Source of the DNA: a virus
Strand: one strand, 5' to 3'
Virus record (IMG/VR): IMGVR_UViG_3300020193_000077
Location: 1 to 33,328 of that record
Length of the DNA stretch: 33,328 bases
The notes beneath the pieces were generated by a model. It made no database searches. It was not told the origin of the DNA and saw only the letters and a list, made by a program, of their open reading frames with translations. A program made the position numbers and the translations under genes. The number at the start of each line of letters is the position of its first letter. The first letter of the stretch is position 1. Positions 1 through 33,328 of the stretch are shown here, one piece after another.

Positions 1-354
1 CTGCGTTAACTCCTGCTGGCGTAATGCCGCTTCAGCGTTCGGATCAATGGTTTGCCGGACGGTCGGCTGCTCAATAAACGTTGTGAACTGCTCTTGGGTC
101 GGCGCTTCGCCTACATACCCAAACGGATCAGCCATCTGCGCGGCGCGAAACTGCTCCATCGCCTTGTTGTAGGCGTCGGTGTCTATCGTCGGCGTTTTCG
201 TCCAAGTAACAGTCTGGCTGCCCGTTGGCCCGTAAATGTTCGGGTTAGACATATACGCCGACTGCTTGGCAGCGGCCAAATTGGCTTCACCCTGCTTGAT
301 CGCAAGGGTGGCGTAATCAGGTGCCGGTGGCGGTGCCGGTGATTTTTTGCCCAT
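1..354 (-). CDS. N-terminal part of a virion protein (probable S74-chaperone protein), runs off the left edge
   Basis: The frame opens at the ATG at 354, preceded by a GGAG box, and stays open to base 1, giving 118 codons. The protein begins MGKKSPAPPPAPDYA, a Pro/Ala-rich start I associate with phage virion-associated proteins, and becomes Gln/Glu-rich at the edge (ALRQQELTQ). It overlaps the end of the acetyltransferase gene by 38 nt. The right edge of the window holds a Gln-rich C-terminal fragment on the same strand that ends in an S74 intramolecular chaperone domain. The two are probably one gene split by the window boundary. Precise role (tail fibre or internal virion protein) unknown. 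Confidence 0.7.
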   Translation of the reverse strand, partial: MGKKSPAPPPAPDYATLAIKQGEANLAAAKQSAYMSNPNIYGPTGSQTVTWTKTPTIDTDAYNKAMEQFRAAQMADPFGYVGEAPTQEQFTTFIEQPTVRQTIDPNAEAALRQQELTQ

Positions 355-760
355 ACCGAGGCTCCAAGAAACGACACTTGTCGGGTGTCTGCGTCATCAA
401 AACAATATCCCCAGAATCATGTGCGGCGTCTTTGATCCGCGCTTCTTCCGAGAATCCCATCTTGCTGACCAATGCGAGCGCCCGGGTATGGTTGCTGCTA
501 ATTGGCCCTATGATCTTATCAACATTTGCGACGTTGTACGCATAGTCATACACCGCCGCCATATAAGCTGGGGTCACCCGCTGCCACGCAATGTGGCAAA
601 CGACCGATCTCCCGTTCCAATTCTCGTAAATTGTCCCTGCGACCAACTCGCCGTCCCGCTCTAGGCCGATAGCAACCGACCGAACGGGATCAAACGCCCC
701 TTCCGTCTGCGCGGTAACCCATGCCCCCACTTGAGGGCCGCTCACTATATTCCAGCCCAT
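317..760 (-). CDS. GNAT-like N-acetyltransferase
   Basis: 147-residue protein with the layout of a small GNAT acetyltransferase. A hydrophobic core strand (VAIGLERDGELVAGTIYENW) is followed by a helix and by SNHTRALALVSKMGFSEEARI near residues 95-115, where GNAT proteins carry the acetyl-CoA-side helix and the typical K-MGF turn. Phages of this type often carry such a gene among the tail genes; the acceptor is unknown. The ATG at 760 was chosen because it overlaps the last codons of the tail gene (stop at 745), as other joints here do. The open frame extends further upstream but would lie inside that gene. The fold assignment is from motif recognition only. Confidence 0.7.
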   Translation of the reverse strand: MGWNIVSGPQVGAWVTAQTEGAFDPVRSVAIGLERDGELVAGTIYENWNGRSVVCHIAWQRVTPAYMAAVYDYAYNVANVDKIIGPISSNHTRALALVSKMGFSEEARIKDAAHDSGDIVLMTQTPDKCRFLEPRYGQKITGTATGT

Positions 761-2322
761 CCGAGTTGATACACGATGTCCGTTGATGCCCACTCTAACA
801 ACACGTTTTTGCTGCTGCTGTTGAAAATGATGCCGCCGCAATAACCGATGCCGCTTAAACCCACAACCGTATTGGTTGCAATGGTGTTGCTACCCCAAAT
901 GGCCTGATTCCAAAGCCCTACGTCCCACAGGCCGTAATTGCTCGTTACAAATGACAGCGCACCAAGGAAGTCGTCGGTTTGGAAATCTACGGCAATGCCA
1001 ACGCCAATGGTCGGTTGTCCATTGCTGTAAGTTGTTGTTCGGCCACGGGTAAAGTATTTGATGACGCCACGGGTGTCAAAGTAGTTAAACGCTTGCAACG
1101 CTTTGGTGTTGATGGCCTGCCCGTTGTCGTTATAACCGCCCGACCCCGTACCGATTGTCCAGCCCTTTGCAACGTAACCGTCGCTACCGAAATACACCTC
1201 ATCGCCAAGCAACGCCCAACAATTTGCATACCAACCTGTAAACCGACACCACGCTTTAGTGATGTTGTTCATCACAAACTGTTGCTGCGATCCTGCGGCA
1301 ATTGGAATGTTAACAATCAATGCGTTGGCGTTCGGGTAATACTGCAACGCCCAACCGTGATTGTTTTTGTACGTTCGCGCCGCAACCGCAAACGCGCCCT
1401 GAATCTTGTCTGACAGCGCAACGTTGGGATCAAGGCGTGAGGACTGCAATGCCGAGGCAAGCGGCACCAAACCGTCTAGCGTCAACACCAGCAGATCGCC
1501 GCCGTATTTCATTAGGCAACGCCGCGAAATCGGTGCGCCGACCACCCAAATTCCAATCAGCGCCCATGTGGAGGCGCTAGAGGGATCGGTGCCGCGATAA
1601 ACGATGACCTCGCCCTTGTCGGTAACAAACACAAGGTTGTCATCCACGCCGTAGCCTGCGTCAATCGTCCACGCGGCCATCGCAACGAGTTTGCCGCCGA
1701 GTTTGGCGACCGAGGACAAATCTAGCGAGGCTGCCGCGCCGCCCACCGAGGCGGTTGGCAAGTACCACGCTTTGAGCGTGTTGGTTTGAATAAACCACAT
1801 CCTGTTTTTGAACAGGGTGGGCTGCATCAATGTAGTGGTCGTAACGCCCGTAATGGCGGGCGACGATGCGCCGTCAATGGGCGTCCAATTGGTGCCGTCA
1901 AACAACAGCGGTTTATCAGCGCCGTTTGCGGCGTACAGATAGCCACCTGCCGAGGTCGTGATATTGGCGGCTTCCCACCGGCTATTAGATAGCCCCGTGA
2001 CCTTGGCCGCGCCAACCGTTCCGGCTGCCGTAACGTCGTAAATGTTGCCGCCCACGACGGCAAATAGCTTATCTGTCGCCCCTGCGCTGTACTCCATCAG
2101 CGTTTCTATCTGGCCCGTCATGCCAATGGCGTGTTTGTCGTAGCCACCGCGCAACGTCACGCTAGAGACGCCCGGGAACAAGTTATCTAACGTTACCGCA
2201 TCAATCGGGGCCATGTTCGCAAGTGCGTCGCGGGCATTCCAGCCGCCCACGGGAGCGGGAAGCGAGGCGACGTTTGCCTGCGTGCGCTGGATGAGCCGAC
2301 TGCGACGGACAGGCGAGGCCAT
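745..2322 (-). CDS. Tail hub/stabilisation protein (P22 gp10-like)
   Basis: 525 residues. The N-terminus has the phrase PVGGWNARDALANMAP followed by DAVTLDNLFPG, which I recognise from podovirus tail proteins of the packaged-DNA-stabilisation (gp10-like) type. The body is a run of beta-strand-like segments with repeated Gly/aromatic turns, compatible with a beta-propeller-like tail hub. The start codon overlaps the stop of the upstream adaptor gene as TAATG, which implies translational coupling. Its position after capsid and adaptor genes fits a component that closes the portal and holds the tail. The family call rests on recognition and context; T7 gp12-like tail tubular protein B is the alternative label. 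Confidence 0.65.
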   Translation of the reverse strand: MASPVRRSRLIQRTQANVASLPAPVGGWNARDALANMAPIDAVTLDNLFPGVSSVTLRGGYDKHAIGMTGQIETLMEYSAGATDKLFAVVGGNIYDVTAAGTVGAAKVTGLSNSRWEAANITTSAGGYLYAANGADKPLLFDGTNWTPIDGASSPAITGVTTTTLMQPTLFKNRMWFIQTNTLKAWYLPTASVGGAAASLDLSSVAKLGGKLVAMAAWTIDAGYGVDDNLVFVTDKGEVIVYRGTDPSSASTWALIGIWVVGAPISRRCLMKYGGDLLVLTLDGLVPLASALQSSRLDPNVALSDKIQGAFAVAARTYKNNHGWALQYYPNANALIVNIPIAAGSQQQFVMNNITKAWCRFTGWYANCWALLGDEVYFGSDGYVAKGWTIGTGSGGYNDNGQAINTKALQAFNYFDTRGVIKYFTRGRTTTYSNGQPTIGVGIAVDFQTDDFLGALSFVTSNYGLWDVGLWNQAIWGSNTIATNTVVGLSGIGYCGGIIFNSSSKNVLLEWASTDIVYQLGWAGI

Positions 2323-3236
2323 TACTGGCTATCCGTACCGTATCCGCTGTCAGGGATGTTGTCGTAGCCGATCAACACCGTCCCCGGGCGCGGGGCAAAC
2401 GAGAGGTTTGCAGCGGCAACGTCTTGCGCGACTGCCGTATCAAACTCCATTAGGTAATCGCGGTAAATCGCCGTCGTGTCAAAGCCCTTGGCCTCAAAAT
2501 ACTTGAGCTTCGTACCAAGGACGATGAGACGGTCAGGGTAAATGCAGGTGTCCGTGTCAACGGTGAAACTGGTTTTTGGCAAGCCTGTCGCGCTTTCTGC
2601 CCACGCATTGCTGCGGTACTCAAACCCCAGCAACTCATCTGCGTTCATTCCCGGCCAAATCTGAAAGTATTTGCCGTACAGACGCCAACGCACACGCGGG
2701 CCGGTGCTGATATACCCCGAGAGCAGCCATTCCCATTGCTGTGCGGACTCGGGGCCGAGCATTTCCCAACGCTTAGATTTATCCCAATGCGTGCGGTTGA
2801 CCGTGCTGTTGTAATCGCTCGGCAGGTCGTACTTGACCTTCTGAAACGTCAACTCACCGTCAACCTGTGCCTCGGTGGGTGCGTAGTTAATCGTCACCGA
2901 ATTGGCGCTGGTTACGCCCGTGACGTAAGTTGCGTTCGGAATACCGGTGCCTTGCACCTGATACGAGGTAGACAGTCCTGCCGTAGAGGGGATGCCGGTG
3001 ATCGTGTAGCTGCTCGTTGTCCACGTTCCCGTGGTAGACGTTGCCTCGGTGTAAAACGTATGCGGCTTGGTCAATTCTCGCCAATCAGCACGACGCAGCA
3101 GCTCATATCCCACGGCGTTCATCAGCGCCAACAACTGCACGGTTTCTTGACTCGTATTGCCAGCAACCGTGCTGGGTGTGGGTATGCCTAACTCATTCGT
3201 ACATTGCTGAATGAGCTGAATCATCGTGCTGCCCAT
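2322..3236 (-). CDS. Head-to-tail adaptor/connector protein (gp4/gp11-like)
   Basis: 304 residues starting with an alpha-helical block (IQLIQQCTNELGIPTPSTVAG) typical of podovirus adaptor proteins. A Thr/Ser-rich beta insertion follows around residues 60-120, then a conserved-looking aromatic region (WEWLLSG, GKYFQIWPG, FEYRSNAW). Such proteins assemble as a ring under the portal and bridge it to the tail hub encoded by the next gene. The ATG at 3236 has a GGAGG box 8 nt upstream and lies just after the stop of the preceding gene. The assignment as adaptor (P22 gp4-like or T7 gp11-like) is by order and N-terminal pattern, not by an alignment. Confidence 0.6.
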   Translation of the reverse strand: MGSTMIQLIQQCTNELGIPTPSTVAGNTSQETVQLLALMNAVGYELLRRADWRELTKPHTFYTEATSTTGTWTTSSYTITGIPSTAGLSTSYQVQGTGIPNATYVTGVTSANSVTINYAPTEAQVDGELTFQKVKYDLPSDYNSTVNRTHWDKSKRWEMLGPESAQQWEWLLSGYISTGPRVRWRLYGKYFQIWPGMNADELLGFEYRSNAWAESATGLPKTSFTVDTDTCIYPDRLIVLGTKLKYFEAKGFDTTAIYRDYLMEFDTAVAQDVAAANLSFAPRPGTVLIGYDNIPDSGYGTDSQ

Positions 3237-3237
3237 A

Positions 3238-3783
3238 CTATGCCTCCGCTAACTTTTTTGGCGGTCTGCCACGGCGCTTTGGCTCGCCCATTAGCGCCGC
3301 CATCTGCGACTGCAACTCCGCGAGCTGCTTCTTAGTATCTTCAAGTTCCGCGTTGGTTTCGCTGCGGTTTTTGCGGTTCAAATACAAACGCGCACGGTCG
3401 CGCAAGCCAATGCCACCCATGCCGACGCGCTGCAACTGAGCGTCCGAGGCAAGGGCGAGTTGCTCCACCGTGACAAATTTGAGGATGTTTAACTCTGCGA
3501 TCTGGTCGCGGTTAATTTCCTCTGGAGCGTCTTTGTTCCATTGCGACAGCGGCGTGCCGATCTGTGACGCTGCGCCCTCGTTTCGCTGCATCTGATAGTA
3601 CAGCCATTGGCGCGGAAAACGCTCTTTGTGATCGTCCCGCAGCGGCTGATCCAGAATGTTGGTCTTGTCACCCGGGGCCATAATCCGAACGTAAGTCTTG
3701 CCTTTGTTCGCGCCTTCGTCGCGGGTGTAAAACTCAACGTGCAGTTGGGCGTCGGCGTTGTTGATGTCGCTGTCTAATGGCAT
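3238..3783 (-). CDS. Virion-cluster protein with C-terminal coiled coil and AT-hook-like motif
   Basis: 181 residues. The N-terminal half contains YTRDEGANKGKTYVRIMAPGD and a hydrophilic stretch with FPRQWLYYQMQ. The middle resembles a helix-hairpin-helix-like turn (LQRVGMGGIGLRDRARLYL, residues ~118-136). The C-terminal 45 residues are a heptad-like helix followed by KRRGRPPKK, which contains the RGRP core of an AT-hook. A DNA-contacting virion or head-assembly role is possible. No firm family is recognised. The ATG at 3783 has an AGGAG box about 9 nt upstream; the open frame continues upstream only into the neighbouring gene. It lies between the C1q-like protein and the tail adaptor. Confidence 0.6.
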   Translation of the reverse strand: MPLDSDINNADAQLHVEFYTRDEGANKGKTYVRIMAPGDKTNILDQPLRDDHKERFPRQWLYYQMQRNEGAASQIGTPLSQWNKDAPEEINRDQIAELNILKFVTVEQLALASDAQLQRVGMGGIGLRDRARLYLNRKNRSETNAELEDTKKQLAELQSQMAALMGEPKRRGRPPKKLAEA

Positions 3784-3803
3784 TGTCCTTGCTCCTGTGG
3801 GGA

Positions 3804-4631
3804 TTACAGGTTGTTGACCTGTGTTACGGTACAAATGACCGAGGGAATCGCGGGATAAACGCTTGTGGCGCTTGCCGCGTGTAAAACTACGTCAGCGTCG
3901 TCGCTTGACCACATCAATTCTACATAATTGCTAGGTTCAAGTTGGACAAGGAAATTCCACGCCGCTACCGATTCCGCTGCGGTGCCTTGGATGGCGACCT
4001 TGCCAGAGGTATTTGGCACGTTAGTGCCGTTTTTGCGTAGCCAGATGTGGATAGTGCCTGTTGATCCTGACGATTTGTCTAACTGGGCTGAAAACTGCAC
4101 GTTGTAAACGCCTTGCTCGTCTACGACAAGGCGCGAGGTCGGTGAACCAATGCTGATTCCGTTTGCCAAATCCGTCGTGTTGAACGTCATGGCATAGGCG
4201 GCATTGATAGAAACGATGGTTTGCGTGGTCGTGTCTGAAAACGCGCCGTAATGCAAAATCGGCACCGGGCGGCCAAAACCTTGCAATTCTTCCCACAGCG
4301 TATTGCTCACGGCGTAAAACAATGCCGAGCAGTCAGCGTTAATCGTGCCGTACGCTGCGTTATTGATCGTGCTATCGGCGCTGTAAGGGTAAACCGTCAG
4401 CGCGTTTGCGCCACCGTTCTTGATGATGATGGTTTCGCCCATCTCGGTCGGCGGCAACTTGACGCCCGCCCCTGCGGCAGTCGTCGTGACGTTGTTGTAC
4501 ACAAACGTGATGGCGGTGGCATCGCCTGCTGACGTACCCGCAGCCGTGACCGCCGCATTGCCATCGCCACAAATGGACACCGTGGACAGGCTATTAACGC
4601 CTGATCCTAAAACTCTGGACGGGATCGCCAT
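3804..4631 (-). CDS. C1q/TNF-like jelly-roll virion protein
   Basis: 275 residues in two parts. Residues 1-120 are a Gly/Ala/Thr-rich beta region ending in TLWEELQGFGRP, a pattern seen in phage and fibre-tip proteins. Residues ~125-275 look like a C1q/TNF-type beta-sandwich: YGAFSDTTTQTI, then MTFNTTDLANGISI, then VVDEQGVYNVQFSAQL, then IWLRKNG, then YVELMWSSDD near the end. Such domains form trimers that are surface-exposed on particles and often bind ligands. Start and upstream stop overlap as TGATG, so it is probably co-translated with the DUF115 gene. Likely a capsid or tail decoration; receptor binding is inference. Confidence 0.65.
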   Translation of the reverse strand: MAIPSRVLGSGVNSLSTVSICGDGNAAVTAAGTSAGDATAITFVYNNVTTTAAGAGVKLPPTEMGETIIIKNGGANALTVYPYSADSTINNAAYGTINADCSALFYAVSNTLWEELQGFGRPVPILHYGAFSDTTTQTIVSINAAYAMTFNTTDLANGISIGSPTSRLVVDEQGVYNVQFSAQLDKSSGSTGTIHIWLRKNGTNVPNTSGKVAIQGTAAESVAAWNFLVQLEPSNYVELMWSSDDADVVLHAASATSVYPAIPSVICTVTQVNNL

Positions 4632-5404
4632 CAGGCTGCCTTGCGCTCGTTACGGACGCGCATGATTTCGGAAATCAGCCCCGGCCCTTTCGCCTCCACC
4701 GTAACATCGCCCATAACGTCAAACAGCTTCTGGAATTCGTTAGCCTGCTGCGCCATCGCCATGTTGCAGCTAAATTTGCGCCCCGTGGGGCCGCCTACAT
4801 AAACGTCTATCGCTGGGCCGGTCACATCGCCTGTGAAGCGTTTTACGCCGTCAGCGCGATTGCAACTGTCGTATCCGTACAGCACAAACTTGCGGAACCC
4901 GAGCAAATAACCAATGTTGATAGCGCGGAGGCCCGAGGTCGTACCGCCGCCCACAGCCAGTTTGCCGGGGCCAATAGCCGTCATTTCTGGGCCTTCTGCC
5001 CATGAGTGCCACAGCAGCACCTTTTTGCCCTTAAGGTAATCAAACGTAGAGGGCGGGCAGCGCGAGGACGGCATATAAACCGTGTGATTGTTTAAGTTCT
5101 GAATGCCGTTGGTGCGATCTCGCGGATCAAGGTTCACCCAAAGGTCAGGGTGAATGCCCTTGCTTACCAAAAAGTCGTGCGCGGCCTTAATCGCCACAAT
5201 GGGGTGGCCTGCCTTGCGGTGCGCTTTGATTTCATCCACAAAGTCAGGCATTGACCAACCACTTGCCACGCATACGAACGTGCCATCGTGTTTAATCGGG
5301 GAAAGCGTCAGTTCTGGTAGACCACGGGCAAGCGACGAGCGGATGTTGGAGCAAAGCTCCTCTGCCGTCCCAGCCGCCTGCACCGTGATCTCCAGAGGCT
5401 TCAT
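4631..5404 (-). CDS. DUF115/MptE-like protein (Rossmann-like, possible glycan or nucleotide-sugar role)
   Basis: 257 residues. The hallmark is near residues 42-95: FVCVASGWSMPDFV, followed by IVAIKAAHDFLVSKGIHPDLWVNLDPR. This matches the DUF115/6-hydroxymethylpterin diphosphokinase MptE-like domain, also found in flagellin-modifying Maf proteins. A second motif block, GGGTTSGLRAINIGYLLGF then LYGYD, also fits that family. In bacteria these proteins are tied to sialic-acid-like sugar transfer; in phages the role is not established. The ATG at 5404 overlaps the preceding stop as TAATG, so the longer open frame upstream is not used. Its place among capsid genes suggests action on a virion component or on the host surface during assembly. 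Confidence 0.65.
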   Translation of the reverse strand: MKPLEITVQAAGTAEELCSNIRSSLARGLPELTLSPIKHDGTFVCVASGWSMPDFVDEIKAHRKAGHPIVAIKAAHDFLVSKGIHPDLWVNLDPRDRTNGIQNLNNHTVYMPSSRCPPSTFDYLKGKKVLLWHSWAEGPEMTAIGPGKLAVGGGTTSGLRAINIGYLLGFRKFVLYGYDSCNRADGVKRFTGDVTGPAIDVYVGGPTGRKFSCNMAMAQQANEFQKLFDVMGDVTVEAKGPGLISEIMRVRNERKAA

Positions 5405-5880
5405 TAGAAGCCCACGACGCCCGTTGCAACGTGCGGATAACCCGCCACGCAAGTCAACGCGGTCGCGCCAGAGGCGGTGGTCAGGGCAACGATGCCCTCA
5501 ACCAGCCCGCCGGTCACCGTGGCGTCGTCCAAGGTGCCAGCCGTTGCCGTCGTAAAGAGCGGAACAGCAGGCAAGCAGGACGCCGCAAGGTTAATAACCG
5601 GCTTGCCGCCCAACTGCACCCAGCCATACGAGGCCGAGGCAATGGACGCCTGAGCAAAGCCAACGGCCTTGCTGCTTGCCGAGTTAGTCGTGGTCAACGG
5701 CACAACGGTGTTGTCACCCTTTACCGACACCGCCATGTAGGTGCTGACGGTAGAGGCCGCCTGCACATAAATGGCCTGACCACCATCGTCCAAGTTCACG
5801 GTCGTGCCGGTCTTGAACTGTGCGGTCGTGTCGGAATAGCCGAGAGCCACGCCAATGAGATTACTAGTTGAAACAGCCAT
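5404..5880 (-). CDS. Probable capsid decoration/stabilisation protein
   Basis: 158 residues, almost entirely small and beta-favouring residues (Ala, Thr, Val, Gly), no transmembrane segment and no catalytic motif. It starts MAVSTSNLIGVALGYSDTTA and contains YVQAASTVSTYMAVSVKGD and a VGFAQASIASASYGWVQLGG block, a composition typical of small phage capsid cement proteins encoded next to the major capsid gene. A strong AAAGGAG box lies 8-9 nt before the ATG. That box begins right after the stop of capsid exon 2, which independently supports where the capsid gene ends. Decoration role is inferred from composition and position. Confidence 0.6.
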   Translation of the reverse strand: MAVSTSNLIGVALGYSDTTAQFKTGTTVNLDDGGQAIYVQAASTVSTYMAVSVKGDNTVVPLTTTNSASSKAVGFAQASIASASYGWVQLGGKPVINLAASCLPAVPLFTTATAGTLDDATVTGGLVEGIVALTTASGATALTCVAGYPHVATGVVGF

Positions 5881-5894
5881 TGTCGTGTACTCCT

Positions 5895-5969
5895 TTAAGC
5901 AATCAACACGCCTTGGAACTGGCTGCCCGAGCAGGTCAAATTACCTGCCCAGCCAATCAATTTCACAAT
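5895..5969 (-). CDS. Major capsid protein, exon 2 (24 codons plus stop)
   Basis: After removal of the group I intron the reading frame of exon 1 continues here in phase. It begins with IVKLIGWAGNLTCSG and ends at a TAA at 5897-5895, two bases before the AAAGGAG box of the next gene. The tail resembles the C-terminus I know from related phage capsid proteins (VKLI-WAGN-T, then QGVL). The hydrophobic, well-formed sequence would be hard to explain as chance noncoding DNA. Exon 1 plus exon 2 gives 339 residues. No independent start is needed, although an AUG overlaps the end of the intron (its G is the terminal intron G). Confidence 0.88.
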   Translation of the reverse strand: MVKLIGWAGNLTCSGSQFQGVLIA

Positions 5970-6210
5970 CATTCTGTTACTTCGCCTTTCGGCTACTGAC
6001 CACCTTTCGGTGGCGGGGCGACCTCTTCGGATCACCCTCTGCGGCTTCTTTGGTTATACCGCAGTTCAGACTATCGCATGGCAAACTGTTTTCGTTTGCC
6101 CCCTCTCACTTAGTCGTTCAGCCTGCTTTCGCTTGGCCCCTGTTGCCCGCTTCCGGGTTTCCAAGTCAATCAGAGAGGGTTTATAGACGCCATTAGTGAA
6201 TCGTAGGTTT
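5970..6210 (-). ncRNA. Group I self-splicing intron inside the major capsid gene (ORF-less)
   Basis: Read on the - strand, the complete core can be drawn. P1: exon AGACGCT (6217-6211) with guide GGCGTCT (6191-6185), leaving the required U.G pair at the 5' splice site. P3: CCCTCTC (6179-6173) with GAGAGGG (6107-6101). P4: CTTGG/CCAAG (6165-6161/6136-6132), enclosing P5 CCCG-GAAG-CGGG. P6: a short GC-GAAA-GC. P7: GACTA (6115-6111) with TAGTC (6073-6069). P8: GGCAAAC/GTTTGCC (6100-6094/6086-6080). P9: CTGCGG/CCGCAG (6064-6059/6044-6039). P9.1 follows, then two GAAA-capped hairpins. The intron ends at G5970. P10: exon 2 ATTG pairs with TAAT just before the guide. Splicing restores the capsid frame exactly. 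No endonuclease ORF fits inside. The subgroup was not determined. Confidence 0.93.
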
Positions 6211-7155
6211 AGCGTCTTGGTTGACCGCCTGACGTTCGCCGCCAATCGGCACAAAGTTGCGATCCTTGTGCGGACGGAACATCAGGTATTTGGTGGTTAA
6301 AAACCACATATGGTTAGCGTTGCCTGAACCGCTGTTGTAGGTGGACGAGCCGATACCACCGTCCAGCACCACGTCGGAGGCCATGCCTGCGCCGTAATAC
6401 TTGAGGGAGGCAAAGCCCGCGCCCGCCATGCCCGAACCACTCTCGGTAATACGCTGGATCGCCTGAAGCGATTGCAGGTAGAACTTGTAGTAGTTGTTGT
6501 CGGCCACGATCAGGTCAGGCTTGTCGGTTCCACGAACCAACTGCACCGCGAGGGCATCCATGTAGCCCTGAATCGTCGTGCTAGACACAGCGCCCGAACC
6601 ATCGGTAGTACCCGAGAACTTCTCAGACTGCCAGAACGACCACACAGCGCGATTGATGCCGCCGTAAGTTCCCGTTGTCGGGTCATCGGGGACTGCCGCA
6701 GCAAGACCCGTGAGGTTCTTACCCGCGTTGCCGGTGCCGTCACCGTACAGGTCACCGCTAATACGGTTCGCTAGCTGCGCTTCCGCAACCTCCATGCGAC
6801 CGTCAAGAAGGTCAATGATGGCCTCCTTGCCCGAGTTCTGGATCATCTCCAAACCCGAGATCGTCACGGCGCTAGCGTACTGCGTGATGGAGAACTGCGC
6901 CGAGCTGATCGGGCTGTTCTGTCCCACGTTCAGCACCTCAAAACCGCTGTACGAGTTGGTGTTGTTGGTGGTCGCATCGGTGTACATGATTTCTTGGAGA
7001 ATCACGTTTCCACCGCTGAACGTCTTAATATTGGAACGTTCTTTTAGCCGACGAAGCAACGCATTGTTGTTCGTCACGTTGTCAGCGAGTTCACCGCTAC
7101 GGCTCTGGATGGTGGTAGCAATGATGTCGCTGATACTAGAGTTGGCAAATGCCAT
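6211..7155 (-). CDS. Major capsid protein, exon 1
   Basis: 315 codons from an ATG at 7155 with an AAGGAG box upstream. The N-terminus (FANSSISDIIATTIQSRSGE) and the block NNALLRRLKER, then QEIMYTD, are those of a phage coat-protein family seen in podoviruses with P22-like portals. The last exon codons encode VNQDA. The unspliced frame runs only five more codons (KPTIH) into the intron before a stop at 6193, giving a 320-residue truncated form. Spliced length is 339 residues. It follows the scaffold gene, as expected for capsid assembly. The C-terminus must come from the spliced message, so an unspliced annotation would be wrong. Confidence 0.92.
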
Positions 7156-7178
7156 TTTAATGCTCCTTTATCAGTTAA

Positions 7179-8177
7179 TTACAAACGCGACTCTGTTTCG
7201 GAGAAAGCCTCCTCCAAGAGTGCGCGACGGTTTGCTGTTTTGGGAGCCGTGTTTGCGCCGGGTGTGGCGCTTCTGACACTCACCGCTGCTGCGCGGGCAG
7301 TTTTCGCTGCCCGATTGGCCTCCTTGGCCTGTTTGGCAGCTTCTTCGGCCTGTTTGGCCTTCAAAGTCTGTTCAAACAAGTCTGGGTCAAGCCGGATGGC
7401 CTTATCATAGGCTTCGTCTAACGTCTGCGCGACCCCGCTTTGTAGAAGCTGGATCATCGTCGGTCGGACATCTTCAAAATGATCGGCCTTCAAACTAAAT
7501 TGGTTGATTTCATTGAGCAGGGTCTGATTTTCCATCATTTCCTGCTGCTGCTTCCAGCCCATGACCTCGCCACGGACTTGGTTTAGCTCGTTCTGTAACT
7601 GGTACACCATCGGGTCAACGCCCGTGGCCTGCATTGGCGCGGCACCCGGCGCTTGAGGCTGCATTGCGCCCAAGTTGATGCCGTAGGACTGCGCCAACTG
7701 CATGAAATACTGCTTTTTGGTCTGCGGGTCGCTGGTGCGAAGCTTGTGGTCAGCCTCCATCAGCGCGGCAACTGCTTTTTCAGGCTGCAAACCCAAGCCT
7801 TGAATCGTGTTCATGTAGGGCTGGATAGCTTCCTGCATCGCATCGGCAAACTGCGCTTTGGAGAGCAGCGGTTCTACGCCCGCTCGCATCTGTTCCTCAC
7901 GCTGCCATGCGTATTCCTGCATCTTGGGGTCGGCTTTCTGCCAAACCTCGTGAAAATCCTTTTTCCACGACGCCGGTGGACGCCTCCAGACGGGCGGTTC
8001 TTCGGGTTCGGCCTTGGGCTGCGCCTCTGCCTTGGCGGGTTTGGCGAAACGGCCTAATTCGTCGCGTGACCGGGCCTCTATTGGCTCACCACGCTCGGCA
8101 GCCTCTAGCTGCTCCTCCAGCAGCGCCCTGCGGTCAATCGGTTCAGCCTGTGGGGCTTCCTGATTCTCAACGTTCAT
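7179..8177 (-). CDS. Capsid scaffold protein
   Basis: 332 residues, highly charged and Gln/Glu/Ala-rich, predicted almost entirely helical. Residues ~1-70 are acidic and disordered (including a RDELGRFA phrase common in phage scaffolds). The middle has VWRRPPASWKKDFHEVWQKADP and a long Gln-rich coiled coil (NELNQVRGEVMGWKQQQEMM). The C-terminal third is Ala/Lys-rich (AKQAEEAAKQAKEANRAAKT). This composition and its location between portal and capsid genes are the standard scaffold signature. The ATG follows an AGGAG box and directly abuts the previous stop (TAGATG). No protease domain is visible. Confidence 0.85.
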   Translation of the reverse strand: MNVENQEAPQAEPIDRRALLEEQLEAAERGEPIEARSRDELGRFAKPAKAEAQPKAEPEEPPVWRRPPASWKKDFHEVWQKADPKMQEYAWQREEQMRAGVEPLLSKAQFADAMQEAIQPYMNTIQGLGLQPEKAVAALMEADHKLRTSDPQTKKQYFMQLAQSYGINLGAMQPQAPGAAPMQATGVDPMVYQLQNELNQVRGEVMGWKQQQEMMENQTLLNEINQFSLKADHFEDVRPTMIQLLQSGVAQTLDEAYDKAIRLDPDLFEQTLKAKQAEEAAKQAKEANRAAKTARAAAVSVRSATPGANTAPKTANRRALLEEAFSETESRL

Positions 8178-8525
8178 CTAGCCTCTCCTGTGGGGATTGG
8201 TGAAATTAAGCTCTTGACGCATTTGCCGCATGATGCGATCTGCCTGATCGTTGGTCATGCGTTGATTGACCTCCCATTTCAAACGCTCCAAACGGCTGTT
8301 GTCCTGCTTGGGCTTAGAAACGTGGCGGGCGGGATCGTCGTTGCCGACCTCCTCGCACCCGTTGGCCTTCAAATGCCGACGGTGCTGCGAGCGTGAGGTG
8401 ACCATCCGACCGTCAATCATGCTCTTGTAGGGCTGGATGTCGGGCTGGATGTAGTGATACTGGCCCTTGGAGTCGCGTTTTTGCTCCACGAACTCACCGT
8501 CCACCATGACGTAGGTGCGTTTCAT
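8178..8525 (-). CDS. Conserved-looking small protein between portal and scaffold
   Basis: 115 residues, basic and hydrophilic, starting MKRTYVMVDGEFVEQKRDSKG and containing IQPDIQPYKSMIDGRMVTSRSQHRRHLKANGCEEVGND. I recognise this as a protein commonly found just after the portal gene in related phages, but no function is established. There is no zinc cluster, transmembrane or enzymatic motif. Its start overlaps the portal stop by 4 nt (ATGA) and its stop abuts the scaffold ATG, so it is in the head-assembly operon. A head-assembly helper role is inference only. Confidence 0.75.
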   Translation of the reverse strand: MKRTYVMVDGEFVEQKRDSKGQYHYIQPDIQPYKSMIDGRMVTSRSQHRRHLKANGCEEVGNDDPARHVSKPKQDNSRLERLKWEVNQRMTNDQADRIMRQMRQELNFTNPHRRG

Positions 8526-10534
8526 TGGTTGAACGGTGACGGTTGGCGCATCTGCGCGATAATGAGGCGCGTCTGGGCGTCCATGTCGGCCTTGTACTTG
8601 GCGGCTTCCTGCTGACTTTGCAGCTTCATCGCCTCCAACTGCGCCTCAAACTGCTGTTTCTGCTGCTCCATCGCCAGTTTCGTTTGGTTCTTGAGCTGCT
8701 CCATCTGCATCTGCTGCTGCAACTTGGCCTGTTGTAGCGCGGATTCCATCTGCATCTTGGAGGCTTCCATCTGACCCTTCTGCTGCAACTCGGCTTGCTT
8801 GCCCTGCTGCTCGCCATCGGGCTGTTGCTGCATGGCGGCCTGCTGCAACTGCTGCAAGGTTGCGTCAATTTGACCCTCAATCGGGCGTGCGGCCTTGAAC
8901 GCCTGCATACCAAAGCGCAGCAGCTCCATCATTATCGGCACCATTTCAGGCGATGCCTGACCGACGGGGAGGGCTTGGGCAAGGAAGCCACCAAATGCTT
9001 GCAAGAACTGCATACGATCTTGCTTCATCTGATTCTCGTCCAGCATCACAAGGCTGTCCGAAGCAACGTCAATGCGGAAGTTACGCAGCGGCTTGTTGCG
9101 GATAAGTTCAATGGCTTGCGGGATCAACTGCTGATCCGCTGGCGTCATCTGGTTGGCGGCGGCATACGCCAAAATCGTCTCTGGCTGGTAGTGCATACAC
9201 ATGACCTGCGCCTTGAGCCGCAAGAGTTCGGCGGCGAACATCGCCACCTCCTCCTGCATGGAGCGCAATCTTAATCCTGCGTACTGCCCTTTGATTTGCT
9301 GGGCCGTCGCGGTTTCGCTGGCCGCTGAGACGCCACGGATGATGTCCGCGATGCCCGTGATTTCGTAGATTTGGCTCTTGATGTCCTCTCTAGCTTTATA
9401 GCAGTTAAGTAGCGCATTTGCGAGCGTGTCAAGCGGGAGGAGGTCAATGCTTCCTTTAAGGCCGCCCTTTTCGCTGAAAGCCATCCACTTATCAACGGGA
9501 ATAAGCGCATTGTTGTCGCCCTCCGTCATCAGCCGTTGCAGCGCGGGCTGGCTCGCGTCATACACGCCGCGAACGCGCAATGATTTCACAAGGCCGTCAA
9601 TGCGATCCGAGAGAATGTCCAACTCCATCGCCTGATCTTGGTACAGCACAAAGTCAGGGACGGGAACGAGCGTGTCGCTTGTCGTCGTCGCATACAGAGG
9701 ACGCGGGCAGGGGAAGAACCCCTCTAACCCAAGCGGATCATCGCGGGTGTCAATGATCTGCGGCATTCCCTTGCTGAACCAGTAAACCTTCTGGGTTTCC
9801 TTGTCCCAGAGTTCACAAATCTTGGCGCGGTTATAGAGGCGCTTGTTCTCGTTGTAGGCGTTCAGCGGCTCTGGGCCTTGGTCTAGCGGTATCTTGGCCG
9901 CCATTTCCTCGCCAAACCGCTCTACAAGCGCGTCACGCATCATATAGACCCAGCGCCAGACCTGCCCCACTTCTTCCCATGTGCGGGCGGTGCTATGGCC
10001 GAAATCGCGCCAATGGACGTAATCCACCGGGGCGCATTCGTACTCAATCTGCTCCATCGCGGGCGGCGCACCCTCGCCCTGCTCAATGTTTGGAGTCACC
10101 GATATGCCGTCATCCTCAATGCCGATAGGCGCGGTGTGCGGCTCATAACGCACCCATGCCGTGCCGCGACCACCCAAAAACCGATCCTCCACGCAATATG
10201 TCATCGTGGCGCGGTAGTCAGGGTAATGCTCAATTTCAAAATCAGTGGCCCGCTCAATGAGCTGCGAGGCCACGCGGCCTACGGGGTCGTTGTCGCCAAA
10301 GCGGCGAGAGATGTCGGCCTTTGGAAGTTTGGCGTACACGGCGGGCTTCAGCGTTTGGACGTTTGACCAAAGGATGTTGAACTTGGCCGATTCGGTCAGC
10401 GTCTGGCCCCGCGTGTCGTCGCGGTAACGCTTGATGATCTTCTTGGTTCGCGCCTGCCATTTGGCAAACTCGCTTTCGTACTGGCCGATGACTCGGAGGT
10501 ACTTGTTGAGTTCAGGCTGCGTCATTACGTCCAT
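8522..10534 (-). CDS. Portal protein (P22 gp1-like)
   Basis: 670 residues. The N-terminal part has the portal pattern SEFAKWQARTKKIIKRYRDD followed by FNILWSNVQTLKPAVYAKLP and then DFEIEHYPDYRATMTYCVED. The centre contains TGIADIIRGVSAASETATAQQI, the portal stem/clip region before ring helices. Residues ~555-670 form a very long Gln/Met-rich coiled coil (blocks such as QQAKLQQQMQMEQLKNQTKL), comparable to the helical barrel of P22 portal. The dodecameric ring forms the DNA channel and docks the terminase. It sits between a small structural gene and the scaffold. The ATG at 10534 is used; a second Met four codons in is possible. Confidence 0.9.
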   Translation of the reverse strand: MDVMTQPELNKYLRVIGQYESEFAKWQARTKKIIKRYRDDTRGQTLTESAKFNILWSNVQTLKPAVYAKLPKADISRRFGDNDPVGRVASQLIERATDFEIEHYPDYRATMTYCVEDRFLGGRGTAWVRYEPHTAPIGIEDDGISVTPNIEQGEGAPPAMEQIEYECAPVDYVHWRDFGHSTARTWEEVGQVWRWVYMMRDALVERFGEEMAAKIPLDQGPEPLNAYNENKRLYNRAKICELWDKETQKVYWFSKGMPQIIDTRDDPLGLEGFFPCPRPLYATTTSDTLVPVPDFVLYQDQAMELDILSDRIDGLVKSLRVRGVYDASQPALQRLMTEGDNNALIPVDKWMAFSEKGGLKGSIDLLPLDTLANALLNCYKAREDIKSQIYEITGIADIIRGVSAASETATAQQIKGQYAGLRLRSMQEEVAMFAAELLRLKAQVMCMHYQPETILAYAAANQMTPADQQLIPQAIELIRNKPLRNFRIDVASDSLVMLDENQMKQDRMQFLQAFGGFLAQALPVGQASPEMVPIMMELLRFGMQAFKAARPIEGQIDATLQQLQQAAMQQQPDGEQQGKQAELQQKGQMEASKMQMESALQQAKLQQQMQMEQLKNQTKLAMEQQKQQFEAQLEAMKLQSQQEAAKYKADMDAQTRLIIAQMRQPSPFNQ

Positions 10535-10551
10535 CAGTCTCTACCCCTTGT

Positions 10552-10845
10552 TTAGACATAATCGCTAAACAAGCCGACGACGCGGCAGTTAGAGTTGCCC
10601 GAGCAGGTCGCCGTAATTGCGCCCGTTGTGCCGACCTCCAGCGGGATAACATACACACCAGCGGCTTGCGTAGCCGGGATGCTAATCAGCGATACGTTGC
10701 CGTCTTTCACGATGCAGGTCGCCTCGGTGTTGCTCTGCACGTTGACGACGACGCTATGCAGGTATGCGCCAACGGTGCCAAAGGTACTGCTCGCGGTTGC
10801 AGCAATGGCAACATAGCTGTAGCGGGTGGGTGCATTCGTACTCAT
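10552..10845 (-). CDS. Small virion-type protein of unknown role
   Basis: 97 residues, starting MSTNAPTRYSYVAIAATASS, rich in Val, Ser, Thr and Ala with alternating beta patterns (SVVVNVQSNTEATCIVKDG). No transmembrane helix or enzymatic motif. Start and terminase stop overlap as ATGA, indicating co-translation with TerL. Proteins like this in phages are often minor capsid or tail-tip components, but the identity cannot be fixed from sequence reading. The longer open frame upstream (to 10887) lies inside the terminase gene and is not needed. Confidence 0.7.
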   Translation of the reverse strand: MSTNAPTRYSYVAIAATASSTFGTVGAYLHSVVVNVQSNTEATCIVKDGNVSLISIPATQAAGVYVIPLEVGTTGAITATCSGNSNCRVVGLFSDYV

Positions 10846-12182
10846 ATTCTCGCCCTCTTGCTCACCGTGCGGTCGTGTACCTGCCACATCTCGTTGAGCG
10901 TTACTGTGTTCTCGGGGCCGACCATCAGCGGTTTAGGCTCAAGGGCCGGGGTCTTGTCAGCGATATCTTGCCATGATACGGCCATCATGCGAAAGGCATC
11001 CGCTGGGTGGCTTGTCCAATCGTGACGCGGCGATTGGCGGTAAGCCTTTTTATTCTCGTCGTACTCACGTTGGTATTGCCGCAGCGCCTCTATCCCTTCG
11101 CGGCAACGTTCTGCGTCAAACCACACGCAAGGCAGCGTCATGCGAACGGCTTGGATGCCGCTTTGCACGCCAATGTCCGGCACCACCGCGAGCTTGGCAA
11201 CATCCAGATGCACCGCGAGCTGCTCCACGATGCTTTTGCCGGTTTGTAGCGACTTTGCCCGGGCGTCGTGTGGGAGGTAGTGCTTGGTGTAGCGATAGCC
11301 TTTGCCCAGCACCACATCGGCAATGTCGTGGATGTCTGCGCCTGAGACGGCATAGAAGTCAATGATGCGGATTTCGCCGCGACCGATCTGGTAGAACCAT
11401 ACTGCCGTATCGTCCCGGTAACCCAAATCCCATGCGGTATAGGTCGGTAGGTTGGGATCGTACGGTACATGACAGATACGCCCTTGGTCTTGTGCCTCGC
11501 GCATTTCCTTGCCGAAAAAAGAGCCAAGGATCGCAGCCTCAAAGCTGCACTCATATTCCTGCAAGTATTGATCCTCGGCCAATTGCGCCCGTGCGGCGGC
11601 TAATTCGCCGCTAGGGAGTAGCCCGCTGGATGAGGCTGGTAGGCGCAGCAGGAACCATTCGTCAGGGTTGCGTTGTGCGGTTTCGTACACTTCCCAAAAC
11701 TGGTTGCGCCCCTTTGGTGTGCCGCTAAATACGCACCAACCTTGGTAATCAGATAGGGCTGGCCTCAAGACATTCCCAAAGACGCTGGGCCGAAAGTCAG
11801 CGAATTCATCAAGATACAAGCCCGCGAACCCCAAGCCCCTGATATTATCGGCTGAATCAGCCCCGAATAACCCGATCTTGACGCCGTTCTCCAGCGTCAG
11901 GGTCATCTGCACCTCGTTGGCCTCTTTCAGGGCAGGCGCGGCAAACATCTTGAAGTAATCCCATGCAATGCGTCGTGCTTGATTCGCGTAGGGGGCGACG
12001 TATCCGAATAGCCCTGTCTTATGAGGAAACGTAATGGCAGCCCTGATGATGTCGTTGACGGCAGCGACCGTCTTGCCTGCGCGTCTATGGGCGACGATGC
12101 AGCCCCACCGCTGTTTCCGATCATGAAACGGCATGAACGCTTTGCGCGGTGCGTACTGTATGACTATTGGGGCGGGAGCCAT
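10842..12182 (-). CDS. terL: Terminase large subunit
   Basis: 446 residues with both motor and nuclease domains. The ATPase has Walker A AHRRAGKTVA (residues 31-40), Walker B GLYLDEFAD (121-129) and the coupling motif SGTPKGRN (153-160). The nuclease part begins with YTAWDLGYRDDTAVW (first catalytic Asp ~252), contains a conserved-looking KSLQTGKSIVEQL, and ends with HDWTSHPADAFR, the RNase H-like last acidic patch. It pumps DNA into proheads through the portal and cuts the concatemer. It overlaps TerS by 19 nt and the next gene by 4 nt. The packaging mode is not readable from the sequence, but circular permutation of the window would fit headful cutting. Confidence 0.96.
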   Translation of the reverse strand: MAPAPIVIQYAPRKAFMPFHDRKQRWGCIVAHRRAGKTVAAVNDIIRAAITFPHKTGLFGYVAPYANQARRIAWDYFKMFAAPALKEANEVQMTLTLENGVKIGLFGADSADNIRGLGFAGLYLDEFADFRPSVFGNVLRPALSDYQGWCVFSGTPKGRNQFWEVYETAQRNPDEWFLLRLPASSSGLLPSGELAAARAQLAEDQYLQEYECSFEAAILGSFFGKEMREAQDQGRICHVPYDPNLPTYTAWDLGYRDDTAVWFYQIGRGEIRIIDFYAVSGADIHDIADVVLGKGYRYTKHYLPHDARAKSLQTGKSIVEQLAVHLDVAKLAVVPDIGVQSGIQAVRMTLPCVWFDAERCREGIEALRQYQREYDENKKAYRQSPRHDWTSHPADAFRMMAVSWQDIADKTPALEPKPLMVGPENTVTLNEMWQVHDRTVSKRARI

Positions 12183-12553
12183 GTGACAACCAACTCTTTC
12201 CCATCAGCGCCCGTCAGCTCGTTTTTTTCCCGCTGGGAAAGGTATTGCTTACCAAGCCAAACCAGCATCGTCGTGTTGCCCTCTTCCAAGGCACGCCATT
12301 GGTGACGGCGTAAAGACATCTTGCCGCCCTCTATGCCGCTTTTATAAATCTGGCAAAACTTCTCGTCGCGCAACAAAGTTTCAACGCTACAACCGAGCCA
12401 AGCGGCGATTTCGGTCTGCGTACATTGAATGCCGGCCAGTTTTTTTACGGCCTCGTAATCAATCTCAAAGCGAGGGCGACCGCCGCCCTCCCCTTGGTGG
12501 CCTTGTTTGAGTTGGCCGGTGCGTTTGCTAATGCGTGTCTCTTTGCGTCTCAT
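12164..12553 (-). CDS. terS: Terminase small subunit (probable)
   Basis: 129 residues directly upstream of TerL and overlapping it. The N-terminus is basic (RRKETRISKRTGQLKQGHQG) and is followed by a helix-turn-helix-like block (KKLAGIQCTQTEIAAWLGCSVETLLRDE, residues ~37-64), as expected for the DNA-recognition part of small terminases. The C-terminal half (QWRALEEGNTTMLVWLGKQYL) is a phrase I know from phage small terminases/DNA-packaging helix-turn-helix proteins. The ATG overlaps the stop of the DNA methyltransferase as ATGA. Role: recognise the packaging site and deliver DNA to TerL. Confidence 0.8.
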   Translation of the reverse strand: MRRKETRISKRTGQLKQGHQGEGGGRPRFEIDYEAVKKLAGIQCTQTEIAAWLGCSVETLLRDEKFCQIYKSGIEGGKMSLRRHQWRALEEGNTTMLVWLGKQYLSQREKNELTGADGKELVVTWLPPQ

Positions 12554-13761
12554 GCCGCGGCCTTGAACCGTTCGCCGGTAGATTCAAGCATGGCCTTTTG
12601 CCCGGTAAAGTCCTCCCAGCGTTTAACGATCACATCAACGTACTTGGGGTCTAGTTCAATGATTCGGGCGATGCGTCCGTTCTTTTCGGCAGCAATAAGC
12701 GTCGTGCCGCTCCCGCCAAACGAATCCAGCACGATATCGCCGCCCTTGGTGTTGTTCAGGAGTTGGTACTCAAACAACGCCACGGGCTTCATCGTGGGGT
12801 GGTCTTCACTACGGCTTGGCCGGTCAAACCTCAGCAGCGTGGTTTGTTTGCGATCAGACGCCCACAAATGGCCAGCGCCATCTTTCCAACCATAAAGGCA
12901 CGGTTCGTGCTGCCAATGATAATCTTGCCGCCCCATGACCATGCTGTTTTTCTGCCATATTAAGCATTGACGCACCTGCCAACCCGCGTCTTTGCACGCT
13001 CCGCGAAAATTGTAGCCCTCCGAGTCACCGTGCCAAATGTAGAACACCGCTCCCGATTTCATCACCGCGTCAGCTGTTACGAAGGCGTCTCGCAGGAAGG
13101 CGCGAAACTGCTCGTCGCCCATGCTGTCGTTTTGGATAGTTAATGCGTCTTTGGTTCCGCCTGTGTACGCCACGTTATAGGGGGGGTCAGTCAGCAACAT
13201 ATCTACCCGCTGATTTCCGCATAAACGTTCCATTGCGGTCATTTCTAGGCTGGAGCCGCACATTACCCGGTGCTGCCCACACACCCATACGTCCCCAAGG
13301 CGCGTGACAGGCTCCACGGGCGGCTCTGGGGTGTCATCGGGGTTAGTTAGCCCCTCCGTCCCCGGTTCAGCCAATAGGGCGTCTATTTCGTCCGTATTGA
13401 AGCCTGTGAGGTCTAGGTCAAAGTCCAGCGCCTTCAGGTCGGCCAACTCCAGTTTGAGCATGGCCTCGTCCCACCCGGCGTTAAGGGCAAGTTTGTTGTC
13501 GGCTATGACGTAAGCCCGCTTTTGGGCGTCCGTCAGGTGGACAAGCCGAATGCAGGGGACTTCGGTTAGTTTTAGTTTGCGGGCAGCCAGTACGCGCCCG
13601 TGGCCGGCAATGATGCCATTAGCCTCGTCTACCAATACGGGGTTGGTGAACCCAAACTCGCGGATGCTCGCCGCGATTTGTGCCACCTGTGCATCGCTGT
13701 GAGTGCGGCTGTTTTTCGCAAACGGGATCAGGGTGGCAATCCCGATTTGTTCTATTTGCAC
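12550..13761 (-). CDS. ParB-domain/DNA adenine-type methyltransferase fusion
   Basis: 403 residues. Residues 1-~95 are a ParB/Srx-like domain (IPFAKNSRTHSDAQVAQI, then GIIAGHGRVLAARKL with GHGR at 53-56). Residues ~155-400 are a beta-class amino methyltransferase: catalytic DPPYN at 192-196, then the SAM-binding FGGSGTT near residue 340. The order (catalytic motif before SAM motif) defines the N4-cytosine/N6-adenine beta class; DPPY favours N6-adenine. Such fusions are common in phages and may protect DNA from restriction or mark packaging DNA. Start is a GTG at 13761. The target sequence cannot be inferred. No cognate restriction gene is visible. Confidence 0.92.
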   Translation of the reverse strand: MQIEQIGIATLIPFAKNSRTHSDAQVAQIAASIREFGFTNPVLVDEANGIIAGHGRVLAARKLKLTEVPCIRLVHLTDAQKRAYVIADNKLALNAGWDEAMLKLELADLKALDFDLDLTGFNTDEIDALLAEPGTEGLTNPDDTPEPPVEPVTRLGDVWVCGQHRVMCGSSLEMTAMERLCGNQRVDMLLTDPPYNVAYTGGTKDALTIQNDSMGDEQFRAFLRDAFVTADAVMKSGAVFYIWHGDSEGYNFRGACKDAGWQVRQCLIWQKNSMVMGRQDYHWQHEPCLYGWKDGAGHLWASDRKQTTLLRFDRPSRSEDHPTMKPVALFEYQLLNNTKGGDIVLDSFGGSGTTLIAAEKNGRIARIIELDPKYVDVIVKRWEDFTGQKAMLESTGERFKAAA

Positions 13762-13762
13762 G

Positions 13763-14491
13763 TTATCTTATCCGTCGCAAATCACCAGCATCGTCATACG
13801 CAATATCGCCCCGCAAAATTCCAGATAGCACTTTGCGCTGCGTTGACGACATCGGCGCATCCGGTTCCGTCATCCCGCCGATACTATTGCTGTATTGATA
13901 AGCAGCTCTTAAACGCTCTTGCATCGGGTTATTTATCTGTGAGCGGCTTTGCAACAAGCCACGCATCCGCTCAATCGCGGCGCGAGCATCGTCGTGACGA
14001 AAATCTGGGTTGTTGCTTTCAAGGCTTTTCAATAACATCCGGTTCGCGCCCTCGGCTTTTTGAACGTTCAGCCCGGTTTGCTTTGCAATTGCTGCGGCAT
14101 CTGCAAGCCGCTCCGCCTCGGCCAATTCACTTGCGGTTTGCGGACTCATACGACCCGCCTGCATCGCTCCTTCCGCGACATCTTGCAAAGTTCCGGCCTT
14201 TCGCGCCACGTTCGCTGCTTTTGCAACGCCACCAATAACCGGGACGCCCGCCAACGTAGAAAGCCCCATTCCTACCGTATCGCCCTCGCGCCGCGCCCGC
14301 TCAAAGTCACGAACGGCCTGTGCTTGGGCAATTCCCGGCACAAAACCCGCGCCAACGTCCGCAATTACGTCAACCGCATCCGCGTTTTGCGGTTGGTTCA
14401 AACTTGTCATTTGCTCTAACCGTCGGCGTAACTCGGCTTTTTCTTCAAAATGCCGTAGTGCCGCTGCCATTTTTTCTCGGGTTGAAGGCAT
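13763..14491 (-). CDS. Unknown protein with glycine-zipper-like hydrophobic centre
   Basis: 242 residues. The N-terminus is a charged helix (REKMAAALRHFEEKAELRRRLE). Residues ~38-90 form two Gly/Ala-rich hydrophobic stretches (VIADVGAGFVPGIAQAQAV and LSTLAGVPVIGGVAKAANVA) separated by a charged turn, like membrane-penetrating or zipper segments in large phage virion proteins. The rest is charged helix. I do not recognise the family. The start overlaps the stop of a 20-codon gene (TAATG). It sits between methyltransferase genes and the packaging genes; a virion or ejection role is possible but unproven. Confidence 0.6.
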   Translation of the reverse strand: MPSTREKMAAALRHFEEKAELRRRLEQMTSLNQPQNADAVDVIADVGAGFVPGIAQAQAVRDFERARREGDTVGMGLSTLAGVPVIGGVAKAANVARKAGTLQDVAEGAMQAGRMSPQTASELAEAERLADAAAIAKQTGLNVQKAEGANRMLLKSLESNNPDFRHDDARAAIERMRGLLQSRSQINNPMQERLRAAYQYSNSIGGMTEPDAPMSSTQRKVLSGILRGDIAYDDAGDLRRIR

Positions 14492-14553
14492 TAGTTAAAC
14501 CTCTCAAGTTTGTACGACAGGCTCGCAATTTCGCCCACGATCTTGTGCGACAT
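14491..14553 (-). CDS. 20-residue mini-gene coupled to the next ORF
   Basis: The ATG at 14553 is preceded by a near-perfect CGGAGGAATCC ribosome binding site. It encodes MSHKIVGEIASLSYKLERFN and stops in a TAA that overlaps the ATG of the following gene (TAATG). The strong ribosome binding site has no other gene to serve, since the next start lies about 60 nt further. Either a real microprotein or a leader peptide that couples translation of the downstream ORF. Function unknown. Confidence 0.5.
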   Translation of the reverse strand: MSHKIVGEIASLSYKLERFN

Positions 14554-14584
14554 GGATTCCTCCGAGTGCGAGGGTAGGATTTTG

Positions 14585-15229
14585 CTACTGGTTCGTCAAC
14601 TGCACGACGCTGTACGGCAAGACGAGCGCGAGCGTGCTTTCGTCAGGCAAGCCGTGCTTTTCAAGGAGTTCCTTTTCGGCGGGGTAGACCAGCATTGCTC
14701 CCTCGTACTGAAACATTTGCGCGTTCGCCACACCCTTTTCCACGCCCTCAAAGTCATCCAGCGCCACGACCGTCTGCGGGTGGGCAAACTCCGCAAGCAG
14801 CCGAGCGTCTCGGGGCGAGAGGCGACCATCCAAGAACACCATGTCGGTCTTGATCTTCTCGCGCACCAGATGCTCAAACATCTCGGTGCTGCCTTTCATC
14901 GGATACTGGTTGACCTTAAAGGGTAGTTTGATGTCGTTGCTGTTATCGCAGGTGTGAACCTCGGCACCGCCCGAGGCGAGCGCGAGGGTGGACTTGCCGA
15001 TGTAAGTCCCGACCTCTGCGATCTTCTTAGGCTTAAACATCTGCACCGTGGCGTGCAGGCACCAAAAGGTCGCAAGGCTGATGCTGCCTGTCTGGATTTG
15101 TGCCGTAGGCCGTAGCGCCTCCAGCATATTCATCTGCTCTACCCACGGCATTTTCGGGTGACTGACGACGTTTTCCAGCAAAGTTTCCCAAATCATGCGG
15201 CTCGTGCGTTTGCGATTTAATCTAATCAT
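14585..15229 (-). CDS. SAM-dependent methyltransferase (class I, TylF/O-methyltransferase-like)
   Basis: 214 residues. The SAM-binding motif I is KIAEVGTYIGKSTLALASG (residues ~69-87), followed by the acidic strand VHTCDNSND and a later DMVFLDGRLSPRDARLL, a class I O-methyltransferase layout. The substrate is not evident; neighbouring glycosyltransferase and sugar-type methyltransferase genes favour a glycan or small molecule rather than DNA. The ATG at 15229 has an AGGGAG box 7-8 nt upstream. The glycosyltransferase gene diverges from it with only 14 bp between the start codons. Confidence 0.75.
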   Translation of the reverse strand: MIRLNRKRTSRMIWETLLENVVSHPKMPWVEQMNMLEALRPTAQIQTGSISLATFWCLHATVQMFKPKKIAEVGTYIGKSTLALASGGAEVHTCDNSNDIKLPFKVNQYPMKGSTEMFEHLVREKIKTDMVFLDGRLSPRDARLLAEFAHPQTVVALDDFEGVEKGVANAQMFQYEGAMLVYPAEKELLEKHGLPDESTLALVLPYSVVQLTNQ

Positions 15230-15243
15230 GTTAATTTCTCCCT

Positions 15244-15924
15244 ATGTCAACCTTCGTGTTTTTCCACGTTGGCAGCGATCTGGCTATGCCAACGGCTATG
15301 GTGGCGTCGGTTAAAAAACATAACCCCGGCGCTGAAATCATCCAAGTGACCGACCGCGTGACTCCAACTGTTGAGGGCGTCACTTGGGCGCACCCCACGA
15401 CGGGCGACCCCGCGCATCTGATGTTTTGGCGCACGCAAGCCTTTGCGGCGTTGCAGCTCTCCCAGCCCGCTCTCTACATGGACACCGATATGCTGGTGCG
15501 TAAGCCCATCCACCCCGAGCTGTTGTTGGGCGAGGCCATCATTGCGGTGTGCCGACGCTCGTTCATGCGCGATGCAATTTTTAACGTTTATCAGCGCGGT
15601 CAGGATTACTCGGAATACGCGAACAAGACGTTGGATCAGATTTACCCGTACCTCGGCTGCGTCACGATCACCCCCGATGCGGGCGTCTGGGCAAAGCTGG
15701 CCGAACGCTATGCCGCCCTGCCCGATAAGTTCAAGGCATGGTACGGCGATCAGGAGGTTTTGCGGGATTACGTTCACAGTCTCTCGCCCTTGTTTGTTAG
15801 AAAACTGGACGAATATCGGTATGGGTGTTTGCCCGAGCATTTTGCCGAATTTCCCTCGCCCGTTATCGCGCATTACAAAGGCAAACGGAAAGCACAGATG
15901 TTCACCGACGCTGCTCAGGCTTGA
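15244..15924 (+). CDS. GT-A-type glycosyltransferase, on the opposite strand to its neighbours
   Basis: 226 residues. It begins STFVFFHVGSDLAMPTAMV, a nucleotide-sugar-binding first strand, and has ALYMDTDMLVRKPI at residues 77-90, where DTD (80-82) is the DXD metal/nucleotide-sugar motif. Later blocks (YLGCVTITPDAGVW, then WYGDQEVLRDYV) fit a GT8-like transferase with the usual catalytic-loop Asp/Gln. No signal peptide, so cytosolic. The only + strand gene in this part of the window; it ends convergently, overlapping the nuclease gene by 23 nt. No Shine-Dalgarno box precedes the ATG. The antisense frame is open too, but only this one makes a recognisable protein. Donor and acceptor unknown. 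Confidence 0.82.
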   Translation: MSTFVFFHVGSDLAMPTAMVASVKKHNPGAEIIQVTDRVTPTVEGVTWAHPTTGDPAHLMFWRTQAFAALQLSQPALYMDTDMLVRKPIHPELLLGEAIIAVCRRSFMRDAIFNVYQRGQDYSEYANKTLDQIYPYLGCVTITPDAGVWAKLAERYAALPDKFKAWYGDQEVLRDYVHSLSPLFVRKLDEYRYGCLPEHFAEFPSPVIAHYKGKRKAQMFTDAAQA

Positions 15925-16225
15925 TGGCATCGTCGTATAACGCATACAGATCGCGTATGGCGGTTTCTGCGTCACGGGCGACGTAATACTCGCCTCTGCC
16001 GTCAAACACGTTGCGGAAGGCTGCTTGCGCCTCGCGTAACCGACCCTTCGGCATCTTGACCTCTACCCAGCACACCCACGACTTCCCGTCTGGGAGCGTG
16101 CGAGTCACGAGTTTGTCAGGGATGCCGTGGCCCGCCTTCCCAAAGTCGGTGACCGTAAAGCCTACCTTACGGAGCGCGTCCGAAATCAGCGCGTCATTAC
16201 CGTCACGGCGGGCGGCATACCTCAT
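15902..16225 (-). CDS. VRR-NUC-type nuclease
   Basis: 107 residues, the size of a stand-alone phage VRR-NUC domain. Catalytic PD-(D/E)XK elements: GHGIPDKLV (Asp37), then WVEVKMPKGRL (Glu55 and Lys57), plus a C-terminal helix with REAQAAFRNVF. The family cleaves branched or structured DNA, so a role in resolving recombination or packaging intermediates is likely. The ATG at 16225 overlaps the upstream methyltransferase stop (ATGA). A GTG six codons earlier is also open but has no ribosome binding site. It ends inside the 3' end of the convergent glycosyltransferase gene. Confidence 0.85.
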   Translation of the reverse strand: MRYAARRDGNDALISDALRKVGFTVTDFGKAGHGIPDKLVTRTLPDGKSWVCWVEVKMPKGRLREAQAAFRNVFDGRGEYYVARDAETAIRDLYALYDDAIKPEQRR

Positions 16226-16938
16226 CGCTTTTTCAACACCCACATTTGTGGGTAGTAATACATTTCGCTAAACGTCCCGGCCTTACCATCCACCATGCGA
16301 GAAAGTTCGTCAAAGAGCGACAGGATCAACCGGCGGTCGTTCGGTTTGTTGCCCCCAAAGTGCTTGTTGAACTTGGCGGCGTAATCGGGGTTGTAGGTGC
16401 AGCTCATGTCCTCAATGACGTAATACCCGCCCGAGCGCACCCAGTTCTGGCAATGCACTACCGTTCCCACAATGTCCTCGGCAATATGGCTACCGTCGTC
16501 CACAAAGAGGTCGTAATTACGCCGCTCTACCGTGCGAGCGTCAGCAATGGTGATTTTGACATTCGGCAAGTCTTTGCAAAGATCAGCGCACTCAGGGCGT
16601 ATGTCAAACCCCTCAATGTCGCTGGCCGGTAAGTAATTCGCCCACATCCGCAAGGAAGCACCACACGCCACCCCGATCTCCCCGATCCGCAGTTGTGCGG
16701 TTCGTCGGTACGGCGTCAAGTCAGCAATCAGCTTTTCGTAGTGCTGGGTGTAACGGCGCTTGATGTTGCCTTTGTCCGAGCCGTAGAGGTCGGCAAGGCC
16801 CGTGAGCGAGACTTCCGTAAGGTCAACTTCACCTGTCTGCGGCGCGTACTCCTCGGGTTTAACGGTATCCAAGTATCGTCTAACACCTCCTCGTTCCGCG
16901 CCTCGTTGATGCACCGGATTAACCATATTTGCCACCAT
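16222..16938 (-). CDS. Sugar O-methyltransferase-like protein (MycE-type SAM methyltransferase)
   Basis: 238 residues. It carries LADLYGSDKGNIKRRYTQHYEKL (GSDKG at 53-57), a phrase characteristic of MycE-like sugar 2-O-methyltransferases and bacterial polysaccharide methyltransferases, followed by SAM motif I RIGEIGVACGASLRMW (85-99), FDIRPE and the later FVDDGSHIAED, where acidic and His residues bind metal in that family. It ends with WVLKKR. Likely substrate: a sugar hydroxyl on a glycan or nucleotide sugar. It is the second gene of the leftward block. The ATG at 16938 has an AAGG element about 10 nt upstream. Confidence 0.78.
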   Translation of the reverse strand: MVANMVNPVHQRGAERGGVRRYLDTVKPEEYAPQTGEVDLTEVSLTGLADLYGSDKGNIKRRYTQHYEKLIADLTPYRRTAQLRIGEIGVACGASLRMWANYLPASDIEGFDIRPECADLCKDLPNVKITIADARTVERRNYDLFVDDGSHIAEDIVGTVVHCQNWVRSGGYYVIEDMSCTYNPDYAAKFNKHFGGNKPNDRRLILSLFDELSRMVDGKAGTFSEMYYYPQMWVLKKR

Positions 16939-17024
16939 GTTTGATTGCCTTTTGTTCTATTTAACGGAGGAACTTGCACAATATCTTCTCTGGGCTGACT
17001 GAACTTACTCTCGGGGTATAGAGT

Positions 17025-17240
17025 TTATTTTTCAAAATATCCCGCTTTAACTGACTGTTCGTGATCTGCAATATATTGCTTGATTGACCTTGTACCACGG
17101 CGATCTCTGGTCTGAAATTGCAGCAATCGGTACGCAAGGTGATAGATGTTATCTCCACCTCTTGGTCTTCTCCCTGTATTAACTTCTATGTATTTCTTCA
17201 AAAGTTCTATGTCTATCTTAGGTTTTATCGTTTCAGCCAT
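17025..17240 (-). CDS. Small basic protein of unknown function
   Basis: 71 residues with many Lys/Arg and an RPRGGDNIYHLAYRLLQFQTRDRR centre. The ATG at 17240 has an AGGGG box 6-7 nt upstream, and the reading frame is dense. The DNA is visibly AT-richer than the surrounding late genes. No recognisable domain; a small DNA-binding or host-takeover protein is conceivable. It is the first gene of the leftward block, just below the structured intergenic region. Confidence 0.6.
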   Translation of the reverse strand: MAETIKPKIDIELLKKYIEVNTGRRPRGGDNIYHLAYRLLQFQTRDRRGTRSIKQYIADHEQSVKAGYFEK

Positions 17241-17413
17241 CTTAAACCCCTGATGCTTGGAAGCCCGGGAATGGCCCCCCTACCCCCCACTTCTGCGGAA
17301 GGTAGCGAGGCCAAGCCTATGCCCGTATAGCCACGGTTTTTAGGCCCGCTGGACTTTGGTAAGCGGTATCCAGCCCGATCCAAACGACCGGCCCTCCGCT
17401 GACAGATTTAGCC

Positions 17414-17465
17414 CATGTCAAGGGGCTGCGTGTTGGGGTGTTTGACATGACCAGAAAGGTCATGT
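17414..17465. repeat. Two overlapping inverted repeats (mutually exclusive hairpins)
   Basis: CATGTCAA (17414-17421) is complementary to TTGACATG (17442-17449), loop 20 nt. ACATGACC (17445-17452) is complementary to GGTCATGT (17458-17465), loop AGAAA. Both stems are perfect over 8 bp and share bases 17445-17449, so an RNA can form only one at a time. The 21-bp second palindrome could instead be a protein operator. Confidence 0.6.
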
Positions 17466-17523
17466 GAAGATACCGACACGCGATACAGCAATTTCAGCGT
17501 AAGACCATTCCCCCGGTCGCGTC

Positions 17524-17550
17524 AACCCCCCGTCTGGGGGGTTTTCGTTT
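17524..17550 (+). terminator. Rho-independent terminator, + strand
   Basis: Perfect 8-bp stem AACCCCCC (17524-17531), loop GTCT, GGGGGGTT (17536-17543), followed by TTCGTTT. The T-rich side faces +; on the - strand the stem is followed by a GC-rich stretch, so - termination is weaker. No + strand gene precedes it within 1.5 kb, which is unexpected. It may end a small RNA or block + transcription into the switch region. Confidence 0.75.
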
Positions 17551-17569
17551 CTGGCCCCCTATAACCGCA

Positions 17570-17752
17570 TTAGCGGCCTTTAACGGGCTTTACCAGCCCA
17601 GCCTTTACCAGCCCAGCCTTGACCTGCCACAGCCTTTGCTGCGGGATGCGCCCGTTGCGTATCCAGCGCGATACCGCTGGGGGGCTGACGCCGAATGCCC
17701 GGGCTATGCCAGCCGGGGAACCAAACTTCTTAAGTGCTTGCTGAATGTCCAT
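17570..17752 (-). CDS. Cro-like helix-turn-helix repressor
   Basis: 60 residues. The helix-turn-helix spans about residues 11-35 (SPAGIARAFGVSPPAVSRWI), then RNGRIPQQRLWQV, the pattern of Cro/YdaS-type phage repressors (GVS-PAVS-W). The C-terminus is KAGLVKAGLVKPVKGR, made by a perfect 15-bp tandem duplication in the DNA. No dimerisation domain beyond this. It lies between two divergent promoters whose spacers carry its likely operators, so it should regulate itself and the early operon. The ATG has no ribosome binding site, and the predicted transcript starts at or next to the A of the ATG. It is the only repressor gene in the window. Confidence 0.85.
   Translation of the reverse strand: MDIQQALKKFGSPAGIARAFGVSPPAVSRWIRNGRIPQQRLWQVKAGLVKAGLVKPVKGR
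17589..17618 (-). repeat. Perfect 15-bp tandem duplication in the repressor's 3' end
   Basis: Two adjacent identical copies of TTTACCAGCCCAGCC (+ strand 17589-17603 and 17604-17618) encode the repeated residues LVKAG near the end of the repressor. The reading frame is kept because the unit is 15 bp. Confidence 0.9.
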
Positions 17753-17758
17753 CGGTGT

Positions 17759-17787
17759 ATGTTAACTGCCGTTAGTTTTTTTCTCAA
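17759..17787 (-). promoter_or_regulatory. Repressor promoter, predicted leaderless
   Basis: On the - strand: -35 TTGAGA (17787-17782), spacer 17 bp, -10 TAACAT (17764-17759). The repressor ATG starts at 17752, 7 bases after the -10, so transcription should begin on or next to its A. Confidence 0.7.
17762..17775. promoter_or_regulatory. Putative operator O1 (TTAAC-TGCC-GTTAG)
   Basis: Near-perfect inverted repeat with the same arms and spacing as the second operator, one mismatch in the last base. It overlaps the -10 and spacer of the repressor promoter, so binding would shut off the repressor gene. Confidence 0.6.
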
Positions 17788-17794
17788 GGGGGTG

Positions 17795-17823
17795 TTGACA
17801 ACGCTCTTAACTTGTGTTAATAT
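17795..17823 (+). promoter_or_regulatory. Early promoter
   Basis: Perfect -35 TTGACA (17795-17800), 17-bp spacer, -10 TAATAT (17818-17823). It points at the early operon whose first gene starts at 17855 behind AGAGG. The putative operator fills the spacer and touches the -10. Confidence 0.8.
17807..17820. promoter_or_regulatory. Putative operator O2 (TTAAC-TTGT-GTTAA)
   Basis: Perfect 14-bp inverted repeat, arms TTAAC and GTTAA, in the spacer of the early promoter. Its centre is 45 bp from that of O1. Repressor binding here would block the early operon. Confidence 0.68.
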
Positions 17824-17854
17824 ACGCCCATACGCTAACCACAGAGAGGTTTGT

Positions 17855-18106
17855 ATGTCGCAGTTAATTCGCATCCCTTGGAAGTTTTACATGGATCATT
17901 ACGAGCGTGGCTTGCCAACGCCGGAAGAAGTCCGTACCACCAAGTCCCACGTTTACATCAGCGCAGACGACCCGCACCTCAATGCGCTGTGGTCTGACGC
18001 CGAGCTCTACGCGCACAAGTTTGGCCCCGATCTTTGCCCGTCTATCAAAGCTAGCGCCAAGGCCACGCTTGCCGCCATCAACAAAGTAGTTGACGGGTTG
18101 GAATAA
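17855..18106 (+). CDS. Early protein of unknown function
   Basis: 83 residues, first gene after the early promoter. The ATG has an AGAGG box 5 nt upstream. The sequence starts MSQLIRIPWKFYMDHYERGL and ends with a helix SIKASAKATLAAINKVVDGL. A phrase TKSHVYISADDPHLNALWSDA in the centre suggests a small folded domain. No family recognised. Being the first early gene, it may be a host-takeover or regulatory protein; that is inference. Confidence 0.7.
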   Translation: MSQLIRIPWKFYMDHYERGLPTPEEVRTTKSHVYISADDPHLNALWSDAELYAHKFGPDLCPSIKASAKATLAAINKVVDGLE

Positions 18107-18156
18107 CCTCGGTTAATCTATCTCACGTTGACAAACACAACACAGGAGCAACAGAA

Positions 18157-18438
18157 ATGTTCAACGTCCAACGACACATCTACGGCCTTTACTGCGAGAT
18201 GGAACTGCACTACGAGATGGACGCCGACGAGCGTGGCGCGTTCGTAGACCTCAAAGAAGTTTGGATACTCGGACACTACCCCGAGGGTTGCAATAGCAGC
18301 GCGGCGCATCGCGGCGATTACGTCAGCATCAACGCCAAGGCTGACATTGGGTACATGACGTCTGCCGAGCTTGAGGATTTAGAGGCCGCTTGCCTTGCAC
18401 ACGCCAAGGTCTGCGCTACGGATGTGGACTATGAATAA
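18157..18438 (+). CDS. Early protein of unknown function
   Basis: 93 residues behind an AGGAG box. The centre reads YCEMELHYEMDADERGAF then LKEVWILGH. Acidic overall, ending in a helix with several Cys (EDLEAACLAHAKVCATDVDYE). No known domain is recognised. Its stop overlaps the start of the following small membrane protein. The early operon continues rightward without a break. Confidence 0.7.
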   Translation: MFNVQRHIYGLYCEMELHYEMDADERGAFVDLKEVWILGHYPEGCNSSAAHRGDYVSINAKADIGYMTSAELEDLEAACLAHAKVCATDVDYE

Positions 18439-18556
18439 GCGTTCATCGGCATGGCCTGCCGTAATCGGCATCATCATTTGCTACATCATCGCCGCCGTTA
18501 TTGAACCTTGCGACGGCCACAGTTGCGCGAACGAGGTGACACATGGAGGACGATGA
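18431..18556 (+). CDS. Small single-pass membrane protein
   Basis: 41 residues: MNKRSSAWPAVIGIIICYIIAAVIEPCD, with one hydrophobic segment (about residues 8-25) followed by a short Cys-containing hydrophilic tail. The start overlaps the previous stop by 8 nt and the next gene starts inside its end. Such short membrane proteins are common in phage early operons; function unknown. Confidence 0.55.
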   Translation: MNKRSSAWPAVIGIIICYIIAAVIEPCDGHSCANEVTHGGR

Positions 18557-18674
18557 CGACAGCTGGTGGCACCAGCAGGATTTGGAAATGCAGGAGCGCG
18601 ACGAAGAAGAACGTATTGCAGCCTGCAACAAAGCATTAGACGAACTGAAGGAGTACGACGATGAAGGTGTATGA
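18543..18674 (+). CDS. Small acidic protein
   Basis: 43 residues, MEDDDDSWWHQQDLEMQERDEEERI with a helical C-terminus (ALDELKEYDDEGV). Highly acidic, like DNA-mimic or anti-host small phage proteins, but no family is recognised. It overlaps the membrane protein's 3' end by 14 nt, and its own end overlaps the ERF start by 14 nt. Confidence 0.55.
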   Translation: MEDDDDSWWHQQDLEMQERDEEERIAACNKALDELKEYDDEGV

Positions 18675-19230
18675 AAAGATCGCGGCGATTACCGCCGAGT
18701 TAAGCAAAGTCGGTATCAGCAAAGACAGCAAGAACCAGAGTCAGGGCTACAAGTTTCGCGGCATTGACCAAGTGTACGGTGCGCTATCCCCGCTGCTTGC
18801 GAAGCACGGCTTGTGCATTCTGCCCCGCGTTACGGCACGCGATGTCGTGGAGCGGCAGAACCGACAGGGTGGTGCGCTGTTCTACGTCACCCTTTCAGTA
18901 GAGTTTGATTTTGTCGCCGCCGAGGATGCGAGCAAGCATACCATCGTGACGATTGGCGAGGCGATGGACTCGGGCGACAAGGCCAGCAACAAGGCAATGA
19001 GTGCCGCGTACAAATACGCCGCGTTTCAAGCGTTCTGCATCCCGACCGAGGGCGACAATGACGCTGACGCAATGACGCACGAAGTGGCTGCACAAGACCC
19101 AGAGGTGTTGGCGCAGATCGCCGCGTGCGACAGCAAGAAGGCGCTGCGTGCGCTGCTTAACGAACTGCCTGTGCCAGCGCGTGAGCTGCACATGGATGCG
19201 TTTATGGCTCGCAGCAAGCAGGTGCAATAA
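18661..19230 (+). CDS. erf: ERF-family single-strand annealing protein
   Basis: 189 residues. The ERF core is visible: QGYKFRGIDQVYGALSPLLA (residues 28-47) with the typical FRG-D--Y, then GEAMDSGDKASNKAMSAAYKYA (98-119) and FCIPTEGDNDAD. ERF proteins anneal complementary strands and drive recombination-based circularisation of phage DNA, as in P22. An AGGAG box precedes the ATG. The stop TAA overlaps the exonuclease start (TAATG), so both are co-translated. With the SSB-like and NinB genes it forms a recombination cassette. Confidence 0.93.
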   Translation: MKVYEKIAAITAELSKVGISKDSKNQSQGYKFRGIDQVYGALSPLLAKHGLCILPRVTARDVVERQNRQGGALFYVTLSVEFDFVAAEDASKHTIVTIGEAMDSGDKASNKAMSAAYKYAAFQAFCIPTEGDNDADAMTHEVAAQDPEVLAQIAACDSKKALRALLNELPVPARELHMDAFMARSKQVQ

Positions 19231-19841
19231 TGGAACAGCGCACAGACGATTGGTTCGCAGCACGGCTTGGCAAGGTCACGGCCTCCCGGGTGGCCGATGT
19301 AATCGCTAAGACTAAAAGCGGTTACTCGGCCTCCCGCGAAAACTACATGGCTGACCTTATCGTAGAGCGGCTGACGGGCCAGAAGGCCAGCAGCTTTAGC
19401 AACGCAGCAATGGAGTGGGGGACAGAGCAGGAACCCCACGCTAGGGCCGCTTATAGCGCGTTTACAGGTGAGCTGGTGGAGGAGGTGGGCTTTATAGACC
19501 ACCCGCGTGTTGCGAACTCTGGCGCGTCCCCAGACGGTCTGGTGGGCGATGGTCTCGTAGAGATCAAATGCCCTGCGACCGCGACCCATTTAGACACGCT
19601 GCTCGCGGGTACGGTGCCGGGCAAATACATCGCACAGATGCAATGGCAAATGGCCTGCACCGGGCGCAAATGGTGTGATTTCGTGTCCTACGACCCTCGG
19701 TTGCCTGATCACCTGCGGTTGTTCGTTGAGCGTGTTGAGCGTGACGACGATTACATCCGAGCGCTGGAAGGCGAGGTCACTTTGTTTTTGGCTCAGTTGG
19801 AAGAAAAGTTAATCAAATTACAGGAGTTGAACCGTGGTTAA
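19230..19841 (+). CDS. YqaJ-family (lambda exonuclease-like) exonuclease
   Basis: 203 residues. PD-(D/E)XK hallmarks of the YqaJ fold: RLGKVTASRVADVI at the N-terminus, then GASPDGLVGDGLVEIKCP (Asp, then Glu-x-Lys) near residues 93-110, and QMQWQMACTGRKWCDFVSYDP. It resects 5' ends so that ERF can load. Overlaps ERF by one base and the next gene (SSB-like) by 8 nt, so the order exonuclease-annealer-binder is kept in one transcript. Confidence 0.93.
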   Translation: MEQRTDDWFAARLGKVTASRVADVIAKTKSGYSASRENYMADLIVERLTGQKASSFSNAAMEWGTEQEPHARAAYSAFTGELVEEVGFIDHPRVANSGASPDGLVGDGLVEIKCPATATHLDTLLAGTVPGKYIAQMQWQMACTGRKWCDFVSYDPRLPDHLRLFVERVERDDDYIRALEGEVTLFLAQLEEKLIKLQELNRG

Positions 19842-20121
19842 GCAATTTGATCCAAATATGCGTGGCGTGCTGTTTAAGAACGATAAGCAGGGTAATGACA
19901 AGCGCCCTGACTACCGTGGTTCATGCGTCATTAACAACGTGGACATAAACGTATCGGGTTGGATACAGACGAGTAAGAAAACGGGCGATAAGTTTATGTC
20001 GCTGAAGTTTGAGCCAAAGGGCGAGGGCCGTTTGTCACGCACAGGCGAACCGCAACGCACGCCGGATAAATCACCGCAACTCACCGAGGACAACTGGGCA
20101 GACGTTGACATCCCCTTCTGA
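19834..20121 (+). CDS. DUF736-like protein with SSB-type C-terminal tip (probable ssDNA-binding protein)
   Basis: 95 residues starting with GTG. The core is DPNMRGVLFKNDKQGNDKRPDYRG, then SGWIQTSKKTGDKFMSLKFEP, a compact OB-fold-like beta pattern as in phage DUF736-type proteins. The protein ends in DNWADVDIPF. The last residues, acidic then IPF, match the conserved C-terminal tip of bacterial SSB that recruits partner proteins. With ERF and YqaJ next door a ssDNA-binding role is likely. A GGAG element precedes the GTG. True OB fold was not verified. Confidence 0.75.
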   Translation: MVKQFDPNMRGVLFKNDKQGNDKRPDYRGSCVINNVDINVSGWIQTSKKTGDKFMSLKFEPKGEGRLSRTGEPQRTPDKSPQLTEDNWADVDIPF

Positions 20122-20575
20122 CTTTGAGGCGCGGTTTAGGGCAGCGCGTAACGCCGAAATGGTGGTCGCGCTGTACCTGCTCGCACGCGGTCACACGGTG
20201 ACGTTGCCCAAGCGGCGATTACGCGCTGATTTTGCCGACCGCAAAGAGTTTGCTGACCACGGTGATGTGTACGCATCAGGTAAGCGCATAGAGGTGAAGC
20301 ACATCAAGCATGACTTTGAGTATCAGGCATGGCCGTTTGAAACGGCGGCGATCTGCGCCAAGAAGTCGTTTGATGCTGCCGATCCTCGCCCTGACTATTA
20401 CTACATCGTCAACGCTAGTCTAACGGTGGCCGCGCTCATAGACGTTAAGACGACGTTTGCCGATTGGCTGGTGCGGAAAATCACCGACAAAGAGCGCGGT
20501 TATAACTATGACGTATATGCGGTAACGCCCGAGTACCTCGGATGGCGTTACCTAGATTTTGAGGAGCGGCTGTGA
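20105..20575 (+). CDS. PD-(D/E)XK-like protein (putative nuclease)
   Basis: 156 residues from a TTG at 20105, overlapping the previous gene by 17 nt. An ATG at 20159 gives a shorter form that would lack a helix (DFEARFRAARNAEMVVALYL). A catalytic-type pattern is present: HGDVYASGKRIEVKHI with Asp54, Glu63 and Lys65, after a conserved-looking LRADFADRKEF. Later it has DYYYIVNASLTVAALIDV. This suggests a small nuclease of the recombination cassette, perhaps resolving intermediates. The family is not firmly recognised. Start codon uncertain. Confidence 0.7.
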   Translation: MTSPSDFEARFRAARNAEMVVALYLLARGHTVTLPKRRLRADFADRKEFADHGDVYASGKRIEVKHIKHDFEYQAWPFETAAICAKKSFDAADPRPDYYYIVNASLTVAALIDVKTTFADWLVRKITDKERGYNYDVYAVTPEYLGWRYLDFEERL

Positions 20576-20982
20576 AGCGCATCTTTCCCATTGGCACGCT
20601 GCCCGACCAGATCGCCACCGCCGTCGTGCGGATGGCGCAGCACCTGCCGACCGACAAACCGTTTGCGGTGACGGTGGAGGTGTGGAAGAAACCGCGCACC
20701 CATCAACAGAACGCTTACCTTTGGGGCGTGGCATATCCCGCGATCCTTGAAGGCGGCGGTGAAATGCTTAGAGGCTGGAGCCGTGATGACATTCACGAAT
20801 ATATGGTGGGCGAGTTTGGCGGATGGGAGATGCTAGAGGGTTTTGGCCGCAAGCGGATGCGCCCGGTGCTGCGCTCCTCGCGGATGACCAAACAACAGTT
20901 TTCCGATTACCTTGACTGGCTGTCTGGCAAGTGTGCAGACATGGGCATCATTATCCCAGAGCCTAATTATGAACCTGCGTAG
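20572..20982 (+). CDS. ninB: NinB-like recombination protein
   Basis: 136 residues. The key block KKPRTHQQNAYLWGVAYPAIL (about residues 43-62) carries the RT-QQNA-LW pattern of NinB/Orf proteins, followed by HEYMVGEFGGWEMLEGFGRKR and SRMTKQQFSDYLDWL. NinB (lambda Orf) helps load annealing or recombinase proteins on DNA coated with single-strand binder, fitting its place beside ERF and the SSB-like gene. It overlaps the previous gene by 4 nt and the next by 14 nt. Confidence 0.85.
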   Translation: MKRIFPIGTLPDQIATAVVRMAQHLPTDKPFAVTVEVWKKPRTHQQNAYLWGVAYPAILEGGGEMLRGWSRDDIHEYMVGEFGGWEMLEGFGRKRMRPVLRSSRMTKQQFSDYLDWLSGKCADMGIIIPEPNYEPA

Positions 20983-21253
20983 CGAGGCCAAAGGCCGTGG
21001 CTGCATGGTGCGATTGCCGTGCTGCAACCACAATTCCGAAACGGTCGTGCTGGGGCATATTCGGATGGCAGGCATCAGCGGCATGGGCCATAAGTCTGAC
21101 GATCTCTTAGGCGCGTGGGTTTGTTCAACGTGTCACGCAGAAGTAGACGGCCAGACGCACGTTACAGGCTTATCCCGCGACGAGCTGCGCCTCGCTCACT
21201 TTGAGGGAATGGCGCGAACCATTGACCAGTTGCGAAAAGAGGGGCTGGTATGA
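20969..21253 (+). CDS. YbcO-like (DUF1364) putative nuclease with Cys/His motif
   Basis: 94 residues. It starts MNLRSEAKGRGCMVRLPCCNHN, then VVLGHIRMAGISGMGHKSDDL, GAWVCSTCHAEVDGQTHVTG. The arrangement of Cys and His (C..CC..H..CxxCH) and the phrase GHKSDDLLGAWVCSTCH match DUF1364/YbcO, a small beta-beta-alpha-metal nuclease family found in lambdoid phages. The ATG at 20969 was chosen because an in-frame upstream start lies inside NinB. Together with NinB it recalls the nin region of lambdoid phages. Confidence 0.82.
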   Translation: MNLRSEAKGRGCMVRLPCCNHNSETVVLGHIRMAGISGMGHKSDDLLGAWVCSTCHAEVDGQTHVTGLSRDELRLAHFEGMARTIDQLRKEGLV

Positions 21254-21801
21254 ACTTTTGGTGCGATACCCCGTACATTACGGCATACGTCCGCAATGAG
21301 TTCTTGTACGACCAGCAGGAAGGGCATGGCGAGTTCACGCTTTGCACGGTGTTCGGCTTCCGTGCTGAACCCATGCGCGTACCAATGTTCCAGATCATGT
21401 TGGAGTCAGGCGCGCAATGGGCCAGAATCCCGGTTCATGCGCTATGCAGCAAGCCCTGTCCCGAGATGGCGTTACAACTTGTTACATGGTGGGACAGCTT
21501 CTCGCGCAACTGTCAGGTCAAAGAGGTGGCGTTCCTACGCAACCACCGCGTTAAGTCCATAGGGCGTGACGGGGTGCAGCGCCCCGGGACATACCTGATG
21601 ACGGTATTCTGGTGCGACGGAGGGTGGAGCGAGGTGCCTGACCAGTCCAAAGACCACCACATCATTGCGCTGGATTCGGGCCAGTTTATTGCTTACCCGA
21701 ATAACAGGCTTTTGTGGGTAGACCCGTCGTGGATCAGCGGGGACGTACCGCGAGGGTGGAAATCACCGTTAGCCAACTACACCGTGGAGGGTATGCCGTG
21801 A
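21250..21801 (+). CDS. Conserved-type phage protein of unknown function
   Basis: 183 residues, start overlapping the previous stop by 4 nt. Sequence phrases: NFWCDTPYITAYVRNEFLYD, then EFTLCTVFGFRAEPMRVPMFQIML, RIPVHALCSKPCPEM, and a C-terminal WVDPSWISGDVPRGWKSPLANY. It is rich in aromatics and Cys, without a transmembrane segment. I recognise the general pattern from phage early regions but know no function. The late location in the early operon gives no further clue. Confidence 0.75.
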   Translation: MNFWCDTPYITAYVRNEFLYDQQEGHGEFTLCTVFGFRAEPMRVPMFQIMLESGAQWARIPVHALCSKPCPEMALQLVTWWDSFSRNCQVKEVAFLRNHRVKSIGRDGVQRPGTYLMTVFWCDGGWSEVPDQSKDHHIIALDSGQFIAYPNNRLLWVDPSWISGDVPRGWKSPLANYTVEGMP

Positions 21802-21905
21802 AAACGATTCTAGAGGCATTACAGCGGTTTTGGCGCTATGACTGGCGTCATGTGCCGCCCCCTAACTGGGCCGCTAAACGAGGGTCAGGGAGGGTCTACT
21901 GGTGA
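21798..21905 (+). CDS. Small basic/aromatic protein
   Basis: 35 residues from a GTG at 21798 behind GGAGGG. The sequence VKTILEALQRFWRYDWRHVPPPNWAAKRG is basic and aromatic, possibly membrane-surface or DNA associating. The GTG overlaps the previous stop (GTGA), and its end overlaps the next gene's GTG start, so translation is coupled. No family recognised. Confidence 0.5.
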   Translation: MKTILEALQRFWRYDWRHVPPPNWAAKRGSGRVYW

Positions 21906-22111
21906 TTATTGATGACCAGTCGCCGCCCGGGTCGTGGGCAACCGAAATGGCGCGGATGCCGTGGCGCTACAGCCAAGAGGTCAAAGTGGAGCAAGCGTTA
22001 GCGGCGATCCGACAGGCAGGGCTTGCGTTAGAGGCAACCGTGCTAGCGTTAGAAATTAAGACGCTAAAAAACGAGCTAAAAACATTGTGCGCTCGTCCCG
22101 ACGGCGCTTAA
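21902..22111 (+). CDS. Last early-operon protein, helical
   Basis: 69 residues starting at a GTG behind AGGGAGG. The C-terminal half is a helix with heptad-like leucines (EQALAAIRQAGLALEATVLALEIKTLKNELKTL). The N-terminal part (MIIDDQSPPGSWATEMARMPW) is Pro/Trp-rich. It overlaps convergently with the endolysin gene by 56 nt (22056-22111). Function unknown; it is the end of the rightward operon. Confidence 0.55.
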   Translation: MIIDDQSPPGSWATEMARMPWRYSQEVKVEQALAAIRQAGLALEATVLALEIKTLKNELKTLCARPDGA

Positions 22112-22550
22112 CCAGTCCCGGCAGCACCCGCCCTGCCGCCTTTGTCCACATCAGGAAGGCGTCAGCAGCGCCCTCTATGTCCCCTCGGTTGTAGCGCATA
22201 CGGATGCTGCTCCGCTGGAGGTTCCCAAGGCCGACGTTGAAGGCAAAACTCACCAGAGCGTCAAATTGGCCTTGATGATTAACAGCAGCAGGGCAAAGTC
22301 GGGCCACGCCGCGCTCAAACCGGCCAAGGTCTTGAGCAAGGATAGCGTCCACCTTTCCCATCGTGAGGCTCCGATCCCAGCCCTCGGGTATCGGTAGGTT
22401 CTTCCGATCCTCATACTTCACCGCCAAATGGGCTGGGTCAATAACGTGGCCGACCCCGACCGTCCATAGCAGGGCCGGACACCGATAGGGTCGCATCCTT
22501 ACGCCCTCATGGTGCTTAATCATCGCCTTGGCGGCGTCTGACACCTTCAT
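22056..22550 (-). CDS. Endolysin, GH24 (T4-type lysozyme)
   Basis: 164 residues. The catalytic triad pattern is E15-x8-C24-x5-T30 in KHHEGVRMRPYRCPALLWTVGVGHV, with Cys in place of the T4 Asp20, as in several phage lysozymes. A second block, LVSFAFNVGLGNLQRSSIR, then FLMWTKAAGRVLPGLVKRRRDER, is standard GH24. No signal peptide, so export needs a holin. The ATG at 22550 overlaps the holin stop (ATGA). A TTG start 10 codons upstream is unlikely. It degrades the host peptidoglycan at the end of the cycle and is the last gene of the leftward block. Confidence 0.93.
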   Translation of the reverse strand: MKVSDAAKAMIKHHEGVRMRPYRCPALLWTVGVGHVIDPAHLAVKYEDRKNLPIPEGWDRSLTMGKVDAILAQDLGRFERGVARLCPAAVNHQGQFDALVSFAFNVGLGNLQRSSIRMRYNRGDIEGAADAFLMWTKAAGRVLPGLVKRRRDERTMFLARFLAS

Positions 22551-23032
22551 TTTTTCTGGAAGGCTTGCGTCCCAAACCAAAAGGCGATGATGGACGACAG
22601 GATCAGCATTTCATCGTCGCTAAACACGTTCTCCATCGCAATCGCAAACGGGATGCCCGTCGTGTAGGCGTACCAGACGCCTGCGATGTTTAAAGCCACA
22701 AGCTCCAACACAAAGATGTAGGTCACCACCGGGCGCACCGAGGCGCGTAGGTTAATCATCCATTGCGATGCGCCTTCGCCAATCTTGATATCGTGTTCGT
22801 AGAGCGCCTGACGTTCCTCGCCCGCAGTCTGAATCTGGATCTGATCTAGTTTAATTTCTTCAACCTTTGCCTGCGCGATAAAGCCTTTCTCGGCCAACGC
22901 CAACTCACGCTCCTTCTGGGCGGCAACAAGAGCCAACTCGTGCTTCTTATCCTGCCGGTCTTGAAAGATAGACAGAATCTTGGGCAGACCACCTGCCAAG
23001 AAAGACAGGAAAGTTGAGATCATGGTCATCAT
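22547..23032 (-). CDS. Holin (GTA-type 3TM-like)
   Basis: 161 residues. A hydrophobic N-terminus (MISTFLSFLAGGLPKILSIF) is followed by a long charged helix (residues ~25-85), then two hydrophobic segments: PVVTYIFVLELVALNIAGVW and MLILSSIIAFWFGTQAF. The phrase ASQWMINLRASVRPVVTYIFV is one I associate with the GTA_holin_3TM family. It would form lesions in the inner membrane to release the endolysin encoded by the next, overlapping gene. It is itself preceded by a small coiled-coil membrane protein. Confidence 0.8.
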   Translation of the reverse strand: MMTMISTFLSFLAGGLPKILSIFQDRQDKKHELALVAAQKERELALAEKGFIAQAKVEEIKLDQIQIQTAGEERQALYEHDIKIGEGASQWMINLRASVRPVVTYIFVLELVALNIAGVWYAYTTGIPFAIAMENVFSDDEMLILSSIIAFWFGTQAFQKK

Positions 23033-23250
23033 TTGTCGGCCTTCGTTTCTAACCGGTCAAATATCTTGCCGAGCATCTCTTTGATGTCAGCAATGTCGGT
23101 TTTGTAGTCGGCCTTCGTGACGTAGGTATGCGGCATCTCGCGCACATCATCATCCAGACGCTCAATGGATCGGCTGATGTTATTCAGTATCCAGCCGCCA
23201 AAGGCTCCGGCTACGCCAATGATGACGTTGAAAAAAACCTGAGTGTCCAT
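23029..23250 (-). CDS. Small membrane protein with C-terminal coiled coil (lysis-cassette partner)
   Basis: 73 residues. An N-terminal transmembrane segment (VFFNVIIGVAGAFGGWILNNIS) is followed by a charged helix (IERLDDDVREMPHTYVTKADY, then IADIKEMLGKIFDRLETKADK). Such proteins sit in phage lysis cassettes as antiholin-, hemolysin XhlA- or spanin-like factors. The gene overlaps the holin start by 4 nt. No lipobox or outer-membrane anchor is seen, so a full spanin pair is not evident. Confidence 0.65.
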   Translation of the reverse strand: MDTQVFFNVIIGVAGAFGGWILNNISRSIERLDDDVREMPHTYVTKADYKTDIADIKEMLGKIFDRLETKADK

Positions 23251-23252
23251 CG

Positions 23253-23348
23253 TTAGACGCCCGGTTCAGCCATCTCAGATTCAACCCACGATTGCGTGGC
23301 TTCATCCCAAGAATGCATCTTCCCATCGCTTGGCATTGGCATTAACAT
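23253..23348 (-). CDS. 31-residue protein with SWDEATQSW motif
   Basis: Short ORF MLMPMPSDGKMHSWDEATQSWVESEMAEPGV between fibre-associated genes and the lysis cassette. The phrase DGKMHSWDEATQSWVE resembles a short tail found at the ends of phage fibre-associated proteins. It starts one base after the upstream stop. It is either a separate mini-gene or a remnant of a larger fibre-associated protein. Which of the first three Met codons is used is uncertain. Confidence 0.45.
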   Translation of the reverse strand: MLMPMPSDGKMHSWDEATQSWVESEMAEPGV

Positions 23349-23349
23349 T

Positions 23350-23697
23350 TTAAAGCATCTCATAAAGCATCTCAACATTTGTAAACGGCAAACTGCTTGC
23401 TGAAACTGTCACGGTTCCTGCTGAAACGGTGATCGTTGATTCGTCAACGGCAGGCTCTGCTGAGACTTCTGCCGTCTGCGCAAACTCGCACTCAACCCAC
23501 GCCATTGCGCCGTGGTTCCAGTTCCATTGAAAACCCGGACGATCCACGGGCTTTGGGTCGCGCACCACCCACTCAGCGTTCAGCCAAGCGACTTCCTTGC
23601 CCTCTGGCGCTTCCGGCTTGGCAGGAACTTCGTACCAGCCTGCGTTACCGTCAATCTGCTTGACCGGGTAATGGCCTTTGAAACTGTGCAGCGTCAT
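23350..23697 (-). CDS. Fibre-associated protein with Trp-rich strands
   Basis: 115 residues starting MTLHSFKGHYPVKQIDGN. Repeated Trp/aromatic strands (GWYEVPAKPEAPEGKEVAWL, then AEWVVRDPKPVDRPGFQWNW) look like a small beta carbohydrate-binding or assembly domain. The C-terminus ends EMLYEML, made by a short direct repeat in DNA. The ATG at 23697 has a GAGG box. The position between the lectin-like gene and lysis genes suggests a tail fibre assembly or tip role. No firm family. Confidence 0.6.
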   Translation of the reverse strand: MTLHSFKGHYPVKQIDGNAGWYEVPAKPEAPEGKEVAWLNAEWVVRDPKPVDRPGFQWNWNHGAMAWVECEFAQTAEVSAEPAVDESTITVSAGTVTVSASSLPFTNVEMLYEML

Positions 23698-23704
23698 GTT
23701 TGCC

Positions 23705-25759
23705 TCACTGGAGCGGGAACGCCGTGGTCGGCGGGGTGAAGTTGCTGGTGTAGCGGGCGATGCCTTTGGTGATGCGAAGGTCGTTAATGTAGCCGTTAAA
23801 TGTTGCCAATGAAGCATTGTATGTGCCTACCAACATTCGACCTGTGTTTGCGTAATTTCCTGTGTCAGCAATGCTGGAAATAAGCGCTCCGTTTAAAAAA
23901 GTTCTTGTTGTTCCGCTTGCTCGCGTTACTGCAACATGATTCCAAGCAGAAGCCGACATAGTTCCAATGCTTAAATTGCTTATGTTGTTCCAAGACGATC
24001 CGTTTGTTGACGAGTAAAAAGCCGTGGCTCCGTTTGTGGCATTTACATAAATTAAGTAGTTGCCAAAAGAACCGCCAGCGTTGTTAAAGTCTTGGTTTAT
24101 TACATAACCTACGTTAATTGGGCTGTTTAAATAAACCCACATTTCAATGGTAAAATCACCCGTTCCAAAAATTAAGTTTGGCGACGTTGGCGCGAGTGAC
24201 AAAAAGTCTCCCGTCCCATCAAACGACATTGACGACCCACCAAACTTGCTCTGCGTCGTGCTGATCTGCGCGTTGCCGACCGTCTCCAGATCGTTCTTTG
24301 CCGTTGCGTCGTAGATGCCGGCGTTGGTGAAGTTGCAGAGAAGTTGGGTGTTAGAGATAGCAGTAGGTGGCGCTGTAGGTACTGTTGTGTCGGCTGTGCC
24401 AACTAATACACGAAATCCAGAAATGTAGCCCGTCATGTATGTGCCGATTGAACCGTTGATTCTATCTGCACCTAACACATAACCGTTTGCTGAATTAGAC
24501 AATGTTTTTGATTCAGTCGTTGATCCAATAGACGTACCGTCTCTGTACACAGTAAGAGTTGAGCCGCTGCGAACCCAAGCCATGTACACCCATGTATTTA
24601 ATGTCCATGTGTAAGTTCCAGTAACTGATGCTTGATTTCCCTGCCCGTCAAACGACCGCCATAAGTTTGTAGTTCCAACTCTAAATACAAAATTTCCGTT
24701 ATTTCCACTCGTATAGTAATTGTAACTACTACCAACTGACGTTTCTAATCCCGGAGATGCAGTTAAATAAATCCAACACCCAATCGTAAAGTCACCGCTA
24801 CCAAGTGATGTACCGCTGGTCATGCTCAAATAATCCCCACTCCCATCAAAATACCCGCTGCCGCCATACGTCGCAGCAGACCACGCGGCTGTCGGGTTGA
24901 ACGGGGAGAAGGCTTGTACCGATACGTCACCGGTGCGAGTGATCGTGTAGGCGTTAGAAGAATTGTCAATGAACCTGTTGGATTGGAACGTCAACAATGC
25001 GGTATTGCTCACCGCAGTTAACGGAGTTGTCGGAACTGTCAGCGTAGTAAGGGTCGGATCATACACAGCCGTGCCTTTTACAATACGCAGATTGCTGATG
25101 TACCCGTTCCAAAAGCCGTTGCCAGTATCAAACGCGCCAAGATAAATGGTGCCGCTGCTGTAATTTTGCGAATTAGTGCCTACGGCTTGACGATTACCGT
25201 CTACAAACAACGCGATCTGATTTGATCCAGTACCGGAACGAACCACAACAACGTGATGCCATTGGTTATCTGCGACCGTGTTAGTCCCTTGAAGGAAAGT
25301 TGATACGGTATTACCAAACACAACTCTTCCGCTAGTTGTATCAATGTACAACTGCATTGTGTACGAGTTGCCACTATTGCCAATGATGCTGCGGCTTGCA
25401 CCTCCTGAAATGCTAAATACGCCGGTATTTACAAAGCACTCAATCGTGAAGTTACCAGTCCCAAAATCCATAGAGGCATTGGAACTTAACGTGCAATAAT
25501 CCCCACTCCCATCAAAAAAGTTACTCCACCCCGTCTGACTAAACGGCGAGAACGTACCCTGCGTCGTGTTGCCGTTGCGCGTGATGGTGAAGGCGTTGCT
25601 GGACGAATCCAAGAACGTATTGTTTTGTGCGCCGTTTGTGCCGTTACCCGGCAGCAATAAAGTTACATACTCAAAGTATTCATCAACTGCAGCTGCAATT
25701 CTTCCAAACAACCCAAAACCTCGGGCTGCCGCAGCTCCAATTCGCGAAATGATAGGCAT
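23705..25759 (-). CDS. Triple LamG/concanavalin A-like lectin virion protein
   Basis: 684 residues. After a short N-terminus (MPIISRIGAAAARGFGLF) come three tandem jelly-roll repeats at roughly residues 35-245, 255-460 and 475-680. Each begins with FDGSGDY or its variant (FFDGSGDYCTL, YFDGSGDYLSM, SFDGTGDFLSL) and closes with a G-YI---R motif (NGYISNLRIVKGTA, TGYISGFRVLVGTA, NGYINDLRITKGIA). Each has a central W-HV/WVYMAWVR strand. LamG folds bind carbohydrates, so this is a strong candidate for host-surface attachment. The DNA is visibly AT-richer than neighbouring virion genes, a sign of transfer. Confidence 0.88.
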   Translation of the reverse strand: MPIISRIGAAAARGFGLFGRIAAAVDEYFEYVTLLLPGNGTNGAQNNTFLDSSSNAFTITRNGNTTQGTFSPFSQTGWSNFFDGSGDYCTLSSNASMDFGTGNFTIECFVNTGVFSISGGASRSIIGNSGNSYTMQLYIDTTSGRVVFGNTVSTFLQGTNTVADNQWHHVVVVRSGTGSNQIALFVDGNRQAVGTNSQNYSSGTIYLGAFDTGNGFWNGYISNLRIVKGTAVYDPTLTTLTVPTTPLTAVSNTALLTFQSNRFIDNSSNAYTITRTGDVSVQAFSPFNPTAAWSAATYGGSGYFDGSGDYLSMTSGTSLGSGDFTIGCWIYLTASPGLETSVGSSYNYYTSGNNGNFVFRVGTTNLWRSFDGQGNQASVTGTYTWTLNTWVYMAWVRSGSTLTVYRDGTSIGSTTESKTLSNSANGYVLGADRINGSIGTYMTGYISGFRVLVGTADTTVPTAPPTAISNTQLLCNFTNAGIYDATAKNDLETVGNAQISTTQSKFGGSSMSFDGTGDFLSLAPTSPNLIFGTGDFTIEMWVYLNSPINVGYVINQDFNNAGGSFGNYLIYVNATNGATAFYSSTNGSSWNNISNLSIGTMSASAWNHVAVTRASGTTRTFLNGALISSIADTGNYANTGRMLVGTYNASLATFNGYINDLRITKGIARYTSNFTPPTTAFPLQ

Positions 25760-25777
25760 GGCTTTCAGCGGCTCCGC

Positions 25778-26749
25778 TTATTTGAACTGCGTTTGCGAGG
25801 TAAATACCGTAAACGCGGCGCTTCCTGTTTTTACAATGGTAAAGACATACGCGTCGATGCTTGACGCGTTGCCTGCCGACCAAGCTGTGCCGCCTTGATA
25901 CTTCGGGGTCACTGAAGTGCCATCAACCTGCACTGCGCTGTTGTAGTACGCGGTGCTGCCCTGCGTAACTAAAAACGCGACCGTAATGCTTTGGCCGGTT
26001 GAGAGCAGGGTGTTAAGCGACGTACCAGAGGAGCCGCGAAAATTCACAGTCCAGTTAGCCGACGCGTTGCTGGTGTAGTACAGAACGCTTTGCGTCGTGA
26101 CGTCGTAGTTAATGGTTCCGGTCGCTGCTATTGCGCTGATCGTTGTTGTTTCCGCGGCGTTGGCTAACACTTGCGCGAGCACGCTACTCGTACCGTTAAA
26201 AGTTTGAGCGGCCGTAAATGTCGTCGCGGTGCCAGGCGCCACAAAATCAGTGCCCGCGGTCGCAGCGGTGAACGCCGAGGTGCCGTTGCCTTTCACAACG
26301 CCCGTCAGCGTAGTCGCGCCGCTGCCGCCGTTAGTAACCGCCAAAGTGCCGGTGACGCTTGAGACGTTGATCGTACCAAGCGTCTGCTTTAGCGAACCCG
26401 TTGTGTCATACGCGCCGTCGGTTGTCCAAGTGTCGCCTACCGCCAACGTCACTTTGGCGATGGTGCGTAAGGTGCTGTTGTTGTTGTACGAAATCGTTAG
26501 CGTAACGGCTGCGGTGTCTTTGTTCTCAATCGTGATGCTTTTAATCACGCGCCGCGTGGCTGCGGCGGGTGCGGCAACAAGGGTTACCGCGTTGGTGCCA
26601 TTGAGTGCGCCGTCGTTTGCGCCTTCAGTAAAGGCCGATCCTGTGTCGTCAGCAAAAGCAGCCGTAAAGTCGGGGTTCGTGGTCGCTGCCGCGCCCGACA
26701 TGGCGACCTCAATTGACTTCGTTGTAGCGTCAAGAATTAAAAGTGCCAT
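25778..26749 (-). CDS. Tail-fibre-like structural protein
   Basis: 323 residues. The centre has the fibre phrase GGSGATTLTGVVKGNGTSAFT, then VAPGTATTFTAAQTFNGTSS, repeated in many phage fibres as a shaft segment. The N-terminal 100 residues are a beta domain (LLILDATTKSIEVAMSGAAAT, then IKSITIENKDTAAVTLTISYN). The C-terminus is another globular beta domain (STAYYNSAVQVDGTSVTPKY) ending in VFTSQTQFK. It lies next to the repetitive fibre, so both may build one appendage. A GAGGAAC box precedes the ATG. No catalytic motif. Confidence 0.75.
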   Translation of the reverse strand: MALLILDATTKSIEVAMSGAAATTNPDFTAAFADDTGSAFTEGANDGALNGTNAVTLVAAPAAATRRVIKSITIENKDTAAVTLTISYNNNSTLRTIAKVTLAVGDTWTTDGAYDTTGSLKQTLGTINVSSVTGTLAVTNGGSGATTLTGVVKGNGTSAFTAATAGTDFVAPGTATTFTAAQTFNGTSSVLAQVLANAAETTTISAIAATGTINYDVTTQSVLYYTSNASANWTVNFRGSSGTSLNTLLSTGQSITVAFLVTQGSTAYYNSAVQVDGTSVTPKYQGGTAWSAGNASSIDAYVFTIVKTGSAAFTVFTSQTQFK

Positions 26750-26758
26750 GTTAGTTCC

Positions 26759-28693
26759 TCACGAAATAAACCACGCAAACGCATTAGAGCCGCCACCGCC
26801 TCCACCGCCGGATTGAGCGACCCATGCGAGCGATCCCGTGCCATCTGAAGCCAACACATAACCGTTGATGCCTGCCGTGTTGGGCCAAGTATAAGTGATT
26901 GATCCCGCCGAGGTAGCGGCAAGAAAGCCGACATACCCCGACGATGCGCCAATAAACCGCAATGCTGCAACATTGGCCGAGCTGATAGACGCTTGAGTGC
27001 TAGAAAGCGTCGTTACCGTGCCGGTTGTAACGAGCGCCACCGCCGCGTTGATAGACGACACCGAGGCTTGGGTCGCCGTAAGCGTGGTCACCGCTGCCGT
27101 ACCCACATTAGCCGAGGCGATAGAGGCGCTGGTTGCCGTTAGGCCCGTTACCACCGCCGTCCCGACGTTAGCCGAGGTGACAGACGCACCGGCTGCCCGC
27201 AGATCGGTGACGTTTGCTACGCCTGCGTTAGCCGAAGCCACCGAGGCTCCCGTTGCCGTGAGCGTCGTGATAACCGCTGTGCCGACATTGGCTGATGCGA
27301 CTGAGGCTTGTGTGGCCGTAAGGGTGGTAATCACCGCCACGCCCGCATTGGCCGAGGCCACCGATACGGCGTTAATATCTAGCCGGTTAGTGACCAACGT
27401 GCCAACGTTGGCCGAGGCAATGCTGGCTCCGGTAGCGGTCAGCGCCGTAATGGCTGCGGTGCCGATATTGGCCGACGCCACGCTTGCTGCCGTGGAGGTT
27501 AAGTTAGTAATCGTCCCCGTCGTAACGAGGGCGACCGCTGCATTGACCGAGGCAACCGAGGCGTTTGTCGCCGTGAGATTGGTGATAACCGCCGTGCCAA
27601 CGTTTGCCGAGGTGACCGATGCGCCTGTGGCACGCAGATCGGTGATGTTGGCAACACCGACGTTAGCAGAGGCTACCGATACGCCTGTAAGCGTGAGGCT
27701 AGTGATATTGGCGGTGCCAAGGTTAGCCGAGGCAATGCTGGCCCCTGTCGCCGTTAAATCTGTGATAACGGCTGTGCCGATGTTAGCCGAGCCGATAGAT
27801 ACCGCGCCCAGCGCACCAATGTTGGCCGACGCGATAGATGCGCCCGTTGCCGTAAAGTTGGTGACCGTGGCCGTAGTGAACAACGCAACCGCTGCGTTAA
27901 TAGACGCTACGGATGCGCTGGTTGCCGTCAGATTCGTAACAACAGCGGTGCCAACATTGGCCGAGGCAATAGAGGCCTGCGTAACGGTAAGCGTCGTAAT
28001 GACGCCGACCGTAGCGTTAGCCGAGGCTGCCGATACCGCGCCAAGATCGGTCTTGCCGGTGACGGTGAGCGTGCCACCCACCGAGAGCGCCGAGGTGATG
28101 GATACGTTGGCTTGGAAACCCGCGTTGCCCGTCACCGTCAGCGTGCCGTTAATCGTCGTGTTGCCAAACGAGTTAGCGGCGTTAATCATCTGGAACCGTG
28201 TGCCGTCGTAGACAACGACCACGATTTCACCCGAGTTGATGTCACCTGCCGCAAGGGCTAATGCGCCATCGCGGGTGACTGCTTTTGCGCCTAACGACTC
28301 AATGTTGAGCGTGACAGGGCCGGTATTTGCGCCCGCCGCCACAAAGTAAAACATTTGGCCTGTGCCGTAGGCCGCAAGAACTGGCGACATTGTGCCGGTA
28401 ATAGTGTCCACGCCAGCAATAGAGCCGATGAGCTTGGCTGCCGTGGACTGCACCTGCGACAAATTGGCTGCATCACCCGCGAGCGTACCCACCGCAAGGC
28501 CCGTGATCTTGTTGCTGCCCATCGGGATGTTGGCCGTGGGCGTCGTCTGACCGTCTTTCGTAATACAGTTCGTCAAACCTGTCGCAAGATCGGCGGTCAG
28601 GGCGTTAAACACCGTTGCGGAAATGACGGTGTTGGCAACGACAGGCTGGCCTGCCGAGTTAATGAGGAAGGTGCCGCTGCCGTTGTAGGCCAT
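26759..28693 (-). CDS. Tail fibre with ~16 short shaft repeats
   Basis: 644 residues from an ATG at 28693 behind AGGAG. Residues 1-~200 form an N-terminal domain (SGTFLINSAGQPVVANTVIS, then ITGLAVGTLAGDAANLSQVQ) typical of phage fibres. Then come about 16 tandem units, mostly 20 residues, of the form S(V/I)ASANVGTAVITTLTATGA; three are longer and carry INAAVAL or VNAAVAL. The C-terminal 60 residues (ASSGYVGFLAATSAGSITYT) end in a Gly-rich stretch and FAWFIS. The repeats should form an extended trimeric shaft. The matching DNA repeat leaves the opposite strand open for over 400 codons. Confidence 0.85.
   Translation of the reverse strand: MAYNGSGTFLINSAGQPVVANTVISATVFNALTADLATGLTNCITKDGQTTPTANIPMGSNKITGLAVGTLAGDAANLSQVQSTAAKLIGSIAGVDTITGTMSPVLAAYGTGQMFYFVAAGANTGPVTLNIESLGAKAVTRDGALALAAGDINSGEIVVVVYDGTRFQMINAANSFGNTTINGTLTVTGNAGFQANVSITSALSVGGTLTVTGKTDLGAVSAASANATVGVITTLTVTQASIASANVGTAVVTNLTATSASVASINAAVALFTTATVTNFTATGASIASANIGALGAVSIGSANIGTAVITDLTATGASIASANLGTANITSLTLTGVSVASANVGVANITDLRATGASVTSANVGTAVITNLTATNASVASVNAAVALVTTGTITNLTSTAASVASANIGTAAITALTATGASIASANVGTLVTNRLDINAVSVASANAGVAVITTLTATQASVASANVGTAVITTLTATGASVASANAGVANVTDLRAAGASVTSANVGTAVVTGLTATSASIASANVGTAAVTTLTATQASVSSINAAVALVTTGTVTTLSSTQASISSANVAALRFIGASSGYVGFLAATSAGSITYTWPNTAGINGYVLASDGTGSLAWVAQSGGGGGGGSNAFAWFIS
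26940..28060 (-). repeat. ~60-bp coding repeats of the fibre shaft
   Basis: About 16 imperfect 60-bp units, with three longer variants. The DNA carries recurring GCCGAGGC-type and GCCGTGAGC-type words on the + strand. The units are diverged, so expansion is old or selection has kept only the protein pattern. Boundaries are approximate. Confidence 0.75.
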
Positions 28694-28697
28694 CTCT

Positions 28698-30710
28698 TTA
28701 CTCCTGTGCCGTGATCGCGCCGGTTCGGCCCGCCAATTGTCCTGCAAGGGCTTGCTGGCGTCGGCGGCGTTCTATGTAAGCACGCATATTTTTTAATTCG
28801 TCTGCTGCAGGCGTTTCCACCACAGACGTTCCATCTTTCAAAAACCGAGTTTGTTCGCCTCGTAAAAGTAATAATCTTGCCAACTGATTGCGCGTTGCTT
28901 CAGGCATTCGCAATTGCGAAAACTTACGCGCCGCGCTAGTTGCGAGCGAAGCGCCGCCCGTCTGCGCCGCAGCAGCAAGATCAATCGCATCTGTTGCGGC
29001 GGCTTGATCCTCTGCGCCTGCGAGCAATCTGCCCGTCTGCGAGCCTTGGCCTGCACGCTCCACCCGCTTGAGCTCTTCTTGCTGCAAAATTGTTTTTTGA
29101 AACTTTCTAAAATCGTTTCCAAAAATAGCGCGTAATTTTCCCTGCAGTTCTGGTTCTTTATACATATTAAGCAAGCGCGTCTGACCTGCTTGCCCACCTG
29201 CCATAAGACGCAAACTGTCTACTGCGCCAACTTGAAACGCCTCCAATTCTGATGGCGTCATTTTATTGGTTAATTTTGACAGCGATTCTGAAGTTTCACC
29301 GAATGCTTTGCGACCTTGTTCCACGGCGTTTTGCAGTTCAGCGAACCCAGCGAACGTACTGCGAGCCGTAGCGTAATCAGGGGACAACGAGTCAAGTTTT
29401 TTAACCAACAGCAAACGCAACTGATCTGCGTCTGCCGCTTCGTTTTTATTGCCTTTGCGTAGCGCCGCTTCTCTTTTATCCCATAGCGAGCGTTTCAGTT
29501 GATCAGCAGACGCAAACGATAATTCGTCGCCCTCTTGTAGCTTACGCAAGTCTACTTTTTGCTCGCCTCGGCGTATTGCGCTACGTTGTGCCGCGCCTAA
29601 ATCAAGCCTAGAACGGTCAAGAATGTTTTTTAATTCCGCATCAATTGGAAATGCAACTGTTCGCAGTTTTTCATAAAGCGGGCCGGCGGCTTTTTGTTGG
29701 CGCTCGGCAAGGCTTTCTAATTCATCCTCTGCGCTGCGCGTGACGCCTGTAAAACGCTCTGCAGCTCTTGTAATTGAGGGGCCGCGTTGTTTTTGAATGC
29801 GGCGAGTTTCCCGCGCCGCCAATTCTTCCGCTGAACCGGGCAGATTACGCAGCAACCCTAGCTCTCCAGTTGTTGATCGCCCGGTAGCAGCAATTGTCGC
29901 GTCGGGGCCGAGCTTTCTTAACCGCGCTTCGGCAATGGTGATCGGATCGGCATCGCCCCTTAAGACACGGGCCTCCATATCGCGGATTAAAAGTTGCGCG
30001 AGACGTTCGCGGGCAGGTTCTATCGCGTATTTTTCTTTGATGCCCGGGGTGCGCTGGGCAATTTGGCTGCCTACCATGCCCAACCCCTTGCCAGCCACGC
30101 CAAGACCCGTGCCAAAAGCGGCATTGATTGCCGTTCGGCGTGCAACATCCTCGGCAAAATCACCGGGGGTTTCTGCTTCCGTTTCGCCAACGGCTGAAAT
30201 GGCGCTAGTGCCAACAATAGGCTTTAGGAATTGATAGCCTTTCTGCATAGCAGTTGCACCTAGACGCGGCGCACCCAGCCCTAGCGACAATGGCGCACCT
30301 ATCACGCCACCTAAAACTTCTGTTGCCATCGCTTCGCCCGGGCGTTCTTCGCGGAAACTTTCTACGCCACCGCGAAACGCTTCTCGGGCAGGTTCATACA
30401 TTTGCTCTGGGCGAACGGTCGGGGCAGGTTGCCTTGCATACCCTGCGCCTGCATACGCACCGGCCTGACCTTGAGCGGCAGCAGCGCCTGCTAGCTCGTC
30501 TGCAGCGCCCATAAAAACGCCCTGCAAACCCGTCATTAAGCGGCGTCCACCCGTTGGGAGGGCAGCGCCCGCTTCACGCGCTGGACGATCAAAGTTTGGG
30601 TTGGCTTTACGAACTTCAGCAATAACTTGCTCGTCCGTTAACCCCTCTGGCCCAGTAACCTTAAACCCTTCGCCGCTAGGCAATCTGACAATGTATTCTT
30701 GCTGTGCCAT
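28698..30710 (-). CDS. Large internal virion/ejection protein (putative)
   Basis: 670 residues. It starts EYIVRLPSGEGFKVTGPEGLTDEQ, a phrase I associate with phage internal virion proteins, then a Gly/Ala-rich block (GADELAGAAAAQGQ-like) and GVIGAPLSLGLGAPRLGATA, hydrophobic and glycine-rich, as for a membrane-crossing ejection protein. The rest is long charged helix rich in Arg, Glu and Leu (for example RFTGVTRSAEDELESLAERQ). No lytic transglycosylase motif was recognised. It follows the 505-residue protein that is probably its partner. Role in DNA ejection is inferred from composition and gene order. Confidence 0.65.
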   Translation of the reverse strand: MAQQEYIVRLPSGEGFKVTGPEGLTDEQVIAEVRKANPNFDRPAREAGAALPTGGRRLMTGLQGVFMGAADELAGAAAAQGQAGAYAGAGYARQPAPTVRPEQMYEPAREAFRGGVESFREERPGEAMATEVLGGVIGAPLSLGLGAPRLGATAMQKGYQFLKPIVGTSAISAVGETEAETPGDFAEDVARRTAINAAFGTGLGVAGKGLGMVGSQIAQRTPGIKEKYAIEPARERLAQLLIRDMEARVLRGDADPITIAEARLRKLGPDATIAATGRSTTGELGLLRNLPGSAEELAARETRRIQKQRGPSITRAAERFTGVTRSAEDELESLAERQQKAAGPLYEKLRTVAFPIDAELKNILDRSRLDLGAAQRSAIRRGEQKVDLRKLQEGDELSFASADQLKRSLWDKREAALRKGNKNEAADADQLRLLLVKKLDSLSPDYATARSTFAGFAELQNAVEQGRKAFGETSESLSKLTNKMTPSELEAFQVGAVDSLRLMAGGQAGQTRLLNMYKEPELQGKLRAIFGNDFRKFQKTILQQEELKRVERAGQGSQTGRLLAGAEDQAAATDAIDLAAAAQTGGASLATSAARKFSQLRMPEATRNQLARLLLLRGEQTRFLKDGTSVVETPAADELKNMRAYIERRRRQQALAGQLAGRTGAITAQE

Positions 30711-30715
30711 GTGCT

Positions 30716-32233
30716 TTACCTTGGTGGCAAACGCTCAACGGTAATGCCTGACGTACCTTTCTTTGGCGCAAACCGTTTGTATTGGAAATCATACTCAACC
30801 GGCTTGTAACCAATTGTGCCGCCGTACATTTCTGACCAATAATTTTCGTAGTTCGCCATTGATCGCTGAATTTCACGCCGAGCGTTTCCAATGGCGATAC
30901 GCGCATCTTCTGGGTCAAGCGCACGGTCAATAGCGCCAAATATCTTCTCAAAGCGCGGCCATTCTTTTTCGGTCATGGTGCCGTATGCACCGCCCGTTGT
31001 TGACGATTCACGCGCTTGCGTCAACGCTTGCACAGAGGTCAACTCGCGCAGCAAATTGTAGGCTTGCGCGGCAGATCGGGCCTGTGGCGTTATATCAACA
31101 GGGATTTGTCCGACAAAACCGAAAATCTTGTCTGTACCGGGATTGTTTTCAAGCTCTGCCAATTGGTTGTCAATGAGCGTTAAGCGAGCAAGGCCGTCCA
31201 TTGCCGCTCTTCGTGCTTTTGGTTCGTCTGTTTTTAGCGCGTTTGCGTCTTTAGGCGGCAGCGTTTCAATAAGCGGCCTTCGCGGAGGCGGCTGCTTCAT
31301 AGGCGACTGCCCCATTGGTGCGCCCATTAGCCCTTGTGGCGGCATTTGCGGAGGAGGCTGGCCCATTGGGGGCTGCATTGGAGGCGGCCCCATTTGCGGC
31401 TGATTCGGCTGCGACTGAAACGGAAACCGCAGCGTTGGCGCTGGCAACCCGGTTTCGTATTGAAACCGGCCTGCGTCAAGACCAAATTGGCCGCCTTTAA
31501 CTATAAATTCTGCGATTTGCGACGGCGTAAGACTAGTTTGCTCAAATGAGCGAAGCACCGTGTCGTCCTTGTAATCGCTAGCCGCGTATTTTGCCCAACT
31601 GTCTGGCGTAAAATCTTTTGGATTCAACCGAGTCGTTTTTTCTTTTGGCGTTTCTAACATCTGCGCGAGACGCTGCGCCAATACCGGGCGATTCTTAAGC
31701 GCAGCCGCACCGACGCTAGTGGAGGCCATATTGAGGGCTTCTTCCGGTGATTTGACGTAGCGCGAGGTCGGCGTGACTTCAGCCAGCGTTGTCTCTGCGG
31801 GGGCTGCCGCTAACATCTGCTCGTAACTGCGATTGCTAAACGTATCAGGTGAAAGCATCCGAGCGCGGTATTGTTCATCCGTTTCGCTCGGCAGTCGCTT
31901 CATGGCCTCTACGTTTTGCGCTGACGGCTGGTAGGTGTACCCGCCCTGCATACGCCCAAGAATCCGCTGTGCGTAATCACCCTCAATCTGTGATGCCTCG
32001 GCCTCGGCTTCTTTTGCCATGCGCCCCTCACGGGCGGTCAGGTAGCCCTGCAACGCTTTAACAAGCGGTGCGGCCTTCGGGATCGGCGCAGCCGTCCCTT
32101 CCATCGGCTGATATTCCTGTTGCGCGAGGGCTTCAGCAAGGGCGGCACGCTTGCGGGCTTCCTCTATCTGGCGCTCGTACTCGGTCGGAGCGCGGAACGT
32201 GCTGACGTATCGGACGCGATTACTCTTGGCCAT
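30716..32233 (-). CDS. Internal virion-type protein with Pro/Gln-rich linker
   Basis: 505 residues. Residues 1-~200 are helical with many Ala/Glu (EYERQIEEARKRAALAEALA). A Pro/Met/Gln-rich linker follows at about 280-330 (QPQMGPPPMQPPMGQPPPQ). The rest is helical and ends GYKPVEYDFQYKRFAPKKG. The ATG at 32233 has a GAGGAG box 9 nt upstream; an upstream TTG is less likely. It lies between a disordered protein and the 670-residue protein, as in internal-virion modules. Family not recognised. Confidence 0.65.
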   Translation of the reverse strand: MAKSNRVRYVSTFRAPTEYERQIEEARKRAALAEALAQQEYQPMEGTAAPIPKAAPLVKALQGYLTAREGRMAKEAEAEASQIEGDYAQRILGRMQGGYTYQPSAQNVEAMKRLPSETDEQYRARMLSPDTFSNRSYEQMLAAAPAETTLAEVTPTSRYVKSPEEALNMASTSVGAAALKNRPVLAQRLAQMLETPKEKTTRLNPKDFTPDSWAKYAASDYKDDTVLRSFEQTSLTPSQIAEFIVKGGQFGLDAGRFQYETGLPAPTLRFPFQSQPNQPQMGPPPMQPPMGQPPPQMPPQGLMGAPMGQSPMKQPPPRRPLIETLPPKDANALKTDEPKARRAAMDGLARLTLIDNQLAELENNPGTDKIFGFVGQIPVDITPQARSAAQAYNLLRELTSVQALTQARESSTTGGAYGTMTEKEWPRFEKIFGAIDRALDPEDARIAIGNARREIQRSMANYENYWSEMYGGTIGYKPVEYDFQYKRFAPKKGTSGITVERLPPR

Positions 32234-32621
32234 AGTCAAAATCTCCTCGGTAGCTCCCTCCCTGCGGGGTCGTCATTCCGGGAGAAGAAACCCGGGGGCG
32301 AGGTGCCATACCAACCTGCGGTGAGCGCATCGGTGCGTTACGCGGTGCGCCCATTCCCGTCATGCCTGTGCCGCTCATGCTCTGGCCGTAACCGAGCGGG
32401 CGACCGCCCTGCATGGATTGCGGGGGGCCGTTAAAGTTCATGGCCTGCGGCGGCACGCCCGGGGCGGTGTTCGGCGTTGGCTGTGCGTAGCCAAGCCCTG
32501 CGGTCTGCCGATACGCCATGTCACGCTGGCCCGGGGGGGCGTTTAGCGAGGAATTGCGCTCTTGCATGGCAAGCATACGCGCCATCTGTTGAGGCCTACG
32601 ATCTGGCTGAAATCCGTTCAT
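32220..32621 (-). CDS. Pro/Gly/Gln/Met-rich disordered protein
   Basis: 133 residues, almost no predicted secondary structure: repeats of Pro, Gly, Gln, Met and Asn, for example QPTPNTAPGVPPQAMNFNGP and GMTGMGAPRNAPM. It starts MNGFQPDRRPQQMARML. Such short low-complexity proteins occur in phage virion clusters. A GAGG box precedes the ATG. It overlaps the next gene by 14 nt, and its own start follows the S74 chaperone gene. Function unknown. Confidence 0.6.
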   Translation of the reverse strand: MNGFQPDRRPQQMARMLAMQERNSSLNAPPGQRDMAYRQTAGLGYAQPTPNTAPGVPPQAMNFNGPPQSMQGGRPLGYGQSMSGTGMTGMGAPRNAPMRSPQVGMAPRPRVSSPGMTTPQGGSYRGDFDYGQE

Positions 32622-32631
32622 GCGTGAGTCC

Positions 32632-33328
32632 TCAAAGCATTCCGTAGTAAACCATCTTGTAGCCTTCGGTCGGGTGGGTTGTTACGGCTTCTGGTTTAAC
32701 CGCCTCCACCTCGTCAGCCATGACGCCACGCTGACGCTTGCCAAAGATGTCGTATTCATACACGCCTATTCCAAGCGGGTGTGTACCGACGCGCACGATG
32801 TTGGACTTTAAGCGGCGGTCAGAAAACAATCCCGGGAAGCCGCCTGCACCGCCGATTGCCGTGCCTGCCGCGCCGGCAAGGCTACCGAGTAATCCCATGC
32901 CAGCGTTGTACGAGCCGACTTGGTTCTGGTAGTTACGTTGCGCGAAATCGCCCGCCGCCTGCCCCGCTTGGAAGATCGGCGCGGGAGCCACGCTGACGCC
33001 GCTGTAGCCTTGGAACTGCGGAATTGAAACTTGGCCGCCCGAAAGCAATGCGCTGATCTCGTTGACAGGGAGCGAGCGGATCGCCGCCTGTTGTGCAAGC
33101 GCCTGCTGCACAGCGGTGTTGTAAAACTGCTGTTGCGCCATGTTTTGCTGAAATATTTGCTGCGTTGCTTGGTTGTTTGCGGCAATTCTTGCCTGTTGTT
33201 CTGCAAATCGTTGTGCAATGGCGGCATTTCTTGCCTCTTGCTGCTGCACAATCTGTTGGAACATTTGACCTTGCGTTGCATTCTGCGCTTGCTGGCGAGC
33301 CAGCTCTTGCTGCATCGCCTGCGCTTGC
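32632..33328 (-). CDS. C-terminal part of an S74-chaperone virion protein, runs off the right edge
   Basis: The frame is open from the right edge down to 32632. The visible 232 residues are very Gln/Ala-rich and helical at first (QQAQNATQGQMFQQ, then QIFQQNMAQQQFYNTAVQQA). A Gly/Ala region follows, and the end is a classic intramolecular chaperone domain: FSDRRLKSNIVRVGT, then YEYDIFGKRQRGVMADEVEA and YKMVYYGML. S74 domains fold trimeric fibres and usually cleave themselves off at the Ser before the SDRRLK motif. The start lies across the window boundary, probably at 354. Confidence 0.9.
   Translation of the reverse strand, partial: QAQAMQQELARQQAQNATQGQMFQQIVQQQEARNAAIAQRFAEQQARIAANNQATQQIFQQNMAQQQFYNTAVQQALAQQAAIRSLPVNEISALLSGGQVSIPQFQGYSGVSVAPAPIFQAGQAAGDFAQRNYQNQVGSYNAGMGLLGSLAGAAGTAIGGAGGFPGLFSDRRLKSNIVRVGTHPLGIGVYEYDIFGKRQRGVMADEVEAVKPEAVTTHPTEGYKMVYYGML

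What the first reader, a model, noticed from the sequence alone, without database searches (positions are those of the whole stretch)
5895..7155. ORF-less group I intron splits the major capsid gene, so the annotated C-terminus is wrong
The 241-nt segment 6210-5970 (- strand) has a full group I design. P1 forms between capsid exon AGACGCT and guide GGCGTCT with the required U.G at the splice site. P3, P4-P6, P7 (GACTA/TAGTC), P8, P9 and GAAA-capped hairpins follow, and the intron ends in G. Removing exactly 241 nt joins VNQDA to IVKLIGWAGNLTCSG in frame. Exon 2 ends two bases before the next gene's ribosome binding site. An independent P10 (exon ATTG with intron TAAT) fixes the same 3' site. 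Group I introns are known from some phage genes; a capsid-gene insertion this compact and without its own endonuclease would not be seen by ORF calling.
Basis: partly seen in the sequence, partly recalled or inferred. Interest (0 to 1): 0.92.

Follow-up and report, generated by a model that had tools for sequence, protein, structure and literature searches.

The report
Self-splicing intron inside phage capsid gene
A phage's main shell-protein gene is interrupted by a 241-base self-splicing RNA with no gene of its own, which ordinary gene finding misses; it belongs to a large, little-noticed intron family that sits mostly in shell-protein genes of uncultured phages.

Summary
The finding holds. 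Window 6210-5970 (- strand) is a 241-nt, ORF-less group I intron in a major capsid gene (phrog_9953, Mx8-like). Removing it gives a 339-aa capsid ending NQDA|IVKLIGWAGNLTCSGSQFQGVLIA; ORF calling gives 320 aa ending NQDAKPTIH.

Empty sites settle it. Of 80 capsid relatives, 10 carry the insert at this exact site and nearly all the rest read straight across. Mx8, BUCT555 and ppBjS10J also have the tail uninterrupted. All 49 intron-bearing alleles end exon 1 in the required U, against 10 of 61 empty alleles. The guide sequence (IGS) pairs with its own exon, P10 exists, and the helices covary (37 of 56 pairs with double changes, 0/500 shuffles).

Rfam RF00028 misses it, but it also scores T4 td below its cut-off and finds a family sister at 35 bits, E=1.7e-5.

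One Parachlamydia-MAG phage capsid gene has five. Group I introns in phage capsid genes are known, so this is a new member of a known kind; the family appears undescribed. Splicing itself is inferred, not measured.

The parts
6211..7155 (-). Exon 1 of the major capsid gene (315 codons; phrog_9953 major head protein)
   Evidence: hmmscan E=4.3e-95; spliced ORF
5970..6210 (-). ORF-less group I intron, 241 nt
   Evidence: empty-site comparison, covariation, CM R1 152 bits (the window copy, as L122, is in the model's seed)
5895..5969 (-). Exon 2: IVKLIGWAGNLTCSGSQFQGVLIA plus stop (24 codons)
   Evidence: contiguous with exon 1 in intronless relatives and cultured phages
6211..6217 (-). P1 exon strand AGACGCU; last U forms U.G at the 5' splice site
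   Evidence: 49/49 intron-bearing alleles have this T, 10/61 intronless
6185..6191 (-). Internal guide sequence GGCGUCU (P1')
   Evidence: pairs 7/7 with its own exon; across 20 distinct exon/IGS pairs own mean 6.9 of 7 against 3.6 for swapped pairs
6192..6195 (-). P10 intron strand UAAU (pairs exon 2 AUUG 5969-5966); holds the in-frame stop 6195-6193
   Evidence: sequence
6101..6179 (-). P3: 6179-6173 with 6107-6101, enclosing P4-P6 and P7 5'
   Evidence: 6 of 7 pairs with double changes, 98% paired
6120..6165 (-). P4 (6165-6162/6142-6139), P5 (6157-6154/6149-6146), P6 (6138-6135/6123-6120), P6a (6132-6131/6126-6125)
   Evidence: 98-100% of cells paired, P5 and P6 with compensatory changes
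6069..6115 (-). P7 GACUA/UAGUC (6115-6111/6073-6069; guanosine site) with P8 (6100-6094/6086-6080) inside
   Evidence: P7 invariant in all 23; P8 covaries within the capsid allele set and family
5984..6064 (-). P9 (6064-6059/6044-6039), P9.1 (6037-6030/6023-6016), P9.2 (6013-6009/6004-6000), P9.3 (5993-5991/5986-5984)
   Evidence: P9 and P9.1 covary, 92-94% paired
5970..5980 (-). Conserved 3' end GUAACAGAAUG with terminal guanosine
   Evidence: GUAACA and final G invariant in alignment A1 (the final G was used to set the 3' boundary)

Best explanation
Window 6210-5970 (-) is a compact, ORF-less group I ribozyme in the major capsid gene. After transcription the RNA folds (P1-P10), binds guanosine in P7, attacks after the U of P1, and exon 1's 3'-OH then attacks after the terminal G. 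This joins NQDA to IVKLIGW and restores the conserved 24-residue C-terminus. Shown here: exact empty and occupied alleles, in-frame restoration, the complete fold with covariation, and the 5'-splice-site U constraint. Inferred: that splicing happens in vivo and is autocatalytic. Also inferred: the intron spreads as a mobile piece of DNA or RNA without its own endonuclease (help from an endonuclease in trans, or co-conversion during phage recombination).
For: Empty site: 10 of 80 best relatives have the insert; nearly all the others read GCN|ATT through (one relative ends before the site, two run out within exon 2). Occupied alleles are 241-245 nt at the identical position. Tail contiguous in Mx8, BUCT555, ppBjS10J. 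Covariation on 23 diverse family introns: 93.4% of cells paired, 37/56 pairs with double changes, 0/500 shuffles; slid controls 39-44% paired. Own-exon/IGS pairing 6.9/7 against 3.6/7 swapped. 49/49 against 10/61 U at the splice site. 43 of 54 family introns join exons in the same frame, against about 18 expected by chance. RF00028 sees family member L130 at E=1.7e-5; the family model in turn sees the RF00028-positive second intron of L098 at E=1.4e-4. Introns are 94-98% identical between phages whose capsid exon 1 is only 79-89% identical, which fits lateral spread but also strong constraint.
Against: No RF00028 match in the window itself at E<=10. No RNA data: no spliced transcript or protein was available. 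P4 is short (4 bp) and P2 is missing, so the core is not textbook. The 49/49 against 10/61 count is not corrected for shared ancestry. Eleven of 54 family introns did not join in frame with my automatic boundaries; I did not resolve each case (short or truncated exons, or a misplaced boundary, are possible). P1 was used to set the 5' boundary of those introns, so the own-pair score is biased upwards.
Confidence: 0.96

Rival explanations
1. Non-spliced insertion: the capsid really ends at KPTIH and the 241 nt is a structured regulatory or terminator-like RNA; the tail is dispensable.
For: The frame does stop neatly after 5 codons, in every allele at this site that was checked. RF00028 is silent.
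Against: The tail is conserved in intronless relatives and in phages about 50% identical. Exon 2 stays in frame and intact beyond the insert. An early in-frame stop is usual for phage introns (own knowledge). P1/P10 and splice-site U have no role without splicing.
Confidence: 0.02
2. The intron is a degenerate, inactive group I remnant.
For: No activity data; no endonuclease.
Against: P7, P4 and the 3' end are invariant or nearly so and the other helices compensate. Loss of splicing would truncate an essential structural protein in many phages.
Confidence: 0.02
3. Partial splicing is used on purpose to make two capsid isoforms (320 aa KPTIH and 339 aa), comparable in outcome to capsid-isoform systems.
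For: The short read-through KPT[IL]H is preserved among alleles.
Against: The read-through overlaps the P1 loop and P10 strand, which explains its conservation; most relatives live without it.
Confidence: 0.05

Closest known systems
Mycobacteriophage LittleE capsid intron (PMC3706429)
   Same: Group I intron in a tailed-phage major capsid gene; exon ends U, intron ends G; splicing shown by RT-PCR and protein sequencing
   Different: 819 bp with a putative endonuclease ORF; kinship of capsid and intron sequence not tested here
Mycobacteriophage BAKA minor tail gene intron (PMC3706429)
   Same: 265 bp, no endonuclease, virion gene, spliced in infected cells
   Different: Tail gene, unrelated host group; sequence kinship not tested here
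crAss-like phage Delta/Zeta MCP introns (PMC7886860)
   Same: Several group I introns in one MCP gene
   Different: Found through their endonuclease domains; ORF-less ones would be missed by that route
T4 td / Twort-type subgroup IA2 introns
   Same: P3-P9 core, P7 GACUA/UAGUC type; the P7'-P9 segment of the family consensus is similar to stretches of Staphylococcus and Aeromonas phages (the one checked, Romulus, is a ribonucleotide reductase intron)
   Different: IA subgroups carry extra pairings between P7 and P3' (own knowledge); here only 3 nt separate them. The family model does not hit T4 td or Romulus at E<=1
Caudoviricetes sp. MW202674 P22-coat intron
   Same: Same family (75% nt identity over 86%); removal of 268 nt gives one 415-aa P22 coat ORF
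   Different: Unrelated capsid family, different site, has a P2-like hairpin; annotated as two CDSs

Membership tests
Group I intron | Guide sequence pairing with 5' exon and U.G at the splice site (P1) | tested here: met
   7 bp incl. U.G; 20 distinct family exon/IGS pairs co-vary
Group I intron | Core P3-P4-P5-P6-P7-P8 in order, with P3/P7 interleaved | tested here: met
   on A1, 92-100% of cells paired for these helices
Group I intron | P7 guanosine-binding site | tested here: met
   GACUA/UAGUC invariant in 23/23 (the extraction pattern required GACUA, so only the UAGUC side is independent); binding itself not tested
Group I intron | Terminal G and P10 at the 3' splice site | tested here: met
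   G5970; UAAU/AUUG; empty-site allele fixes the same junction up to a one-base shift, which U and G resolve
Group I intron | Score above Rfam RF00028 gathering cut-off | tested here: not met
   no hit in window. Not diagnostic: T4 td 40.3 bits is also below 50; family member L130 35.3 bits, E=1.7e-5
Group I intron | Guanosine-dependent self-splicing | not testable with these tools
   needs RNA experiment
Group I subgroup IA (usual for phages) | Extra helices P7.1/P7.2 between P7 and P3' | tested here: not met
   3 nt between P7 (ends 6111) and P3' (starts 6107)
Homing intron with encoded endonuclease | Endonuclease ORF inside the intron | tested here: not met
   only a 62-aa minus-strand frame 6066-6254 that overlaps exon 1, and an antisense 113-aa frame 5855-6196, lie over the intron; 241 nt leaves no room for a known endonuclease. 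Family member in Desulfovibrio phage 7757 does hold an HNH-like ORF
Group II intron | Domain V/VI, GUGYG..AY ends | tested here: not met
   ends AAACC..AAUG; no Rfam group II match at E<=10

The most novel reading that the evidence does not exclude
The window intron represents an undescribed group I subgroup (no P2 in most copies, 4-bp P4, invariant UGAUUGACUUGGAA core start, no P7.1/P7.2), widespread in uncultured tailed phages, largely invisible to Rfam, and concentrated in capsid genes of at least four families. It invades the same genes repeatedly, up to five copies in one capsid gene, so many environmental phage capsid annotations are truncated or split.
Probability: 0.5. Interest if true: 0.75.

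Novelty: new member of a known kind. Interest (0 to 1): 0.58.

Why it matters
Capsid genes are among the most expressed phage genes and are used as markers. An ORF-less intron there silently truncates or splits the annotated protein, as in GenBank MW202674. The family shows that a large set of phage ribozymes escapes the standard Rfam model, and gives a ready model (23-sequence alignment) to find them. It also raises a testable question: how introns without an endonuclease spread among phages, and why into capsid genes.

Tried and rejected
Rfam as the arbiter: rejected, because the T4 td control also fails the cut-off. Unrestrained MFE fold: it cannot show the P3/P7 pseudoknot, so I used comparative counts instead. 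Plasmid search: only one partial family member (Rhodanobacter, ribonucleotide reductase). The GGGGCCAAGCGAAAGC scan also returned chance matches in ordinary coding DNA (e.g. L085, L094); discarded because they lack P7. The mycobacteriophage ArcherNM 24-nt match lies at the genome end and was not followed. First guess for the MW202674 5' splice site (TTTTTGTT) broke the frame; GUGGAU/GUCCAC gives a full-length coat protein. Group II intron: excluded by ends and lack of match. Endonuclease in the window: only a small HNH gene at 20912-21253, about 15 kb away and next to a NinB-like gene; no evidence that it acts on this intron. Papers on DUF551 within group I introns: none found.

Full report
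Observation. On the minus strand the capsid frame 7155-6193 codes for 320 aa and belongs to phrog_9953 major head protein, E=4.3e-95. It stops five codons after GCT 6211. Removing 6210-5970 (241 nt) gives a single 339-aa ORF ending NQDAIVKLIGWAGNLTCSGSQFQGVLIA, whose stop codon abuts the next gene's AGGAG.

Empty-site test. Eighty close capsid relatives were fetched from IMG/VR. Ten have the insert (L008, L010, L029, L061, L062, L064, L065, L072, L073, L080); L069 ends before the site and L044 and L054 run out within exon 2. The others read NQDA(I/V)VKL without interruption. Inserts are 241-245 nt at the same place in the window's own intron type. Cultured phages about 50% identical (Mx8, BUCT555, ppBjS10J) end NQDAEAQILAWAGNLTCSGAQFQGRLIAE, NQDAEVQILGWAGNLTTCGAQFQGRLDVNA and NQDALVKLLGWMGNMTTSNMFLQGVLT. 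So the tail is part of the protein family and the insert is an addition. The alignment allows the insert to be placed at two positions one base apart; only one has U before and G at the end.

Splice-site U. The last base of the alanine codon is synonymous. All 49 distinct intron-bearing alleles have T; intronless ones have C 43, T 10, G 6, A 2 (not corrected for ancestry). This is what P1 U.G requires.

Fold. P1 7 bp, P3 7 bp, P4 4 bp, P5, P6/P6a, P7 GACUA/UAGUC, P8 7 bp, P9, P9.1, P9.2, P9.3 and P10 (coordinates). On 23 dereplicated family introns the named structure pairs in 93.4% of cells; 37 of 56 pairs show changes on both sides; no shuffle of 500 reaches it, and slid versions pair in 39-44%. 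P1 in that alignment is misaligned for the long-loop copies, which lowers its figure to 77%; the direct exon/IGS comparison gives 6.9 of 7 for own pairs against 3.6 for swapped ones. P8 already covaries inside the capsid set (GGCAAAC/GUUUGCC, GGCGAAC/GUUCGCC, GACAAGC/GCUUGUC).

Why Rfam is silent. RF00028 does not report the window intron. The same search gives T4 td 40.3 bits, below its cut-off of 50, misses nine of nine loci (most with a confirmed family core), and finds one family intron, L130, at 35.3 bits, E=1.7e-5. A model of this family (R1) gives the window 152 bits (it is in the seed) and, outside its seed, weakly recognises the RF00028-positive intron of L098 and its twins in L088 and L119 (26.5 bits, E=1.4e-4). 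So membership in group I rests on anatomy, with sub-threshold support both ways.

The wider family. One degenerate pattern (UGAUUGACUUGGAANCC ... In the 54 with automatic boundaries, sizes are 195-245 nt and 43 rejoin in frame. Representative host genes: major head proteins of phrog_9953, phrog_283 (P22 coat), phrog_1357 and phrog_14242, a P22-type portal, and ribonucleotide reductase; an Enterococcus copy lies within a tape-measure-like gene (my reading) and a Rhodanobacter plasmid copy in a ribonucleotide reductase (my reading). Among 50,697 phage records, BLAST found only a few carriers: MW202674, Roseobacter CRP-118 and the two Desulfovibrio phage records.

Stacked introns. Phages L088, L098 and L119 have a second, different ORF-less group I intron at capsid codon 83 (RF00028 56.2 bits for L098). 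L329, in a Parachlamydia-labelled MAG, has a 316-codon capsid (phrog_1357, E=4.7e-22) in six exons separated by five family introns (336-627 nt), each with a small ORF, four or five of them in P6; one of these is DUF551 (E=1.5e-7).

Mobility. Between intron-bearing phages of the window's own intron type the intron is 94-98% identical while exon 1 is 79-89%. That fits lateral spread, but strong RNA constraint could contribute. No intron-encoded endonuclease exists here; the Desulfovibrio copy has an HNH-like ORF, so the compact form may be a derivative or may depend on help in trans (inference).

Comparison with the literature. Group I introns in phage capsid genes are established: LittleE with RT-PCR, Tuc2009 as cited there (PMC3706429), and crAss-like MCPs with up to four interruptions (PMC7886860). 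An ORF-less virion-gene intron is known too (BAKA). The Bastillevirinae study (PMC11878797) says that RF00028 and current subgroups under-represent phage introns. The searches I ran found no description of this family; subscription literature and GISSD were not available. The window intron is therefore a new member of a known kind, in a family that looks undescribed.

Noticed in passing
L329:3278-6565 (JAJFUZ010000398, Parachlamydia MAG): Phage capsid gene in six exons with five introns of one family; introns exceed coding sequence; joined ORF 316 aa matches phrog_1357.
   Followed up: yes
L329 introns, P6 loops (e.g. 4023-4325): The five introns carry small ORFs, mostly in the P6 loop; one matches DUF551 (E=1.5e-7), some others look similar by eye. 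Possible intron-encoded role for DUF551 proteins.
   Followed up: partly
L098:2834-3056 (-), also L088, L119: Second, unrelated ORF-less group I intron at codon 83 of the same capsid gene; exon CCCAU|, IGS GUGG, P10 UAGU/ACUA by eye; RF00028 56.2 bits in L098.
   Followed up: partly
L123:2942-3209 (MW202674.1): Public record splits a P22 coat gene into UOF80249 and UOF80250; removing 268 nt gives one 415-aa ORF.
   Followed up: yes
L354:2196-2700 (Desulfovibrio phage 7757 / SRB7757): Family intron carries an HNH-endonuclease-like ORF downstream of the core (phrog_5351, E=0.001).
   Followed up: partly
L349:2736-4906; L267; L270; L249; L239; L301; L263; L291; L232: Other contigs with three or more family-model hits within a few kb, suggesting multi-intron genes.
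   Followed up: no
window:20912-21253 (+): Small stand-alone HNH endonuclease gene (phrog_131), about 15 kb from the intron.
   Followed up: no

Follow-up and report, generated by a model that had tools for sequence, protein, structure and literature searches.

Positions 17753-17823 of the window (the whole analysed stretch of viral DNA, 33,328 nucleotides) most probably constitute the control region of an early regulon governed by a single repressor, which would act as a Cro-like negative autoregulator and not as part of a two-state lysogeny switch. Genes, promoters, predicted operators and RNA features of this part of the window are listed in Table 1.

According to the proposed mechanism, a Cro-type helix-turn-helix (HTH) protein would bind 14-bp palindromes, each of which takes up the downstream end of a promoter spacer and runs into the -10 element. 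Three promoters would be targeted: the repressor's own and two early ones, the second of these lying about 300 bp downstream. Upon infection, host sigma-70 polymerase would fire all three promoters. The repressor mRNA would begin at the AUG or right beside it, and the protein made from it would build up until it stops polymerase at the early promoters and restrains its own production. Negative feedback is proposed because one repressor would shut both its own and the early promoters, and no opposing second repressor was found. As a Cro-like negative-feedback device, the repressor would time the expression of the early genes; it would probably also exclude a second phage that has the same specificity, either as a by-product or as a selected function.

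Table 1. Features in and around the control region (positions refer to the window)
Feature	Position	Strand	Basis or remark
Candidate small-RNA gene: promoter with inverted repeat, three stems, terminator	17442..17550	+	3' of repressor gene, convergent
Cro-type repressor gene, 60 aa, HTH, recognition helix SPPAVSRW	17570..17752	-	Pfam, PDB profile and fold matches
Repressor-gene promoter TTGAGA-17-TAACAT	17759..17787	-	Promoter scan
Predicted operator O1 TTAACTGCCGTTAG	17762..17775	.	Overlaps repressor -10 by three bases
Early (rightward) promoter TTGACA-17-TAATAT, TG before -10	17795..17823	+	Promoter scan; kept in relatives
Predicted operator O2 TTAACTTGTGTTAA, perfect palindrome	17807..17820	.	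Overlaps early -10 by three bases
Leader hairpin AACC-ACAGAGA-GGTT	17837..17851	+	3' arm overlaps Shine-Dalgarno of first early gene
First early gene, 83 aa, unknown function, under O2	17855..18106	+	ORF; 92% identical in G003
Second early promoter TTGACG-18-TAATCT	18090..18119	+	Sequence; equivalent promoter in L027, L038
Predicted operator O3 ATAACCTCGGTTAA in second early promoter	18103..18116	.	Palindrome scan
Leader hairpins GTTG-ACAAACA-CAAC (18127-18141) and GAGCA-ACAGAAA-TGTTC (18146-18162)	18127..18162	+	Before/at second early gene start
Second early gene, 93 aa, unknown function	18157..18438	+	Followed by Erf, YqaJ exonuclease, SSB, NinB

Promoters and operators of the control region

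A promoter scan of positions 16000-20000 returned exactly two sites, the divergent promoters at 17753-17823 that a sequence-only reading of this DNA had described, and both are present exactly as noted there. By count, promoter matches are at chance level (2 found, 2.6 expected). The same reading had assigned a TTAAC-N4-GTTA(A/G) palindrome to each promoter, with centres 45 bp apart, and this was borne out; with up to one mismatch, the palindrome has 11 strand-counted matches in the window against 2.07 expected, and 11 was reached in no shuffle. Chance is untenable as an explanation of the promoters and operators because they are conserved in relatives. The placement of the palindromes inside the spacers stands in part: they do occupy the spacer ends, but they do not lie wholly inside, as the downstream arm reaches three bases into the -10 element (GTTAAtat on the plus strand and GTTAAcat on the minus strand). 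Two additional operator-like sites with one mismatch, at 19828 and 24104, have a counterpart at the same place in none of the ten relatives compared, and were taken as chance matches.

The repressor protein

By sequence, the 60-residue protein is of the Cro type found in P22, N15 and Xfaso 1, with the predicted fold agreeing. It scores 36.7 bits against PF14549 (P22_Cro; curated Pfam cut-off 30.2). A PDB search with a profile of its relatives led to Cro proteins of XPH1 (5w8y), Xfaso 1 (3bd1), N15 (2hin/6on0), P22 (1rzs) and Pfl 6 (2pij). The AlphaFold model is modest (pLDDT 71, pTM 0.48), and Foldseek placed N15 Cro (2hin/6on0) at ranks 1-4 with E values of about 0.01-0.06, not significant on their own. 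The protein also resembles YdaS (PF15943), scoring 31.7 bits, just above the Pfam cut-off of 30.0, although the operators matched to it suggest that it functions as a Cro. A CI-like repressor is not supported by these comparisons. Isolated phages gave remote Cro matches only, and plasmids two weak matches.

Operators follow the recognition helix among relatives

Five scans of viral contigs yielded 172 loci with a family match, of which 71 have non-redundant upstream DNA. According to their recognition helices, these fall into groups G1 (xPAVSR, 22 loci), G2 (xGAVSQ, 20), G3 (RAAVQL, 4) and G4 (RAAVQQ, 21), while four fit none. The G1 operator TTAAC-N4-GTTAA, with up to one mismatch, was found in 22/22 G1 loci and in no G2 locus; conversely, TTTAG-N4-CTAAA is present in 20/20 G2 loci and in 0/22 of G1, without any crossover between the groups. 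Palindromic operators matched to the recognition helix thus occur in the divergent control region of all 42 G1 and G2 loci, at least one site in each and two or more in 37; mononucleotide shuffling of the upstream regions left a site in 15 of 2100 trials. Members of a helix group share ancestry, so the 42 loci do not represent 42 independent tests.

The place of the operator relative to the ATG and the -10 is fixed in both groups, and in most of these loci the gene-proximal operator starts about 23 nt before the ATG. Operators of one genome change together, which is what a single trans-acting protein would impose. Spacing between O1 and O2 varies from 37 to 93 bp among relatives and therefore does not imply a cooperative architecture. 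Three G1 loci (L035, L041 and L044) have kept the operator on the early promoter and lost the one on the repressor promoter.

One might suppose that a host regulator binds the palindromes, or that they merely reflect promoter constraint, and that the phage protein acts elsewhere. One palindrome arm indeed doubles as part of the -10, so that some of the T/A conservation is promoter constraint. Both operators, however, change their arms from TTAAC to TTTAG in exact step with the helix that the phage encodes, among phages that share much of their backbone, and a host factor is not expected to track a phage recognition helix. We consider this explanation hardly credible, and binding by the phage repressor is preferred. 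Co-variation of helix and operator in Cro proteins was proposed earlier (Hall, LeFevre and Cordes 2005, as cited in PMC4997575); it is not new in principle, and these phages are a new instance of it.

No operator was clearly identified in G3 and G4 relatives. Inspection by eye disclosed a G3 candidate on the early promoter, (A/G)G(C/G)CT-N4-AG(C/G)CT. In G4, TTGACA-N5/6-TGTCAA is common to two overlapping promoters and was considered as an operator, but its centre varies in length. In L119-L176 (G4), face-to-face promoters overlap 5' of the repressor, each -35 lying inside the spacer of the other (AGGATAG-N5-TTGACA-N5/6-TGTCAA-N-CTATCCT).

An apparently leaderless repressor mRNA

The repressor ATG had been placed 7 nt after its -10, and this holds: six nucleotides lie between, with the A as the seventh. 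Scanning for the best -10 located it 6-8 nt before the repressor start codon in 67 of the 71 loci, and a Shine-Dalgarno-like stretch precedes the gene in none of the 71. Among the exceptions, the distance in L035 and L044 is 6 nt if TAATAT is taken as the -10, and L195 is a doubtful member of the family. This conserved distance, along with the lack of a Shine-Dalgarno in these loci, upholds the leaderless mRNA suggested previously, so that the leaderless form is well supported, with transcription expected to begin on the ATG or no more than 1-2 nt away from it.

Alternatively, the mRNA may possess a conventional leader with its true start further upstream (for example by read-through), the leaderless geometry being incidental, and the -35 is indeed a weak match in several relatives. 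The 6-8 nt distance nevertheless recurs across loci of varied sequence and holds even where the upstream DNA has been replaced, which makes a conventional leader very unlikely. The literature on leaderless phage mRNAs and on lytic phages with Cro-like repressors supplied background only.

Early genes and a third operator

The operator-promoter at 18090-18119 had been overlooked by the sequence-only reading, as had the exchanged specificities among relatives. A third site is found at the equivalent place in most of the G1 genomes scanned, with few sites elsewhere. Relative L052 has further operator-promoters, and in L005 the early promoter adjoining the repressor resembles the third operator-promoter of the window, as if early-gene cassettes move together with their own operator-promoter.

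Lifestyle and the single repressor

The tyrosine integrase family PF00589 was not detected in 21 records, and PF00239 (serine recombinase), PF00717 (S24 repressor) and PF13614 (ParA) were not detected in 23. HTH_3 signals are weak and nearly all correspond to the repressor itself, with one weak place apart from it, in G010. Four genomes, one per helix group (G005 in G1, G014 in G2, G013 in G3 and G021 in G4), have exact terminal overlaps of 114-127 bp, suggesting complete circular assemblies, though the collection classes them as linear. The scan for tyrosine integrase took in G005, G013 and G014, and those for serine recombinase, S24 repressor and ParA all four, including G021. A short-peptide pattern scan of 84,980 bacterial and archaeal species genomes confirmed no relatives of the repressor or the portal. 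Isolated phages with a related backbone are Mx8, BUCT555 and ppBjS10J-1, at roughly 27-52%. We infer that the phage is probably lytic, as the lack of the searched families and the outcome of the pattern scan suggest.

That only one repressor gene is visible, as was stated before, holds in the near-complete relatives as well. The term switch, used in the same description, does not: two opposing repressors at one control region, as in the lambda type, were not found, and near-complete genomes showed neither integrase nor plasmid maintenance of the searched families. Nothing observed would produce two stable states: both promoters carry the operator of one protein, and the searches revealed neither a second repressor nor an integrase, S24 repressor or ParA.

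The repressor might still be CI-like in role, serving, in a true lysis-lysogeny switch, a temperate phage that integrates or is maintained as a plasmid through unrecognised genes. Its gene and the early operon diverge, as they do in lambda, its mRNA appears leaderless, as known for lambda cI, and the exchanged specificities resemble heteroimmunity. Against this stand the Cro-type sequence and size of the protein, the near-complete genomes and bacterial pattern scans described above, and the repressor's own promoter, whose operator is so placed that binding should repress it and which has no apparent site for activation. We regard a lysogeny repressor as unlikely and retain Cro-like negative autoregulation.

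Module exchange between phages

The window and genome G021 (G4) share closely similar flanking genes (methyltransferase 88%, Erf 95%, coat 92%, tail 92-94%), while their repressors are only 52% identical. The opposite is observed with G003 (G1), where the repressor and first early gene are each 92% identical and the control region 82.8% at the DNA level, while Erf is absent and the other flanks are more distant from the window. Since flanking genes are common to the window and a phage of different specificity, the repressor module has evidently been exchanged, and by sequence comparison the repressor-operator module shows mosaic exchange of the kind that immunity regions undergo.

Prophage immunity is the usual explanation for classes of repressor specificity. 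Exchangeable classes in phages without recognisable lysogeny genes make it testable why a lytic phage diversifies its repressor. It is possible, although we consider it rather doubtful, that obligately lytic phages keep and exchange Cro-only modules whose mutually exclusive specificities number at least two and probably four. The modules would have been selected to control co-infecting or superinfecting relatives, together with the conserved small RNA next door, and would confer immunity without lysogeny. The family also offers, within a single scaffold, dozens of naturally occurring pairs of recognition helix and operator, along with a conserved, apparently leaderless mRNA.

Comparison with known systems

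Cro proteins of P22, N15, Xfaso 1 and Pfl 6 (PF14549) are alike to the window protein in sequence, in predicted fold and in being small HTH proteins. They are also alike in palindromic operators that overlap divergent promoters and in specificity that follows the recognition helix. In contrast to P22/N15-type Cro, the window Cro is the only repressor found, with no CI partner or integrase found; it lies divergent from the early genes, in the place of cI, and has an apparently leaderless mRNA. The lambda OR switch (CI/Cro, PRM/PR) has divergent promoters with shared operators, as does the window, and the lambda cI mRNA transcribed from PRM is leaderless, like the predicted repressor mRNA. The window differs from lambda OR in having one repressor, one operator per promoter, no apparent activation site and an unconserved operator spacing. 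The immB regions of N15, phiKO2 and PY54 encode the same Cro class in phages with non-integrating prophages, but those telomere-phage prophages have CB/CI in addition to Cro, unlike the window. Cro of phiKO2 binds only OR3 (PMC4997575).

Leader hairpins and a candidate small-RNA gene

Small hairpins recur in the early leaders, at the leader start, the Shine-Dalgarno or the start codon; their loops are of 7 nt and close to ACAGAYA. Both for these hairpins and for the small-RNA stem described below, pairing was assessed by swapping arms between relatives. Hairpin stems of at least 3 pairs are formed in 71% of distinct cases, compared to 17% after swapping (maximum 30% in 1000 swaps). A role as translational operator or mRNA stabiliser is possible.

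The candidate small-RNA gene, expected to yield an RNA of roughly 75 nt, is represented by 109 distinct sequences among the loci, and is built of a TTGACA promoter, a stem ACGC/GCGT, a middle stem, CGTCAA, and a terminator with TCGTTT. Its middle stem occurs in 30 different pairing versions, with at least 5 pairs in 65%; swapped arms reach this in 15% (at most 29% in 500 swaps). Of 158 loci, 100 contain a match to a strict text pattern for the end of the small RNA no more than 600 nt from the repressor. No Rfam match at the gathering threshold was obtained in six sources, and the phage collection gave no match to the candidate. Pairing with early leaders, judged by eye, extends over five or six bases only.

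In the window, the spacer of the small-RNA promoter (17446-17464) carries the inverted repeat CATGACC-AGAAA-GGTCATG. Its arms differ in relatives but stay symmetric around a centre of AGAAC or of about 7 nt, and the repeat does not follow the Cro group. This hints that the small-RNA promoter is bound by a different regulator, one whose DNA specificity varies.

Elsewhere in the window, a gene for a ParB-like/DNA methyltransferase fusion (12550-13761, minus strand) has no match in the ten relatives compared. A putative tail protein gene (26759-28747, minus strand) contains many repeats of a motif like ASIASANVGTAVITNLTATG.
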